Shown one piece after another: positions 1-37,612 of a stretch of 37,612 nt of DNA. Within the stretch, counting starts at the first letter, position 1; the number at the start of each line of letters is the position of its first letter. Origin of the DNA: a virus; the IMG/VR virus record IMGVR_UViG_3300027747_001864, positions 1 through 37,612 of that record. The stretch is one strand, 5' to 3'. A program made the translations under genes and the position numbers. Under the pieces are notes generated by a model that had not been told where the DNA came from, made no database searches, and saw nothing but the letters and a program-made list of their open reading frames with translations.

Positions 1-14
1 GGCTTAGGGCCGGT

Positions 15-473
15 TTATTTTTGAGTTGGTAGGTCTAAGACTTCTTCGTATTCTTTGTAAGAAATTTCTATCCATCCAATCGGAAAGTCAACCCATCTTT
101 TTGAAAGTTCATAATGGGCTAGTTGCTTGTCTTCTGAAAGTAAACCATCTTCTAGGGCCTTTGTCAAATTATTCAAATCGGGAGTGGATTGGTGGAATCG
201 GCCATGGTGTAATTTTTTTTTCTTATTTGACCATGAGGGTGGCACCGGAATAAAGAAAGTTATGGAGGCACCAACCGGAGGCATGACAAAGTTTTTTCTT
301 TTGGCCTCGGCCGATAAGTCTATTTTGTATTGATTGTATCTTTCTAGTCTAAGTAATCTTTTTAGTCCAGGTGGTCTTAGTCTTTCTCTTGGGATTCTAA
401 AAAATATCCGATCGCCTTGTGTTGCCCTTACATGGGTTTGAGGTGTTATGTTAAGAATTACTTTTTTGTGCAT
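15..473 (-). CDS. rusA: RusA-family Holliday junction resolvase
   Basis: This 152-residue protein matches the RusA endonuclease family, which cuts Holliday junctions during phage recombination and before packaging. The diagnostic C-terminal block is visible at about residues 94-112: TPDLNNLTKALEDGL followed by SEDKQL. It supplies the conserved acidic residues of the P-D-x-D/N-N-L-x-K and D-G-L-x-x-D motifs. The family's first Asp is kept as PDLNNL rather than PDIDNL, so one acidic position is Asn here. A conserved IPVPPSW segment precedes it. It is the last gene of the leftmost minus-strand unit, and its start overlaps the end of the small ribbon-helix-helix gene by 23 bases, which suggests translational coupling. 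With the YqaJ-like exonuclease and NinG it forms the recombination set of the phage. Confidence 0.85.
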   Translation of the reverse strand: MHKKVILNITPQTHVRATQGDRIFFRIPRERLRPPGLKRLLRLERYNQYKIDLSAEAKRKNFVMPPVGASITFFIPVPPSWSNKKKKLHHGRFHQSTPDLNNLTKALEDGLLSEDKQLAHYELSKRWVDFPIGWIEISYKEYEEVLDLPTQK

Positions 474-606
474 TTGGTTTTTCTTTTACTGCTTTTTCTA
501 AAATGTACTCCATGGCTTTAGTTAATGACCATTTCTTTTTTTCAGAAAATGTTTTTAGCTTTTCGTAAGTTTCATTGTCTAAATAAATTGTGTGTCTTGT
601 TTTCAT
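451..606 (-). CDS. Small ribbon-helix-helix (Arc/CopG-like) protein, 51 aa
   Basis: This short gene encodes 51 residues beginning MKTRHTIYLDNETYEKLKTF. The pattern of a short beta strand (THIYL-like: RHTIYL), DNETYEKL helix, a turn at KKWS and a second helix SLTKAMEYILEKA is typical of ribbon-helix-helix DNA-binding proteins, which dimerise and read operators with the N-terminal strand. Its ATG follows a good Bacteroidota-type promoter (624-652) that lies just past the terminator of the upstream operon, so it heads its own transcript with rusA. It could be an autoregulator or the protein that binds one of the operator arrays in the 6.2-7.0 kb control region; that is a guess from context. Function is inferred from fold pattern only. 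Confidence 0.75.
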   Translation of the reverse strand: MKTRHTIYLDNETYEKLKTFSEKKKWSLTKAMEYILEKAVKEKPNAQKSNS

Positions 607-623
607 TTTGAATTATTTTGATG

Positions 624-652
624 CAAAGTAAATTAAATATTCCATATAACAA
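624..652 (-). promoter_or_regulatory. Predicted promoter of the RHH-rusA unit
   Basis: On the minus strand TTG (652-650) is followed after 19 bases by TACTTTG (630-624), close to the Bacteroidota primary-sigma consensus TTG-N19-TAnnTTTG with one base fewer in the -7 element. The start codon lies 18 bases downstream at 606. Confidence 0.5.
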
Positions 653-680
653 AAAACCCCTATTAAATTAATAATAAGGG
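651..680 (-). terminator. Intrinsic terminator of the left early operon
   Basis: Read on the minus strand, CCCTTATTA pairs with TAATAGGG with a single-base bulge, and the stem is followed directly by TTTTTT (656-651). It lies between the end of the gene at 772 and the RHH gene, so it closes the long minus-strand operon that starts near 5845. Confidence 0.7.
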
Positions 681-771
681 AGTTCTGTTGTTTGTTTTTT
701 TTGGATGGTTGCTTTATAGATAGGGAATTATGTGTTGCTTAATATGATTATCTAAATCTTCTAGGGAGCCA

Positions 772-1116
772 TTATTTTATATCTATAATTTTTACTTCGG
801 TACCCGTAAGCAAGGCATCTATTGTTTCTTCTACTATTTCTCTTTGTTCAGGACTTAATAGGGCCACTTTTTCGTTTATGGCCGGTACTGCAAATACATC
901 ACTTGCTATCTCTTTTCGAATACCATCGCGTACCTTTTCGGATATTTGCGGATGCGTTATAGTATCTCTAAATATCCAATTTATTTTGCTTATATGGGTA
1001 TTAAATAACCTATCTCCACTAGAATTTGGGTATTGCCTAATAAAGTCTAAATAGTGTTCTTTTGCCATCTTTAAGTGTTGTATGGCACTTACTATATTGG
1101 CTCCGTTGTTTGACAT
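772..1116 (-). CDS. Phage protein of unknown function, 114 aa
   Basis: A soluble, mostly helical 114-residue protein that I cannot assign to a named family. It contains a Trp-centred segment (KINWIFRDTITHPQIS), a charged helix (KVRDGIRKEIASD) and a C-terminal acidic helix (SPEQREIVEETIDALL). There is no signal peptide or membrane segment. It starts 4 bases after the stop of the HExxH lipoprotein gene and is the last gene before the terminator at 651-680, so it is co-transcribed with the methyltransferase and recombination genes. The regular spacing and start context support it as a real gene. Confidence 0.65.
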   Translation of the reverse strand: MSNNGANIVSAIQHLKMAKEHYLDFIRQYPNSSGDRLFNTHISKINWIFRDTITHPQISEKVRDGIRKEIASDVFAVPAINEKVALLSPEQREIVEETIDALLTGTEVKIIDIK

Positions 1117-1120
1117 GGTA

Positions 1121-1531
1121 TTATGGTGTTATTTGTTTATAAAATTGTTTTGTTAAATAGCCTAATTCGTATGCGTAAACTTCTTCGGTATCATCTTTTA
1201 GTGGGATATTAACCAAGTTCATTATAGCTATATTGGTATGTAATAGTTCGTGTGCGTTTATGGATTTGTCATTTGCATTGCGTAACCATATTACTATATT
1301 CCCGTTTTGTTGGTCAAATGTTACCCCATCTGCATTGAAATCTTCTTGTTTTACTGAACTATCTAAATTAATTCTTATGTAGTTATATGCTTTAGTTTCC
1401 GATTCGCAAACCACCACATAAATATCTACATCAAATGTTCCACCATTCAATTTATATAATTCAACACCCTCCTCTTTTGGTAAACAACCAATAAAAAAAG
1501 AACACATAAAAATAATTATTAGTAATCTCAT
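1121..1531 (-). CDS. Predicted lipoprotein with an HExxH zinc-protease-like motif
   Basis: This 136-residue protein starts with MRLLIIIFMCSFFIGC, a short lipoprotein signal peptide whose lipobox FIGC puts the acylated cysteine at residue 16. The mature part carries AHELLH at about residues 93-98, an HExxH zinc-binding motif, followed about 20 residues later by EEVYAYELGYLTKQF, where a Glu could be the third zinc ligand as in gluzincin-like proteases. The protein is much shorter than typical metallopeptidases, so catalysis is unproven. Its ATG overlaps the TGA of the methyltransferase C-terminal frame (ATGA). A cell-envelope lipoprotein in an early recombination/modification operon is unexpected; a role in superinfection exclusion, lysis or envelope modification is possible but not shown. 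Confidence 0.7.
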   Translation of the reverse strand: MRLLIIIFMCSFFIGCLPKEEGVELYKLNGGTFDVDIYVVVCESETKAYNYIRINLDSSVKQEDFNADGVTFDQQNGNIVIWLRNANDKSINAHELLHTNIAIMNLVNIPLKDDTEEVYAYELGYLTKQFYKQITP

Positions 1532-2046
1532 AAATTTTCGTATTTTTCTATTGCTTTAAATATCTCATAAGCTACTTGAGGAACTATTGCGTTTCCGGCT
1601 GCTTTTGTTGATTCTTGTCGCCATTTTGAAAAGGTAATAGAGTCCAATTCGGTGGAAATCCCATCACTTCTAGTACAAATTGGGGATTGAGATGGGAACG
1701 AGTCCCAAAAATTTCGTTCATTTGACTGCCCAAATCGTCTCCTTTCCAATTCTCCGTTTTCCAATATATATTCTTGTCGCTTGCGGTGGGGTTTTTGAGC
1801 ATGAGGCTTGAAATCTGGGTCGCTAAGTTCGGCATTGTTGTCCCATTCGGATATTTCTCCATTCTCTGTTGAAATTTCTCCAAGTCTTGAACATCCTCTC
1901 TTGTTGTTGGAGTTAGCAACAAACCAGATCCTATCTCTTCTATGGGGTGCGTTGACGCTTGCAGCTGGAATAAGAAACGGTTGTACTTCATAGCCTTCCC
2001 TTTCCAAATCAGAGCACACCTCTTCGAATACCAATCCCCCCCCCAA
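1528..2046 (-). CDS. C-terminal half of cytosine-5 DNA methyltransferase (frame reached after one extra G)
   Basis: This reading frame carries the missing second half of the methyltransferase that starts at 2393. Immediately after the G tract it continues LVFEEVCSDLEREGYEVQPF, then has motif VIII (NAPHRRDRIWFVA), a variable target-recognition stretch, and motifs IX-X (STKAAGNAIVPQVAYEIFKAIE). These are the parts needed for cytosine flipping, target recognition and closing of the AdoMet fold. Its stop overlaps the next gene's start (ATGA), the close packing seen between other genes of this operon, which argues that this frame is the ancestral end of the protein. It has no convincing start of its own: the in-frame ATG-like starts lie inside the glycine-rich hinge. 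See the partner entry and the G9 tract. Confidence 0.8.
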   Translation of the reverse strand: MGGGLVFEEVCSDLEREGYEVQPFLIPAASVNAPHRRDRIWFVANSNNKRGCSRLGEISTENGEISEWDNNAELSDPDFKPHAQKPHRKRQEYILENGELERRRFGQSNERNFWDSFPSQSPICTRSDGISTELDSITFSKWRQESTKAAGNAIVPQVAYEIFKAIEKYENL

Positions 2047-2393
2047 CTAACAAGTCCACGAACATTCTCCCCAATAACCCATTTGGGTTGTACTTCTTTA
2101 ATAACTCGTAGCATTTCAGGAAAGAGATGTCTTTCATCGGCTTTCCCTTTTCGCTTTCCGGCTGTTGAGTATGGTTGGCAAGGGAATCCCCCAGTAAGGA
2201 TGTCAATGTTTCCTCTGTGAATAGTAAAGTCTGTTTTTGTGATGTCATTGTAACTAATTGAATTTGGGAAATGATGTTTTAAAACTTTTTGACCAAATAA
2301 GTTCCATTCGCAATGAAAAATATTATCCCATCCCATCCATTCGGAGGCTAAATCAAATCCACCTATTCCACTAAATAGTGATCCATGCGTCAT
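1584..2393 (-). CDS. Cytosine-5 DNA methyltransferase, frame as sequenced (motifs I-VI plus alternative C-terminus)
   Basis: The first 117 residues are a clear C5 DNA methyltransferase N-terminus: motif I FSGIGGFDLA (residues 7-16, AdoMet binding), motif IV GGFPCQPYS with catalytic Cys72, and motif VI GENV (108-111). At the run of nine Gs (2036-2044) the frame as sequenced diverts into a 150-residue tail (DWYSKRCALIWK..., ending KQQKQPETQ) that lacks motifs VIII, IX and X. The other frame holds those motifs. Ten Gs, seven Gs or a -1 ribosomal slip on the tract would give an intact enzyme of about 288 residues. The gene probably protects phage DNA from host restriction or masks sites. The ATG overlaps the stop of a 27-codon remnant of the exonuclease gene (ATGA), so coupling was inherited from an older arrangement. 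Confidence 0.85.
   Translation of the reverse strand: MTHGSLFSGIGGFDLASEWMGWDNIFHCEWNLFGQKVLKHHFPNSISYNDITKTDFTIHRGNIDILTGGFPCQPYSTAGKRKGKADERHLFPEMLRVIKEVQPKWVIGENVRGLVSWGGDWYSKRCALIWKGKAMKYNRFLFQLQASTHPIEEIGSGLLLTPTTREDVQDLEKFQQRMEKYPNGTTMPNLATQISSLMLKNPTASDKNIYWKTENWKGDDLGSQMNEIFGTRSHLNPQFVLEVMGFPPNWTLLPFQNGDKNQQKQPETQ
2036..2044 (-). repeat. G9 homopolymer (frame switch in methyltransferase)
   Basis: Nine consecutive Gs on the coding strand (nine Cs on the plus strand) lie at codons 116-119 of the methyltransferase. The sequence reads TGG GGG GGG GAT in the start frame. One more G, or a -1 shift on G GGG GGG, leads into the frame with motifs VIII-X. Homopolymers of this length are classic slipped-strand phase-variation sites and also common sequencing-error sites. 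Confidence 0.9.
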
Positions 2394-2473
2394 AGCTTAT
2401 CAATATTAAAATTTGAATGTGTATCTTGTATTTCTTGTAAAAATTCTCTTGCTTTTACAACTTTGGTTTTCAT
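2390..2473 (-). pseudogene. 27-codon duplicate of the exonuclease C-terminus
   Basis: A short frame encoding [20 protein letters not shown] plus FNIDKL repeats the last part of the exonuclease encoded at 4433-5188, where the same words end in KFNNNTIL. Its ATG overlaps the TGA of groL and its TGA overlaps the ATG of the methyltransferase, so it is translationally linked on both sides. It looks like the original 3' end of the exonuclease gene, cut off by insertion of the groS-groL cassette. Whether the peptide is made or matters is unknown. Confidence 0.8.
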
Positions 2474-2474
2474 T
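2421..2474. repeat. Direct repeat, left copy, flanking the groS-groL cassette
   Basis: A 54-bp segment that matches 4467-4520 at 53 of 54 positions (single difference at 2465). Weaker similarity continues leftward to about 2404. It overlaps the last codon of groL and the 27-codon remnant. Confidence 0.95.
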
Positions 2475-4071
2475 CACCTTGTGGTGCAGCTGGAGCTGGT
2501 TTGTCAGCAATCACACACTCTGTTGTTAACAACATAGAAGCGATAGAAGCTGCATTCTCTAAAGCAACTCTTGTTACTTTAGTAGGATCGATAACACCTG
2601 CTTTGAATAAGTTTTCGAAAACTTCTGTTCTTGCATTGAAACCAAAGTCGTCTTTACCTTCTTTGATTCTTTGAACAACAATAGAGCCTTCGATACCGCT
2701 ATTCTTCACAATTTGACGAAGTGGTTCTTCAATTGCACGACGTACAATTTGAATACCAGTTGTTTCGTCTTCGTTAGCACCTTTTAATTTATCTAAACTT
2801 GCTACTGCACGAATGTAAGCAACCCCACCACCCGGTACGATTCCTTCTTCAACAGCTGCACGCGTTGCGTGTAAAGCATCGTCAACACGATCCTTCTTTT
2901 CTTTCATTTCAGTTTCAGTAGCTGCACCAACATACAATACGGCAACACCACCACTTAGCTTCGCTAAACGCTCTTGTAATTTCTCACGATCGTAGTCAGA
3001 AGTTGTATTTTCAATTTGCGCTTTAATTTGATTTACACGCGCAGTGATGTCTGCTTTTTTACCTTTACCACCTACGATAACGGTATTGTCTTTATCTATT
3101 GTTACAGAACTTGCTTGACCTAAATAAGTTAAATCGGCGTTCTCTAATTTGAAACCTTGTTCTTCAGAGATAACAGTTCCTGCAGTTAAAATTGCAAGGT
3201 CTGTTAACATTTCTTTTCTTCTATCACCAAAGCCTGGTGCTTTCACAGCAGCTACTTTAATAGTACCACGTAATTTGTTTACGACTAAGGTTGCCATTGC
3301 TTCACCTTCTAAGTCTTCAGCAATAATAACTAATGGACGGCTTGTTTGAGCTACTTTCTCTAAAATATGCAAGATGTCTTTCATTGCTGAAATTTTCTTA
3401 TCATAAATTAAGATATAAGGATTTTGCATTTCAGCTTCCATCTTTTCGCTGTTTGTAACGAAGTAAGGAGAAACGTATCCACGATCAAATTGCATCCCTT
3501 CTACTACATCTACTGTCGTATCTGTACCTTTTGCTTCTTCTACAGTGATCACACCTTCTTTGCCTACTTTGCTCATGGCAAGGGCAATTAATTTTCCAAT
3601 TTCATTGTCATTGTTCGCAGAGATAGAAGCCACTTGCTCAATCTTTTTAGAGTCGTTTCCAACTGTTTGAGACTGTGCTTTTAAACTTGCTACCACTTTT
3701 TCAACCGCTTTATCGATACCACGCTTCAAATCCATTGGATTGGCTCCAGCAGTCACGTTTCTTAAACCTTCGCTAATGATAGCTTGTGCTAAAACAGTAG
3801 CAGTTGTAGTTCCATCACCTGCTTGATCAGCGGTTTTGCTTGCTACTTCTTTTACCATTTGCGCACCAATATTTTCGATAGGATCTTCTAAGTCAATTTC
3901 TTTTGCTACAGAAACACCATCCTTAGTAATAGAAGGTGATCCGAATTTCTTTTCAATAACAACGTTACGACCTTTTGGTCCTAAGGTTACTTTTACGGCG
4001 TTGGCTAAAGTGTCAACCCCTTTTTTCATTTTATTTCTCGCTTCTAAGTCGAAAAAAATCATTTTAGACAT
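2470..4071 (-). CDS. groL: GroEL chaperonin (Bacteroidota type, lacking the GGM tail)
   Basis: A full-length 60-kDa chaperonin subunit of 533 residues that should assemble into the double-ring folding machine with the GroES encoded just upstream. It shows [10 protein letters not shown] (28-37), the ATPase loop GDGTTTATV (85-93), [10 protein letters not shown]-like helix ([13 protein letters not shown]), apical-domain and intermediate-domain signatures ([16 protein letters not shown] with the catalytic Asp, then PGGG) and [11 protein letters not shown] near the end. It ends APAAPQGE without the usual C-terminal Gly-Gly-Met repeats; the stop codon falls exactly where the 54-bp repeat begins, so the tail was probably lost at the recombination junction. 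Base composition is visibly less A+T-rich than the late genes. Close resemblance to bacterial housekeeping GroEL suggests capture from a host. Confidence 0.98.
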
Positions 4072-4119
4072 ATAAACTTATTTTATTTCGTTAATTAATA
4101 GTTCTAGTTACTTTAACAA

Positions 4120-4401
4120 TTATACAATTGCTAAAATATCGCTTTCGCGCATGATCAATAAATCTTGACCATCAATTTGAATTTCTGTTCCAGCGTATTT
4201 ACCGTATAAAACGTTATCGCCTACTTTTACAGTTACGGGTTCGTCTTTTTTACCTGTTCCAGCAGCAAGTACTAGTCCACGTTGTGGTTTTTCTTTTGCA
4301 GTATCAGGGATGATGATTCCTCCAGCTGTTTTTTCTTCTGCAGCGGCAGGCTTAATTATTACTCTGTCGTGTAGAGGAGTAATGTTTAATTTCTTAGCCA
4401 T
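4120..4401 (-). CDS. groS: GroES co-chaperonin
   Basis: A 93-residue Cpn10 subunit, the lid of the GroEL chamber. It begins [12 protein letters not shown], has the mobile loop [19 protein letters not shown] that docks on GroEL, then [28 protein letters not shown] and the C-terminal [13 protein letters not shown]. All hallmarks of a functional bacterial GroES are present and length is normal. It lies 48 bases upstream of groL, the standard groSL order. No CIRCE-like inverted repeat is seen in the short stretch before it, so it probably depends on the phage early promoter. This gene lies inside the segment flanked by 54-bp repeats and is much more host-like than the second GroES-like gene at 14798. 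Confidence 0.98.
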
Positions 4402-4432
4402 ACTTTATCGTTTTTTGTTGTTTTTTGTTTGT

Positions 4433-5188
4433 TTATAAAATTGTGTTGTTGTTAAATTTAGAGTGGGTATCTTGTATTTCTTGTAAAAATTCTCTTGCTT
4501 TTACAACTTTTGTTTTCATTTTATCTATAAATTCCTCATCTCTTTCAACTGGAAATATCAATATCTTTTCTTCCAAAGGTATATCATCAAATATTAAGCT
4601 ATGTTCTAGTTTTAAACATTCTCTTATGTATTCGGGTGATTCCTCTGAAATAACATTCATCTTATTTAATAACCACATTTTTTGTTGCTCTATCATTTGA
4701 AATGGGGTATTGGCTAAAACGTATGTTACTGCTGATTTTTGAGCATTGGTAAGCCACATATAACATTGCAATTGTGCGTAGTATAGCGAATCCAATTTAT
4801 CGGGTAAGTTATTTAAAAAAGTAAATAAATCGTAACTAGATTTTATGTCAATAATTAATTCTGCACTAGTAATATCATCTCCCATAAACAAATCGGGGTG
4901 GCCAGTAATAAATTCGTTGGTTACTCTTTCTTGGTTTTTCTTAAATGGTTTTTTTAGGTACAATGATAACATCTCAATAGAATCATCTTCTACCTCATTG
5001 CCTTTTACTGTTTCTTTTGTTTTTACATCTTTGTATCTACCATATTTTTCATTGATATATACTGATATTAAATGTGTTTTTGCAGTTTTTGAAAGGTTAC
5101 CAGCTTCTTTGTCTGCTTTTAATTGTGGTTCCGTAAGCAAATAGCCCATTGAACTTGCTCTAATAAGGGTTTTTGAGAAGTCTAACAT
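4433..5188 (-). CDS. PD-(D/E)XK exonuclease, YqaJ/lambda-exonuclease-like
   Basis: A 251-residue nuclease with the PD-(D/E)XK core of viral recombination exonucleases: an acidic helix (KGNEVEDDSIEML, about 63-75), GHPDLF with the metal-binding Asp (about 95-100), the I-D-I-K-S motif (ELIIDIKSSYD, about 110-120) and the trailing QLQCYMWL helix (about 139-146) that matches the Q-x-x-x-Y motif. It would resect double-stranded ends for annealing-type recombination. A clear RecT/Bet/Erf partner is not recognised nearby; the two small upstream genes are candidates only by position. Its C-terminal codons are duplicated at 2390-2473, and the final residues (KFNNNTIL) differ from the duplicate (NFNIDKL), so one end has been altered. 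Confidence 0.85.
   Translation of the reverse strand: MLDFSKTLIRASSMGYLLTEPQLKADKEAGNLSKTAKTHLISVYINEKYGRYKDVKTKETVKGNEVEDDSIEMLSLYLKKPFKKNQERVTNEFITGHPDLFMGDDITSAELIIDIKSSYDLFTFLNNLPDKLDSLYYAQLQCYMWLTNAQKSAVTYVLANTPFQMIEQQKMWLLNKMNVISEESPEYIRECLKLEHSLIFDDIPLEEKILIFPVERDEEFIDKMKTKVVKAREFLQEIQDTHSKFNNNTIL
4467..4520. repeat. Direct repeat, right copy, inside exonuclease 3' end
   Basis: Second copy of the 54-bp repeat (53/54 identical to 2421-2474, offset 2046). It covers codons for [17 protein letters not shown] near the exonuclease end. The repeat-to-repeat unit contains only groS and groL. Confidence 0.95.
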
Positions 5189-5193
5189 AGATT

Positions 5194-5574
5194 TTATTTT
5201 TTAGATTTTATATTAAAAGTTTTAAGTTTCGCGTTGTAGTAATCCATTAATTTATGGGTTTCGGCCATCAATTTCCAAGATTTTAATTCATCTACATTCT
5301 TACAAATATCAATAAGGGCCTTGGTTTTTTCGGCAATAGTTTCTTTTGGTATTACTTTTAACCTTTGCAATACTGATACTGGTTCAAATTCTTCCTCTTG
5401 TTTTACTATTGGGCCATGGTTTTGTTTATGAAATTCCTCTACTAATTTTTTAGCTTCTTCAAGGGCAAATTTTGCATTATCCCCCTTTTCCAAAAGTAAT
5501 TCAACCCCAATTCTTTCACTTGTGTACGAACCAAGGTTGAATACCTTTTGATAATTTACTTTTTCTATATGCAT
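5194..5574 (-). CDS. Early phage protein of unknown function, 126 aa
   Basis: A 126-residue soluble protein that sits directly upstream (5 bases) of the exonuclease gene. The N-terminal half, YQKVFNLGSYTSERIGVEL followed by a helical ALEEAKKLVEEFHKQN, is a pattern I have seen in small proteins of phage recombination modules, but I know no function. The C-terminal half is charged and helical. Given its place it may cooperate with the exonuclease, for example as an accessory or ssDNA-handling factor; that is inference from context. Confidence 0.65.
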   Translation of the reverse strand: MHIEKVNYQKVFNLGSYTSERIGVELLLEKGDNAKFALEEAKKLVEEFHKQNHGPIVKQEEEFEPVSVLQRLKVIPKETIAEKTKALIDICKNVDELKSWKLMAETHKLMDYYNAKLKTFNIKSKK

Positions 5575-5597
5575 GATTTTTTAGATTTTTTTTGTTC

Positions 5598-5807
5598 TTA
5601 CTTGATTCTGGTTACCAAAGTTTTATTGGTAGTTTCGTTTTTTATGTGTTCTATTTTGAATTTTTTATCCTTGTTTTCAGGATTATTTTTCAAAAGAGAA
5701 ACCATTACCGCAATTGAGGCTTTGGCATAAACAAACTCAACGCTTTCGTTTACCTTAAGCAACGATACTTTGCTAGAAACCGAATCTTCTTCTTTTTTTC
5801 TTGCCAT
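5598..5807 (-). CDS. First early-operon protein, 69 aa, unknown function
   Basis: A basic 69-residue protein (MARKKEEDSV..., ending NKTLVTRIK) and the first gene of the leftward early operon; its start lies about 40 bases past the promoter at 5852-5884. Short alternating hydrophobic strands (SLLKVNESVEFVY, KKFKIEHIKNE, TLVTRI) suggest a small beta-rich fold as in DNA- or RNA-binding domains. No family is recognised. Being first in the operon it may be the most strongly expressed early product. Confidence 0.6.
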   Translation of the reverse strand: MARKKEEDSVSSKVSLLKVNESVEFVYAKASIAVMVSLLKNNPENKDKKFKIEHIKNETTNKTLVTRIK

Positions 5808-5851
5808 TTTGTTGTGTTTTTTGTGTTAGTAATTGTTTGTCTTGTATAAAA

Positions 5852-5884
5852 CAAAACTAAACTAATTAATTTAATTAACAAAAC
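5852..5884 (-). promoter_or_regulatory. Predicted leftward early promoter
   Basis: On the minus strand GTTTTG (5884-5879) is followed after 19 bases by TAGTTTTG (5859-5852), an exact fit to the Bacteroidota promoter TTG-N19-TAnnTTTG. It would start transcription near 5845, leaving a 5' leader of about 38 bases before the gene at 5807, and drives the operon that runs to the terminator at 651-680. Confidence 0.75.
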
Positions 5885-5957
5885 TTTGCCTAATATTTTT
5901 TTAATTAATTTTTTCCATATATCTTCGTTTCAGATTTTTTCATAGATTTTAGATTTT

Positions 5958-5989
5958 ACCCCTGCTGTATTCTTATAGCGGGGGTTTTT
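5958..5989 (+). terminator. Plus-strand intrinsic terminator with no upstream plus-strand gene
   Basis: ACCCCTGCT (5958-5966) pairs with AGCGGGGGT (5977-5985) as a nine-pair stem with one G-U pair, a ten-base loop and a following T5 run. The reverse strand has no U-run, so the direction is plus. No plus-strand gene precedes it; it may end an antisense or small RNA crossing the early promoter region. Confidence 0.7.
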
Positions 5990-6172
5990 ATGTAAAACAC
6001 AATTCAAAAAGTTTAATTTCTGACACTTGTTTATAAAATATGAGTCAATTATTAATTTTTTAGGCTCATTTGTTAAGTTATAAGTTTACTTTTATCCGAT
6101 TTTTTATCCTTTTGTCAAGTTATTGCTTTACGTAAAAAAAAATCTGTAAAGCCCACAGTTTACTTTATCCCT

Positions 6173-6208
6173 TAAAAGTAACATAACAATATCTATATGT
6201 TACTTTTA
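6173..6208. repeat. Perfect 13-bp inverted repeat containing GTAACA boxes
   Basis: TAAAAGTAACATA (6173-6185) is matched by its exact reverse complement at 6196-6208, with a 10-bp spacer. Each arm contains the GTAACA hexamer that recurs through the region, so it is probably a dimeric operator rather than an RNA hairpin (no adjacent U-run). Confidence 0.8.
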
Positions 6209-6272
6209 TTTACCACTATTGCTTTTTTTGTGGTTAATTTTTACAATTTTTTAATCTTCAAGGTATTTTGAT

Positions 6273-6325
6273 GTTCACTAATTAACTTCTTTCACTGCCC
6301 GTGAACAGTTTAAAAATGTGAACAT
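6273..6325. repeat. Three GTGAACA boxes
   Basis: TGTTCAC at 6273-6279 and GTGAACA at 6301-6307 and 6319-6325, the last two 18 bp apart. A short operator-like motif distinct from, but similar in style to, the GTAACA boxes. Confidence 0.5.
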
Positions 6326-6359
6326 TTGCGTAGTATTACTACCAATAATTAACAAATTA

Positions 6360-6462
6360 TGTTACAAATCCATATATATCAGTAACATATCTAGCCTAAT
6401 TATGTTACAACATTTTACATATTGTACCATAACTATTTAACAAATGTTACCAATTTGGTTAC
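6360..6462. repeat. Cluster of TGTTAC/GTAACA hexamers
   Basis: TGTTAC at 6360-6365, 6403-6408 and 6445-6450, GTAACA at 6382-6387, and GTTAC at 6458-6462. Successive starts are 22, 21 and 42 bp apart, close to whole numbers of double helical turns, so bound proteins would lie on one face of the DNA. Confidence 0.65.
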
Positions 6463-6631
6463 AAAAGTTCGCTTTTTTAAGAACTTTAAAAATCAACACT
6501 ACCAACACTTTAATACAAATAAACTACAAAAAACCCTTAACTACATTACATTTTAAAAATTACAAGTCGCCCAAACTCAATAAAAATTTCATAACTCATT
6601 GACAACCATAAAATAAATAAAAAAAAACTAC

Positions 6632-6715
6632 CCCACCTAGACTCCAGGGGGGTTACTCCTCCAAAGTGGGTGGCTAAAACCTTTTGGGGAACGGGCAAAT
6701 TTTGAGGGGACGGGG
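6632..6715 (+). other. Hairpin and G-quadruplex-prone segment at the strand-composition switch
   Basis: CCCAC (6632-6636) can pair with GTGGG (6666-6670); inside, GGGGGG (6647-6652) can pair with CTCCTC (6656-6661) around a TTA loop. Just downstream, four G runs (6686-6689, 6693-6695, 6706-6709, 6712-6715) with loops of 3, 10 and 2 fit a quadruplex pattern. Confidence 0.4.
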
Positions 6716-6938
6716 TTCGGTTTTTGGTTTTGGGATTTGTTTTATACCTGTGTGTTTTGGTGGTTTTATGGGCTTGGGTATTCAGGCAAAGTGGTTGGTA
6801 GTATTGGGTTTTGTGGTTTCATGCACTGGGCGTTGGATCATTGGGTAATTGGTTTATAGTATTGGGGAAATAGGGTTATTGGGTAGGGTTACCGCTTATC
6901 AGTTCTATTTGCCGTTGGTAATATATATGAAGGATTTA

Positions 6939-6970
6939 TTTGGAAGTTCCGTAACAATTGGGTATGTTTG
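6939..6970 (+). promoter_or_regulatory. Predicted rightward early promoter
   Basis: TTTG (6939-6942) is followed after 20 bases by TATGTTTG (6963-6970), an exact match to TAnnTTTG. Transcription would begin around 6975-6978, about 25 bases before the ATG at 7001. Three GTAACAA boxes overlap it, so it is probably repressed or activated by the protein that reads them. Confidence 0.7.
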
Positions 6971-6999
6971 CGTAACAAGAATCAAAAGTTCCGTAACAA
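6949..6999 (+). promoter_or_regulatory. Operator array: three (C/G)CGTAACAA boxes at 21-bp pitch
   Basis: CCGTAACAA at 6949-6957, GCGTAACAA at 6970-6978 and CCGTAACAA at 6991-6999 are exactly 21 bp apart; the outer two share AAGTTCCGTAACAA. One lies between the promoter elements, one at the transcription start and one before the start codon, which is the placement expected of repressor operators. Confidence 0.7.
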
Positions 7000-7000
7000 A

Positions 7001-7303
7001 ATGAAATTAAAAACAAAATGTTGCATTTATTGCAATAAAGAAATGGAAAGCAAAACTATTAGAAAAAGTTTTTGTTCTGATAAGTGTAGAGTTTATTGGA
7101 ATAGGAAAAACCCAAATGGTAATGTTATATCTCCATTAGAATTGGAAACAAAGCTAAAATTAGCCCCAAAATTGGCAGATAAGCCAAAAATGGTAGAAAT
7201 ACCCATTAAAACAAAAAAAGAGGTTGAAAACGACCCAAAAGAGGGTACAATGCGATTTATGATGAAATATGATGTGTTAACTTATGCAGAACTTAAAAAA
7301 TAA
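7001..7303 (+). CDS. Small zinc-finger-like protein, 100 aa
   Basis: First gene of the rightward early operon. The N-terminus has paired cysteines CIYC (about residues 8-11) and FCSDKC (about 24-29) followed by RVYWNRK, a C-x2-C...C-x3-C arrangement that would bind one zinc ion as in many small phage and transposon-type zinc ribbons. The remaining 65 residues are basic and probably disordered, ending with a short helix (VLTYAELKK). I chose ATG at 7001 because an in-frame TTG at 6968 would put the start inside the promoter and operator boxes. A nucleic-acid-binding or host-takeover role is likely by position, but unproven. Confidence 0.7.
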   Translation: MKLKTKCCIYCNKEMESKTIRKSFCSDKCRVYWNRKNPNGNVISPLELETKLKLAPKLADKPKMVEIPIKTKKEVENDPKEGTMRFMMKYDVLTYAELKK

Positions 7304-7305
7304 TT

Positions 7306-7337
7306 TTGTTTAATTAAATTAATTTAATTTAATTTTG
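7306..7337 (+). promoter_or_regulatory. Predicted promoter giving a leaderless transcript
   Basis: TTG (7306-7308), 21 bases, then TAATTTTG (7330-7337), an exact TAnnTTTG element. The ATG of the next gene is at 7342, only four bases further, so a transcript started here would have almost no leader. Confidence 0.5.
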
Positions 7338-7341
7338 TAAA

Positions 7342-7569
7342 ATGATAATACACGAATTAAAAAACACAATAGATGTTGAGTGTCCTCTTGGATATGGAAA
7401 AGCAATAGCTTGGATAGATTATGGAAGTGATACCAATACCATTTGGAAAGTGGTTTTATATGAAACCGGTATAGTAAGAAACTTTTATGATGATGATATA
7501 CTCGTATATCCAAATGCAATGGATGGAGGAAAAATAGACTTAAATTATTTAACAAATAAAAACAAATAA
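7342..7569 (+). CDS. Phage protein of unknown function, 75 aa
   Basis: A 75-residue protein (MIIHELKNTIDVECPLGYGK...) with alternating beta strands such as KAIAWIDYG and TIWKVVLYETG and an acidic segment FYDDDILVYPN. The fold looks like a small beta barrel. It resembles short early proteins seen in other Bacteroidota phages but has no named function that I know. The last codons (TNKNK then stop) are produced by the repeated A-rich leader of the following gene, so the leader doubles as coding sequence here. Confidence 0.65.
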   Translation: MIIHELKNTIDVECPLGYGKAIAWIDYGSDTNTIWKVVLYETGIVRNFYDDDILVYPNAMDGGKIDLNYLTNKNK

Positions 7570-7572
7570 CCT
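7552..7572 (+). promoter_or_regulatory. A-rich repeated leader, copy 1
   Basis: ACAAATAAAAACAAATAACC followed by T and the ATG at 7573. The same sequence recurs before other genes; it probably serves as the translation-initiation leader in place of a Shine-Dalgarno sequence. Confidence 0.75.
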
Positions 7573-7785
7573 ATGAACAAACAACAAACTGTTGAAGTAA
7601 ATGGTGTAAAGTTACCTATAACCGAAAAATGCAAAGGGCTTATGGGTAAATCATTAGAAAATATGACTAAAGAAGAATTAATTGCATCCGTTCATTTTAC
7701 CTACTCGCAATTAATTTCAGCACAAAAAAGAATGGAAAGAGAAGTGTTTTTAATTTCTAATTGGAATTTTAACCAGAACAAATAA
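7573..7785 (+). CDS. Small phage protein of unknown function, 70 aa
   Basis: A 70-residue, mainly helical protein (MNKQQTVEVNGVKLPITEKC..., with LENMTKEELIASVHFTYSQL and a basic helix SAQKRMEREV). No known domain, signal or membrane segment. It starts exactly after leader copy 1 and its own 3' end runs into leader copy 2 (final codons QNK), so it is embedded in the repeated-leader gene string. Likely a small early protein acting on the host. Confidence 0.6.
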   Translation: MNKQQTVEVNGVKLPITEKCKGLMGKSLENMTKEELIASVHFTYSQLISAQKRMEREVFLISNWNFNQNK

Positions 7786-7798
7786 AAACAAATAACCT
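7778..7798 (+). promoter_or_regulatory. A-rich repeated leader, copy 2
   Basis: Identical to copy 1 over ACAAATAAAAACAAATAACC, followed by T and the ATG at 7799. The following codons (ATGAACAAACAA) are also shared with the gene at 7573. Confidence 0.75.
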
Positions 7799-8113
7799 AT
7801 GAACAAACAATTAACACCAAAAGAAAATGCTAATAAATTAACCTATAAAAGTTCAGATGGTTTTAGTTCTGAACGAACTTACGACGAAAATGGTAATCAA
7901 TTAACCTATAAAGATTCAAATGGGTATAGTTTTGAATACAGTCGTGATGAAAATGGTAATGCATTAACTTATAAAAATTCAAGGGGGCATTATGAAATTA
8001 AAGGAAAATCAGTAACCCAAAAAGAATACGAATCCTTCATCAATGGTACACCAGAATACACAATGGAAGAATTAGTAGAAAAACTAGGACATAATTTTAA
8101 AATTAAAAAATAA
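7799..8113 (+). CDS. YD-repeat-like protein with two 21-residue repeats, 104 aa
   Basis: A short version of the protein encoded next. Residues 19-60 are two tandem 21-residue units of the form S-[DN]-G-[FY]-S-[SF]-E-[RY]-x-[YR]-D-E-N-G-N-x-L-T-Y-K-x (nucleotides 7853-7978). They resemble YD/RHS-type repeats in their Y-D-x-x-G-N core but are too few to form an RHS cage. The C-terminal 44 residues (EYESFINGTPEYTMEELVEK, then GHNFKIKK) are nearly identical to those of the neighbouring paralogue. Function is unknown; proteins with such repeats occur in accessory regions of phages and bacteria. Confidence 0.75.
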   Translation: MNKQLTPKENANKLTYKSSDGFSSERTYDENGNQLTYKDSNGYSFEYSRDENGNALTYKNSRGHYEIKGKSVTQKEYESFINGTPEYTMEELVEKLGHNFKIKK

Positions 8114-8116
8114 CCA

Positions 8117-8707
8117 ATGAAAAACATTCAAGGAACAACAAAGGATTTAGAACTATTTAACAATGGTAAAAAGATGTATGAGTTTAAAACAAAATCATAT
8201 GGGTATAGTTCTGAACGAACTTACGATGAAAAAGGTAATGAATTAACCTATAAAAATTCAAATGGCTTTAGTTCTGAACGAACTTACGATAAAAAAGGTA
8301 ATGAATTAACCTTTAAAAATTCAAATGGGGTTAGTTTTGAATACACTCGTGATGAAAATGGTAATGAATTAACCTATAAAAATTCAAATAGGTATAGTTC
8401 TGAATACACTTATGATGAAAAGGGTAATGTATTAACTTTTAAAGATTCAAATGGGTATAGTTATGAATGCACTTACGATGAAAATGGTAATGCATTAACC
8501 TATAAAAATTCAGATGGGGATAGTTTTGAATACACTCGTGATGAAAATGGTAATCAATTAACTTATAAAAATTCAAATGGTGATTATAGAATCAAAGACA
8601 AATCAGCAACGAAAGAAGAATACGAATCTTTTATCAATAGTACACCAGAATACACAATGGAAGAATTAGTAAAAAAAATAGGACACAATTTTAAAATTAA
8701 AAAATAA
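8117..8707 (+). CDS. YD-repeat-like protein with six 21-residue repeats, 196 aa
   Basis: The larger paralogue of the protein at 7799. Residues 27-152 are six tandem 21-residue units (nucleotides 8195-8572, period 63 bp) with a conserved D-E-x-G-N-x-L-T-[YF]-K core. A distinct N-terminus (MKNIQGTTKDLELFNNGKKM) precedes them, and a C-terminal 44-residue domain with EYTMEELVKKIGHNFKIKK is shared with the neighbour. Two versus six units in adjacent paralogues indicates gain or loss by recombination between repeats. A beta-rich ligand-binding or toxin/immunity-like role can be imagined, but nothing shows it directly. Confidence 0.75.
   Translation: MKNIQGTTKDLELFNNGKKMYEFKTKSYGYSSERTYDEKGNELTYKNSNGFSSERTYDKKGNELTFKNSNGVSFEYTRDENGNELTYKNSNRYSSEYTYDEKGNVLTFKDSNGYSYECTYDENGNALTYKNSDGDSFEYTRDENGNQLTYKNSNGDYRIKDKSATKEEYESFINSTPEYTMEELVKKIGHNFKIKK
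8195..8572 (+). repeat. Six tandem 63-bp coding repeats
   Basis: Six diverged 63-bp units encode the 21-residue repeats. Related units occur at 7853-7978 in the preceding gene, giving material for unequal recombination. Confidence 0.85.
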
Positions 8708-8714
8708 ATAACCT

Positions 8715-9005
8715 ATGAACAAAACACCAGTACAAGAATTAATTGATGAATTACAACAAGAAATAAAAAAGCAAAAACAAAGACCAGAATATACTCCAAG
8801 AGGAGATGTATATAATTTAGCCTTAAATAAAGCTATTGAATTAGCTACCAATAAACTTGAAAAAGAAAAAGAGCAGATAATGAGAGATTTTAAAAACAGG
8901 TATAAATCTCATCCCGTTATGTGTGAAGAATACTACAACCAAACCTATAATTCTAATAAAGCAACATTTGGATATGTAAGCCCACAAACACAATTAAATA
9001 ACTAA
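8715..9005 (+). CDS. Helical phage protein of unknown function, 96 aa
   Basis: A 96-residue charged, helical protein (MNKTPVQELIDELQQEIKKQ..., then ALNKAIELATNKLEKEKEQI, and a C-terminal EEYYNQTYN). The layout of N-terminal helix, repeated-charge helix and EEYYNxTY end is one I associate with small conserved proteins of Bacteroidota phages and mobile elements, without known function. It starts after a shortened form of the A-rich leader (8703-8714, AATAAATAACCT). Confidence 0.6.
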   Translation: MNKTPVQELIDELQQEIKKQKQRPEYTPRGDVYNLALNKAIELATNKLEKEKEQIMRDFKNRYKSHPVMCEEYYNQTYNSNKATFGYVSPQTQLNN

Positions 9006-9016
9006 AACAAATAAAA

Positions 9017-9295
9017 ATGAGAAAATACAGAATAAAAGCTTATCAAAAATCATATAAAGGCGAACAAAAAATAATTAATGATAAATATTATGGCATTCTT
9101 AAATTACAAACAAGATATATAGCTCAATACAAATCTAACCATCCTATTATTTCATTTTTTACTAAATGGAAAAATTTAGATAAATATGATAGCGGATATA
9201 CTGATATTACGTTTGCTGAAAATGATATTAACAACGATAAAGTGTGTGAATCAGCAAAAGAAAAAAATAAAACTGTTTACATAAAAATATATTAA
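9017..9295 (+). CDS. Small basic phage protein of unknown function, 92 aa
   Basis: A 92-residue, lysine- and tyrosine-rich protein (MRKYRIKAYQKSYKGEQKII..., ending TVYIKIY). The start follows ACAAATAAAA (9007-9016), a short form of the repeated leader. The middle (YKSNHPIISFFTKWKNLDKY) is moderately hydrophobic but not a clear membrane helix. It is the last gene of this plus-strand block before the convergent minus-strand operon. No family recognised. Confidence 0.55.
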   Translation: MRKYRIKAYQKSYKGEQKIINDKYYGILKLQTRYIAQYKSNHPIISFFTKWKNLDKYDSGYTDITFAENDINNDKVCESAKEKNKTVYIKIY

Positions 9296-9316
9296 ACAAA
9301 TAAAAACAAATAACCT
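9296..9316 (+). promoter_or_regulatory. Orphan copy of the A-rich leader, no gene behind it
   Basis: ACAAATAAAAACAAATAACC is present right after the stop of the gene at 9017, but AATT follows instead of an ATG and the convergent terminator begins within ten bases. This looks like the remnant of a deleted gene. Confidence 0.7.
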
Positions 9317-9322
9317 AATTAT

Positions 9323-9353
9323 AAAAAACCCCCTCATTTTTTAAGCGAGGGGG
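9323..9353 (-). terminator. Intrinsic terminator of the NinG operon
   Basis: CCCCCTC (9329-9335) pairs with GAGGGGG (9347-9353). On the minus strand the stem is followed by TTTTTT (9328-9323). It ends leftward transcription from the promoter near 10914-10943. Confidence 0.85.
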
Positions 9354-9429
9354 AAACAAAACAACAACACAACTGGTGTAAAAGTATAAATCTTTTGCAC
9401 CTTTTTTATTAAATTTAATGTGTGTTTTA

Positions 9430-9975
9430 TTAATTAAATTTTTTCTTGACAAAATCTAATTTGCTTCTATATTCAACAACTAATGATTTAAGTTCTTCTC
9501 TTGTTGGTTTTGTTATTTGTCTTGATTGTTCTAAAAGGTAATCGGTAATACCTGGCTTATCTTTTTCTAAGTTTTTTGCAAATACTTCAATATTACCACT
9601 TAACATACAATTATCGTATTCTGATTGTGGTCGGCAATTGTCCTCTAACCACCTTGTTGCTAAACTTGATCGTGAAATATAATGACCATTTTGAATTTTG
9701 GTCCAATGATGTTTTGTACCACTTGTGTAACATTCTACTATGCCATTTTTATCTGCGTATTTGCATCTTATGTATTGGCTAAAAACAATATCTAAATCTT
9801 CAATAAGATACTTTAAACTTAAATCTTCTTCATCTTGCTCGTATTTAGCTACTCTCTTTTGTGTAGAGTATATAGTAGAGCATTGCTTACAATTTCCCTT
9901 AGAAAAAATATAATCTTTTCTGCCACAAGTAACACAATTTTTTTTCTTTGTAATTATTGTACTATTATATGACAT
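9430..9975 (-). CDS. ninG: NinG/Rap-like recombination nuclease
   Basis: A 181-residue protein matching the NinG (Rap) family, which in lambda cuts recombination intermediates. The N-terminus has a zinc-ribbon-like CVTCGRKDYIFSKGNCKQC (about residues 14-32). The nuclease part has SQYIRCKYADKNG, HHWTKIQNGHYISR, LATRWLEDNCRPQ and a final NCMLSGN, the order expected for the HNH-like core. Two cysteines usually seen there are replaced: C-Y-T-S-G instead of C-x-x-C-G, and P-Q-S instead of P-Q-C. The second zinc site may therefore be reduced. It is the last gene of a four- or five-gene minus-strand unit and overlaps the upstream gene by 11 bases. Confidence 0.85.
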   Translation of the reverse strand: MSYNSTIITKKKNCVTCGRKDYIFSKGNCKQCSTIYSTQKRVAKYEQDEEDLSLKYLIEDLDIVFSQYIRCKYADKNGIVECYTSGTKHHWTKIQNGHYISRSSLATRWLEDNCRPQSEYDNCMLSGNIEVFAKNLEKDKPGITDYLLEQSRQITKPTREELKSLVVEYRSKLDFVKKKFN

Positions 9976-10306
9976 TTATTTCTAGTTCTTTATTGGTTAA
10001 GCATTTGTAGATATTTTGAAACTCGTGTAGGTATTGAATTTTCTTATATATTTTACTTATATTTTTATTATCAATAATTATTTCTATTTCAAACCAATTG
10101 TCTTTTTGTATTGCCATAAATCCATCAAAATTGATAATATTATTTAACACTTCAATTGTTAATGGTATTGGCTTAAAAATTTCATCTTCATTGCCAATAA
10201 TTTCATTTACACTCATTACCGACAAATCGCCTATTGATATTTTTCTTATTTCATTTTTGGAATTATACACATAATTGCCAATCATTAATTCATTTATTTT
10301 TATCAT
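9965..10306 (-). CDS. Bacteroidota-phage protein of unknown function, 113 aa
   Basis: A 113-residue protein with the layout ELMIGNYV (N-terminus), FKPIPLTIEVLNN (middle) and YLHEFQNIYKCLTNKELEI (C-terminus). This is a pattern I recognise from small proteins very common in phages and prophages of Bacteroidota, usually annotated only as hypothetical. It is soluble and probably beta-rich at the N-terminus with a C-terminal helix. Start and stop overlap both neighbours (ATGA type at 10303-10306), so it is translationally coupled. Confidence 0.7.
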   Translation of the reverse strand: MIKINELMIGNYVYNSKNEIRKISIGDLSVMSVNEIIGNEDEIFKPIPLTIEVLNNIINFDGFMAIQKDNWFEIEIIIDNKNISKIYKKIQYLHEFQNIYKCLTNKELEINVI

Positions 10307-10554
10307 AAATTTTCATTTATATTTTCTAATTGTCTTGCACTTAATAAACCTTTTATTTCAGTACCAATGCCATTAATAACTAATTCTACTGAATCTATTA
10401 TTATTTCTACTTCATCTTGATTTATTTCATGTATTCCATGGCCCTCTATTATTGTTGGTGGATTATATGTTTCCACTTCTTGATAAGATACCAATAATTC
10501 ACCTTTGATACTTTCTATATCAAATGACTTTGTTTTAAATTTTGTTGTTTTCAT
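10303..10554 (-). CDS. Small acidic phage protein of unknown function, 83 aa
   Basis: An 83-residue acidic protein (MKTTKFKTKSFDIESIKGEL..., with EVEIIIDSVELVINGIGTEI) rich in alternating beta-strand patterns and ending in a short helix (LSARQLENINENL). No recognisable family. Its stop overlaps the next gene's start by four bases and its start overlaps the previous gene by about 20 bases, consistent with a genuine coupled gene. Confidence 0.6.
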   Translation of the reverse strand: MKTTKFKTKSFDIESIKGELLVSYQEVETYNPPTIIEGHGIHEINQDEVEIIIDSVELVINGIGTEIKGLLSARQLENINENL

Positions 10555-10759
10555 AATTTATTTTAATTTTTAATACTTCATTTTTTAAACTATTCCAGTA
10601 TAAAATATCTTCTTCACAACCACCACAATACAGCAACTTATTTTCTATATATTTTAATGTTCTTTTTTTATTTTTTACAATTCTTTCCGAAAAAGATAAC
10701 TTAGTATCTCTCATAAAAATTCTAGCAAAAATACAAACAGCCTCTTCCTCGTAATACAT
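10535..10759 (-). CDS. Small phage protein of unknown function, 74 aa
   Basis: A 74-residue basic protein with three or four cysteines (CIFARIF, YCGGCEED) that could bind a metal, and long charged helices (FSERIVKNKKRTLKYIENKL). No family recognised. It follows the 40-residue gene by about 27 bases and overlaps the next gene in the same operon. The very low G+C of this whole operon differs from the methyltransferase/groL region. Confidence 0.55.
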   Translation of the reverse strand: MYYEEEAVCIFARIFMRDTKLSFSERIVKNKKRTLKYIENKLLYCGGCEEDILYWNSLKNEVLKIKINYENNKI

Positions 10760-10786
10760 ATATTAAAACACTTTATTTATACCTTA

Positions 10787-10909
10787 TTATATTTTTATTA
10801 ACCTATCCCCAATAAATTTATACATACCAATAAATAAACCTTTTTTCCAAACTTCAATTGCTAAATCTAATCTCTTAGCCATATCGTATATTAGTTCCTT
10901 ATTTGTCAT
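10787..10909 (-). CDS. Very small protein, 40 aa, heading the NinG operon
   Basis: A 40-codon frame encoding MTNKELIYDMAKRLDLAIEV and then WKKGLFIGMYKFIGDRLIKI. It looks like a single amphipathic helical hairpin. I include it because it begins four bases after an exact TAATTTTG promoter element with TTG at the right distance, so a transcript from that promoter would start almost on its ATG, and because the operon otherwise would have a 150-base leader. Function unknown. Confidence 0.55.
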   Translation of the reverse strand: MTNKELIYDMAKRLDLAIEVWKKGLFIGMYKFIGDRLIKI

Positions 10910-10913
10910 AAAT

Positions 10914-10943
10914 CAAAATTAACTTAATTTTTTAAATAAACAA
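10914..10943 (-). promoter_or_regulatory. Predicted promoter of the NinG operon (near-leaderless)
   Basis: On the minus strand TTG (10943-10941), 19 bases, then TAATTTTG (10921-10914), an exact consensus match. The ATG of the 40-codon gene is at 10909. Confidence 0.7.
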
Positions 10944-11012
10944 AAAAATATGAATTATTATTTTATAATATCATAATTTATATTTTACTTTGCTATACAC
11001 AAATAAAATATT

Positions 11013-11228
11013 ATGGATAACAAACAAAAAAATGATTTAAGAGATGCTATTTTACTGCATCTCGAGCAAATTGAAAGGCCAATGTCTTGGCTTTCTAATA
11101 AAGCCGATATTCCGTATCCGACAATTTATGCTTTATTAAAACAACGGACTTTTGCTATATCTGATAAAAATTTAGCAAAAATAAACAAAGCATTAGACAC
11201 TCATTTTATTAACAATCAAAACTTTTAA
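11013..11228 (+). CDS. Cro/XRE-type helix-turn-helix regulator, 71 aa
   Basis: A 71-residue protein with one helix-turn-helix domain: MSWLSNKADIPYPTIYALLK (about residues 24-43) contains helices 2 and 3, and SDKNLAKINKALDTHF gives the following helix pair, the XRE/Cro pattern. At this size it is a stand-alone regulator, probably controlling the switch between the divergent NinG operon and the replication operon, since it lies first after the divergent intergenic space, or the GTAACA boxes near 6.2-7.0 kb. Its stop is one base before the replication protein's start. An imperfect promoter element TACTTTG lies at 10986-10992 without a good -33 partner. Confidence 0.8.
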   Translation: MDNKQKNDLRDAILLHLEQIERPMSWLSNKADIPYPTIYALLKQRTFAISDKNLAKINKALDTHFINNQNF

Positions 11229-11229
11229 A

Positions 11230-11934
11230 ATGGCTAAAAGATTTACCGATACAGAGAAGTGGAAGAAGCCTTTTATAAGGGGCTTACAAGGTGCTTATAA
11301 GCTCCTTTGGTTATATATTTGTGATGATTGCGACCATGCAGGTATATGGCAAGTGGATTTAGATGTTGCACAAATAAGAATAGGTGAAAAAATAGATATT
11401 GATGAAGCAATTAAAAGTTTTGAAAATAAAATTATAATTTTTGATAAAGGAAATAAGTGGTTTATTCCTTCTTTTGTTGAATTTCAGTACCCTTCTGGTT
11501 TAAATCGAGATAATAGAGCACACAATAGCATTTTTTTATTGCTTGAAAAAAATAATTTACTAGATAAACAAAATAAGCCCCTTACAAGGCCCTTACAAGG
11601 GCGTAAGGATATGGATATGGATATGGATATGGATAAGGATAAGGATAAGGCGGACAAAAAAATAAAATATAAAGAAAATATTTTATTGACAAATAAAGAA
11701 CACTTACAGCTTGTTGCAGATTTTGGCGAAAAGCATGTAATTGATTTTTATGATTATTTGTCAGCGTATAAAATAGAAAAGTCGTATAAAACAAAATCAG
11801 ATTACTTAACTATCAAGCGATGGGTCGTAGATGCCGTTTTAAAGCAAAATAAGACACTTTCTTCTAAAAATGATATGATTCTACCAAAAGGATTGCAAGA
11901 GGCTAGAATCGCCTTTAAACCCACAATACAATGA
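11230..11934 (+). CDS. Replication initiator / replisome organiser-like protein
   Basis: A 234-residue protein with the arrangement of phage replisome organisers. The N-terminal domain (WKKPFIRGLQGAYKLLWLYI, CDHAGIWQVDLDVAQIRIGE, WFIPSFVEFQYPSGLNRDNRAH) is a winged-helix-like module seen in phage replication initiators. A low-complexity linker of Met-Asp and Lys-Asp pairs (about 127-140) follows, then a C-terminal helical domain (HVIDFYDYLSAYKIEKSYKT, YLTIKRWVVDAV) of the type that contacts helicase loaders. It overlaps the primase-helicase gene by four bases. It carries direct repeats CTTACAAGG inside its coding sequence, which could be its own binding sites as in lambda O. Confidence 0.75.
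   Translation: MAKRFTDTEKWKKPFIRGLQGAYKLLWLYICDDCDHAGIWQVDLDVAQIRIGEKIDIDEAIKSFENKIIIFDKGNKWFIPSFVEFQYPSGLNRDNRAHNSIFLLLEKNNLLDKQNKPLTRPLQGRKDMDMDMDMDKDKDKADKKIKYKENILLTNKEHLQLVADFGEKHVIDFYDYLSAYKIEKSYKTKSDYLTIKRWVVDAVLKQNKTLSSKNDMILPKGLQEARIAFKPTIQ
11283..11600 (+). repeat. CTTACAAGG direct repeats in the initiator gene
   Basis: Nine-base repeats at 11283-11291, 11581-11589 and 11592-11600; the last two are 11 bp apart and immediately precede the GGATAT array. Possible initiator-binding iterons. Confidence 0.45.
11607..11648 (+). repeat. Hexanucleotide array (GGATAT)4(GGATAA)3
   Basis: Four GGATAT units followed by three GGATAA units encode the Met-Asp and Lys-Asp pairs of the linker. The period of six keeps the frame whatever the copy number, so linker length can change without loss of the gene. 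Confidence 0.9.
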
Positions 11935-13787
11935 TAACGATATTTAAGAATATTTATTCCAAAGAACCAAATTATGTTTCGGTTGAGGCTTGTTTGGAAA
12001 GAATTAGGGTTGGTAAAAGTAAAGTTTTGGTAAATGAAATTAGAAATACCATTGACAAAGAAAAAGCCAACAATTTAAAGAAAAATTTACCCTCGGTTTG
12101 TTTTAGTGGCAAATTTGGGGGGAATAGGCAAGATTCGGATTTGCTAAAACATAGTGGTTTTATAGTTTTGGATTTTGATAATATTTATGAACTTAGGGAT
12201 AAGCAAACAGAAATTATATCCAATCCATTTGTTTATGCTTGTTGGGTTAGCCCTTCGGGTAATGGGTTAAAGGCATTGGTAAAAATAGCCGATGGCAAAA
12301 AACATAGAGAACATTTTCAAGCATTACAAGAAGTTTTTAAGGATATTGATAGAAGTGGTATAAACCCAAGCAGGGTATGTTATGAAAGTTACGATGAAGA
12401 TATTTATATAAACGAAAAAGCAGAAGTATTTAAAAAAGTTAAGAAAATTGAAAAGGTAGTAACCTTTGAAAAAACCGAAGATGATAATAAAATTTTTAAA
12501 AACATTCTTACTTGGCTTTCTAATAAAAACGAAGCATTTGTAACAGGAGAAAGAAATAATTTTATTTTTAAGTTAGCTTCGGCTTGTTGTCGTTTTGGGA
12601 TTAATGAATTTACCGCCAATGGTTTGATAAACAGCGAATTTATTAATAATTCAGAATTTACTAAAAGCGAATCGGATAGAGCAATAAAGTCAGCTTATAG
12701 AATTAATTCAACAAGATTCGGCAGTGCAAGTTTTGATAAAGAGCAATTAGTAGATAAGGTTACAAGAAAAGAGGTAGAAGTAGAAAAGGCAGTATTTGAT
12801 GAAGGTATTAAGTTGAAAGATGTTATTTATGGAATTGATGTAAAAGAACAAGCATTAAGTATCTATGATAATGGATATGCAAAAGTAGATGGTATTGGAG
12901 TACAACAATTAGATGAAAGATTTAAACCTAAAAGGGGCGAAATAACTGTACTTACGGGTATTGGTAACTATGGAAAATCTTCGTTTAAAAAATGGTACCA
13001 AGCTATGAGAATATTACTTTATGGTGAAAAGTTTGCAACATTTTCACCAGAGGATAACCCACCCGAAGAATATTATCACGACTTTGTAGAAATTATTTTG
13101 GGTTGCGATTGCAGTCCAAGTAACCTCAATAGACCAACAAAACAAGTTTATGAATCAGTTTATGATATGGTTTGCAAACATATTTTTTACGTTTACCCAA
13201 AAGATGTTTCACCAACACCACAATACATTATGGAAGTATTTTTGGAATTAATAGTGAAGGAAAATGTAGATGGAGTTGACATAGATCCATTTAATCAGCT
13301 TACTAATGAATATCAAAAATTTCAAAGAAGTGATAAGTATTTAGAATGGGTATTGTCTGTATTTTCAAGATTTTCGCAAATAAACAATGTTTTCTTTTGG
13401 ATTGTGGCCCACCCAACAAAAATGGCAAAGGCATCAGACGGAAACTACCCTTGTCCCGATGTATATGATTTAACAGATGGAGCCATGTGGAACAATAAAC
13501 TTGATAATATTTTAGTTTACCATAGACCATACGCACAAACAAATCCACAAGACCCAACTTGTGAATTTCATAGCAAAAAAATAAGAAGGCAAAAAATAGT
13601 AGGTAAAAAAGGCTTTATAATTTTTGAAATGGTATTTAAAACTAGAAGGTTTTTCTTTGATGGGCTTGATTCATTGCAATTTTTATTAAACCAAAAAAAC
13701 ATTGATTTTTACCAAAATAAACTACCACAACAACAAACTTTAGACAATAACACCTGGGTGCCATTTTCAGAAGAAACACCATTTTAA
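11931..13787 (+). CDS. Primase-helicase fusion (VirE-N/BT4734-like primase domain plus DnaB-like helicase)
   Basis: A 618-residue replicative protein. Residues about 50-150 (LPSVCFSGKFGGNRQDSDLL, GFIVLDFDN, PFVYACWVSPSGNGLKALVK) match the VirE-N/BT4734-type primase-polymerase domain common in Bacteroidota mobile elements. About 190-250 is a helical primase-C-terminal-like segment (TGERNNFIFKLASACCRFGI). From about 320 follows a DnaB/Twinkle-like RecA fold with Walker A GIGNYGKSS (343-351), Walker B GVDIDPFNQL (about 446-455) and WIVAHPTKMAK as the following core strand. It would prime and unwind at the fork, with the upstream initiator as loader. Its last residues, SEETPF, look like the acidic tip of SSB, which is unusual for a helicase. 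Confidence 0.88.
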   Translation: MITIFKNIYSKEPNYVSVEACLERIRVGKSKVLVNEIRNTIDKEKANNLKKNLPSVCFSGKFGGNRQDSDLLKHSGFIVLDFDNIYELRDKQTEIISNPFVYACWVSPSGNGLKALVKIADGKKHREHFQALQEVFKDIDRSGINPSRVCYESYDEDIYINEKAEVFKKVKKIEKVVTFEKTEDDNKIFKNILTWLSNKNEAFVTGERNNFIFKLASACCRFGINEFTANGLINSEFINNSEFTKSESDRAIKSAYRINSTRFGSASFDKEQLVDKVTRKEVEVEKAVFDEGIKLKDVIYGIDVKEQALSIYDNGYAKVDGIGVQQLDERFKPKRGEITVLTGIGNYGKSSFKKWYQAMRILLYGEKFATFSPEDNPPEEYYHDFVEIILGCDCSPSNLNRPTKQVYESVYDMVCKHIFYVYPKDVSPTPQYIMEVFLELIVKENVDGVDIDPFNQLTNEYQKFQRSDKYLEWVLSVFSRFSQINNVFFWIVAHPTKMAKASDGNYPCPDVYDLTDGAMWNNKLDNILVYHRPYAQTNPQDPTCEFHSKKIRRQKIVGKKGFIIFEMVFKTRRFFFDGLDSLQFLLNQKNIDFYQNKLPQQQTLDNNTWVPFSEETPF

Positions 13788-13810
13788 AAAATATATTTTG
13801 ATAATTAAAT

Positions 13811-13839
13811 TAATTTTGTACAAATAAAAACAAATAACA
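13811..13839 (+). promoter_or_regulatory. TAATTTTG promoter element plus A-rich leader before ssb
   Basis: TAATTTTG (13811-13818) matches the -7 consensus exactly, but no TTG lies at the proper distance upstream. ACAAATAAAAACAAATAACA (13820-13839) follows as another copy of the repeated leader and ends at the ssb ATG. Confidence 0.5.
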
Positions 13840-14235
13840 ATGATAAAAACAGAAGTAATTGGATTTTTGGGAAAAGACTCTCAAATAAACAATGTAAGTG
13901 GTAAAAGTGTAATTAACTTTAATGTGGCCCATACAGAAAAGTATAAAGATGCAAATGGTGGTCAAAAAGAAAAAACGATATGGGTTGATTGTTCTTTATG
14001 GGTAGAAAAAACCACAATTGCCCAATACCTTAAAAAAGGAACATTGGTATATGTAGATGGACAACCAAGCGTTAGGGCTTATACTAATCAAAATGGTCAA
14101 CAAGGGGCTTCGTTATCATTAAGAGTTGGTACTATTCAGTTGTTGGGTGGTGGTAAAAAACAAGAGGAAACACAACCACAAGAGTTTTTAGCACAACCTA
14201 ATGGTATTGAATCTAATGAAGAAGCTCCATTTTAA
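13840..14235 (+). CDS. ssb: Single-stranded DNA-binding protein
   Basis: A 131-residue SSB. The OB-fold begins TEVIGFLGKDSQINNVSGKS and contains VINFNVAHTEKYKD, TIWVDCSLW and YLKKGTLVYVDGQPSVRAYT, the strand and loop signatures of bacterial and phage SSBs. After a Gln/Gly-rich linker the protein ends SNEEAPF, the acidic tip that recruits replication and repair partners. It coats single strands at the fork and lies directly after the primase-helicase, with its own possible promoter and a copy of the repeated leader. Confidence 0.95.
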   Translation: MIKTEVIGFLGKDSQINNVSGKSVINFNVAHTEKYKDANGGQKEKTIWVDCSLWVEKTTIAQYLKKGTLVYVDGQPSVRAYTNQNGQQGASLSLRVGTIQLLGGGKKQEETQPQEFLAQPNGIESNEEAPF

Positions 14236-14247
14236 AAAACCAAAAAT

Positions 14248-14523
14248 ATGAATAAAAAAACAGCATTAATTAAGTCTTTATTAAAAGGCGATATTATAAA
14301 CGTAAGCAATTCTATTAAATGCACTGGTTATAGCAATCCCGCAAGAGAAATACCAAGACAAATAGAGCAACCATTTCAATGCGTTGTTAGTAGGTGCAAA
14401 ATGGAAAGTAAAGATCAATGGGGTAATTATGTCACTTGGTATGATTATCGTTTAAATCCATTAATTAGGGGAAACGCAACCGCAATTAAAAAAATGAAAA
14501 ATTATGTCGCAGAAAATAACTAA
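14248..14523 (+). CDS. Phage protein of unknown function, 91 aa
   Basis: A 91-residue protein (MNKKTALIKSLLKGDIINVS..., EIPRQIEQPFQCVVSRCKME, ending KKMKNYVAENN). The middle looks beta-rich (FQCVVSRCKMESKDQWGNYV, TWYDYRLNP). Its end overlaps the next gene's start by 20 bases, in the replication operon after ssb. Small proteins with this kind of layout occur in Bacteroidota mobile elements, but I know no function. Confidence 0.6.
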   Translation: MNKKTALIKSLLKGDIINVSNSIKCTGYSNPAREIPRQIEQPFQCVVSRCKMESKDQWGNYVTWYDYRLNPLIRGNATAIKKMKNYVAENN

Positions 14524-14785
14524 TGACAATAATTCTTATAAATATGCTGGCAGAGGCCAATTTTATGGAATATTAGAAGATAGCTTAAAGCACATAGTTT
14601 ATGATTTATCTATTGAAAATTTAGAGGAAAGAAAAGAAAAAGCCATAGTATGCGATTCGGTAAAAGATGTGGTAATGCTACTAAAAGTAAGAAATGATGT
14701 AGTATTTAGAAATAGGTCAATAGGTAAGAAAATAAAGGGCATTAATGGAAAATATTACGCAGTAAGAATATTAAAACAACAATAA
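14504..14785 (+). CDS. Phage protein of unknown function, 93 aa
   Basis: A 93-residue basic protein (MSQKITNDNNSYKYAGRGQF..., DVVMLLKVRNDVVFRNRSIG, KYYAVRILKQQ). Probable mixed alpha/beta fold; no known domain. It overlaps the preceding gene and is followed 12 bases later by the second GroES-like gene, so it belongs to the same operon. Confidence 0.6.
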   Translation: MSQKITNDNNSYKYAGRGQFYGILEDSLKHIVYDLSIENLEERKEKAIVCDSVKDVVMLLKVRNDVVFRNRSIGKKIKGINGKYYAVRILKQQ

Positions 14786-14797
14786 AAACAACAAAAA

Positions 14798-15061
14798 ATG
14801 AATTTTAAACCATTAGGAAAAAGAGTATTAGTAAAGTTAAATGAAATTAAAAACCAAACAAGTGGAGGTATTTTTATTCCCGAATCAGCACAATCAAGCG
14901 AATTTGCAACGGGTGTGGTGGCATCAGTAGGTAACGAAGTGGTAAACGTAAAAGATGGCGATAGCATTATGTTTGCTTCATCGGTTGGGGTAGATATTGA
15001 GGTGGATGGTCAAAAATTAAGATTATTGCCTGATGAGGGTTATATCGATGCAATTATTTAA
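14798..15061 (+). CDS. Second, phage-type GroES-like co-chaperonin
   Basis: An 87-residue Cpn10-family protein: FKPLGKRVLVKLNEIKNQTS, then the mobile-loop sequence TSGGIFIPESAQ, ATGVVASVGNEVVNVKDGDS and the C-terminal strands VGVDIEVDGQKLRLLPDEGY. It keeps the GGI-hydrophobic-P core that contacts GroEL but is much more diverged than the GroES at 4120, and it is as A+T-rich as its neighbours, so it looks like the lineage's own co-chaperonin. By analogy with T4 gp31 it may adapt GroEL (host or phage-encoded) for folding the capsid protein. It is the last gene before the terminator at 15096-15124. Confidence 0.9.
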   Translation: MNFKPLGKRVLVKLNEIKNQTSGGIFIPESAQSSEFATGVVASVGNEVVNVKDGDSIMFASSVGVDIEVDGQKLRLLPDEGYIDAII

Positions 15062-15095
15062 TTTAATATAAATTATGTAATTTTTATTTAATTTT

Positions 15096-15124
15096 ATCCC
15101 ATTATAACAATAATGGGATTTTTT
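15096..15124 (+). terminator. Intrinsic terminator of the replication operon
   Basis: ATCCCATTA (15096-15104) and TAATGGGAT (15111-15119) form a perfect nine-pair stem with a six-base loop, followed by a T run (15119-15124). It separates the replication genes from the late genes. Confidence 0.9.
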
Positions 15125-15143
15125 AATAATTAAATAGTATAAA

Positions 15144-15338
15144 ATGGAAGTAACAGTCTTTTTAATAGTAGTAGCAATAAGTATTGTATTCTACTTTTTT
15201 TTAAAACAAAAACAAAAAACAAGTGAAACAACTGATTCAAAAGTTGGTGGATCAATGCCAACAAATAATGAAGAAGGTAAAGTTAAAGCAACATCAATCC
15301 CCAATCCTGATGGAAAACCAACTAAAAGACCTCAATAA
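15144..15338 (+). CDS. Small single-span membrane protein, 64 aa
   Basis: A 64-residue protein with an N-terminal membrane segment (VTVFLIVVAISIVFYFFL, residues 3-20) and a polar, Pro- and Lys-rich tail. It is the first gene after the terminator and so the first of the long late gene string. No family recognised; size and topology would suit a lysis accessory (holin or antiholin partner) or a membrane-targeting protein. It overlaps the start of the next membrane protein by 29 bases. Confidence 0.6.
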   Translation: MEVTVFLIVVAISIVFYFFLKQKQKTSETTDSKVGGSMPTNNEEGKVKATSIPNPDGKPTKRPQ

Positions 15339-15666
15339 AGTATTATTTTTAACATCTTTGATATTATTTTTTATTAGTTCTTATTTAGCTAATTATATTT
15401 CAATTGATGCAGATAGTGCTTGGAATAATTTTGCTTTGATATTAAGATTTGACTTTTTGTTAATTTTTATATCATTAAAAGATGGCGTTAAAAAATTTAT
15501 AGGTAAATTGTTTTATAGAATAATTGTTTATTTATTAATTAATAATTTTATTGATAAATATTTTGGTTATACTACTTGGTCTTGGAATGATTGTTTAACT
15601 GTATTTATAACTATAATAGAATATTATATTGAATATATAAAACCTAAAAAATTACAACACAGCTAA
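15310..15666 (+). CDS. Multi-span membrane protein, 118 aa, holin candidate
   Basis: Starting at the ATG at 15310 (MENQLKDLNKVLF...), this 118-residue protein has about three or four hydrophobic segments (VLFLTSLILFFISSYLANYI; FALILRFDFLLIFISL; FYRIIVYLLINNFI; CLTVFITIIEYYIEYI) and a basic C-terminus. The frame is open further upstream to 15223, but that part lies wholly within the preceding gene and is polar and Gln/Lys-rich, so I prefer the internal start. A holin role is plausible from topology and from the holin-like gene downstream, but no endolysin is recognised beside it. Confidence 0.6.
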   Translation: MENQLKDLNKVLFLTSLILFFISSYLANYISIDADSAWNNFALILRFDFLLIFISLKDGVKKFIGKLFYRIIVYLLINNFIDKYFGYTTWSWNDCLTVFITIIEYYIEYIKPKKLQHS

Positions 15667-15677
15667 ATATGTATTAA

Positions 15678-15962
15678 ATGGAAAATACCGACTACCAAAT
15701 GATAATAGATAGAATGGATAAACATTATGATGCTTTATTAAATAAGACAGAAGATGTATTAAAACAAGCTACAAAGACAAATGGTAGGGTAAATTCTTTA
15801 GAAGATAGAATGGCGCATACCGAAGAAGATTTAAAAATTCTTACGGAAACGCATCATAAACAAAACGGAGCATTAAGGGTTATATATGTAGTAGCAGGAG
15901 CAATTGGTAGTTTTCTAATACTTTTAATTAGTATGTTTGCGAAATTTATTAAATTTGCTTAA
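15678..15962 (+). CDS. XhlA/holin-like coiled-coil membrane protein, 94 aa
   Basis: A 94-residue protein with a long N-terminal helix or coiled coil (DRMDKHYDALLNKTEDVLKQ, RVNSLEDRMAHTEEDLKILT) and a single C-terminal membrane segment (VIYVVAGAIGSFLILLISMF, about 69-88). This matches the haemolysin XhlA/phage holin-partner pattern, in which a soluble coiled coil is followed by one transmembrane helix. It probably takes part in membrane permeabilisation at lysis or in virion assembly at the membrane. It ends 9 bases before the tandem Cpn10-like gene. Confidence 0.65.
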   Translation: MENTDYQMIIDRMDKHYDALLNKTEDVLKQATKTNGRVNSLEDRMAHTEEDLKILTETHHKQNGALRVIYVVAGAIGSFLILLISMFAKFIKFA

Positions 15963-15971
15963 AAAAAACAA

Positions 15972-16823
15972 ATGAAAGCACAACCAATTAACAATGTATT
16001 TTTAAGTTTAACAAAGCCAATTCAAGACACAATAAAAATGGGAGATATTGAATTATACTTAGATGGTTCTTATAGACCCGAATGGAACGCAACAGTAGTA
16101 GGTGAAGTGTATAGTTTACCTCAATATCCAAAGGGAGATAATGCAGATGTGGTTTCAAAATTAAAAGAAGGTGATAAGGTATTATTTGATTATTCAGTAG
16201 TTGCAGAAAGGAAATTTGAATCAGATGGAGATGCGTTCACAGAAACCACAAAAGATAGCCCATACAATCAAAGATTTACAAATGGCAAAGGCGAAAAGTT
16301 AGTAATAATTGCCTTTCAAGGAAAAATAGCAAAACAATGGGTCGGCACCTATGTTGACAAAAGAGGTAATTTTATAGACGGAGTGCAAGGCTCTGAACAC
16401 GATTTAGAAAGATGGAAGTCGCAATTTAATTTTAATTCAACACAATCATTTGTATTTAAAAATTTATTAGATACGGGTAGCAAAGATGTTTGGAAAGCAG
16501 ATTATAGAGATATTTTTGCAAAGATTAAAAATGACGAAGTAGTAACAGTTAGCAATAGAATTATATTAGAACCAATAGATATGGAAATACCCAAAGATGT
16601 AATTAAGCAAATGGGTATAGTAGATACAATAAATGCCAAGGTTAGATTAGGAGATAGGGCCAAGGTTTTATCGGCACCCGAAGATTCAAATTTAAAAAAA
16701 GGAGATGTAGTTGGGTTTGAACCACAATACCTTGAAAAATACGAATATAACAACAAGAATTATTATTTAATAAAATCCTATCGAGCATTAGGAGTATGGG
16801 AGGGTACAAATTATGGCATATAA
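15972..16823 (+). CDS. Tandem GroES (Cpn10)-like protein, 283 aa
   Basis: I read two Cpn10-like barrels. The first (about residues 8-75: NVFLSLTKPIQDTIKMGDIE, ATVVGEVYSLP, LKEGDKVLFDYSVV) has the R-V-x-V...G-x-V-x-x-V-G...V-x-x-G-D-x-V-L-F order of GroES. The second (about 193-283: SNRIILEPIDMEIPKD, AKVLSAPEDSNLKKGDVVGF, YEYNNKNYYLIKSYRALGVW) ends with the GroES-type I-D-G-x-x-Y-x-x-x-R/K-x-x-D-I-L-A pattern. Between them is a unique insert. The canonical mobile loop GGI-P is not evident, so GroEL docking is uncertain. It heads the structural genes and may be an assembly chaperone for the capsid or a virion protein reusing the fold. Family assignment is by motif reading only. Confidence 0.5.
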   Translation: MKAQPINNVFLSLTKPIQDTIKMGDIELYLDGSYRPEWNATVVGEVYSLPQYPKGDNADVVSKLKEGDKVLFDYSVVAERKFESDGDAFTETTKDSPYNQRFTNGKGEKLVIIAFQGKIAKQWVGTYVDKRGNFIDGVQGSEHDLERWKSQFNFNSTQSFVFKNLLDTGSKDVWKADYRDIFAKIKNDEVVTVSNRIILEPIDMEIPKDVIKQMGIVDTINAKVRLGDRAKVLSAPEDSNLKKGDVVGFEPQYLEKYEYNNKNYYLIKSYRALGVWEGTNYGI

Positions 16824-17460
16824 TATTAATGATGTTTATAATTTAATGGACTTTATTACTAATAAAGAAAGAGGGGTATTTGTTTCTATACCAGAGGCTA
16901 TGCAAACTTTAGATGCGGCACAATTAGAAGCAGTAGGGGATTGGTTTAGATTATATGGAGTTGACCAAACAATACACGATGCTATTAGAAAATTAAGAAT
17001 ACAAGTACAATTTACTTCGGATAGTGGTGGCAATGTAACATTTGCAGATGATTATTTGCACATGTTAGGTGGTGCATATACTGTTACGGGTAGTTCTGTA
17101 AATATTGTAAGATTTTTAAATGAAGATGAAATACCATTTGCATTAACTAGCCAATTAAGGCCCGTAACCTCAACAAAGCCAATAGCTAAAGATACTGCAA
17201 CGGGATTTCAATTATTTCCACAATCGGCACAAACGGGTTTTTATAATTACATTCGCAGACCTAAAACACCAATATTGGCTACAACTGGAAGCGGAAGGGT
17301 TAAAACATACGATTCTGCAAATAGCCAACAACTAGAATTTACAGACCAATATATAAACAATATTATAGCAAGAGCATTAAAATTTTGGGGTATATTTATG
17401 TCTGACAAAGAGATATCTCAATTCGCACAATCGCAAAATGAAGAAACTAAATCAATATGA
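16813..17460 (+). CDS. Structural protein, probable head-tail or tail adaptor
   Basis: A 215-residue protein whose layout I recognise from structural modules of Bacteroidota phages: an N-terminal helical part (MAYNINDVYNLMDFITNKER), a DDYLHMLGGAY segment, LNEDEIPFALTSQLRPVTST, a strand-rich middle (GFQLFPQSAQTGFYNYIRRP) and a C-terminal EFTDQYINNIIARALKFWGI. No enzymatic motifs. Position at the head of three consecutive coupled genes followed by the long tail protein suggests a connector or neck component. It overlaps both neighbours by a few bases. Confidence 0.6.
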   Translation: MAYNINDVYNLMDFITNKERGVFVSIPEAMQTLDAAQLEAVGDWFRLYGVDQTIHDAIRKLRIQVQFTSDSGGNVTFADDYLHMLGGAYTVTGSSVNIVRFLNEDEIPFALTSQLRPVTSTKPIAKDTATGFQLFPQSAQTGFYNYIRRPKTPILATTGSGRVKTYDSANSQQLEFTDQYINNIIARALKFWGIFMSDKEISQFAQSQNEETKSI

Positions 17461-18098
17461 GTTCAACTAAAAAAATATTAGCAGAGCAGGTATTGTCAAG
17501 ACTTGCAGGTGGGTATAGAGATTCTAATGACCCCGTACAAATAGAAGATGTTATTAAATCGATAGAGCAAGTAATAAATTCTATGTTTAAGATGGAATAT
17601 TACAATGCCACATTACCATCGGGAGAAACAATACCCGATAATTTAATGACTGCATTTTATGAAAATATTTCAGTTGCTTCATATAAGGATAAATCAAAAG
17701 CAACATTACCGGTTATGCCAATATCACTTCCTAGAAATATGGGAGTATTGAGAATAACAGATAGCAATGACAATGATTTTATACCCGTTCAATTAGGCCA
17801 GGGGGCATTACTAAAACCTGATAAATTATTAAATGAATTATTAGGAAATATATGGTACGAAGTGAGAGGAAATACTATTATATTTTCAAAAGATATTACA
17901 TTGCTTGACATTAGTTTAATAAATATGTATTTAGTAGTATTGGATATATCTTTATATTCAGATACCGATATTTTACCAATACCACCAAATATGGAAGAAG
18001 AAATAATAGAAAAAGCATTTGCTAAATTTGCACCAGTAACACCCGAAACAGGTATAGTGGATAATTTTAACGCATTAAGAAATAAAACAAATCAATAA
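17457..18098 (+). CDS. Structural protein, probable neck/tail component
   Basis: A 213-residue protein with KKILAEQVLSRLAGGYRDSN at the N-terminus, a helical segment SIEQVINSMFKMEYYNATLP, then ATLPVMPISLPRNMGVLRIT and FIPVQLGQGALLKPDKLLNE, ending with LPIPPNMEEEIIEKAFAKFA. This set of motifs recurs in structural modules of Bacteroidota phages, next to homologues of both neighbouring genes. Exact place in the virion is unknown. It overlaps the upstream gene by four bases (ATGA) and shares one base with the next gene's start. Confidence 0.6.
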   Translation: MSSTKKILAEQVLSRLAGGYRDSNDPVQIEDVIKSIEQVINSMFKMEYYNATLPSGETIPDNLMTAFYENISVASYKDKSKATLPVMPISLPRNMGVLRITDSNDNDFIPVQLGQGALLKPDKLLNELLGNIWYEVRGNTIIFSKDITLLDISLINMYLVVLDISLYSDTDILPIPPNMEEEIIEKAFAKFAPVTPETGIVDNFNALRNKTNQ

Positions 18099-18886
18099 TG
18101 GTAACAGCAAGTTTAGATTATATTGTTAAAAACGCACTAGGCAAAAAAGGTTATCCATTACATTATTATTTACAATGTATGTTATATGCTTCTGATTGCT
18201 TGCGTGAACTTACTTTTGATGATTTAAGAGTAATAAACACAAAAATTATACCCGTTAATCAAACAATAAATACAGCACAATTGCCTGATGATTATCAAGA
18301 TTATGTTACCGTTGGTGTAATGGTTGGACAAAGATTAAGACCTTTAACACCAACAAGCACATTGAATCCAATTACAAACCTTAATTCGGATAGTAATTTT
18401 GAAGAAATAGAATGGAATGATAATACTACATCATCGGATTCGGGGCAATCTGCATTATATTACGGGGCCTTGCCTTATGCACAATGGTTTACTACGCATT
18501 ATAATGATTTTGGGGAAAACATAGGTCGTTTCTTTGGCTTAGGGGCAGGGTATCAAGAAGATACATTTCAAGTATTTAAAGAAAAAGGAATTATACAATT
18601 AGACCAAAAATTATTAGTTGATAATCTAGTATTGCAATATATTTCAGATGGTCAAAGCGCAGATGCGGCAACACAAATAAATCCATACGCTATAAAAACA
18701 ATTCAAAACTTTATATTTTGGCAGTTAAAAGAACATAATAGAAATTATGGAGTAGGCGAAAGACAAGTTGCACAAAGCGAATATATTCGTGAAAGAAAAA
18801 TATTAAGAGCAAGGATGTCAGATTGGAGCATTGAAAAATTAAAGAGAATAGTACAACAAAATTATAAGGGTTCTATCAAAAGCTAA
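18098..18886 (+). CDS. Tail tubular/adaptor-like protein
   Basis: A 262-residue protein resembling the gp11-type adaptor of short-tailed phages in plan: N-terminal helices (LHYYLQCMLYASDCLRELTF), a beta segment IIPVNQTINTAQLPDDYQDY, VTVGVMVGQRLRPLT, then after a polar insertion KGIIQLDQKLLVDNLVLQYI and NPYAIKTIQNFIFWQLKEHN, ending in long basic helices. The strand patterns fit a head-tail adaptor ring. It is followed three bases later by the 1157-residue tail protein, as adaptor and nozzle genes are in podoviruses. Confidence 0.6.
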   Translation: MVTASLDYIVKNALGKKGYPLHYYLQCMLYASDCLRELTFDDLRVINTKIIPVNQTINTAQLPDDYQDYVTVGVMVGQRLRPLTPTSTLNPITNLNSDSNFEEIEWNDNTTSSDSGQSALYYGALPYAQWFTTHYNDFGENIGRFFGLGAGYQEDTFQVFKEKGIIQLDQKLLVDNLVLQYISDGQSADAATQINPYAIKTIQNFIFWQLKEHNRNYGVGERQVAQSEYIRERKILRARMSDWSIEKLKRIVQQNYKGSIKS

Positions 18887-18889
18887 TAA

Positions 18890-21800
18890 ATGATTAGAAA
18901 TAAGAAAATATTTAATGGTGGAATTGATTCGGATAATAGCTTAGAATTATTAGATGATGCCAAGTATTTAAGAATAATGAATGGCAGAGTAGGTAATACA
19001 CAATATGGTAGAAATAATAGAGTTGAAAATTCATTAGGCACAACTGCAATAGCAAATACAACATACCCATCAGGAGGTACAAATATGAACATTGGCAGTT
19101 GTATAGATACAGAGGGTCAAAGATTATTGTGGGCTAATTACAATAGTGCAGGAAACCATGGAATATATTGTTATGACCTTAGAGCAAGTATAGTATATGC
19201 AGTATTGTATAATAGTCAAGTTACGGGTGGATTAAACTTTAGTAAAGATTATAGAATAGATAGAAATTGTAAAGTAATAAATGGTTTATTTTATTTTAGT
19301 GATAACTTAAATGAACCAAAAAAAGTAAATATTGATAGTGGTATAAAATTAAACCAACCATCATATACAACAACAGCAGTAGCTTATACTTCTCCATTAG
19401 ATTCATCTGATATTGCATTAATTAAAAGACCTCCAACATATAGCCCTACAATAGAAAAATTATATAATGGCTCTTATGTAAATAATTTTATAGCAACAAA
19501 TTCATGGCAATTTGCTTGGCAGTATATTTACTTTGATGGGGAAACATCTGTATTAGGCGAATTTAGTGTGTCTTCTAAAATGAATTTAGTCGAATTAGGG
19601 GTAGCAGAAGTATATAATTATATAAATTGCAAATTAAGTTTAAGCGAAATAATACCACAAACGGTAAGAATATTAAGATTAGTTTCAAAAAACCAATTAA
19701 CAAATGGATATAATGTAATTAAAACTTACGATAAATTAATAGATTCAACACCCTTTACTAATCATAATAGTGGTACAACACAAATATCGTTTGATTATTA
19801 TGGAGATATTATCGGAGAAACAATAAGCGATTCAGATACAGTAAAACCTTATGATTCTGTACCATTATTAAGTAAAACATTAGAATTAGCAACAAGTAGA
19901 TTATTTTTAGGAAACAATTTAGAAGGATATACCGCACCAACAAGTACATCATTATCTTATAGTCAAACATCTGGAACTGTTATAAGCAGTCCATTAACTA
20001 TAACAAGACAAGATGGCCAAACGGGAAGTCCACCTAGTATTACGGGTTCTTATAAATTATTAATGACAGGTACACCACAAATAGGAGATATTATATCTCT
20101 TTTAATTACGGTATCTGATACAACACAAAGTCCAACAGTAAAGGCGGTTACTATAAATTACACAGTAGCAAGTACAAATATTTTAACAGTAGAAGCAGCA
20201 TTAAGAGCAGCAATAGTAGCAGAAGGAACAACATCTGCATATCATATTACGGTTACCGACCAATCAAGCCCTAACCCATTAGCAGTAAAATTTACAACAA
20301 ATACGGGTAATAGTAAGGTATTGTTTATTAATCCAACTATAACTTATATTAGTCCAACAACTGCAAATAAAAAATTTTTTAAAAATGAATCTTCATATCA
20401 ATTAGGAATAACCTTTTATGATAAGGCAAGAAGAAAAAGTGGAATAGTAACAAATAGTGGTTTAATATTTCAAACACCACAAAAAACATATACAAATAAT
20501 ACCGCAACATTAACGGTAAATTGGTCTTTGAGTAATACAAGTGCATTAACTGAAATACCTACTTGGGCTTATTATTATTCAATATGTAGAACTTTAAATT
20601 TAAAAACTAGATATTTTATAGATTCATTAACAAGTGATGATTTTTATGCAAATAAGAATAGCAGCGGTGTGTATGAATATACTAAGAAAGTATTTGATAC
20701 AACGGTTGTGGCAGTTGCTATTGATACTACCACATTATTACAATCTAAATTGGGATATACTTATACAGACGGAGATGTATGTTTATTAATAAATTCATCC
20801 ACCGGAGCAAGAAATGAATTAAGAATTATTGGCACAGATGGGAAATATATTTTGTTAAGCCCTAAAGATATTGACGATTTAACAACAGCAAGTTTTTCGA
20901 TTGAAATTTATACCCCATATATTAAATTAGCAGATGAGCCATTTTATGAAGTAGGTAATATTTACCCCATAACAAATGCGGGTTTATCAGGAAGGGTATA
21001 TTCTACATTATCGGGAACATTAGATGGAGATACATTTATATTTCAAAGATTATACAATAGTAATGGATATTATGTTGAAGCTATGTCCCCAAATGATGAT
21101 TATTATAAAAATTGGTTAACCGATGATGGATTTATTAATTATGTGACATTATTAGGTCAAAAAAGAAACGAACACGAAATTAGGTATTCTAATGTATATG
21201 CAACGGGTACTCAAAACAATGGTTTAAGCACATTTGAGGCCCTTAATTACAAAACTACTCCATTAGGTCTAGGAGCAATACAAAAACTACAATTGGCCTC
21301 TAAAACATCAGAACAAGGGGTTATTATGTTGGCTATATGTACTTTACAAACCGCATCTTGTTATTTGGGAGAAGTGCAATTAGTTGGTTCTTCTGCAAAT
21401 TCTTCTTTAATTCAAGATACCGCAGTTATAGGAACAATTAATGTTTTAAAGGGTATGTTTGGCACCACCTCGCCCGAATCAGTAGTAGAATATCTTGGTA
21501 ATGTATTTTGGTATGACTTAAACAATGGGGCCATAGTTCAATACGCTTCTAATGGTTTATCTTCAATTGGATCGTTTGGTAATGATAGATTATTTAAAAA
21601 TTACGCAAAAGGTTATTTGGCAACAAGTTCAGCAACCTTAGACACACTTAATGGATTTCATCATTTACCAACATTTATAGACCCATTTCATAGAGAATTT
21701 AATGCAACATTAATAGGTTTAATAGCCGAAAGTAGTGCTCCCGTATTACCTAGTTACGATACAATACCATCTTATGCAAGTTCAATAATTAATAGATTTG

Positions 21801-22363
21801 ATATTAATGACAATTTAGCTAAAACATTGGCTTTCAATATTATAGAAAACAAATGGGTATCTGATTTTCAATTTATAGCAGAACAATATGATTATTTTGA
21901 AAATAGATTATTTGCTTTTAAGAATGGCACTTTATATGAAATGAATACAAATAGTTCCTCATGGAACACTTGGTTTGGCACCCAATACCCATTAAGAATG
22001 TGTTGGGTAGTAAACAAACCCGTAAGTAGCGTAAAAGATTTGTATGAGATGTCTTTAGAGGGGTCAAATGCTCCTAATTTTACGGTAATTTACAATACTA
22101 ACCCAAATATTCAAATAACTGATTTAACAATAGATGATTTTTATAATAGAGAAGGTGTATTTTATGCTAGTTTATTTAGGGATAGGTTATCTCCAAATAC
22201 TACGGGAGATGTAAATGATAAGCTATTAAAAGGGGATATTATGGTTTCACAAGTTCCATTAGTAATGACCGAATTTCAACAATATTCTTCATTAATTTAT
22301 ATTAATTTTGTTAATACGGGATTTAATGTTTCAAGAGGACAAAATTCTATATTAATATCATAA
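18890..22363 (+). CDS. Large tail/nozzle structural protein, 1157 aa
   Basis: A 1157-residue, Ser/Thr/Asn-rich, almost wholly beta-strand protein with no transmembrane or catalytic motifs. Its N-terminus (KIFNGGIDSDNSLELLDDAK, RIMNGRVGN) and the recurring DLNNGAIVQY, YFSDNLNEPKKVN and NIIENKWVSDFQFIAEQYDY words resemble the tail-tube or stabilisation proteins (gp12-like nozzle) of Bacteroidota podoviruses, built as a propeller with repeated W-x-D/L-x-G-N strands. The long Thr/Ser-rich middle (about 350-480) may be an inserted Ig-like or carbohydrate-binding domain. It may take part in receptor contact. Confidence 0.65.
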   Translation: MIRNKKIFNGGIDSDNSLELLDDAKYLRIMNGRVGNTQYGRNNRVENSLGTTAIANTTYPSGGTNMNIGSCIDTEGQRLLWANYNSAGNHGIYCYDLRASIVYAVLYNSQVTGGLNFSKDYRIDRNCKVINGLFYFSDNLNEPKKVNIDSGIKLNQPSYTTTAVAYTSPLDSSDIALIKRPPTYSPTIEKLYNGSYVNNFIATNSWQFAWQYIYFDGETSVLGEFSVSSKMNLVELGVAEVYNYINCKLSLSEIIPQTVRILRLVSKNQLTNGYNVIKTYDKLIDSTPFTNHNSGTTQISFDYYGDIIGETISDSDTVKPYDSVPLLSKTLELATSRLFLGNNLEGYTAPTSTSLSYSQTSGTVISSPLTITRQDGQTGSPPSITGSYKLLMTGTPQIGDIISLLITVSDTTQSPTVKAVTINYTVASTNILTVEAALRAAIVAEGTTSAYHITVTDQSSPNPLAVKFTTNTGNSKVLFINPTITYISPTTANKKFFKNESSYQLGITFYDKARRKSGIVTNSGLIFQTPQKTYTNNTATLTVNWSLSNTSALTEIPTWAYYYSICRTLNLKTRYFIDSLTSDDFYANKNSSGVYEYTKKVFDTTVVAVAIDTTTLLQSKLGYTYTDGDVCLLINSSTGARNELRIIGTDGKYILLSPKDIDDLTTASFSIEIYTPYIKLADEPFYEVGNIYPITNAGLSGRVYSTLSGTLDGDTFIFQRLYNSNGYYVEAMSPNDDYYKNWLTDDGFINYVTLLGQKRNEHEIRYSNVYATGTQNNGLSTFEALNYKTTPLGLGAIQKLQLASKTSEQGVIMLAICTLQTASCYLGEVQLVGSSANSSLIQDTAVIGTINVLKGMFGTTSPESVVEYLGNVFWYDLNNGAIVQYASNGLSSIGSFGNDRLFKNYAKGYLATSSATLDTLNGFHHLPTFIDPFHREFNATLIGLIAESSAPVLPSYDTIPSYASSIINRFDINDNLAKTLAFNIIENKWVSDFQFIAEQYDYFENRLFAFKNGTLYEMNTNSSSWNTWFGTQYPLRMCWVVNKPVSSVKDLYEMSLEGSNAPNFTVIYNTNPNIQITDLTIDDFYNREGVFYASLFRDRLSPNTTGDVNDKLLKGDIMVSQVPLVMTEFQQYSSLIYINFVNTGFNVSRGQNSILIS

Positions 22364-22382
22364 AAAAATAGTAATTTTAGTT

Positions 22383-22820
22383 ATGAGCAATTATATAAGT
22401 TATGCTTTAATAAAATATGCTTTTAAAAATGATGATGAAATAGGAAAATATTGTGACCCTGATTATAAAGACAAAAGCATAAAAGAATTATGTTTTAGCT
22501 TTTTTATAAAATTGTTAGAATATGAAAAAAAATTTGGTAATTGTGATTTTGATGATATAGTAATAGATGGAAAGATAGTAGGTTTTGTTTTTTGTTGTAA
22601 TGATATGTTGGTTAGTTTTGGGGTAAACAAAAAATATAGAACAAAAGAGAATTTAGAAAAAGTTTTTGAATTTATAAAAAGTAAATTTAAAACTGATTTT
22701 ATATCATATATGTGGGATAGAAATAGTAGAGCAATAAATTGGTTAAAAAAATGTGGTATGAAAGAAGAAGAAAGTAAAATAAATAATGTAACAAAATTAA
22801 AATATAGTTTATGCCAGTAA
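22383..22820 (+). CDS. GNAT-like acetyltransferase, 145 aa
   Basis: A 145-residue protein that reads as a small GNAT fold: a strand pair DIVIDGKIVGFVFCCNDMLV (about 57-76), SFGVNKKYRTKENLEKVFEF (strand and start of the CoA-binding helix) and the C-terminal MWDRNSRAINWLKKCGMKEE, the typical N-x-R/A-I-x-W-L-x-K-x-G-F/M signature. It lies between the tail protein and the internal virion proteins, a place where phages often carry acetyltransferase-like genes. It may modify a virion or host protein. It overlaps the next gene by 10 bases. Confidence 0.7.
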   Translation: MSNYISYALIKYAFKNDDEIGKYCDPDYKDKSIKELCFSFFIKLLEYEKKFGNCDFDDIVIDGKIVGFVFCCNDMLVSFGVNKKYRTKENLEKVFEFIKSKFKTDFISYMWDRNSRAINWLKKCGMKEEESKINNVTKLKYSLCQ

Positions 22821-23422
22821 CAACAGGAGCAATAATAGGTGGTATAGGTGCATTGGGAAAAGTATTTATGGGGGTTAAGCAAAATAATTTGGCTAACCAA
22901 ATAAACCCACAATATGTACCATATCAAAAAAATCAATTTGCAACACAATATCTAGGAGCAGCACAAAATTTATATAATTCAAGGATGCCAGGAGCGGCTA
23001 ATTTTACAGCTAATATACAAAAATCACAAGCAGACCAAATAGCTAAGATACAAAGAAATGCAACTGATTCTAGTACATTATTGGCATTAGGTTCAGCAAC
23101 GCAAGGACAATCTAATCAAGCATATTCGGATTTATTGGGAAAAGAAGGTCAATTCAAGTCGGGGATGTTGGGCCAATTAGGTAATGCAACACAAATGGAA
23201 ATATCAGAAGGGGATAAGGTATATAAAGATATGCTAACAAAATACCAATTAGATAGCCAAGCGCAGGCCGCATTAAGACAATCGGGTACAAATAATATAT
23301 TTGGTGGAGTAAGTGACATAGCAGGTGGTTTAATGCAATATGGTAATTATCAAAATGCAGCAGGTGCAAATACTAATGCAGCGGATTATAATAAAATATT
23401 AAAAGCCAAATATGGCCTATAA
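22811..23422 (+). CDS. Internal virion (DNA-ejection) protein, gp14-like
   Basis: A 203-residue Ala/Gln/Gly-rich protein. An N-terminal glycine-rich hydrophobic helix (GAIIGGIGALGKVFMG) is followed by helical segments rich in Gln and Asn (FATQYLGAAQNLYNSRMPGA, QIAKIQRNATDSSTLLALGS, ATQGQSNQAYSDLL). The composition and position, directly before two larger proteins, are those of the smallest of the three internal ejection proteins of podoviruses, which crosses the outer membrane during infection. Assignment is by analogy and layout rather than by a specific motif. Confidence 0.65.
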   Translation: MPVTTGAIIGGIGALGKVFMGVKQNNLANQINPQYVPYQKNQFATQYLGAAQNLYNSRMPGAANFTANIQKSQADQIAKIQRNATDSSTLLALGSATQGQSNQAYSDLLGKEGQFKSGMLGQLGNATQMEISEGDKVYKDMLTKYQLDSQAQAALRQSGTNNIFGGVSDIAGGLMQYGNYQNAAGANTNAADYNKILKAKYGL

Positions 23423-23443
23423 TTTATAAAAACAAAAAGCATT

Positions 23444-24967
23444 ATGCCAAGTCAAGGTAGTTTAGGAAGTTATGCAGTCAATTTGCCGAGTATTTTTCAA
23501 TCTCCTGCGGAAGCGTTGCAACAAGCAACAGTTCAAAAAGAAAGAAATACCCAACAACTTCAACAACAAGGAGAAAAGTTACAAGAAATGGGTATGGCCC
23601 AAGCAAAATTAGCAAGGGAAGAAGCAGCTAAAAAACAAGCGTATTTACATGATAATTTAGACCCTTCAAAATATGTTACGGGCACTCAAATGATAGATGC
23701 CTCATCATCTCAGCAAATTAATGATTTGATAAAAAGATCCACAGAAGGCGATTTAAAAAATATGAGTGATTCTGATTTAAAACAATATTTAGACAATCAA
23801 ATGCAAAATATTAAATTGGCAACAACTAAGTTTAAAGCAGAAGAAAAGTTATTAAATGAAATTAAAACAAAAAAAAGATTAGAAAATCCTGGATTTGATG
23901 AAAATTTATTTAATATTGAATATAAAAATGAATTATCTAAAAGGTTATTAAATGAAGATGGAACATTAAATCCAAACCCAAATGATTCAGAAATTTTAAA
24001 AAATATTGAAAATCCGGGATACATGGCTAAATTTATAACTAGCCATCCTTCATTTTATAAATTATTAATGGATAAATCTACAAGTGAAGAAGCTAAATTT
24101 AAAATAGGTACACCCGAAAGTAATGTAACACAAGAGGGTCGTATTGGTTTTTGGGAAGATATTAATCTGCCAACACCTGCAAGTGGGTTTTATCCAAGAG
24201 GAAGTAAATTAGAATTAGTTAAAAAACTTAGTAATGGACTTATTTCAACACCGCAAGGTGATGTATCAGTTCCAGTTGTAACTAATGATGTTTATGAAAA
24301 ATTAATATCAACTCCTAAAGTAGAAAATGAAATTTATTCACTTGCTTTTCATAAATTTAATGGTCAACCCAATAGTGAAGGTTTGGGAAAAATAGCTTTT
24401 AATAAAATGTCAGAAGAAGATAAAAATGTAGCATTAAAAAACGTAGCAGCAGAATTTATACATAAAGTATCTCAAAATAAATTAAGAACCGGAGAAGTAT
24501 ATAATAGACCCGTAACCAATGTAAATATGGGAGAGCAAAAAGGAATGGAAGGATTAAATTGGGTAAAAGGATTTAAAGGTGCAATAGAATCTGGCGATTA
24601 CAATGCAGCAATACAAGAAGCAAGAAAATTATTTGCAGGTAATGGTTCTTATCAATTTGATAATATGAAAATTGCAGATGATGGTGGTATTAGAGTTGAG
24701 TATAGTAAAGATGGAGAACCGGAAAATGATTTAATAATAAAACCAAATGACCGAAATTATTACTACAAAATAGCCAATTTATATCAAAAAGTAACGGGTA
24801 GTGATGTTAAAATGGAAAAATATGTAATAAGCAATAAAGTGAATTTGACTAATAATTCAAAGGCAAATAGTAGTACATATACAATTAATGGAGAAAAATA
24901 TACACATAAAGAATTGATAGATAATGGATGGACAGAAGATGGTATAAAGAAACTGAAAAAAAATTAA
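23444..24967 (+). CDS. Internal virion protein, middle component
   Basis: A 507-residue, highly charged protein with long coiled-coil helices near the N-terminus (EALQQATVQKERNTQQLQQQ, MGMAQAKLAREEAAKKQAYL) and mixed domains after residue 200. No known enzyme motif. It sits between the small gp14-like protein and the 1787-residue protein, which is where the second internal virion/ejection protein is encoded in podoviruses. I infer a role in the ejection channel across the periplasm. Confidence 0.6.
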   Translation: MPSQGSLGSYAVNLPSIFQSPAEALQQATVQKERNTQQLQQQGEKLQEMGMAQAKLAREEAAKKQAYLHDNLDPSKYVTGTQMIDASSSQQINDLIKRSTEGDLKNMSDSDLKQYLDNQMQNIKLATTKFKAEEKLLNEIKTKKRLENPGFDENLFNIEYKNELSKRLLNEDGTLNPNPNDSEILKNIENPGYMAKFITSHPSFYKLLMDKSTSEEAKFKIGTPESNVTQEGRIGFWEDINLPTPASGFYPRGSKLELVKKLSNGLISTPQGDVSVPVVTNDVYEKLISTPKVENEIYSLAFHKFNGQPNSEGLGKIAFNKMSEEDKNVALKNVAAEFIHKVSQNKLRTGEVYNRPVTNVNMGEQKGMEGLNWVKGFKGAIESGDYNAAIQEARKLFAGNGSYQFDNMKIADDGGIRVEYSKDGEPENDLIIKPNDRNYYYKIANLYQKVTGSDVKMEKYVISNKVNLTNNSKANSSTYTINGEKYTHKELIDNGWTEDGIKKLKKN

Positions 24968-24991
24968 TAAATTAAGTTAAATATAACATAA

Positions 24992-27900
24992 ATGGCAGAA
25001 GAAGTACAAGATATTGCTATTCAAGAAGGAACTACACCACAAACTAGAAAGGTGCCAAGTATGGATGAGGTATTAGGCACAAAGACTAAAAAAGTGCCAA
25101 GTATGGAAGAAGTTCTTGGTAATGAAAAAAAAAATTCTTTAAGTTCTCAATACGTATCTTCTCCTACACAATCTCCATTAGCATCACCTAATTTTAGTCA
25201 AGGAGAAAAGATGGCTAAAGTGGGTTTTACCATTCCGTCTGCTGCTAATATTCAACATACACCGGAACAGCAAAATTGGTTATTAAATACTATATCATCA
25301 TTAGATAAGGGGTTTTATAAAAATCTAATAGGAAATCCAACAAAAGGATTAGGTACCGCATTGCAAGGAGCAACTAAAAAAGTTATGGGTGGTAATGGGG
25401 AGGGGTTTATAAGCAATGCATTAATTAAGTTTGGTGATTATTTTAATAAAACTATTGATGAATTAACACCGCAAGATGAAGAATTTAAAAATAGTTTATC
25501 AGACCAAGTTGCACAAGCATTGGGTACTGTTGGTTCTATGGTTTTAACGGGAGCGGCTAGTGGAATGGGAAAAGGAAGTGCATCATTAATGAATGCATCA
25601 CAAGTACCAAAAGCTAATGTAGCAATAAATGCTGCTAAAGAATTTGGTAAAGATTTAATAAATCCCGTATCAGTTAGCGCAGGTTTGTCTATGGGGCAAT
25701 CTGAATTTGATAAAGCAAAACAATTAGGGGCTACTGATGACCAAGCATTTGAGGCATTTTATAAAAACGCAGCAGTAGGTTCTATTTTAGAACAAATACC
25801 AACAATGCAATTTCTTAAAAGATTTAATCAATCTACGGGTGGCGGTATTGCTAATTACATTAAAACTAAGGGAATTGCTGGTATAACGGGTGGATTGGAA
25901 GAATTATCCACAGAGGTTTTACAACAATTATATGCAAATAAAACTGCAAAAGATATTTACAATATAAACCAAGATTTATTTGAAGGAGTAGCAGAATCGG
26001 GTGGTATTGGTTTTGGGGTTGGATTTTTATTAAATGCCCTAGGTGCCAATGCAAAAATATTAAGAAAGCAAGGCAATAAAGTTGAAGCAGAAGTTATAAA
26101 AGACCAAGTAGATTCATTCAAATCTAAAATGGAAAATGCATCAAAAGAAGAAGATAAAATAGAACAAGTTAAACAACAAGAGCAACAAAAAAACGGAATT
26201 GATAAAAGACAAGAACAATTTGATGTATTTTCTCAATTAGCATCATCAAATCCTAATTTTAAGTTTACTGATTCATTTGATGAATTTAATAATAAAATAA
26301 ATAGTGAGGGTGGAGAACAATATTTAAAAGATTTATACAATCAATCTAAGCCATTTGTACAAACAGGGGATTTAGGAGAAGTAGAAACAAATACCGAAGA
26401 TAACTTTGTTAATTATTTAAAGCCTAAAGAAGAAGTTGAACCAATTGAAGAAATATCAGTATATCATGGAGGTAGTATAGATGATTTATCTAAAGCAGAA
26501 GGTGGGTTATTTGTATCTGAAGACAAAAATCAAGCAGCAGCTTATGCTAAAGGTAATAATGGCAATGTACAAGAATTTAAAATAAATAAGAATGACATAT
26601 CAGATGAAGCTGAGGTAAGAAAAATTATAGTTGAATTAGGGTTAAAATCTAAACAAGAAGGTTGGGATTTGTCAAAAGAATTAATGCTTCATGAGATATT
26701 AGACCCTAGGTTTGAAACATCTTTAAGTGATGCAGATTTAAGTAAATTATATACTGAATTAGAAAAAAGAGGCTATAAAGCTATTAAAATGTCAGCTACT
26801 GATGTGACAGGCAAAGAGTTTAGTGTAGATGATATATTAGTTTTGAATCCAAAAGAAACATTAAAAATAGAAGTTAAACCAATTGAAGAACAATTAAAAC
26901 CAAAAGAAAATGCCGTACAAAAGTCAAGCACAGAGGGGGTACTTCCACTCACACCAAATGGAAATGGAGAAGAAGGGGGTAAGCGTGAAGGAATGGGACA
27001 AGGAGTCCAAGGGAAAGGAATTACCCAAGAAGGTGAAACCACACAACCCGAAAGTACTACGAAAGAAAATGTAATACCACCACCACCACCAATACAAGAA
27101 GATGGTGAGAAAAAAGAGCCATTAAGAACAAATGAAAAGGCTATACTTAAAAGATTATTTGAAAGTAAAAATATATCAGAAGATGTAAAAAACAAGTTTA
27201 AAGATAATTTAAAGTATAAAACAGCTAGTAAAGAAGAAGCTAGAAATGTAGCCAAAGAATTTGTAAAAGAATATGGTTCAGAAGATGCAGTTACTTTAGC
27301 AGAAGCGGGTAAATTTGATGGTGATGTAAATTCATTCATATTTGCAGAAGCTATTGATAATGCAGCTAGAAAAGAAATGGAAGCCAAAACAGAAGAAGAA
27401 AAAATAAAGTACGCTTCTGAATGGGCAGATTATGCTATGAGGTATGACGAAGCAGCTAGAAAAGGGGGTAGATTTATTTCAGCAATTTCTGACTTTTATA
27501 AGAAGTCGCCATTGGGGGTGTTAATGGTAGAAAAAGCAAATAGAGAAAATTCTTTTAAAGAGTGGTTTAAAAACAAGGAAAAATCTTACAAAGAGGTATT
27601 TGATGAATTAATCAAAGAACCAGAATTTAAAGATTTAATGGATGAAAAAGTACAATCAGAATTAAAAGAAGAAAGAAAAAAAACAAGAGCAGATAAAAGA
27701 CAAAAGATTGATGACTTTTTTGAAAAAGCTAAATTAAAAGGCAATAATTTATACGCAGTACCAATACCACCGCAAGTAATTAATAGTGCATTAGAGGTAA
27801 TGAAACAAGCAGTATTAGCAGGTGAATCAATAGTTAATGCAGTTGGTATGGCAGTTGAACATATTTCTAAAGAAGTTAAAGATTGGGATAAAGAAAAGTT

Positions 27901-30355
27901 TAAAAAAGAATATGAGGAAAAATTAAGTCAATTTGAAACAAGTAAAACAACTAAAACAGAATCGGAATTAACTAAGGATAAGCAAGATAAAATGCTTGAT
28001 AGTTTTAGAAAGAAGCTAAAGGGATTAAATGAAGAACAAAAAGCAGATGTTATTAGGAGGTCATTTAAAAAATTAGTAGAGAATGGTGCATTGGAATATG
28101 ATGACTTTAAAAAAATTATACAAGATGTAATGGGTAATGGTGAATTAACCCAAGAAGAACAAGATAAAATTAAAGATTTAGTTACCAAAATAAATTCAGT
28201 AGAAGATGTTGCAAAATCAATAAGAGAAGATGATAACAGGTCGGAAGAAAATCTAAAAAAATATAAAGAAGCTAAAAAAGAAGCAGAACAAGCATCTACT
28301 GAATTAGGAAAAATGGTTTATAATAAAATAAATTTGACTAATAGGGTATTATCAATAATGCAATTAAATACATTAGGTATTCCTTCATTGATAAATAACC
28401 CAATATTTAACATTTGGAATCAATCAACTGTTAGATTTCCAATAGGGGTGCAATTAAGTGTTATAGACCAAATTTTATATGGTGGAAGTAAAGTATCTAA
28501 TAAGCTATTTGGTACAAGTATTTTATATCCCGAAAATAATATATTTATATCGCAAAAGTCATTTTTTAGCAAATTGGGAGAAGGTGCAAAGCAATCTACT
28601 GAACAATTATTTACGGGTTTAACCAATGCGGATTATTTTCAAAAAGAAGTTAGAAGTTCACAAATACATCCATTTACATCTATAAAAGAATTATGGGATT
28701 GGAAGTTTAATGGCAAACCATTAACAAAAGAACAAGTAGCAGATAAATTATTACAAGCAGGACCAGGTTTTACAGCAGAAATCGTAGCAAGATTATTAAA
28801 TATAGGTGATAAGCCACAAAGATATGCAGCAGAAGGAGCACAAGCCGCAGTATTTGCTAAAAAATTAGGTTTAAAGGGAGTTGATTTAAAATATTTTATG
28901 GAGTTTCCAAAAGAGGAAGCATATAGAGCATTTAAAAAACAAGGATTATCAGATGAAGTAGCAATGCAAAAAGCAGAAGAAATGCTACAAAGAATAATTA
29001 AACAAGGTGAAGAATCCACATTTCAACAAAATAGTTTATTAAATGATGCCATACAAGGTGCTTTTAAACCTTTTGGCAAATTTGGTGACGTTATTAAGAC
29101 ATTAAATATGCCTTATGTTAAGATACCTTTAAATGCTTTTTGGTCGGTATATAATTTAATTAACCCAGAAGTCGCATTTTTGCAATCAGCAGTTTATGGT
29201 TTAAAAGCTATAAAATCAAAATCATCAGCAGATATTCAAGAATCTAAAAAATGGTTTGCTCATGCAGTTACGGGAATGGCATTAACGGCAATAGTTGGTG
29301 CATTGGCTAAGGCAAAAATAATTAATTCTGACAATGATGATGAAACTACCAAAAAAGAAAGAATGGGTGAAAAATCATTTGAACAACAAAATAGCATTAA
29401 TGTATCAAAATTAAATGCATATTTAAGAGGCGAAAATCCTGATGACGTAAAGGATGGTTTAAATGTAGATTTAAAATGGTTTGGTAATGTTGGAAATGTA
29501 ATGAATGTTACATCTCAAAAATTAGAAAATATGACACCTGAACAAAAGAAAAATGGTATGTCATATATGGAAGATATGATGGAAAGACAATCAGAATCAG
29601 CTAAAGAATTTGTTAATAATGGAGTATTTGCAAACACATCAGGTTTATTAACGGCTGCAACTAAAGGAGGACAATTTTGGGATGCTTATGGATTAAATTT
29701 AATTAATATGGGAGCCAATGTTATTCAACCTGCAATGTTTGCTCAAATGTCAAGAGCACAATTACCATATTATTCTCAACAAAAAGCAGATAGTTTTATG
29801 AAAGAACTTGAAAATAGTATGCTTACTCGTTCAGGAACATTAAGAACCATAATGAAAAAATACCCACCATCACAAAACAATATATGGGGCGAAAGAATGG
29901 ATAGAAAAGACAATGTAATAATGAAGCTATTTGGTATGAGCAAAACAGATCCCGATAACTTTGCACAACCAATATATAAAGATTATAAAAGAACAGATAA
30001 TACCAAGTTTTTTCCACCTTCAATAAAACCAGAAGTTAATAATAAACCAATTACAAACGACCAATTAAATAAACTAGAAGTATTGGTAGGTCAAAAAAGA
30101 AAAATGTTAGTCGCACCATTTATAAATGATGGAGCAACTTTAAAAGGATTTAAAAATGTTTATAGTAAACTATCAGATGATGATAAAGTAGATGCATTAA
30201 ATATAATTTATAAAATGGCTTACAATGAAGGAGAAAAGGATTTTGTATCTTTATATCCCGATTTCTATGCATCAAAAAAGAAAACAAAAGAACAAAAAAA
30301 AGAAACAAAAGAAAATAGAATATTTAAAAAATCATTAACAAAATTTTTAAAATAA
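24992..30355 (+). CDS. Giant internal virion/polyvalent protein with ADP-ribosyltransferase-like domain, 1787 aa
   Basis: The largest gene of the window. Residues 1-50 contain two copies of K-V-P-S-M-[DE]-E-V-L-G. About 170-350 has amphipathic and glycine-rich helices (LGTVGSMVLTGAASGMGKGS; GGIGFGVGFLLNALGAN) that could enter a membrane. About 484-635 looks like an ADP-ribosyltransferase-like domain: ISVYHGGSIDDLSKAEGGLF, VSEDKNQAAAYAKG and FSVDDILVLNP. A Pro/Gly/Glu-rich linker (about 640-710) leads to a long helical region and a hydrophobic segment (GMALTAIVGALAKAKI, about 1428-1443). The size, place and mixed domains fit an ejected internal virion protein that delivers enzymatic activities into the host. 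I see no clear lytic transglycosylase motif. Confidence 0.7.
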   Translation: MAEEVQDIAIQEGTTPQTRKVPSMDEVLGTKTKKVPSMEEVLGNEKKNSLSSQYVSSPTQSPLASPNFSQGEKMAKVGFTIPSAANIQHTPEQQNWLLNTISSLDKGFYKNLIGNPTKGLGTALQGATKKVMGGNGEGFISNALIKFGDYFNKTIDELTPQDEEFKNSLSDQVAQALGTVGSMVLTGAASGMGKGSASLMNASQVPKANVAINAAKEFGKDLINPVSVSAGLSMGQSEFDKAKQLGATDDQAFEAFYKNAAVGSILEQIPTMQFLKRFNQSTGGGIANYIKTKGIAGITGGLEELSTEVLQQLYANKTAKDIYNINQDLFEGVAESGGIGFGVGFLLNALGANAKILRKQGNKVEAEVIKDQVDSFKSKMENASKEEDKIEQVKQQEQQKNGIDKRQEQFDVFSQLASSNPNFKFTDSFDEFNNKINSEGGEQYLKDLYNQSKPFVQTGDLGEVETNTEDNFVNYLKPKEEVEPIEEISVYHGGSIDDLSKAEGGLFVSEDKNQAAAYAKGNNGNVQEFKINKNDISDEAEVRKIIVELGLKSKQEGWDLSKELMLHEILDPRFETSLSDADLSKLYTELEKRGYKAIKMSATDVTGKEFSVDDILVLNPKETLKIEVKPIEEQLKPKENAVQKSSTEGVLPLTPNGNGEEGGKREGMGQGVQGKGITQEGETTQPESTTKENVIPPPPPIQEDGEKKEPLRTNEKAILKRLFESKNISEDVKNKFKDNLKYKTASKEEARNVAKEFVKEYGSEDAVTLAEAGKFDGDVNSFIFAEAIDNAARKEMEAKTEEEKIKYASEWADYAMRYDEAARKGGRFISAISDFYKKSPLGVLMVEKANRENSFKEWFKNKEKSYKEVFDELIKEPEFKDLMDEKVQSELKEERKKTRADKRQKIDDFFEKAKLKGNNLYAVPIPPQVINSALEVMKQAVLAGESIVNAVGMAVEHISKEVKDWDKEKFKKEYEEKLSQFETSKTTKTESELTKDKQDKMLDSFRKKLKGLNEEQKADVIRRSFKKLVENGALEYDDFKKIIQDVMGNGELTQEEQDKIKDLVTKINSVEDVAKSIREDDNRSEENLKKYKEAKKEAEQASTELGKMVYNKINLTNRVLSIMQLNTLGIPSLINNPIFNIWNQSTVRFPIGVQLSVIDQILYGGSKVSNKLFGTSILYPENNIFISQKSFFSKLGEGAKQSTEQLFTGLTNADYFQKEVRSSQIHPFTSIKELWDWKFNGKPLTKEQVADKLLQAGPGFTAEIVARLLNIGDKPQRYAAEGAQAAVFAKKLGLKGVDLKYFMEFPKEEAYRAFKKQGLSDEVAMQKAEEMLQRIIKQGEESTFQQNSLLNDAIQGAFKPFGKFGDVIKTLNMPYVKIPLNAFWSVYNLINPEVAFLQSAVYGLKAIKSKSSADIQESKKWFAHAVTGMALTAIVGALAKAKIINSDNDDETTKKERMGEKSFEQQNSINVSKLNAYLRGENPDDVKDGLNVDLKWFGNVGNVMNVTSQKLENMTPEQKKNGMSYMEDMMERQSESAKEFVNNGVFANTSGLLTAATKGGQFWDAYGLNLINMGANVIQPAMFAQMSRAQLPYYSQQKADSFMKELENSMLTRSGTLRTIMKKYPPSQNNIWGERMDRKDNVIMKLFGMSKTDPDNFAQPIYKDYKRTDNTKFFPPSIKPEVNNKPITNDQLNKLEVLVGQKRKMLVAPFINDGATLKGFKNVYSKLSDDDKVDALNIIYKMAYNEGEKDFVSLYPDFYASKKKTKEQKKETKENRIFKKSLTKFLK

Positions 30356-30356
30356 A

Positions 30357-30707
30357 ATGGAAGAAACACAACTACAACAAAGAATACAAGATTTAGAAAA
30401 ACAATTAGAATTTTCAGAAAGTAAAAGAAAGATTTACGAACAAAATGGAGCAGCTAAATTATTTTATGCCTTAAATAGAAAAGCCAATGAAATGGCAGAT
30501 TTATTAAACGCTTTCAATTTATCTACATTAAATTTAGATGACCCAAAAGACAAAACTTTTGAAAGATTAAAAATTATTTGGAACGATAGTTCAGCATTAT
30601 CAACCGCTATTAAAGACTTAGGAATTTCAGCAGGAGTTACGGGAGATGAAAAGAAAGATATTGAAAAGAAACCATTTGTGGAAACTATTGCAGAAGCAAG
30701 AAAATAA
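30357..30707 (+). CDS. Putative small terminase subunit or terminase-associated protein
   Basis: A 116-residue helical protein (EETQLQQRIQDLEKQLEFSE coiled coil; AAKLFYALNRKANEMADLLN; DDPKDKTFERLKIIWNDSSA; DEKKDIEKKPFVETIAEARK). It lies four bases before the large terminase gene, where the small terminase subunit is usually encoded. Proteins with this ending are found just upstream of terL in related Bacteroidota phages. No helix-turn-helix is obvious, so the assignment rests on position and coiled-coil content. Confidence 0.55.
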   Translation: MEETQLQQRIQDLEKQLEFSESKRKIYEQNGAAKLFYALNRKANEMADLLNAFNLSTLNLDDPKDKTFERLKIIWNDSSALSTAIKDLGISAGVTGDEKKDIEKKPFVETIAEARK

Positions 30708-30710
30708 TAT

Positions 30711-32756
30711 ATGGGTAAAAAAATAAAAATATACGGAACGGAAATAGAATTGCCCGAACAACCTCCTATTGAAGAAATAGAAAATTGGGGAGAAAATGAT
30801 ACTAAAAATCAATTTTGGAAAAGATTAGATTTGCCTAATTTTTTTGAATATGTTGAATATGATAAAGAAGAAAATGTATTACTTACAAAAGAACAAGAAA
30901 TATATGCACGAGAGGAAGTAAGAAGGTGTAAGCAAGGGTTTTGGTTTATGAATAATGGTATTCCAACTTATATAACGGGTAAAAATTATTTTTATTTACA
31001 ATGGTGGAAATTAGAAGATGATATATATGCAGATTATAGAGATACAGATAGAAGATATTATTTGTATTTAAACCATTGGGAAAACATGGCGTGGTGTTTG
31101 GGTATAATCAGAGGTAAAAAACGTAGAGAAGGAGCAACATCACAAGCAACTTCTAATTTAGTATATGAAGCAATATTTTTTAAAAATAGTAATTGTGGAT
31201 TAACAAGCAAAACAGCAGTGGATGCTGGAACTGCATTTACAAATATGGTTTCTTTTGGTTATAGGCAGTTACCCGTTTTTTTAAAACCAAAACAAATAAA
31301 TAATAAAGATAGTGTTACCAAATTGGTATTTGCACATAAATCTATAGATATAAAAGATGGAAAAGGAAATGCAATAGATAATAATACAGGGCATCGTTCA
31401 AGTATTGATTTTCGTGCCCCTAGTCCAAACGTATACGATTCAGGTCGTTTAAGTAGAGGTCTTTTTGATGAAGGTGGTAAATGGGAAATAGATTTTTCAA
31501 ACTTTATATCAAAAGTAAGTAAGACATTAGTAAAAGGTGCTAAAAAAGTAGGTTTTATGGAACTTCCATCAACTTGTAATAGTATGTCGCAAGGAGGACA
31601 AGCGTATTTTGATGAATGGATTAAAACAAAAAAGTTACAAAAAAATAGAACTGCAAATAGATTAGTTTCTTATTTTAGTTCATCGTATGATGGGTACGAA
31701 GGTTTTATTGATAAATATGGAATGAGTGTTATTAATGAACCAACGGAAGAACAATTTGAATATTTGGTAGAAAAATATGTAGGAGCAACTGAATTAGATG
31801 AAGAAGATATTAAAATGGGGTCAAAACAATATCTTTTAAACAAAAGAAAGGATTTAGAAGGGAAATCATTGGAGGAGGAAATTCGTATGAATCCATTTGA
31901 TGAAAAAGAAATGTTTATGCTTCGAAATTCTAATTGTCATTTTGATGCAGTATTATTAAATGATTTGTATGAGATTGCAAAAATGAATGAAAAAGAAGTA
32001 ATAGAATATGGCAATTGGACTTGGAAAGATGGAATACCTTTTACGGAAGCAATATGGGAAACAACTTCAAAAGAATACGCAAGATGGCATAGAGCAAAGA
32101 ATTTTAAGATACCTCAAGGAGATACTTATACTAAAAGAGGAAATTTATTTATACCAAAAAATCCCGTTCAGTTTATTATGGGATGCGATCCGTTTCAAAA
32201 TTCAATAGTAGAATCAGGAGAAGGGTCAAAAGCAAGTAGTGGAGTATTAAATAGGTATGATATTGGTAATAATGACCCCGTATATGATATGATGTTTGTA
32301 TGTAAATATCACGCAAGGCCAAAAATGGTAGAATTATTTCATAATGATATGGCTTTACAATGTTTTGCTTATGGAGGCCAAATGTTAATAGAGGCAAAAA
32401 TGGATGGTGGATTAAGAAAGTATTTTGAAGATAATTACCTAGCCGCATTTATGATAATGATGCCTGGGAAATCTACTTATGGTATAGACCCAAATTCAGA
32501 TAATAAGGCCCTAATGGTAAACCTATGGGAACAATATATTTTAACACATGGAAAAGAAGGTAAAATAATATATCCCGAAGTAATTGATAGCAAATACGAT
32601 GGATTGCTTAAATTTGATGTAACCGATACGGAAAAGTCAGATGAAGTTATGGGCTTGGGGTGGACTTTGGTAGCCGATTATTACAAAAAAGCCAATTTTA
32701 AAAAAATAAATAAAACAAATATTGAAGATTTCTTTAAAATGAAAAAAGTATCATAA
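30711..32756 (+). CDS. terL: Terminase large subunit
   Basis: A 681-residue DNA-packaging motor. The ATPase domain has a deviant Walker A RGKKRREGAT (about 132-141), and Walker B GLFDEGGKW (about 247-255) with the catalytic Glu next to the Asp. The C-terminal RNase H-like nuclease has FIMGCDPFQNS (first Asp, about 492), LIEAKMDGG in the middle (about 560-568) and KSDEVMGLGW (last Asp, about 641). The length is at the upper end for terminases. ATG of the first glycosyltransferase overlaps its stop by one base, so the glycan cassette is coupled to packaging genes. Confidence 0.92.
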   Translation: MGKKIKIYGTEIELPEQPPIEEIENWGENDTKNQFWKRLDLPNFFEYVEYDKEENVLLTKEQEIYAREEVRRCKQGFWFMNNGIPTYITGKNYFYLQWWKLEDDIYADYRDTDRRYYLYLNHWENMAWCLGIIRGKKRREGATSQATSNLVYEAIFFKNSNCGLTSKTAVDAGTAFTNMVSFGYRQLPVFLKPKQINNKDSVTKLVFAHKSIDIKDGKGNAIDNNTGHRSSIDFRAPSPNVYDSGRLSRGLFDEGGKWEIDFSNFISKVSKTLVKGAKKVGFMELPSTCNSMSQGGQAYFDEWIKTKKLQKNRTANRLVSYFSSSYDGYEGFIDKYGMSVINEPTEEQFEYLVEKYVGATELDEEDIKMGSKQYLLNKRKDLEGKSLEEEIRMNPFDEKEMFMLRNSNCHFDAVLLNDLYEIAKMNEKEVIEYGNWTWKDGIPFTEAIWETTSKEYARWHRAKNFKIPQGDTYTKRGNLFIPKNPVQFIMGCDPFQNSIVESGEGSKASSGVLNRYDIGNNDPVYDMMFVCKYHARPKMVELFHNDMALQCFAYGGQMLIEAKMDGGLRKYFEDNYLAAFMIMMPGKSTYGIDPNSDNKALMVNLWEQYILTHGKEGKIIYPEVIDSKYDGLLKFDVTDTEKSDEVMGLGWTLVADYYKKANFKKINKTNIEDFFKMKKVS

Positions 32757-33379
32757 TGGAAAATTGGATTAATTTTTTTGATAAGATATATGTTATAAAC
32801 CTAGCCAAAAGAACTGATAGGTTATTGCAAATTGCAGAAGAATTAGAGAGGTATAATATACCATTTGAGTTAGTTACCGCCATAGAGCAAGAAGATGGAG
32901 CAGAAGGGCTTAAAATGACAATGCAAGGCATATTTAAGAAATCCATTGAAAAAAGGTATGAATCCATATTAGTTTTTGAAGATGATGCTTATTTTGTAGA
33001 AGGGGTAGAATATACTAACGAAGTGTTAAATAATGCCATGGATCAATTACCCAAATATTGGGATATGCTATTATTAGGGGGCCAACCGGTAATGGGTTTT
33101 ACCGGCCAAATATCCCCTAATTTATTATCGTTGGAAGATTGTTATGCCACACATTCAGTAGCTTATAGCATTAATTGCATGAAAAGAATAATGGCCTTGG
33201 GTATGGAATCACCAATAGACAATTGGCTAGTAAAACACATTCAAACACAAAAAAGAACATATATAACATACCCATTATTAGCAAGCCAAAGGGCAGGAAT
33301 TAGCGACATAGGTAAGGCATATATAGATTGGAACCCATTTATAATAAACAAATACAACCAAAAATTAAACGAATTATGA
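32756..33379 (+). CDS. Glycosyltransferase family 25-like
   Basis: A 207-residue enzyme of the GT25 (LPS-type galactosyl/glucosyltransferase) fold: FDKIYVINLAKRTDR at the N-terminus (sugar-nucleotide binding), a DDA metal-binding motif in YESILVFEDDAYFVEGVEYT (about 70-89), and the CYATHSVAYSINCMKRIM segment typical of the family. It may glycosylate a virion protein such as capsid or tail fibre, or phage DNA. It overlaps the next gene by four bases (ATGA). Confidence 0.82.
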   Translation: MENWINFFDKIYVINLAKRTDRLLQIAEELERYNIPFELVTAIEQEDGAEGLKMTMQGIFKKSIEKRYESILVFEDDAYFVEGVEYTNEVLNNAMDQLPKYWDMLLLGGQPVMGFTGQISPNLLSLEDCYATHSVAYSINCMKRIMALGMESPIDNWLVKHIQTQKRTYITYPLLASQRAGISDIGKAYIDWNPFIINKYNQKLNEL

Positions 33380-34074
33380 GGCAATTATCAATTGTAATCC
33401 CATCTTGGGAAAGAGTGGATATGACCATAAATAGCTTTAAAAAAGTACACAACGACAAAAGAGTACATTCTATTGTTATAGTGGATGATGCAAGTTCAAT
33501 GGCGACTTACAAAGAATTAGAGGCAAAATGTAGCCAATTTTCAAAAGTAAGTTTATATCGAAACCAAAATAACAAAGATTGCTATGCAAATAAATTATTA
33601 GCAGTAAGCTATTCACCAACTGATTTTTGCATATTACTAGATTCTGATAATCAAATAGATAAGTATTATATTGATGCTATTTTTAATCAAGAAGATTGGG
33701 ATTGGGAAACCATATTTCAACCTACATTTGCAAGACCAATGTTTGATTTTAGGGCATTTAATGGATTGACAATTAAGAAATCCAATGTGGCAAAATATAT
33801 AGCAAAACCATTGTTTGATACAGCTTTAAATGCCATGAACTACTTTGTTAACAAAAACAAATACATAGAAGTTTGGGATGGTAATGTTGACCCACATAGT
33901 TCAGATTCAATATTTCAAAATTATAATTGGCTAAACGCAGGGTATAAAATAAAATTTTTAGAAGGAATGGAATATGAACATTTGGTACATGATGGAAGTC
34001 ATTATAAAGCAAATTCGCATAAATCACCTGAATTTTATCAAGAAATATTACAAAAATTAGGAGAATTAAGGTAA
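33376..34074 (+). CDS. Glycosyltransferase family 2-like
   Basis: From ATG at 33376 (MRQLSIVIPSWERVDMTINS...) this is a 232-residue GT-A enzyme with the GT2 hallmarks SIVIPSWERV, VIVDDAS (about 35-41) and CILLDSDNQID with the DxD motif (about 80-90). The frame extends upstream to 33328, but that part lies inside the preceding gene, and the ATGA overlap with its stop marks the true start. Probably transfers a second sugar in the same glycan. Confidence 0.82.
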   Translation: MRQLSIVIPSWERVDMTINSFKKVHNDKRVHSIVIVDDASSMATYKELEAKCSQFSKVSLYRNQNNKDCYANKLLAVSYSPTDFCILLDSDNQIDKYYIDAIFNQEDWDWETIFQPTFARPMFDFRAFNGLTIKKSNVAKYIAKPLFDTALNAMNYFVNKNKYIEVWDGNVDPHSSDSIFQNYNWLNAGYKIKFLEGMEYEHLVHDGSHYKANSHKSPEFYQEILQKLGELR

Positions 34075-34111
34075 TTAATTTAATATTGCATTGGTTATAA
34101 CACAACTAATT

Positions 34112-34861
34112 ATGCCACATTGTACTTTTATACCTGCGGGGAGGCTTGGGAATTGGTGTTTTGAATGTGCTACTGCGATAGCATATAGTTTAAAGCATAA
34201 TTTAGATTTTACTGTTCCAATCGATACGGATAATATAAAATGGAATCCTATATATTGTTTGCATTTGGCAGATTTAAGCTATAACCCATATTTAGATAAG
34301 GTGGATTTATGGGAAAATAGTCATAGTTATGAAGAATTGCCATTTGATGAATCATGGAGGCATAAAAATATAGTTATACAGGGTTATAGGCAATCAGAAA
34401 AGTATTTCAAAGAGTATAGACAAGAAATATTATACCTATTTAACTTACCTTATAAGTTAACCCCAATATGTAGTATTCACGCTAGATATGGAGATTATTT
34501 AACCATAGAAGGTAAGCATATAGTAATAAACGAAGAATACTTGACCAAGGCAATGGATATGATAAAAATAAAAACAGGACTTACTAGATTTAAGGTTTTT
34601 TCAGATGATATACCATATTTTAAAAAACAATTAGGACACTTATACGATTTTGAATATAGTGGAAATACTGATGAATTAAGCGACCTAATAGAAATAAGTT
34701 GTTGCCATAGTCAGATTAATTCTAGTAGCACTTTTTCTTGGTGGGGAGGATGGTTAAACCAAAATAAAGAAAAGGTTGTAATTACCCCCAAAAAATGGTT
34801 TCAAGATGGGCATGGTTTAGACACAAAAGATATAGTACCAAACGAATGGATAAAAATATAA
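34112..34861 (+). CDS. GT11 alpha-1,2-fucosyltransferase-like enzyme
   Basis: Taking ATG at 34112 (MPHCTFIPAGRLGNWCFECA...), this 249-residue enzyme shows the GT11 signatures: GRLGNWCFECATAIAYS at the N-terminus (cf. G-x-L-G-N-x-x-F-x-x-A), SIHARYGDY (cf. H-x-R-R-G-D-Y, about 127-135), and SSSTFSWWGGWLN (cf. S-x-S-T-F-S-W-W, about 205-217), all of which form the GDP-fucose site. It would add L-fucose or a related L-sugar from a GDP donor to galactose. The upstream TTG at 34091 lacks supporting context. Confidence 0.88.
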   Translation: MPHCTFIPAGRLGNWCFECATAIAYSLKHNLDFTVPIDTDNIKWNPIYCLHLADLSYNPYLDKVDLWENSHSYEELPFDESWRHKNIVIQGYRQSEKYFKEYRQEILYLFNLPYKLTPICSIHARYGDYLTIEGKHIVINEEYLTKAMDMIKIKTGLTRFKVFSDDIPYFKKQLGHLYDFEYSGNTDELSDLIEISCCHSQINSSSTFSWWGGWLNQNKEKVVITPKKWFQDGHGLDTKDIVPNEWIKI

Positions 34862-34863
34862 TT

Positions 34864-35469
34864 ATGAGTTACGCATTAGAAAACATAGATATAGGCGGCA
34901 AAATGTTTGATTTTAAAGAATATTATGACATGGTTGCAGAAAGACTGCCTAATAATTGTAAAATAGGCGAAGTGGGTATAGCTAATGGCAAGTCGGCAAT
35001 TTATTTGGCAGAAAAAATATTATCATTAGGGAAAAAAATAGATAGATTTGTTTTAATTGATTCAATGCAATATGGCGGTAATTATCAAATACAAACAATT
35101 ATTAATCATTTAATAAAAAGCGGAGTAGGACAACATTGCGAATTGATTATAAAAAATAGCCTTGATGCAAGTTGCGAATTTCCAAATGATTATTTTGATT
35201 ATGTTTTTATAGATGCTTCACACGAATACGAATTGACAAAAGCTGATATTAGACTTTGGTATAGAAAAGTAAAAGGAGATGGCTTTTTAGCAGGTCACGA
35301 TTATAACGCAGATGAGGTAAATAGAGCAGTTGATGAAGTATTATCAAAAGAAATTGTTTATGTTAATCAAAATTTTTCAACTGAAATATTAAAATTAATA
35401 GATACTGAAAATGATTTTGGAGTTTGGGAATATACAATAAATTGGCAAACTAAAAAAATAATAAAATAA
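34864..35469 (+). CDS. SAM-dependent methyltransferase, class I
   Basis: From ATG at 34864 (MSYALENIDIGGKMFDF...), 201 residues with a class I methyltransferase core: CKIGEVGIANGKSAIYLAEK (motif I, about 35-54), FVLIDSMQYGGN (motif II acid, about 61-72), and YFDYVFIDASHEYELTKADI (motif IV, about 110-129) with LAGHDYNADEVNRAVDEV after it. This is the Methyltransf_24-like layout often found among sugar O-methyltransferases. It is coupled to the epimerase gene by one-base overlap. Confidence 0.8.
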   Translation: MSYALENIDIGGKMFDFKEYYDMVAERLPNNCKIGEVGIANGKSAIYLAEKILSLGKKIDRFVLIDSMQYGGNYQIQTIINHLIKSGVGQHCELIIKNSLDASCEFPNDYFDYVFIDASHEYELTKADIRLWYRKVKGDGFLAGHDYNADEVNRAVDEVLSKEIVYVNQNFSTEILKLIDTENDFGVWEYTINWQTKKIIK

Positions 35470-36431
35470 TGAAAACAGCATTAATAACTGGTTCTAGTGG
35501 GTTTATAGGTGGTCATTTAACAAAATATTTAAAAAATAAAGGATATTTTGTAATTGGTGCAGATATAGAACAACCTAAATATGAAAAACCTACAATATTT
35601 TATAATTATGATTTAAGGAATCAATTATTATGTAAATATATATTTCAAAATCACAAAAACATTGATGAAGTATATAATCTTTCATGCATTATGGGCGGCA
35701 TGGGGTTTATAGGGAATAAATCCCATAGTTATGATATAATGGTTGGTAGCACTCAAATAGTATCAAATATAATAGAATGTAGCATAGAGTTTGGAGTTAA
35801 AAAATCTTTTTATAGCAGTTCTGCTTGTGTTTATAATATGCGCCTACAAGAAGGTACCGATAATGTATCATTAAGGGAATCAGACGCCTATCCTGCTATG
35901 CCTGATTTAATGTATGGATGGCAGAAATTGCAATCAGAATTGATGTATCAATCAGCTTATGAACAACACAATTTAAACGTAAGAATTGCTAGATTTCATA
36001 ATATTTTTGGCGAAGAAGGAATATGGTTTGGCGGGAAAGAAAAATATCCTGCCTCAATTTCAAGAAAAGTGGCAGAAGCAAAAGATGGAGATGAAATAGA
36101 GGTATGGGGTGATGGGAAACAAACAAGAAGTTTTTTACATATTAATACTTGCATTGAGGGTATAATGAAATTAATGGAAAGTGATTATAATCAACCATTG
36201 AATATTGGAAGTGATGAATTAGTAAGTATTGATGAAGTCGCAAATATGGTAATTAAATTATCCGGAAAAAATATTTTAATAAAACATGATTTAACTAAGC
36301 CACAAGGAGTAAGAGGTAGAAATAGTAATAATGAGTTAATTGAAAAAGTTTTAAAATGGAGGCCAAATACAAAATTGATAGATGGCTTAACTACTACATA
36401 TAATTGGATAAACAAACAAGTAAATAAGTAA
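35469..36431 (+). CDS. GDP-mannose 3,5-epimerase-like sugar nucleotide epimerase
   Basis: A 320-residue extended short-chain dehydrogenase. The Rossmann motif is TGSSGFIGGHLTKYL (7-21). SCIMGGMGFIGN (about 74-85), the YxxxK-type active site YGWQKLQSEL (about 151-160), RFHNIFGEEGIWFGGKEKYP (about 178-197) and EVWGDGKQTRSFLHI (about 214-228) are the characteristic words of GDP-D-mannose 3,5-epimerase, which makes GDP-L-galactose (and GDP-L-gulose). The product would be a natural donor for the GT11-like enzyme two genes upstream. A related GDP-sugar epimerase cannot be excluded by eye. Confidence 0.82.
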   Translation: MKTALITGSSGFIGGHLTKYLKNKGYFVIGADIEQPKYEKPTIFYNYDLRNQLLCKYIFQNHKNIDEVYNLSCIMGGMGFIGNKSHSYDIMVGSTQIVSNIIECSIEFGVKKSFYSSSACVYNMRLQEGTDNVSLRESDAYPAMPDLMYGWQKLQSELMYQSAYEQHNLNVRIARFHNIFGEEGIWFGGKEKYPASISRKVAEAKDGDEIEVWGDGKQTRSFLHINTCIEGIMKLMESDYNQPLNIGSDELVSIDEVANMVIKLSGKNILIKHDLTKPQGVRGRNSNNELIEKVLKWRPNTKLIDGLTTTYNWINKQVNK

Positions 36432-36435
36432 TAAT

Positions 36436-37071
36436 ATGATGATACCATTTGACTACTTGGTCGATAAATATAAAATAGATATAAAAGGAGTCGCACACTT
36501 TGGCGCAAGCTATGCGCAAGAAAGATTTGAATATGATAAATATTGTAAAGGTAAAGTTATATGGGTTGAGGCTATTCCTAATGTGTATAATGAACTTGTA
36601 GAAAACTTAAAATCATTCACAAATCAAAAAGGCATTAACGCTTGTTTAAGCAATGTAGATGGTCAAGAAATAATTTTTAATGTTTCAAATAATGAAAGTC
36701 AAAGTTCATCAATGTTAGAATTAGGTACACATTCTATAATTCATCCCGAAGTGCATTATGTTGAAAAATTATCAATGATAACAAATAGAGCAGATACATT
36801 ATTTACTAAAGAAGATTTTAAAGATATAAATTTTCTTAATGTAGATTTACAAGGAGCAGAACACTTAGCCATAGAAGGAATGGGTGATTTGATTAAAAAT
36901 ATTGAATGGGCTTTATTAGAAGTAAACAAAAAAGAAGTTTACAAAGGTTGTATGACAATAGATAATATGGATTATTTTATGTTACAAAGGGGATTTGAAA
37001 GAGTAGAAACAGGAGTTTTGGTAGCTGATTCATGGACTGATGCACTTTATAAAAGAACTTTTAAAGTATGA
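36436..37071 (+). CDS. FkbM-family methyltransferase
   Basis: A 211-residue protein with FkbM signatures: KGVAHFGASYAQERFEYDKY (motif I, about 17-36), VIWVEAIPNVYNEL (about 42-55), MLELGTHSI and FLNVDLQGAEHLAIEGMGDL (about 135-154) with the D-L/V-Q/E-G-A/x-E core. FkbM enzymes usually O-methylate sugars or polyketides. Translation may begin at either of two adjacent ATGs (36436 or 36439). Its stop overlaps the next gene's start (ATGA). Confidence 0.82.
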   Translation: MMIPFDYLVDKYKIDIKGVAHFGASYAQERFEYDKYCKGKVIWVEAIPNVYNELVENLKSFTNQKGINACLSNVDGQEIIFNVSNNESQSSSMLELGTHSIIHPEVHYVEKLSMITNRADTLFTKEDFKDINFLNVDLQGAEHLAIEGMGDLIKNIEWALLEVNKKEVYKGCMTIDNMDYFMLQRGFERVETGVLVADSWTDALYKRTFKV

Positions 37072-37612
37072 TAAAAGTACCCCATGAATTTACCCCTACA
37101 ATAAATACCATATACCCACATGGTAATTTAATTATTTTTGAAGATTGGTTTTCTTATAACGATATACCCAATACAAATAGACAATACCTACCAATCCAAT
37201 GGACTGCATATCATGTAAATAATAATTACGGGAATGATATAGTAGCAATTAAAAGATTACAAGATTATGTAGATTTATTACCAAGAAATTTTAAATATTT
37301 TACCATTGTTCAATATGATGATGGTTGTTTAATAGACTTTAAGGATTTAGATATACTTATTTTTAGCATGAGTAAAAAAATAGGAGTGGAAATACCACTT
37401 CTTTGTATGCCACATAAATTTGAATTTAATGGCGAAAAAGAAATTTACGCATCATTTATAGGTACACATACTCACCCAATAAGAGAACATATATTTAATA
37501 TAAAAGACAATAACTATTATATTTCAGACAATCCTCATAATGAAAAAGATTTTTGTAATATATTGGCTTCTTCGTTATTTGGTTTATGTCCCAGGGGATA
37601 TGGTTTAAATAG
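37068..37612 (+). CDS. Exostosin-like glycosyltransferase, cut by the window end
   Basis: An open frame from ATG at 37068 (MIKVPHEFTPTINTIYPHGN) that reaches the end of the window after 181 codons without stop. Words such as YFTIVQYDDG, ASFIGTHTHPIREHIF and, at the very end, SSLFGLCPRGYGLN match the exostosin/GT47-like family, in which F-C-L-C-P-R-G-x-G-x-x-S marks the donor-binding site. It would be a further sugar transferase of the cassette; its C-terminus lies beyond the window. Confidence 0.75.
   Translation, partial: MIKVPHEFTPTINTIYPHGNLIIFEDWFSYNDIPNTNRQYLPIQWTAYHVNNNYGNDIVAIKRLQDYVDLLPRNFKYFTIVQYDDGCLIDFKDLDILIFSMSKKIGVEIPLLCMPHKFEFNGEKEIYASFIGTHTHPIREHIFNIKDNNYYISDNPHNEKDFCNILASSLFGLCPRGYGLN

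Follow-up and report, generated by a model that had tools for sequence, protein, structure and literature searches.

A zinc-finger gene and the CGTAAC boxes over its promoter: a putative autoregulatory, exchangeable cassette in uncultivated phages

Introduction

In the immunity region of lambdoid phages (Cro/cI), a regulator and its cognate operators are exchanged as one module among otherwise similar phages. Autoregulation by a zinc-finger protein is also known: I-TevI, a GIY-YIG endonuclease of phage T4 that carries a zinc finger, is a proven transcriptional autorepressor (PMC2988022). Early control in phages of Bacteroidota is little known, and phage repressors made of a lone zinc finger are unusual.

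Here we describe a locus that shares features with both systems. It lies in the viral record IMGVR_UViG_3300027747_001864, the whole of which (positions 1 to 37,612; 37,612 nucleotides) we refer to as the window. The nearest named phages, judged by terminase (29.5% identity) and primase, are the Flavobacterium elemo podoviruses and other Flavobacterium/Cellulophaga phages. A first-pass annotation had pointed to three regularly spaced boxes over the rightward promoter. In our view, the boxes probably serve as operator in a negative autoregulatory loop run by the small zinc-finger protein encoded immediately downstream.

Results

Three boxes overlap a promoter of the Bacteroidota type

The hexamer CGTAAC occurs on the plus strand at 6950, 6971 and 6992, and the longer GTAACAA at 6951, 6972 and 6993, so that with either motif the pitch is exactly 21/21 bp. 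The first-pass annotation had this pitch right, although its box starts (6949, 6970 and 6991) were 1-2 nt early. It had also noticed that the outer boxes share a longer sequence, and exact copies of AAGTTCCGTAACAA are indeed present at 6944-6957 and 6986-6999. The boxes lie around a plus-strand promoter string consisting of a -33 element TTTG (6939-6942), 20 nucleotides of spacer and the -7 element TATGTTTG (6963-6970). This agrees with the Bacteroidota sigma-A promoter, in which TTTG stands about 19-20 bp 5' of TAnnTTTG (PMC6847099, PMC9723704), and the -7 element is the sole TAnnTTTG on the plus strand within 5801-7010. The promoter had been called an exact match to consensus. This is correct for the older TAnnTTTG, but not for TAHHTTTG, to which the -7 consensus was refined in F. 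johnsoniae and in which G at -10 and -9 is almost never seen (PMC6847099): the window has G at -9.

Because the flavobacterial -7 element spans -12 to -5 (PMC6847099), transcription is predicted to start near 6975, which gives positions of -25, -4 and +18 for the three boxes and of +27 for the start codon (7001) of the downstream gene. The predicted leader is similar to the median of 24 bp in F. psychrophilum (PMC9723704). Box 1 (6950-6955, about -25 to -20) thus lies inside the -33/-7 spacer, box 2 (6971-6976) abuts the -7 element and covers the predicted start (-4 to +2), and box 3 (6992-6997) ends 3 bp 5' of the ATG. Specific sites therefore overlap the promoter core and the predicted start site, which supports the operator-like character originally proposed for them.

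How unusual such an arrangement is by chance depends on the feature counted. GTAACAA alone shows no enrichment across the window (8 observed, 7.7 expected), and TTTG-N17-21-TAnnTTTG as such occurs 7 times against 3.4 by chance, while CGTAAC exceeds expectation (17 occurrences, where dinucleotide shuffles give 5.9 and an order-4 model about 9.4). A 7-mer repeated three times at one equal pitch (any non-simple 7-mer with at least two G/C, pitch 8-40 bp) was found in 1.3% of 300 copies of the whole window generated under an order-3 Markov model. We judge the array to be real because it is conserved in relatives, which settles the question beyond these figures.

Arrays are kept in uncultivated relatives, with variable pitch

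A primase search yielded 80 viral loci, and the set was enlarged by searches with alignments of the zinc finger. Loci with a finger gene carry CGTAAC arrays immediately 5' of it. Thirty distinct arrays contain 3-7 boxes each, with the extended box AT-CGTAAC-AAA, and in 30/30 the gap between the last box and the ATG is 1-3 bp. The complete string TTTG-N19/20-TAnnTTTG with a box in its spacer is found in five lines, the window among these; the L136/L449-L473 group has it with TACCTTTA. Beyond the window, a spacer box is present in L009, L285/L466, L306, L227/L479 and the L136/L449-L473 group, and the direct junction of TAnnTTTG with CGTAAC recurs in L009, L306, L479, L477 and L475. Pitch is less constant: over the 114 steps of the distinct arrays it is 10 bp in 54, 18-23 bp in 44 and 11-13 bp in 16. 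Conservation in related phages, suggested earlier as a check, thus extends to the array but not to its exact 21-bp pitch. Similarly, the phasing on one DNA face that had been read from the window suits the 21/21 and 10-bp arrays, whereas binding strictly to one face is at odds with the steps of 12-13 and 18-19 bp in relatives. Binding to the boxes may nevertheless be cooperative.

In the zinc-finger phage records searched, close-set arrays are essentially limited to the regulator locus. Arrays without a finger gene that came up in a CGTAAC scan and were inspected (L166, L122, L194 and L084) turned out to be tandem repeats in unrelated sequences. When bacterial contigs were scanned genome-wide for a loosely defined box, no finger gene was found beside the arrays, and neither CGTAAC nor TGTAGCTACA operators were found described in the literature. 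One record of 59908 bases (L470/L490) has two copies of the array mirrored about the contig midpoint; this gives it the look of a whole-contig palindrome and is probably an assembly artefact.

The adjoining gene encodes a small zinc-finger protein

The rightward operon opens with a gene (7001-7303, plus strand) for a protein of 100 aa with an N-terminal four-Cys zinc finger (CIYCNKEMESKTIRKSFCSDKCRVY), our proposed autorepressor. In an AlphaFold2 model of the finger (pLDDT about 80), a helix at residues 27-36 directly follows the second Cys pair, a modelled placement that resembles treble-clef fingers. The finger stays below the Pfam cut-offs of the treble-clef family DUF2116 (14.2 of 26.8 bits) and of zf-FCS (8.4 of 22.4 bits). 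Fold searches with two models, that of the finger (by Foldseek) among them, gave no significant match for either. The window protein has no GIY-YIG catalytic domain, which is present in L009 and L477, and a close relative of the zinc-finger or the RHH-like protein (see below) was not found in a collection of named phages.

The first-pass annotation overlooked this gene, which is likely to encode the regulator, and named two others. One of these, a supposed RHH protein at 451, can be discarded, as the gene there (15-473, minus strand) encodes a RusA resolvase. The other, an XRE protein at 11013, is considered below.

Regulator type and operator type change together

The locus of the finger gene can instead hold a gene for a strand-helix-helix protein (MAKSKPIGVRFD...), located 3' of at least two TGTAGCTACA palindromes. 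We call this protein RHH-like on the basis of its sequence pattern and a weak model. Many RHH-like proteins have the C-terminal motif LKGIDLxIWKSEN in common with the finger proteins. We counted linkage over loci that had been gathered without using the box array. An array of at least three upstream boxes was present at 40 of 44 zinc-finger first genes and a palindrome pair at none, while the 64 loci with only an RHH-like protein all had the TGTAGCTACA palindrome pair (5' of an extra first gene in 20 of them) and never a CGTAAC array. No crossover was seen, but because the rows are related, Fisher values for 40/44 against 0/64 overstate the case. The four remaining finger loci have degenerate arrays (L469 and L476), two boxes (L460) or none (L478).

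Phages whose primases are near-identical can have either a finger or an RHH-like protein at this locus. Regulator type switches at least 4-5 times on a primase tree, with at least 5 changes required on well-supported branches, and operator and regulator types agree in 54/54 rows. Independent switches were concordant in 4/4 cases, a number too small to reach p<0.05 (sign test, p 0.125). The type of site is thus linked to the regulator next door.

The near-identical pair L442 and L052 reveals the extent of an exchange. Their left flanks are 92% identical up to a TGTAGCTACA. There follows a block of about 200 bp, comprising the operator and the N-terminal DNA-binding domain, in which they are unrelated. 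From about codon 48 onwards the two match again, at 94% identity across the following 700 bp, and both proteins end in the same C-terminal tail. Regulator and operator have here been exchanged as one segment. The single TGTAGCTACA kept at the L442 junction is plausibly a relic of the exchange, and eight finger-type loci in all keep one. A third type was found at 161-475 of L062, where an 86-aa HTH-like protein lacking the shared C-terminal tail is preceded by two TGGTACCA sites (at 161 and 192, 31 bp apart). Taken together, finger and boxes are best read, from sequence comparison, as a putative exchangeable specificity cassette. In L043, palindrome operator and RHH-like gene are separated by an inserted gene (180-1028) that by eye is PAPS-reductase-like.

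Variation within the finger type gave further information. In L059 and L070, CGTATC replaces CGTAAC in nearly every box and the finger reads KYCS[AN]KCRLY compared with the usual [KRS]FCS..CR[VI]Y, that is, with the changes F24Y, D27A/N and V31L, of which V31L alone is unique to these two. This covariation probably represents one or two events. L445 and L446 have mostly TGTAAC boxes and a finger with F24Y. Boxes are also kept in GIY-YIG fusions, with the finger N-terminal (L009) or C-terminal (L477, L460 and L475).

Neighbouring features

A distal cluster of six GTAACA/TGTTAC cores extends over 6178-6450 in mixed orientation (6178+, 6198-, 6360-, 6382+, 6403- and 6445-; steps of 20, 162, 22, 21 and 42 bp). 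Six cores within 290 bp occurred in 0/5000 dinucleotide shuffles of the region. No such cluster was seen at the matching place in L072, L070 and L055. From its sequence, it may be a distal operator, a second binding region or another control site. Between the cluster and the promoter lies a G/T-rich tract (6640-6930, plus strand), with counterparts at the same position in L072 (3180-3420), L070 (3740-3920) and L055 (1130-1310). The contigs of many relatives end inside this tract, about 100-350 bp 5' of the gene. Elsewhere, the window encodes its own GroEL and GroES in adjacent genes (2470-4401, minus strand), and its early region encodes short RHS-repeat-like proteins with a 63-bp tandem repeat (7799-8707, plus strand).

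Discussion

Repressor sites are typically found where these boxes lie: within the spacer, across the start site and in the leader. Such positions, next to the gene of the linked DNA-binding protein, point to negative autoregulation. We propose that the gene at 7001-7303, which heads the rightward operon, supplies a small zinc-finger protein that would bind the CGTAAC boxes of the -33/-7 spacer, the start site and the short leader. Its accumulation would block RNA polymerase and turn down the operon, including the regulator gene itself. Finger and boxes would form a swappable unit, whose place in relatives is taken by an RHH-like domain together with TGTAGCTACA palindromes or, in a single case, by an HTH-like protein with TGGTACCA.

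The main rival to this autorepression is an action of the finger protein on its own mRNA, since the distance between box and ATG is fixed. The CGUAAC repeats of the leader, ending next to the AUG, would then be a translational operator. The 1-3 bp gap in all 30 arrays fits this, as does the position of nearly all boxes of the 10-bp arrays 3' of the predicted start, and in another system a translational function has been proposed for TAACTGA repeats just 5' of start codons (PMC4679880). We nonetheless find it unlikely: one or two boxes lie 5' of the predicted start in the window, L009, L306, L479, L466 and the L449-L473 group and so cannot be in the mRNA, boxes are inverted in L477, L460 and L475, the modal pitch of 10 bp is about a helical turn of DNA, and the sites of the alternative RHH-like type are DNA palindromes.

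It is slightly less likely still that the finger protein activates the operon, or both activates and represses it. Some relatives (L072 and L439) are missing a clear -33 element near the -7 element, as an activated promoter might; however, the window and the GIY-YIG-type phages have full -33/-7 elements, and the box positions argue for a repressor.

Very little speaks for replication-origin iterons or host-factor sites whose overlap with the promoter is incidental. The combination of direct repeats with a nearby G/T-rich tract and AT-rich DNA does resemble an origin, and the second GTAACA cluster at 6178-6450 could be taken the same way, but box type switches with the DNA-binding domain of the neighbouring gene in otherwise matching phages, which would be unexpected under a host factor or unchanged replisome genes.

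XRE proteins often control phage early promoters and the phage encodes one (11013-11228, with a weak HTH_26 match), but we reject this least probable candidate because the boxes do not follow the XRE type: CGTAAC arrays are kept in L039, L040 and L051, which have no XRE match (L040 has an unrelated HTH-like gene in its place), the HTH protein there is a different one in phages that have 5-6 CGTAAC boxes, L070 (CGTATC) and L072 (CGTAAC) share IPYPTLYSVFKQKHF, an almost identical XRE recognition region, and the RHH-type phages have the same XRE yet no boxes.

If finger and boxes form an autorepressive cassette, we can tentatively suggest, as a speculation, that the locus is an incompatibility-type switch. 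Zinc-finger, RHH-like and HTH-like domains, mostly on the retained tail and each with its own operators, would divide sister phages into mutually repressing co-infection groups, and new specificities would escape, keeping the cassette diverse. These phages appear not to integrate: Phage_integrase was not found in 14 records, of which none is flagged as at least 90% complete and which may thus be incomplete, so there is no indication of lysogeny.

At this locus, nature provides a series of domain swaps, in which promoter position and C-terminal tail stay the same while DNA-binding domains differ and operators match them. The series opens to test which residues read the box, whether co-infection groups follow specificity, and how the cassette moves. 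Should binding be confirmed, box and finger would make a portable regulator-operator pair for Bacteroidota genetics.

Among known proteins, the small FCS/treble-clef proteins of Bacteroidota chromosomes (about 120 aa, e.g. L639) have a related N-terminal CxxC...FCSxxCR finger, but their C-terminal part is different and no conserved CGTAAC array lies upstream. This family (L629-L673) occurs in 62/296 genomes; as a carrier of similar arrays it was set aside, since AAACG repeats are found upstream in a few close species and not generally. Ribbon-helix-helix autorepressors (CopG/Arc-like) resemble the window's relatives that have an RHH-like protein and palindromic sites at the same locus, whereas the window has a zinc finger and non-palindromic direct repeats. 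With I-TevI the window shares a phage zinc-finger protein, here predicted to bind DNA, whose sites overlap its own promoter, and some relatives of the window have the finger fused to a GIY-YIG domain. Unlike I-TevI, the window protein is without a nuclease domain, its operator is an array of 6-bp boxes, and its gene heads an early-type operon instead of being intron-borne. As in the lambdoid immunity region, regulator and operator are swapped together at loci of the window's type. The differences are that integrase was not found in the 14 records and that the exchange here joins domains of different folds to a C-terminal tail that is itself retained.
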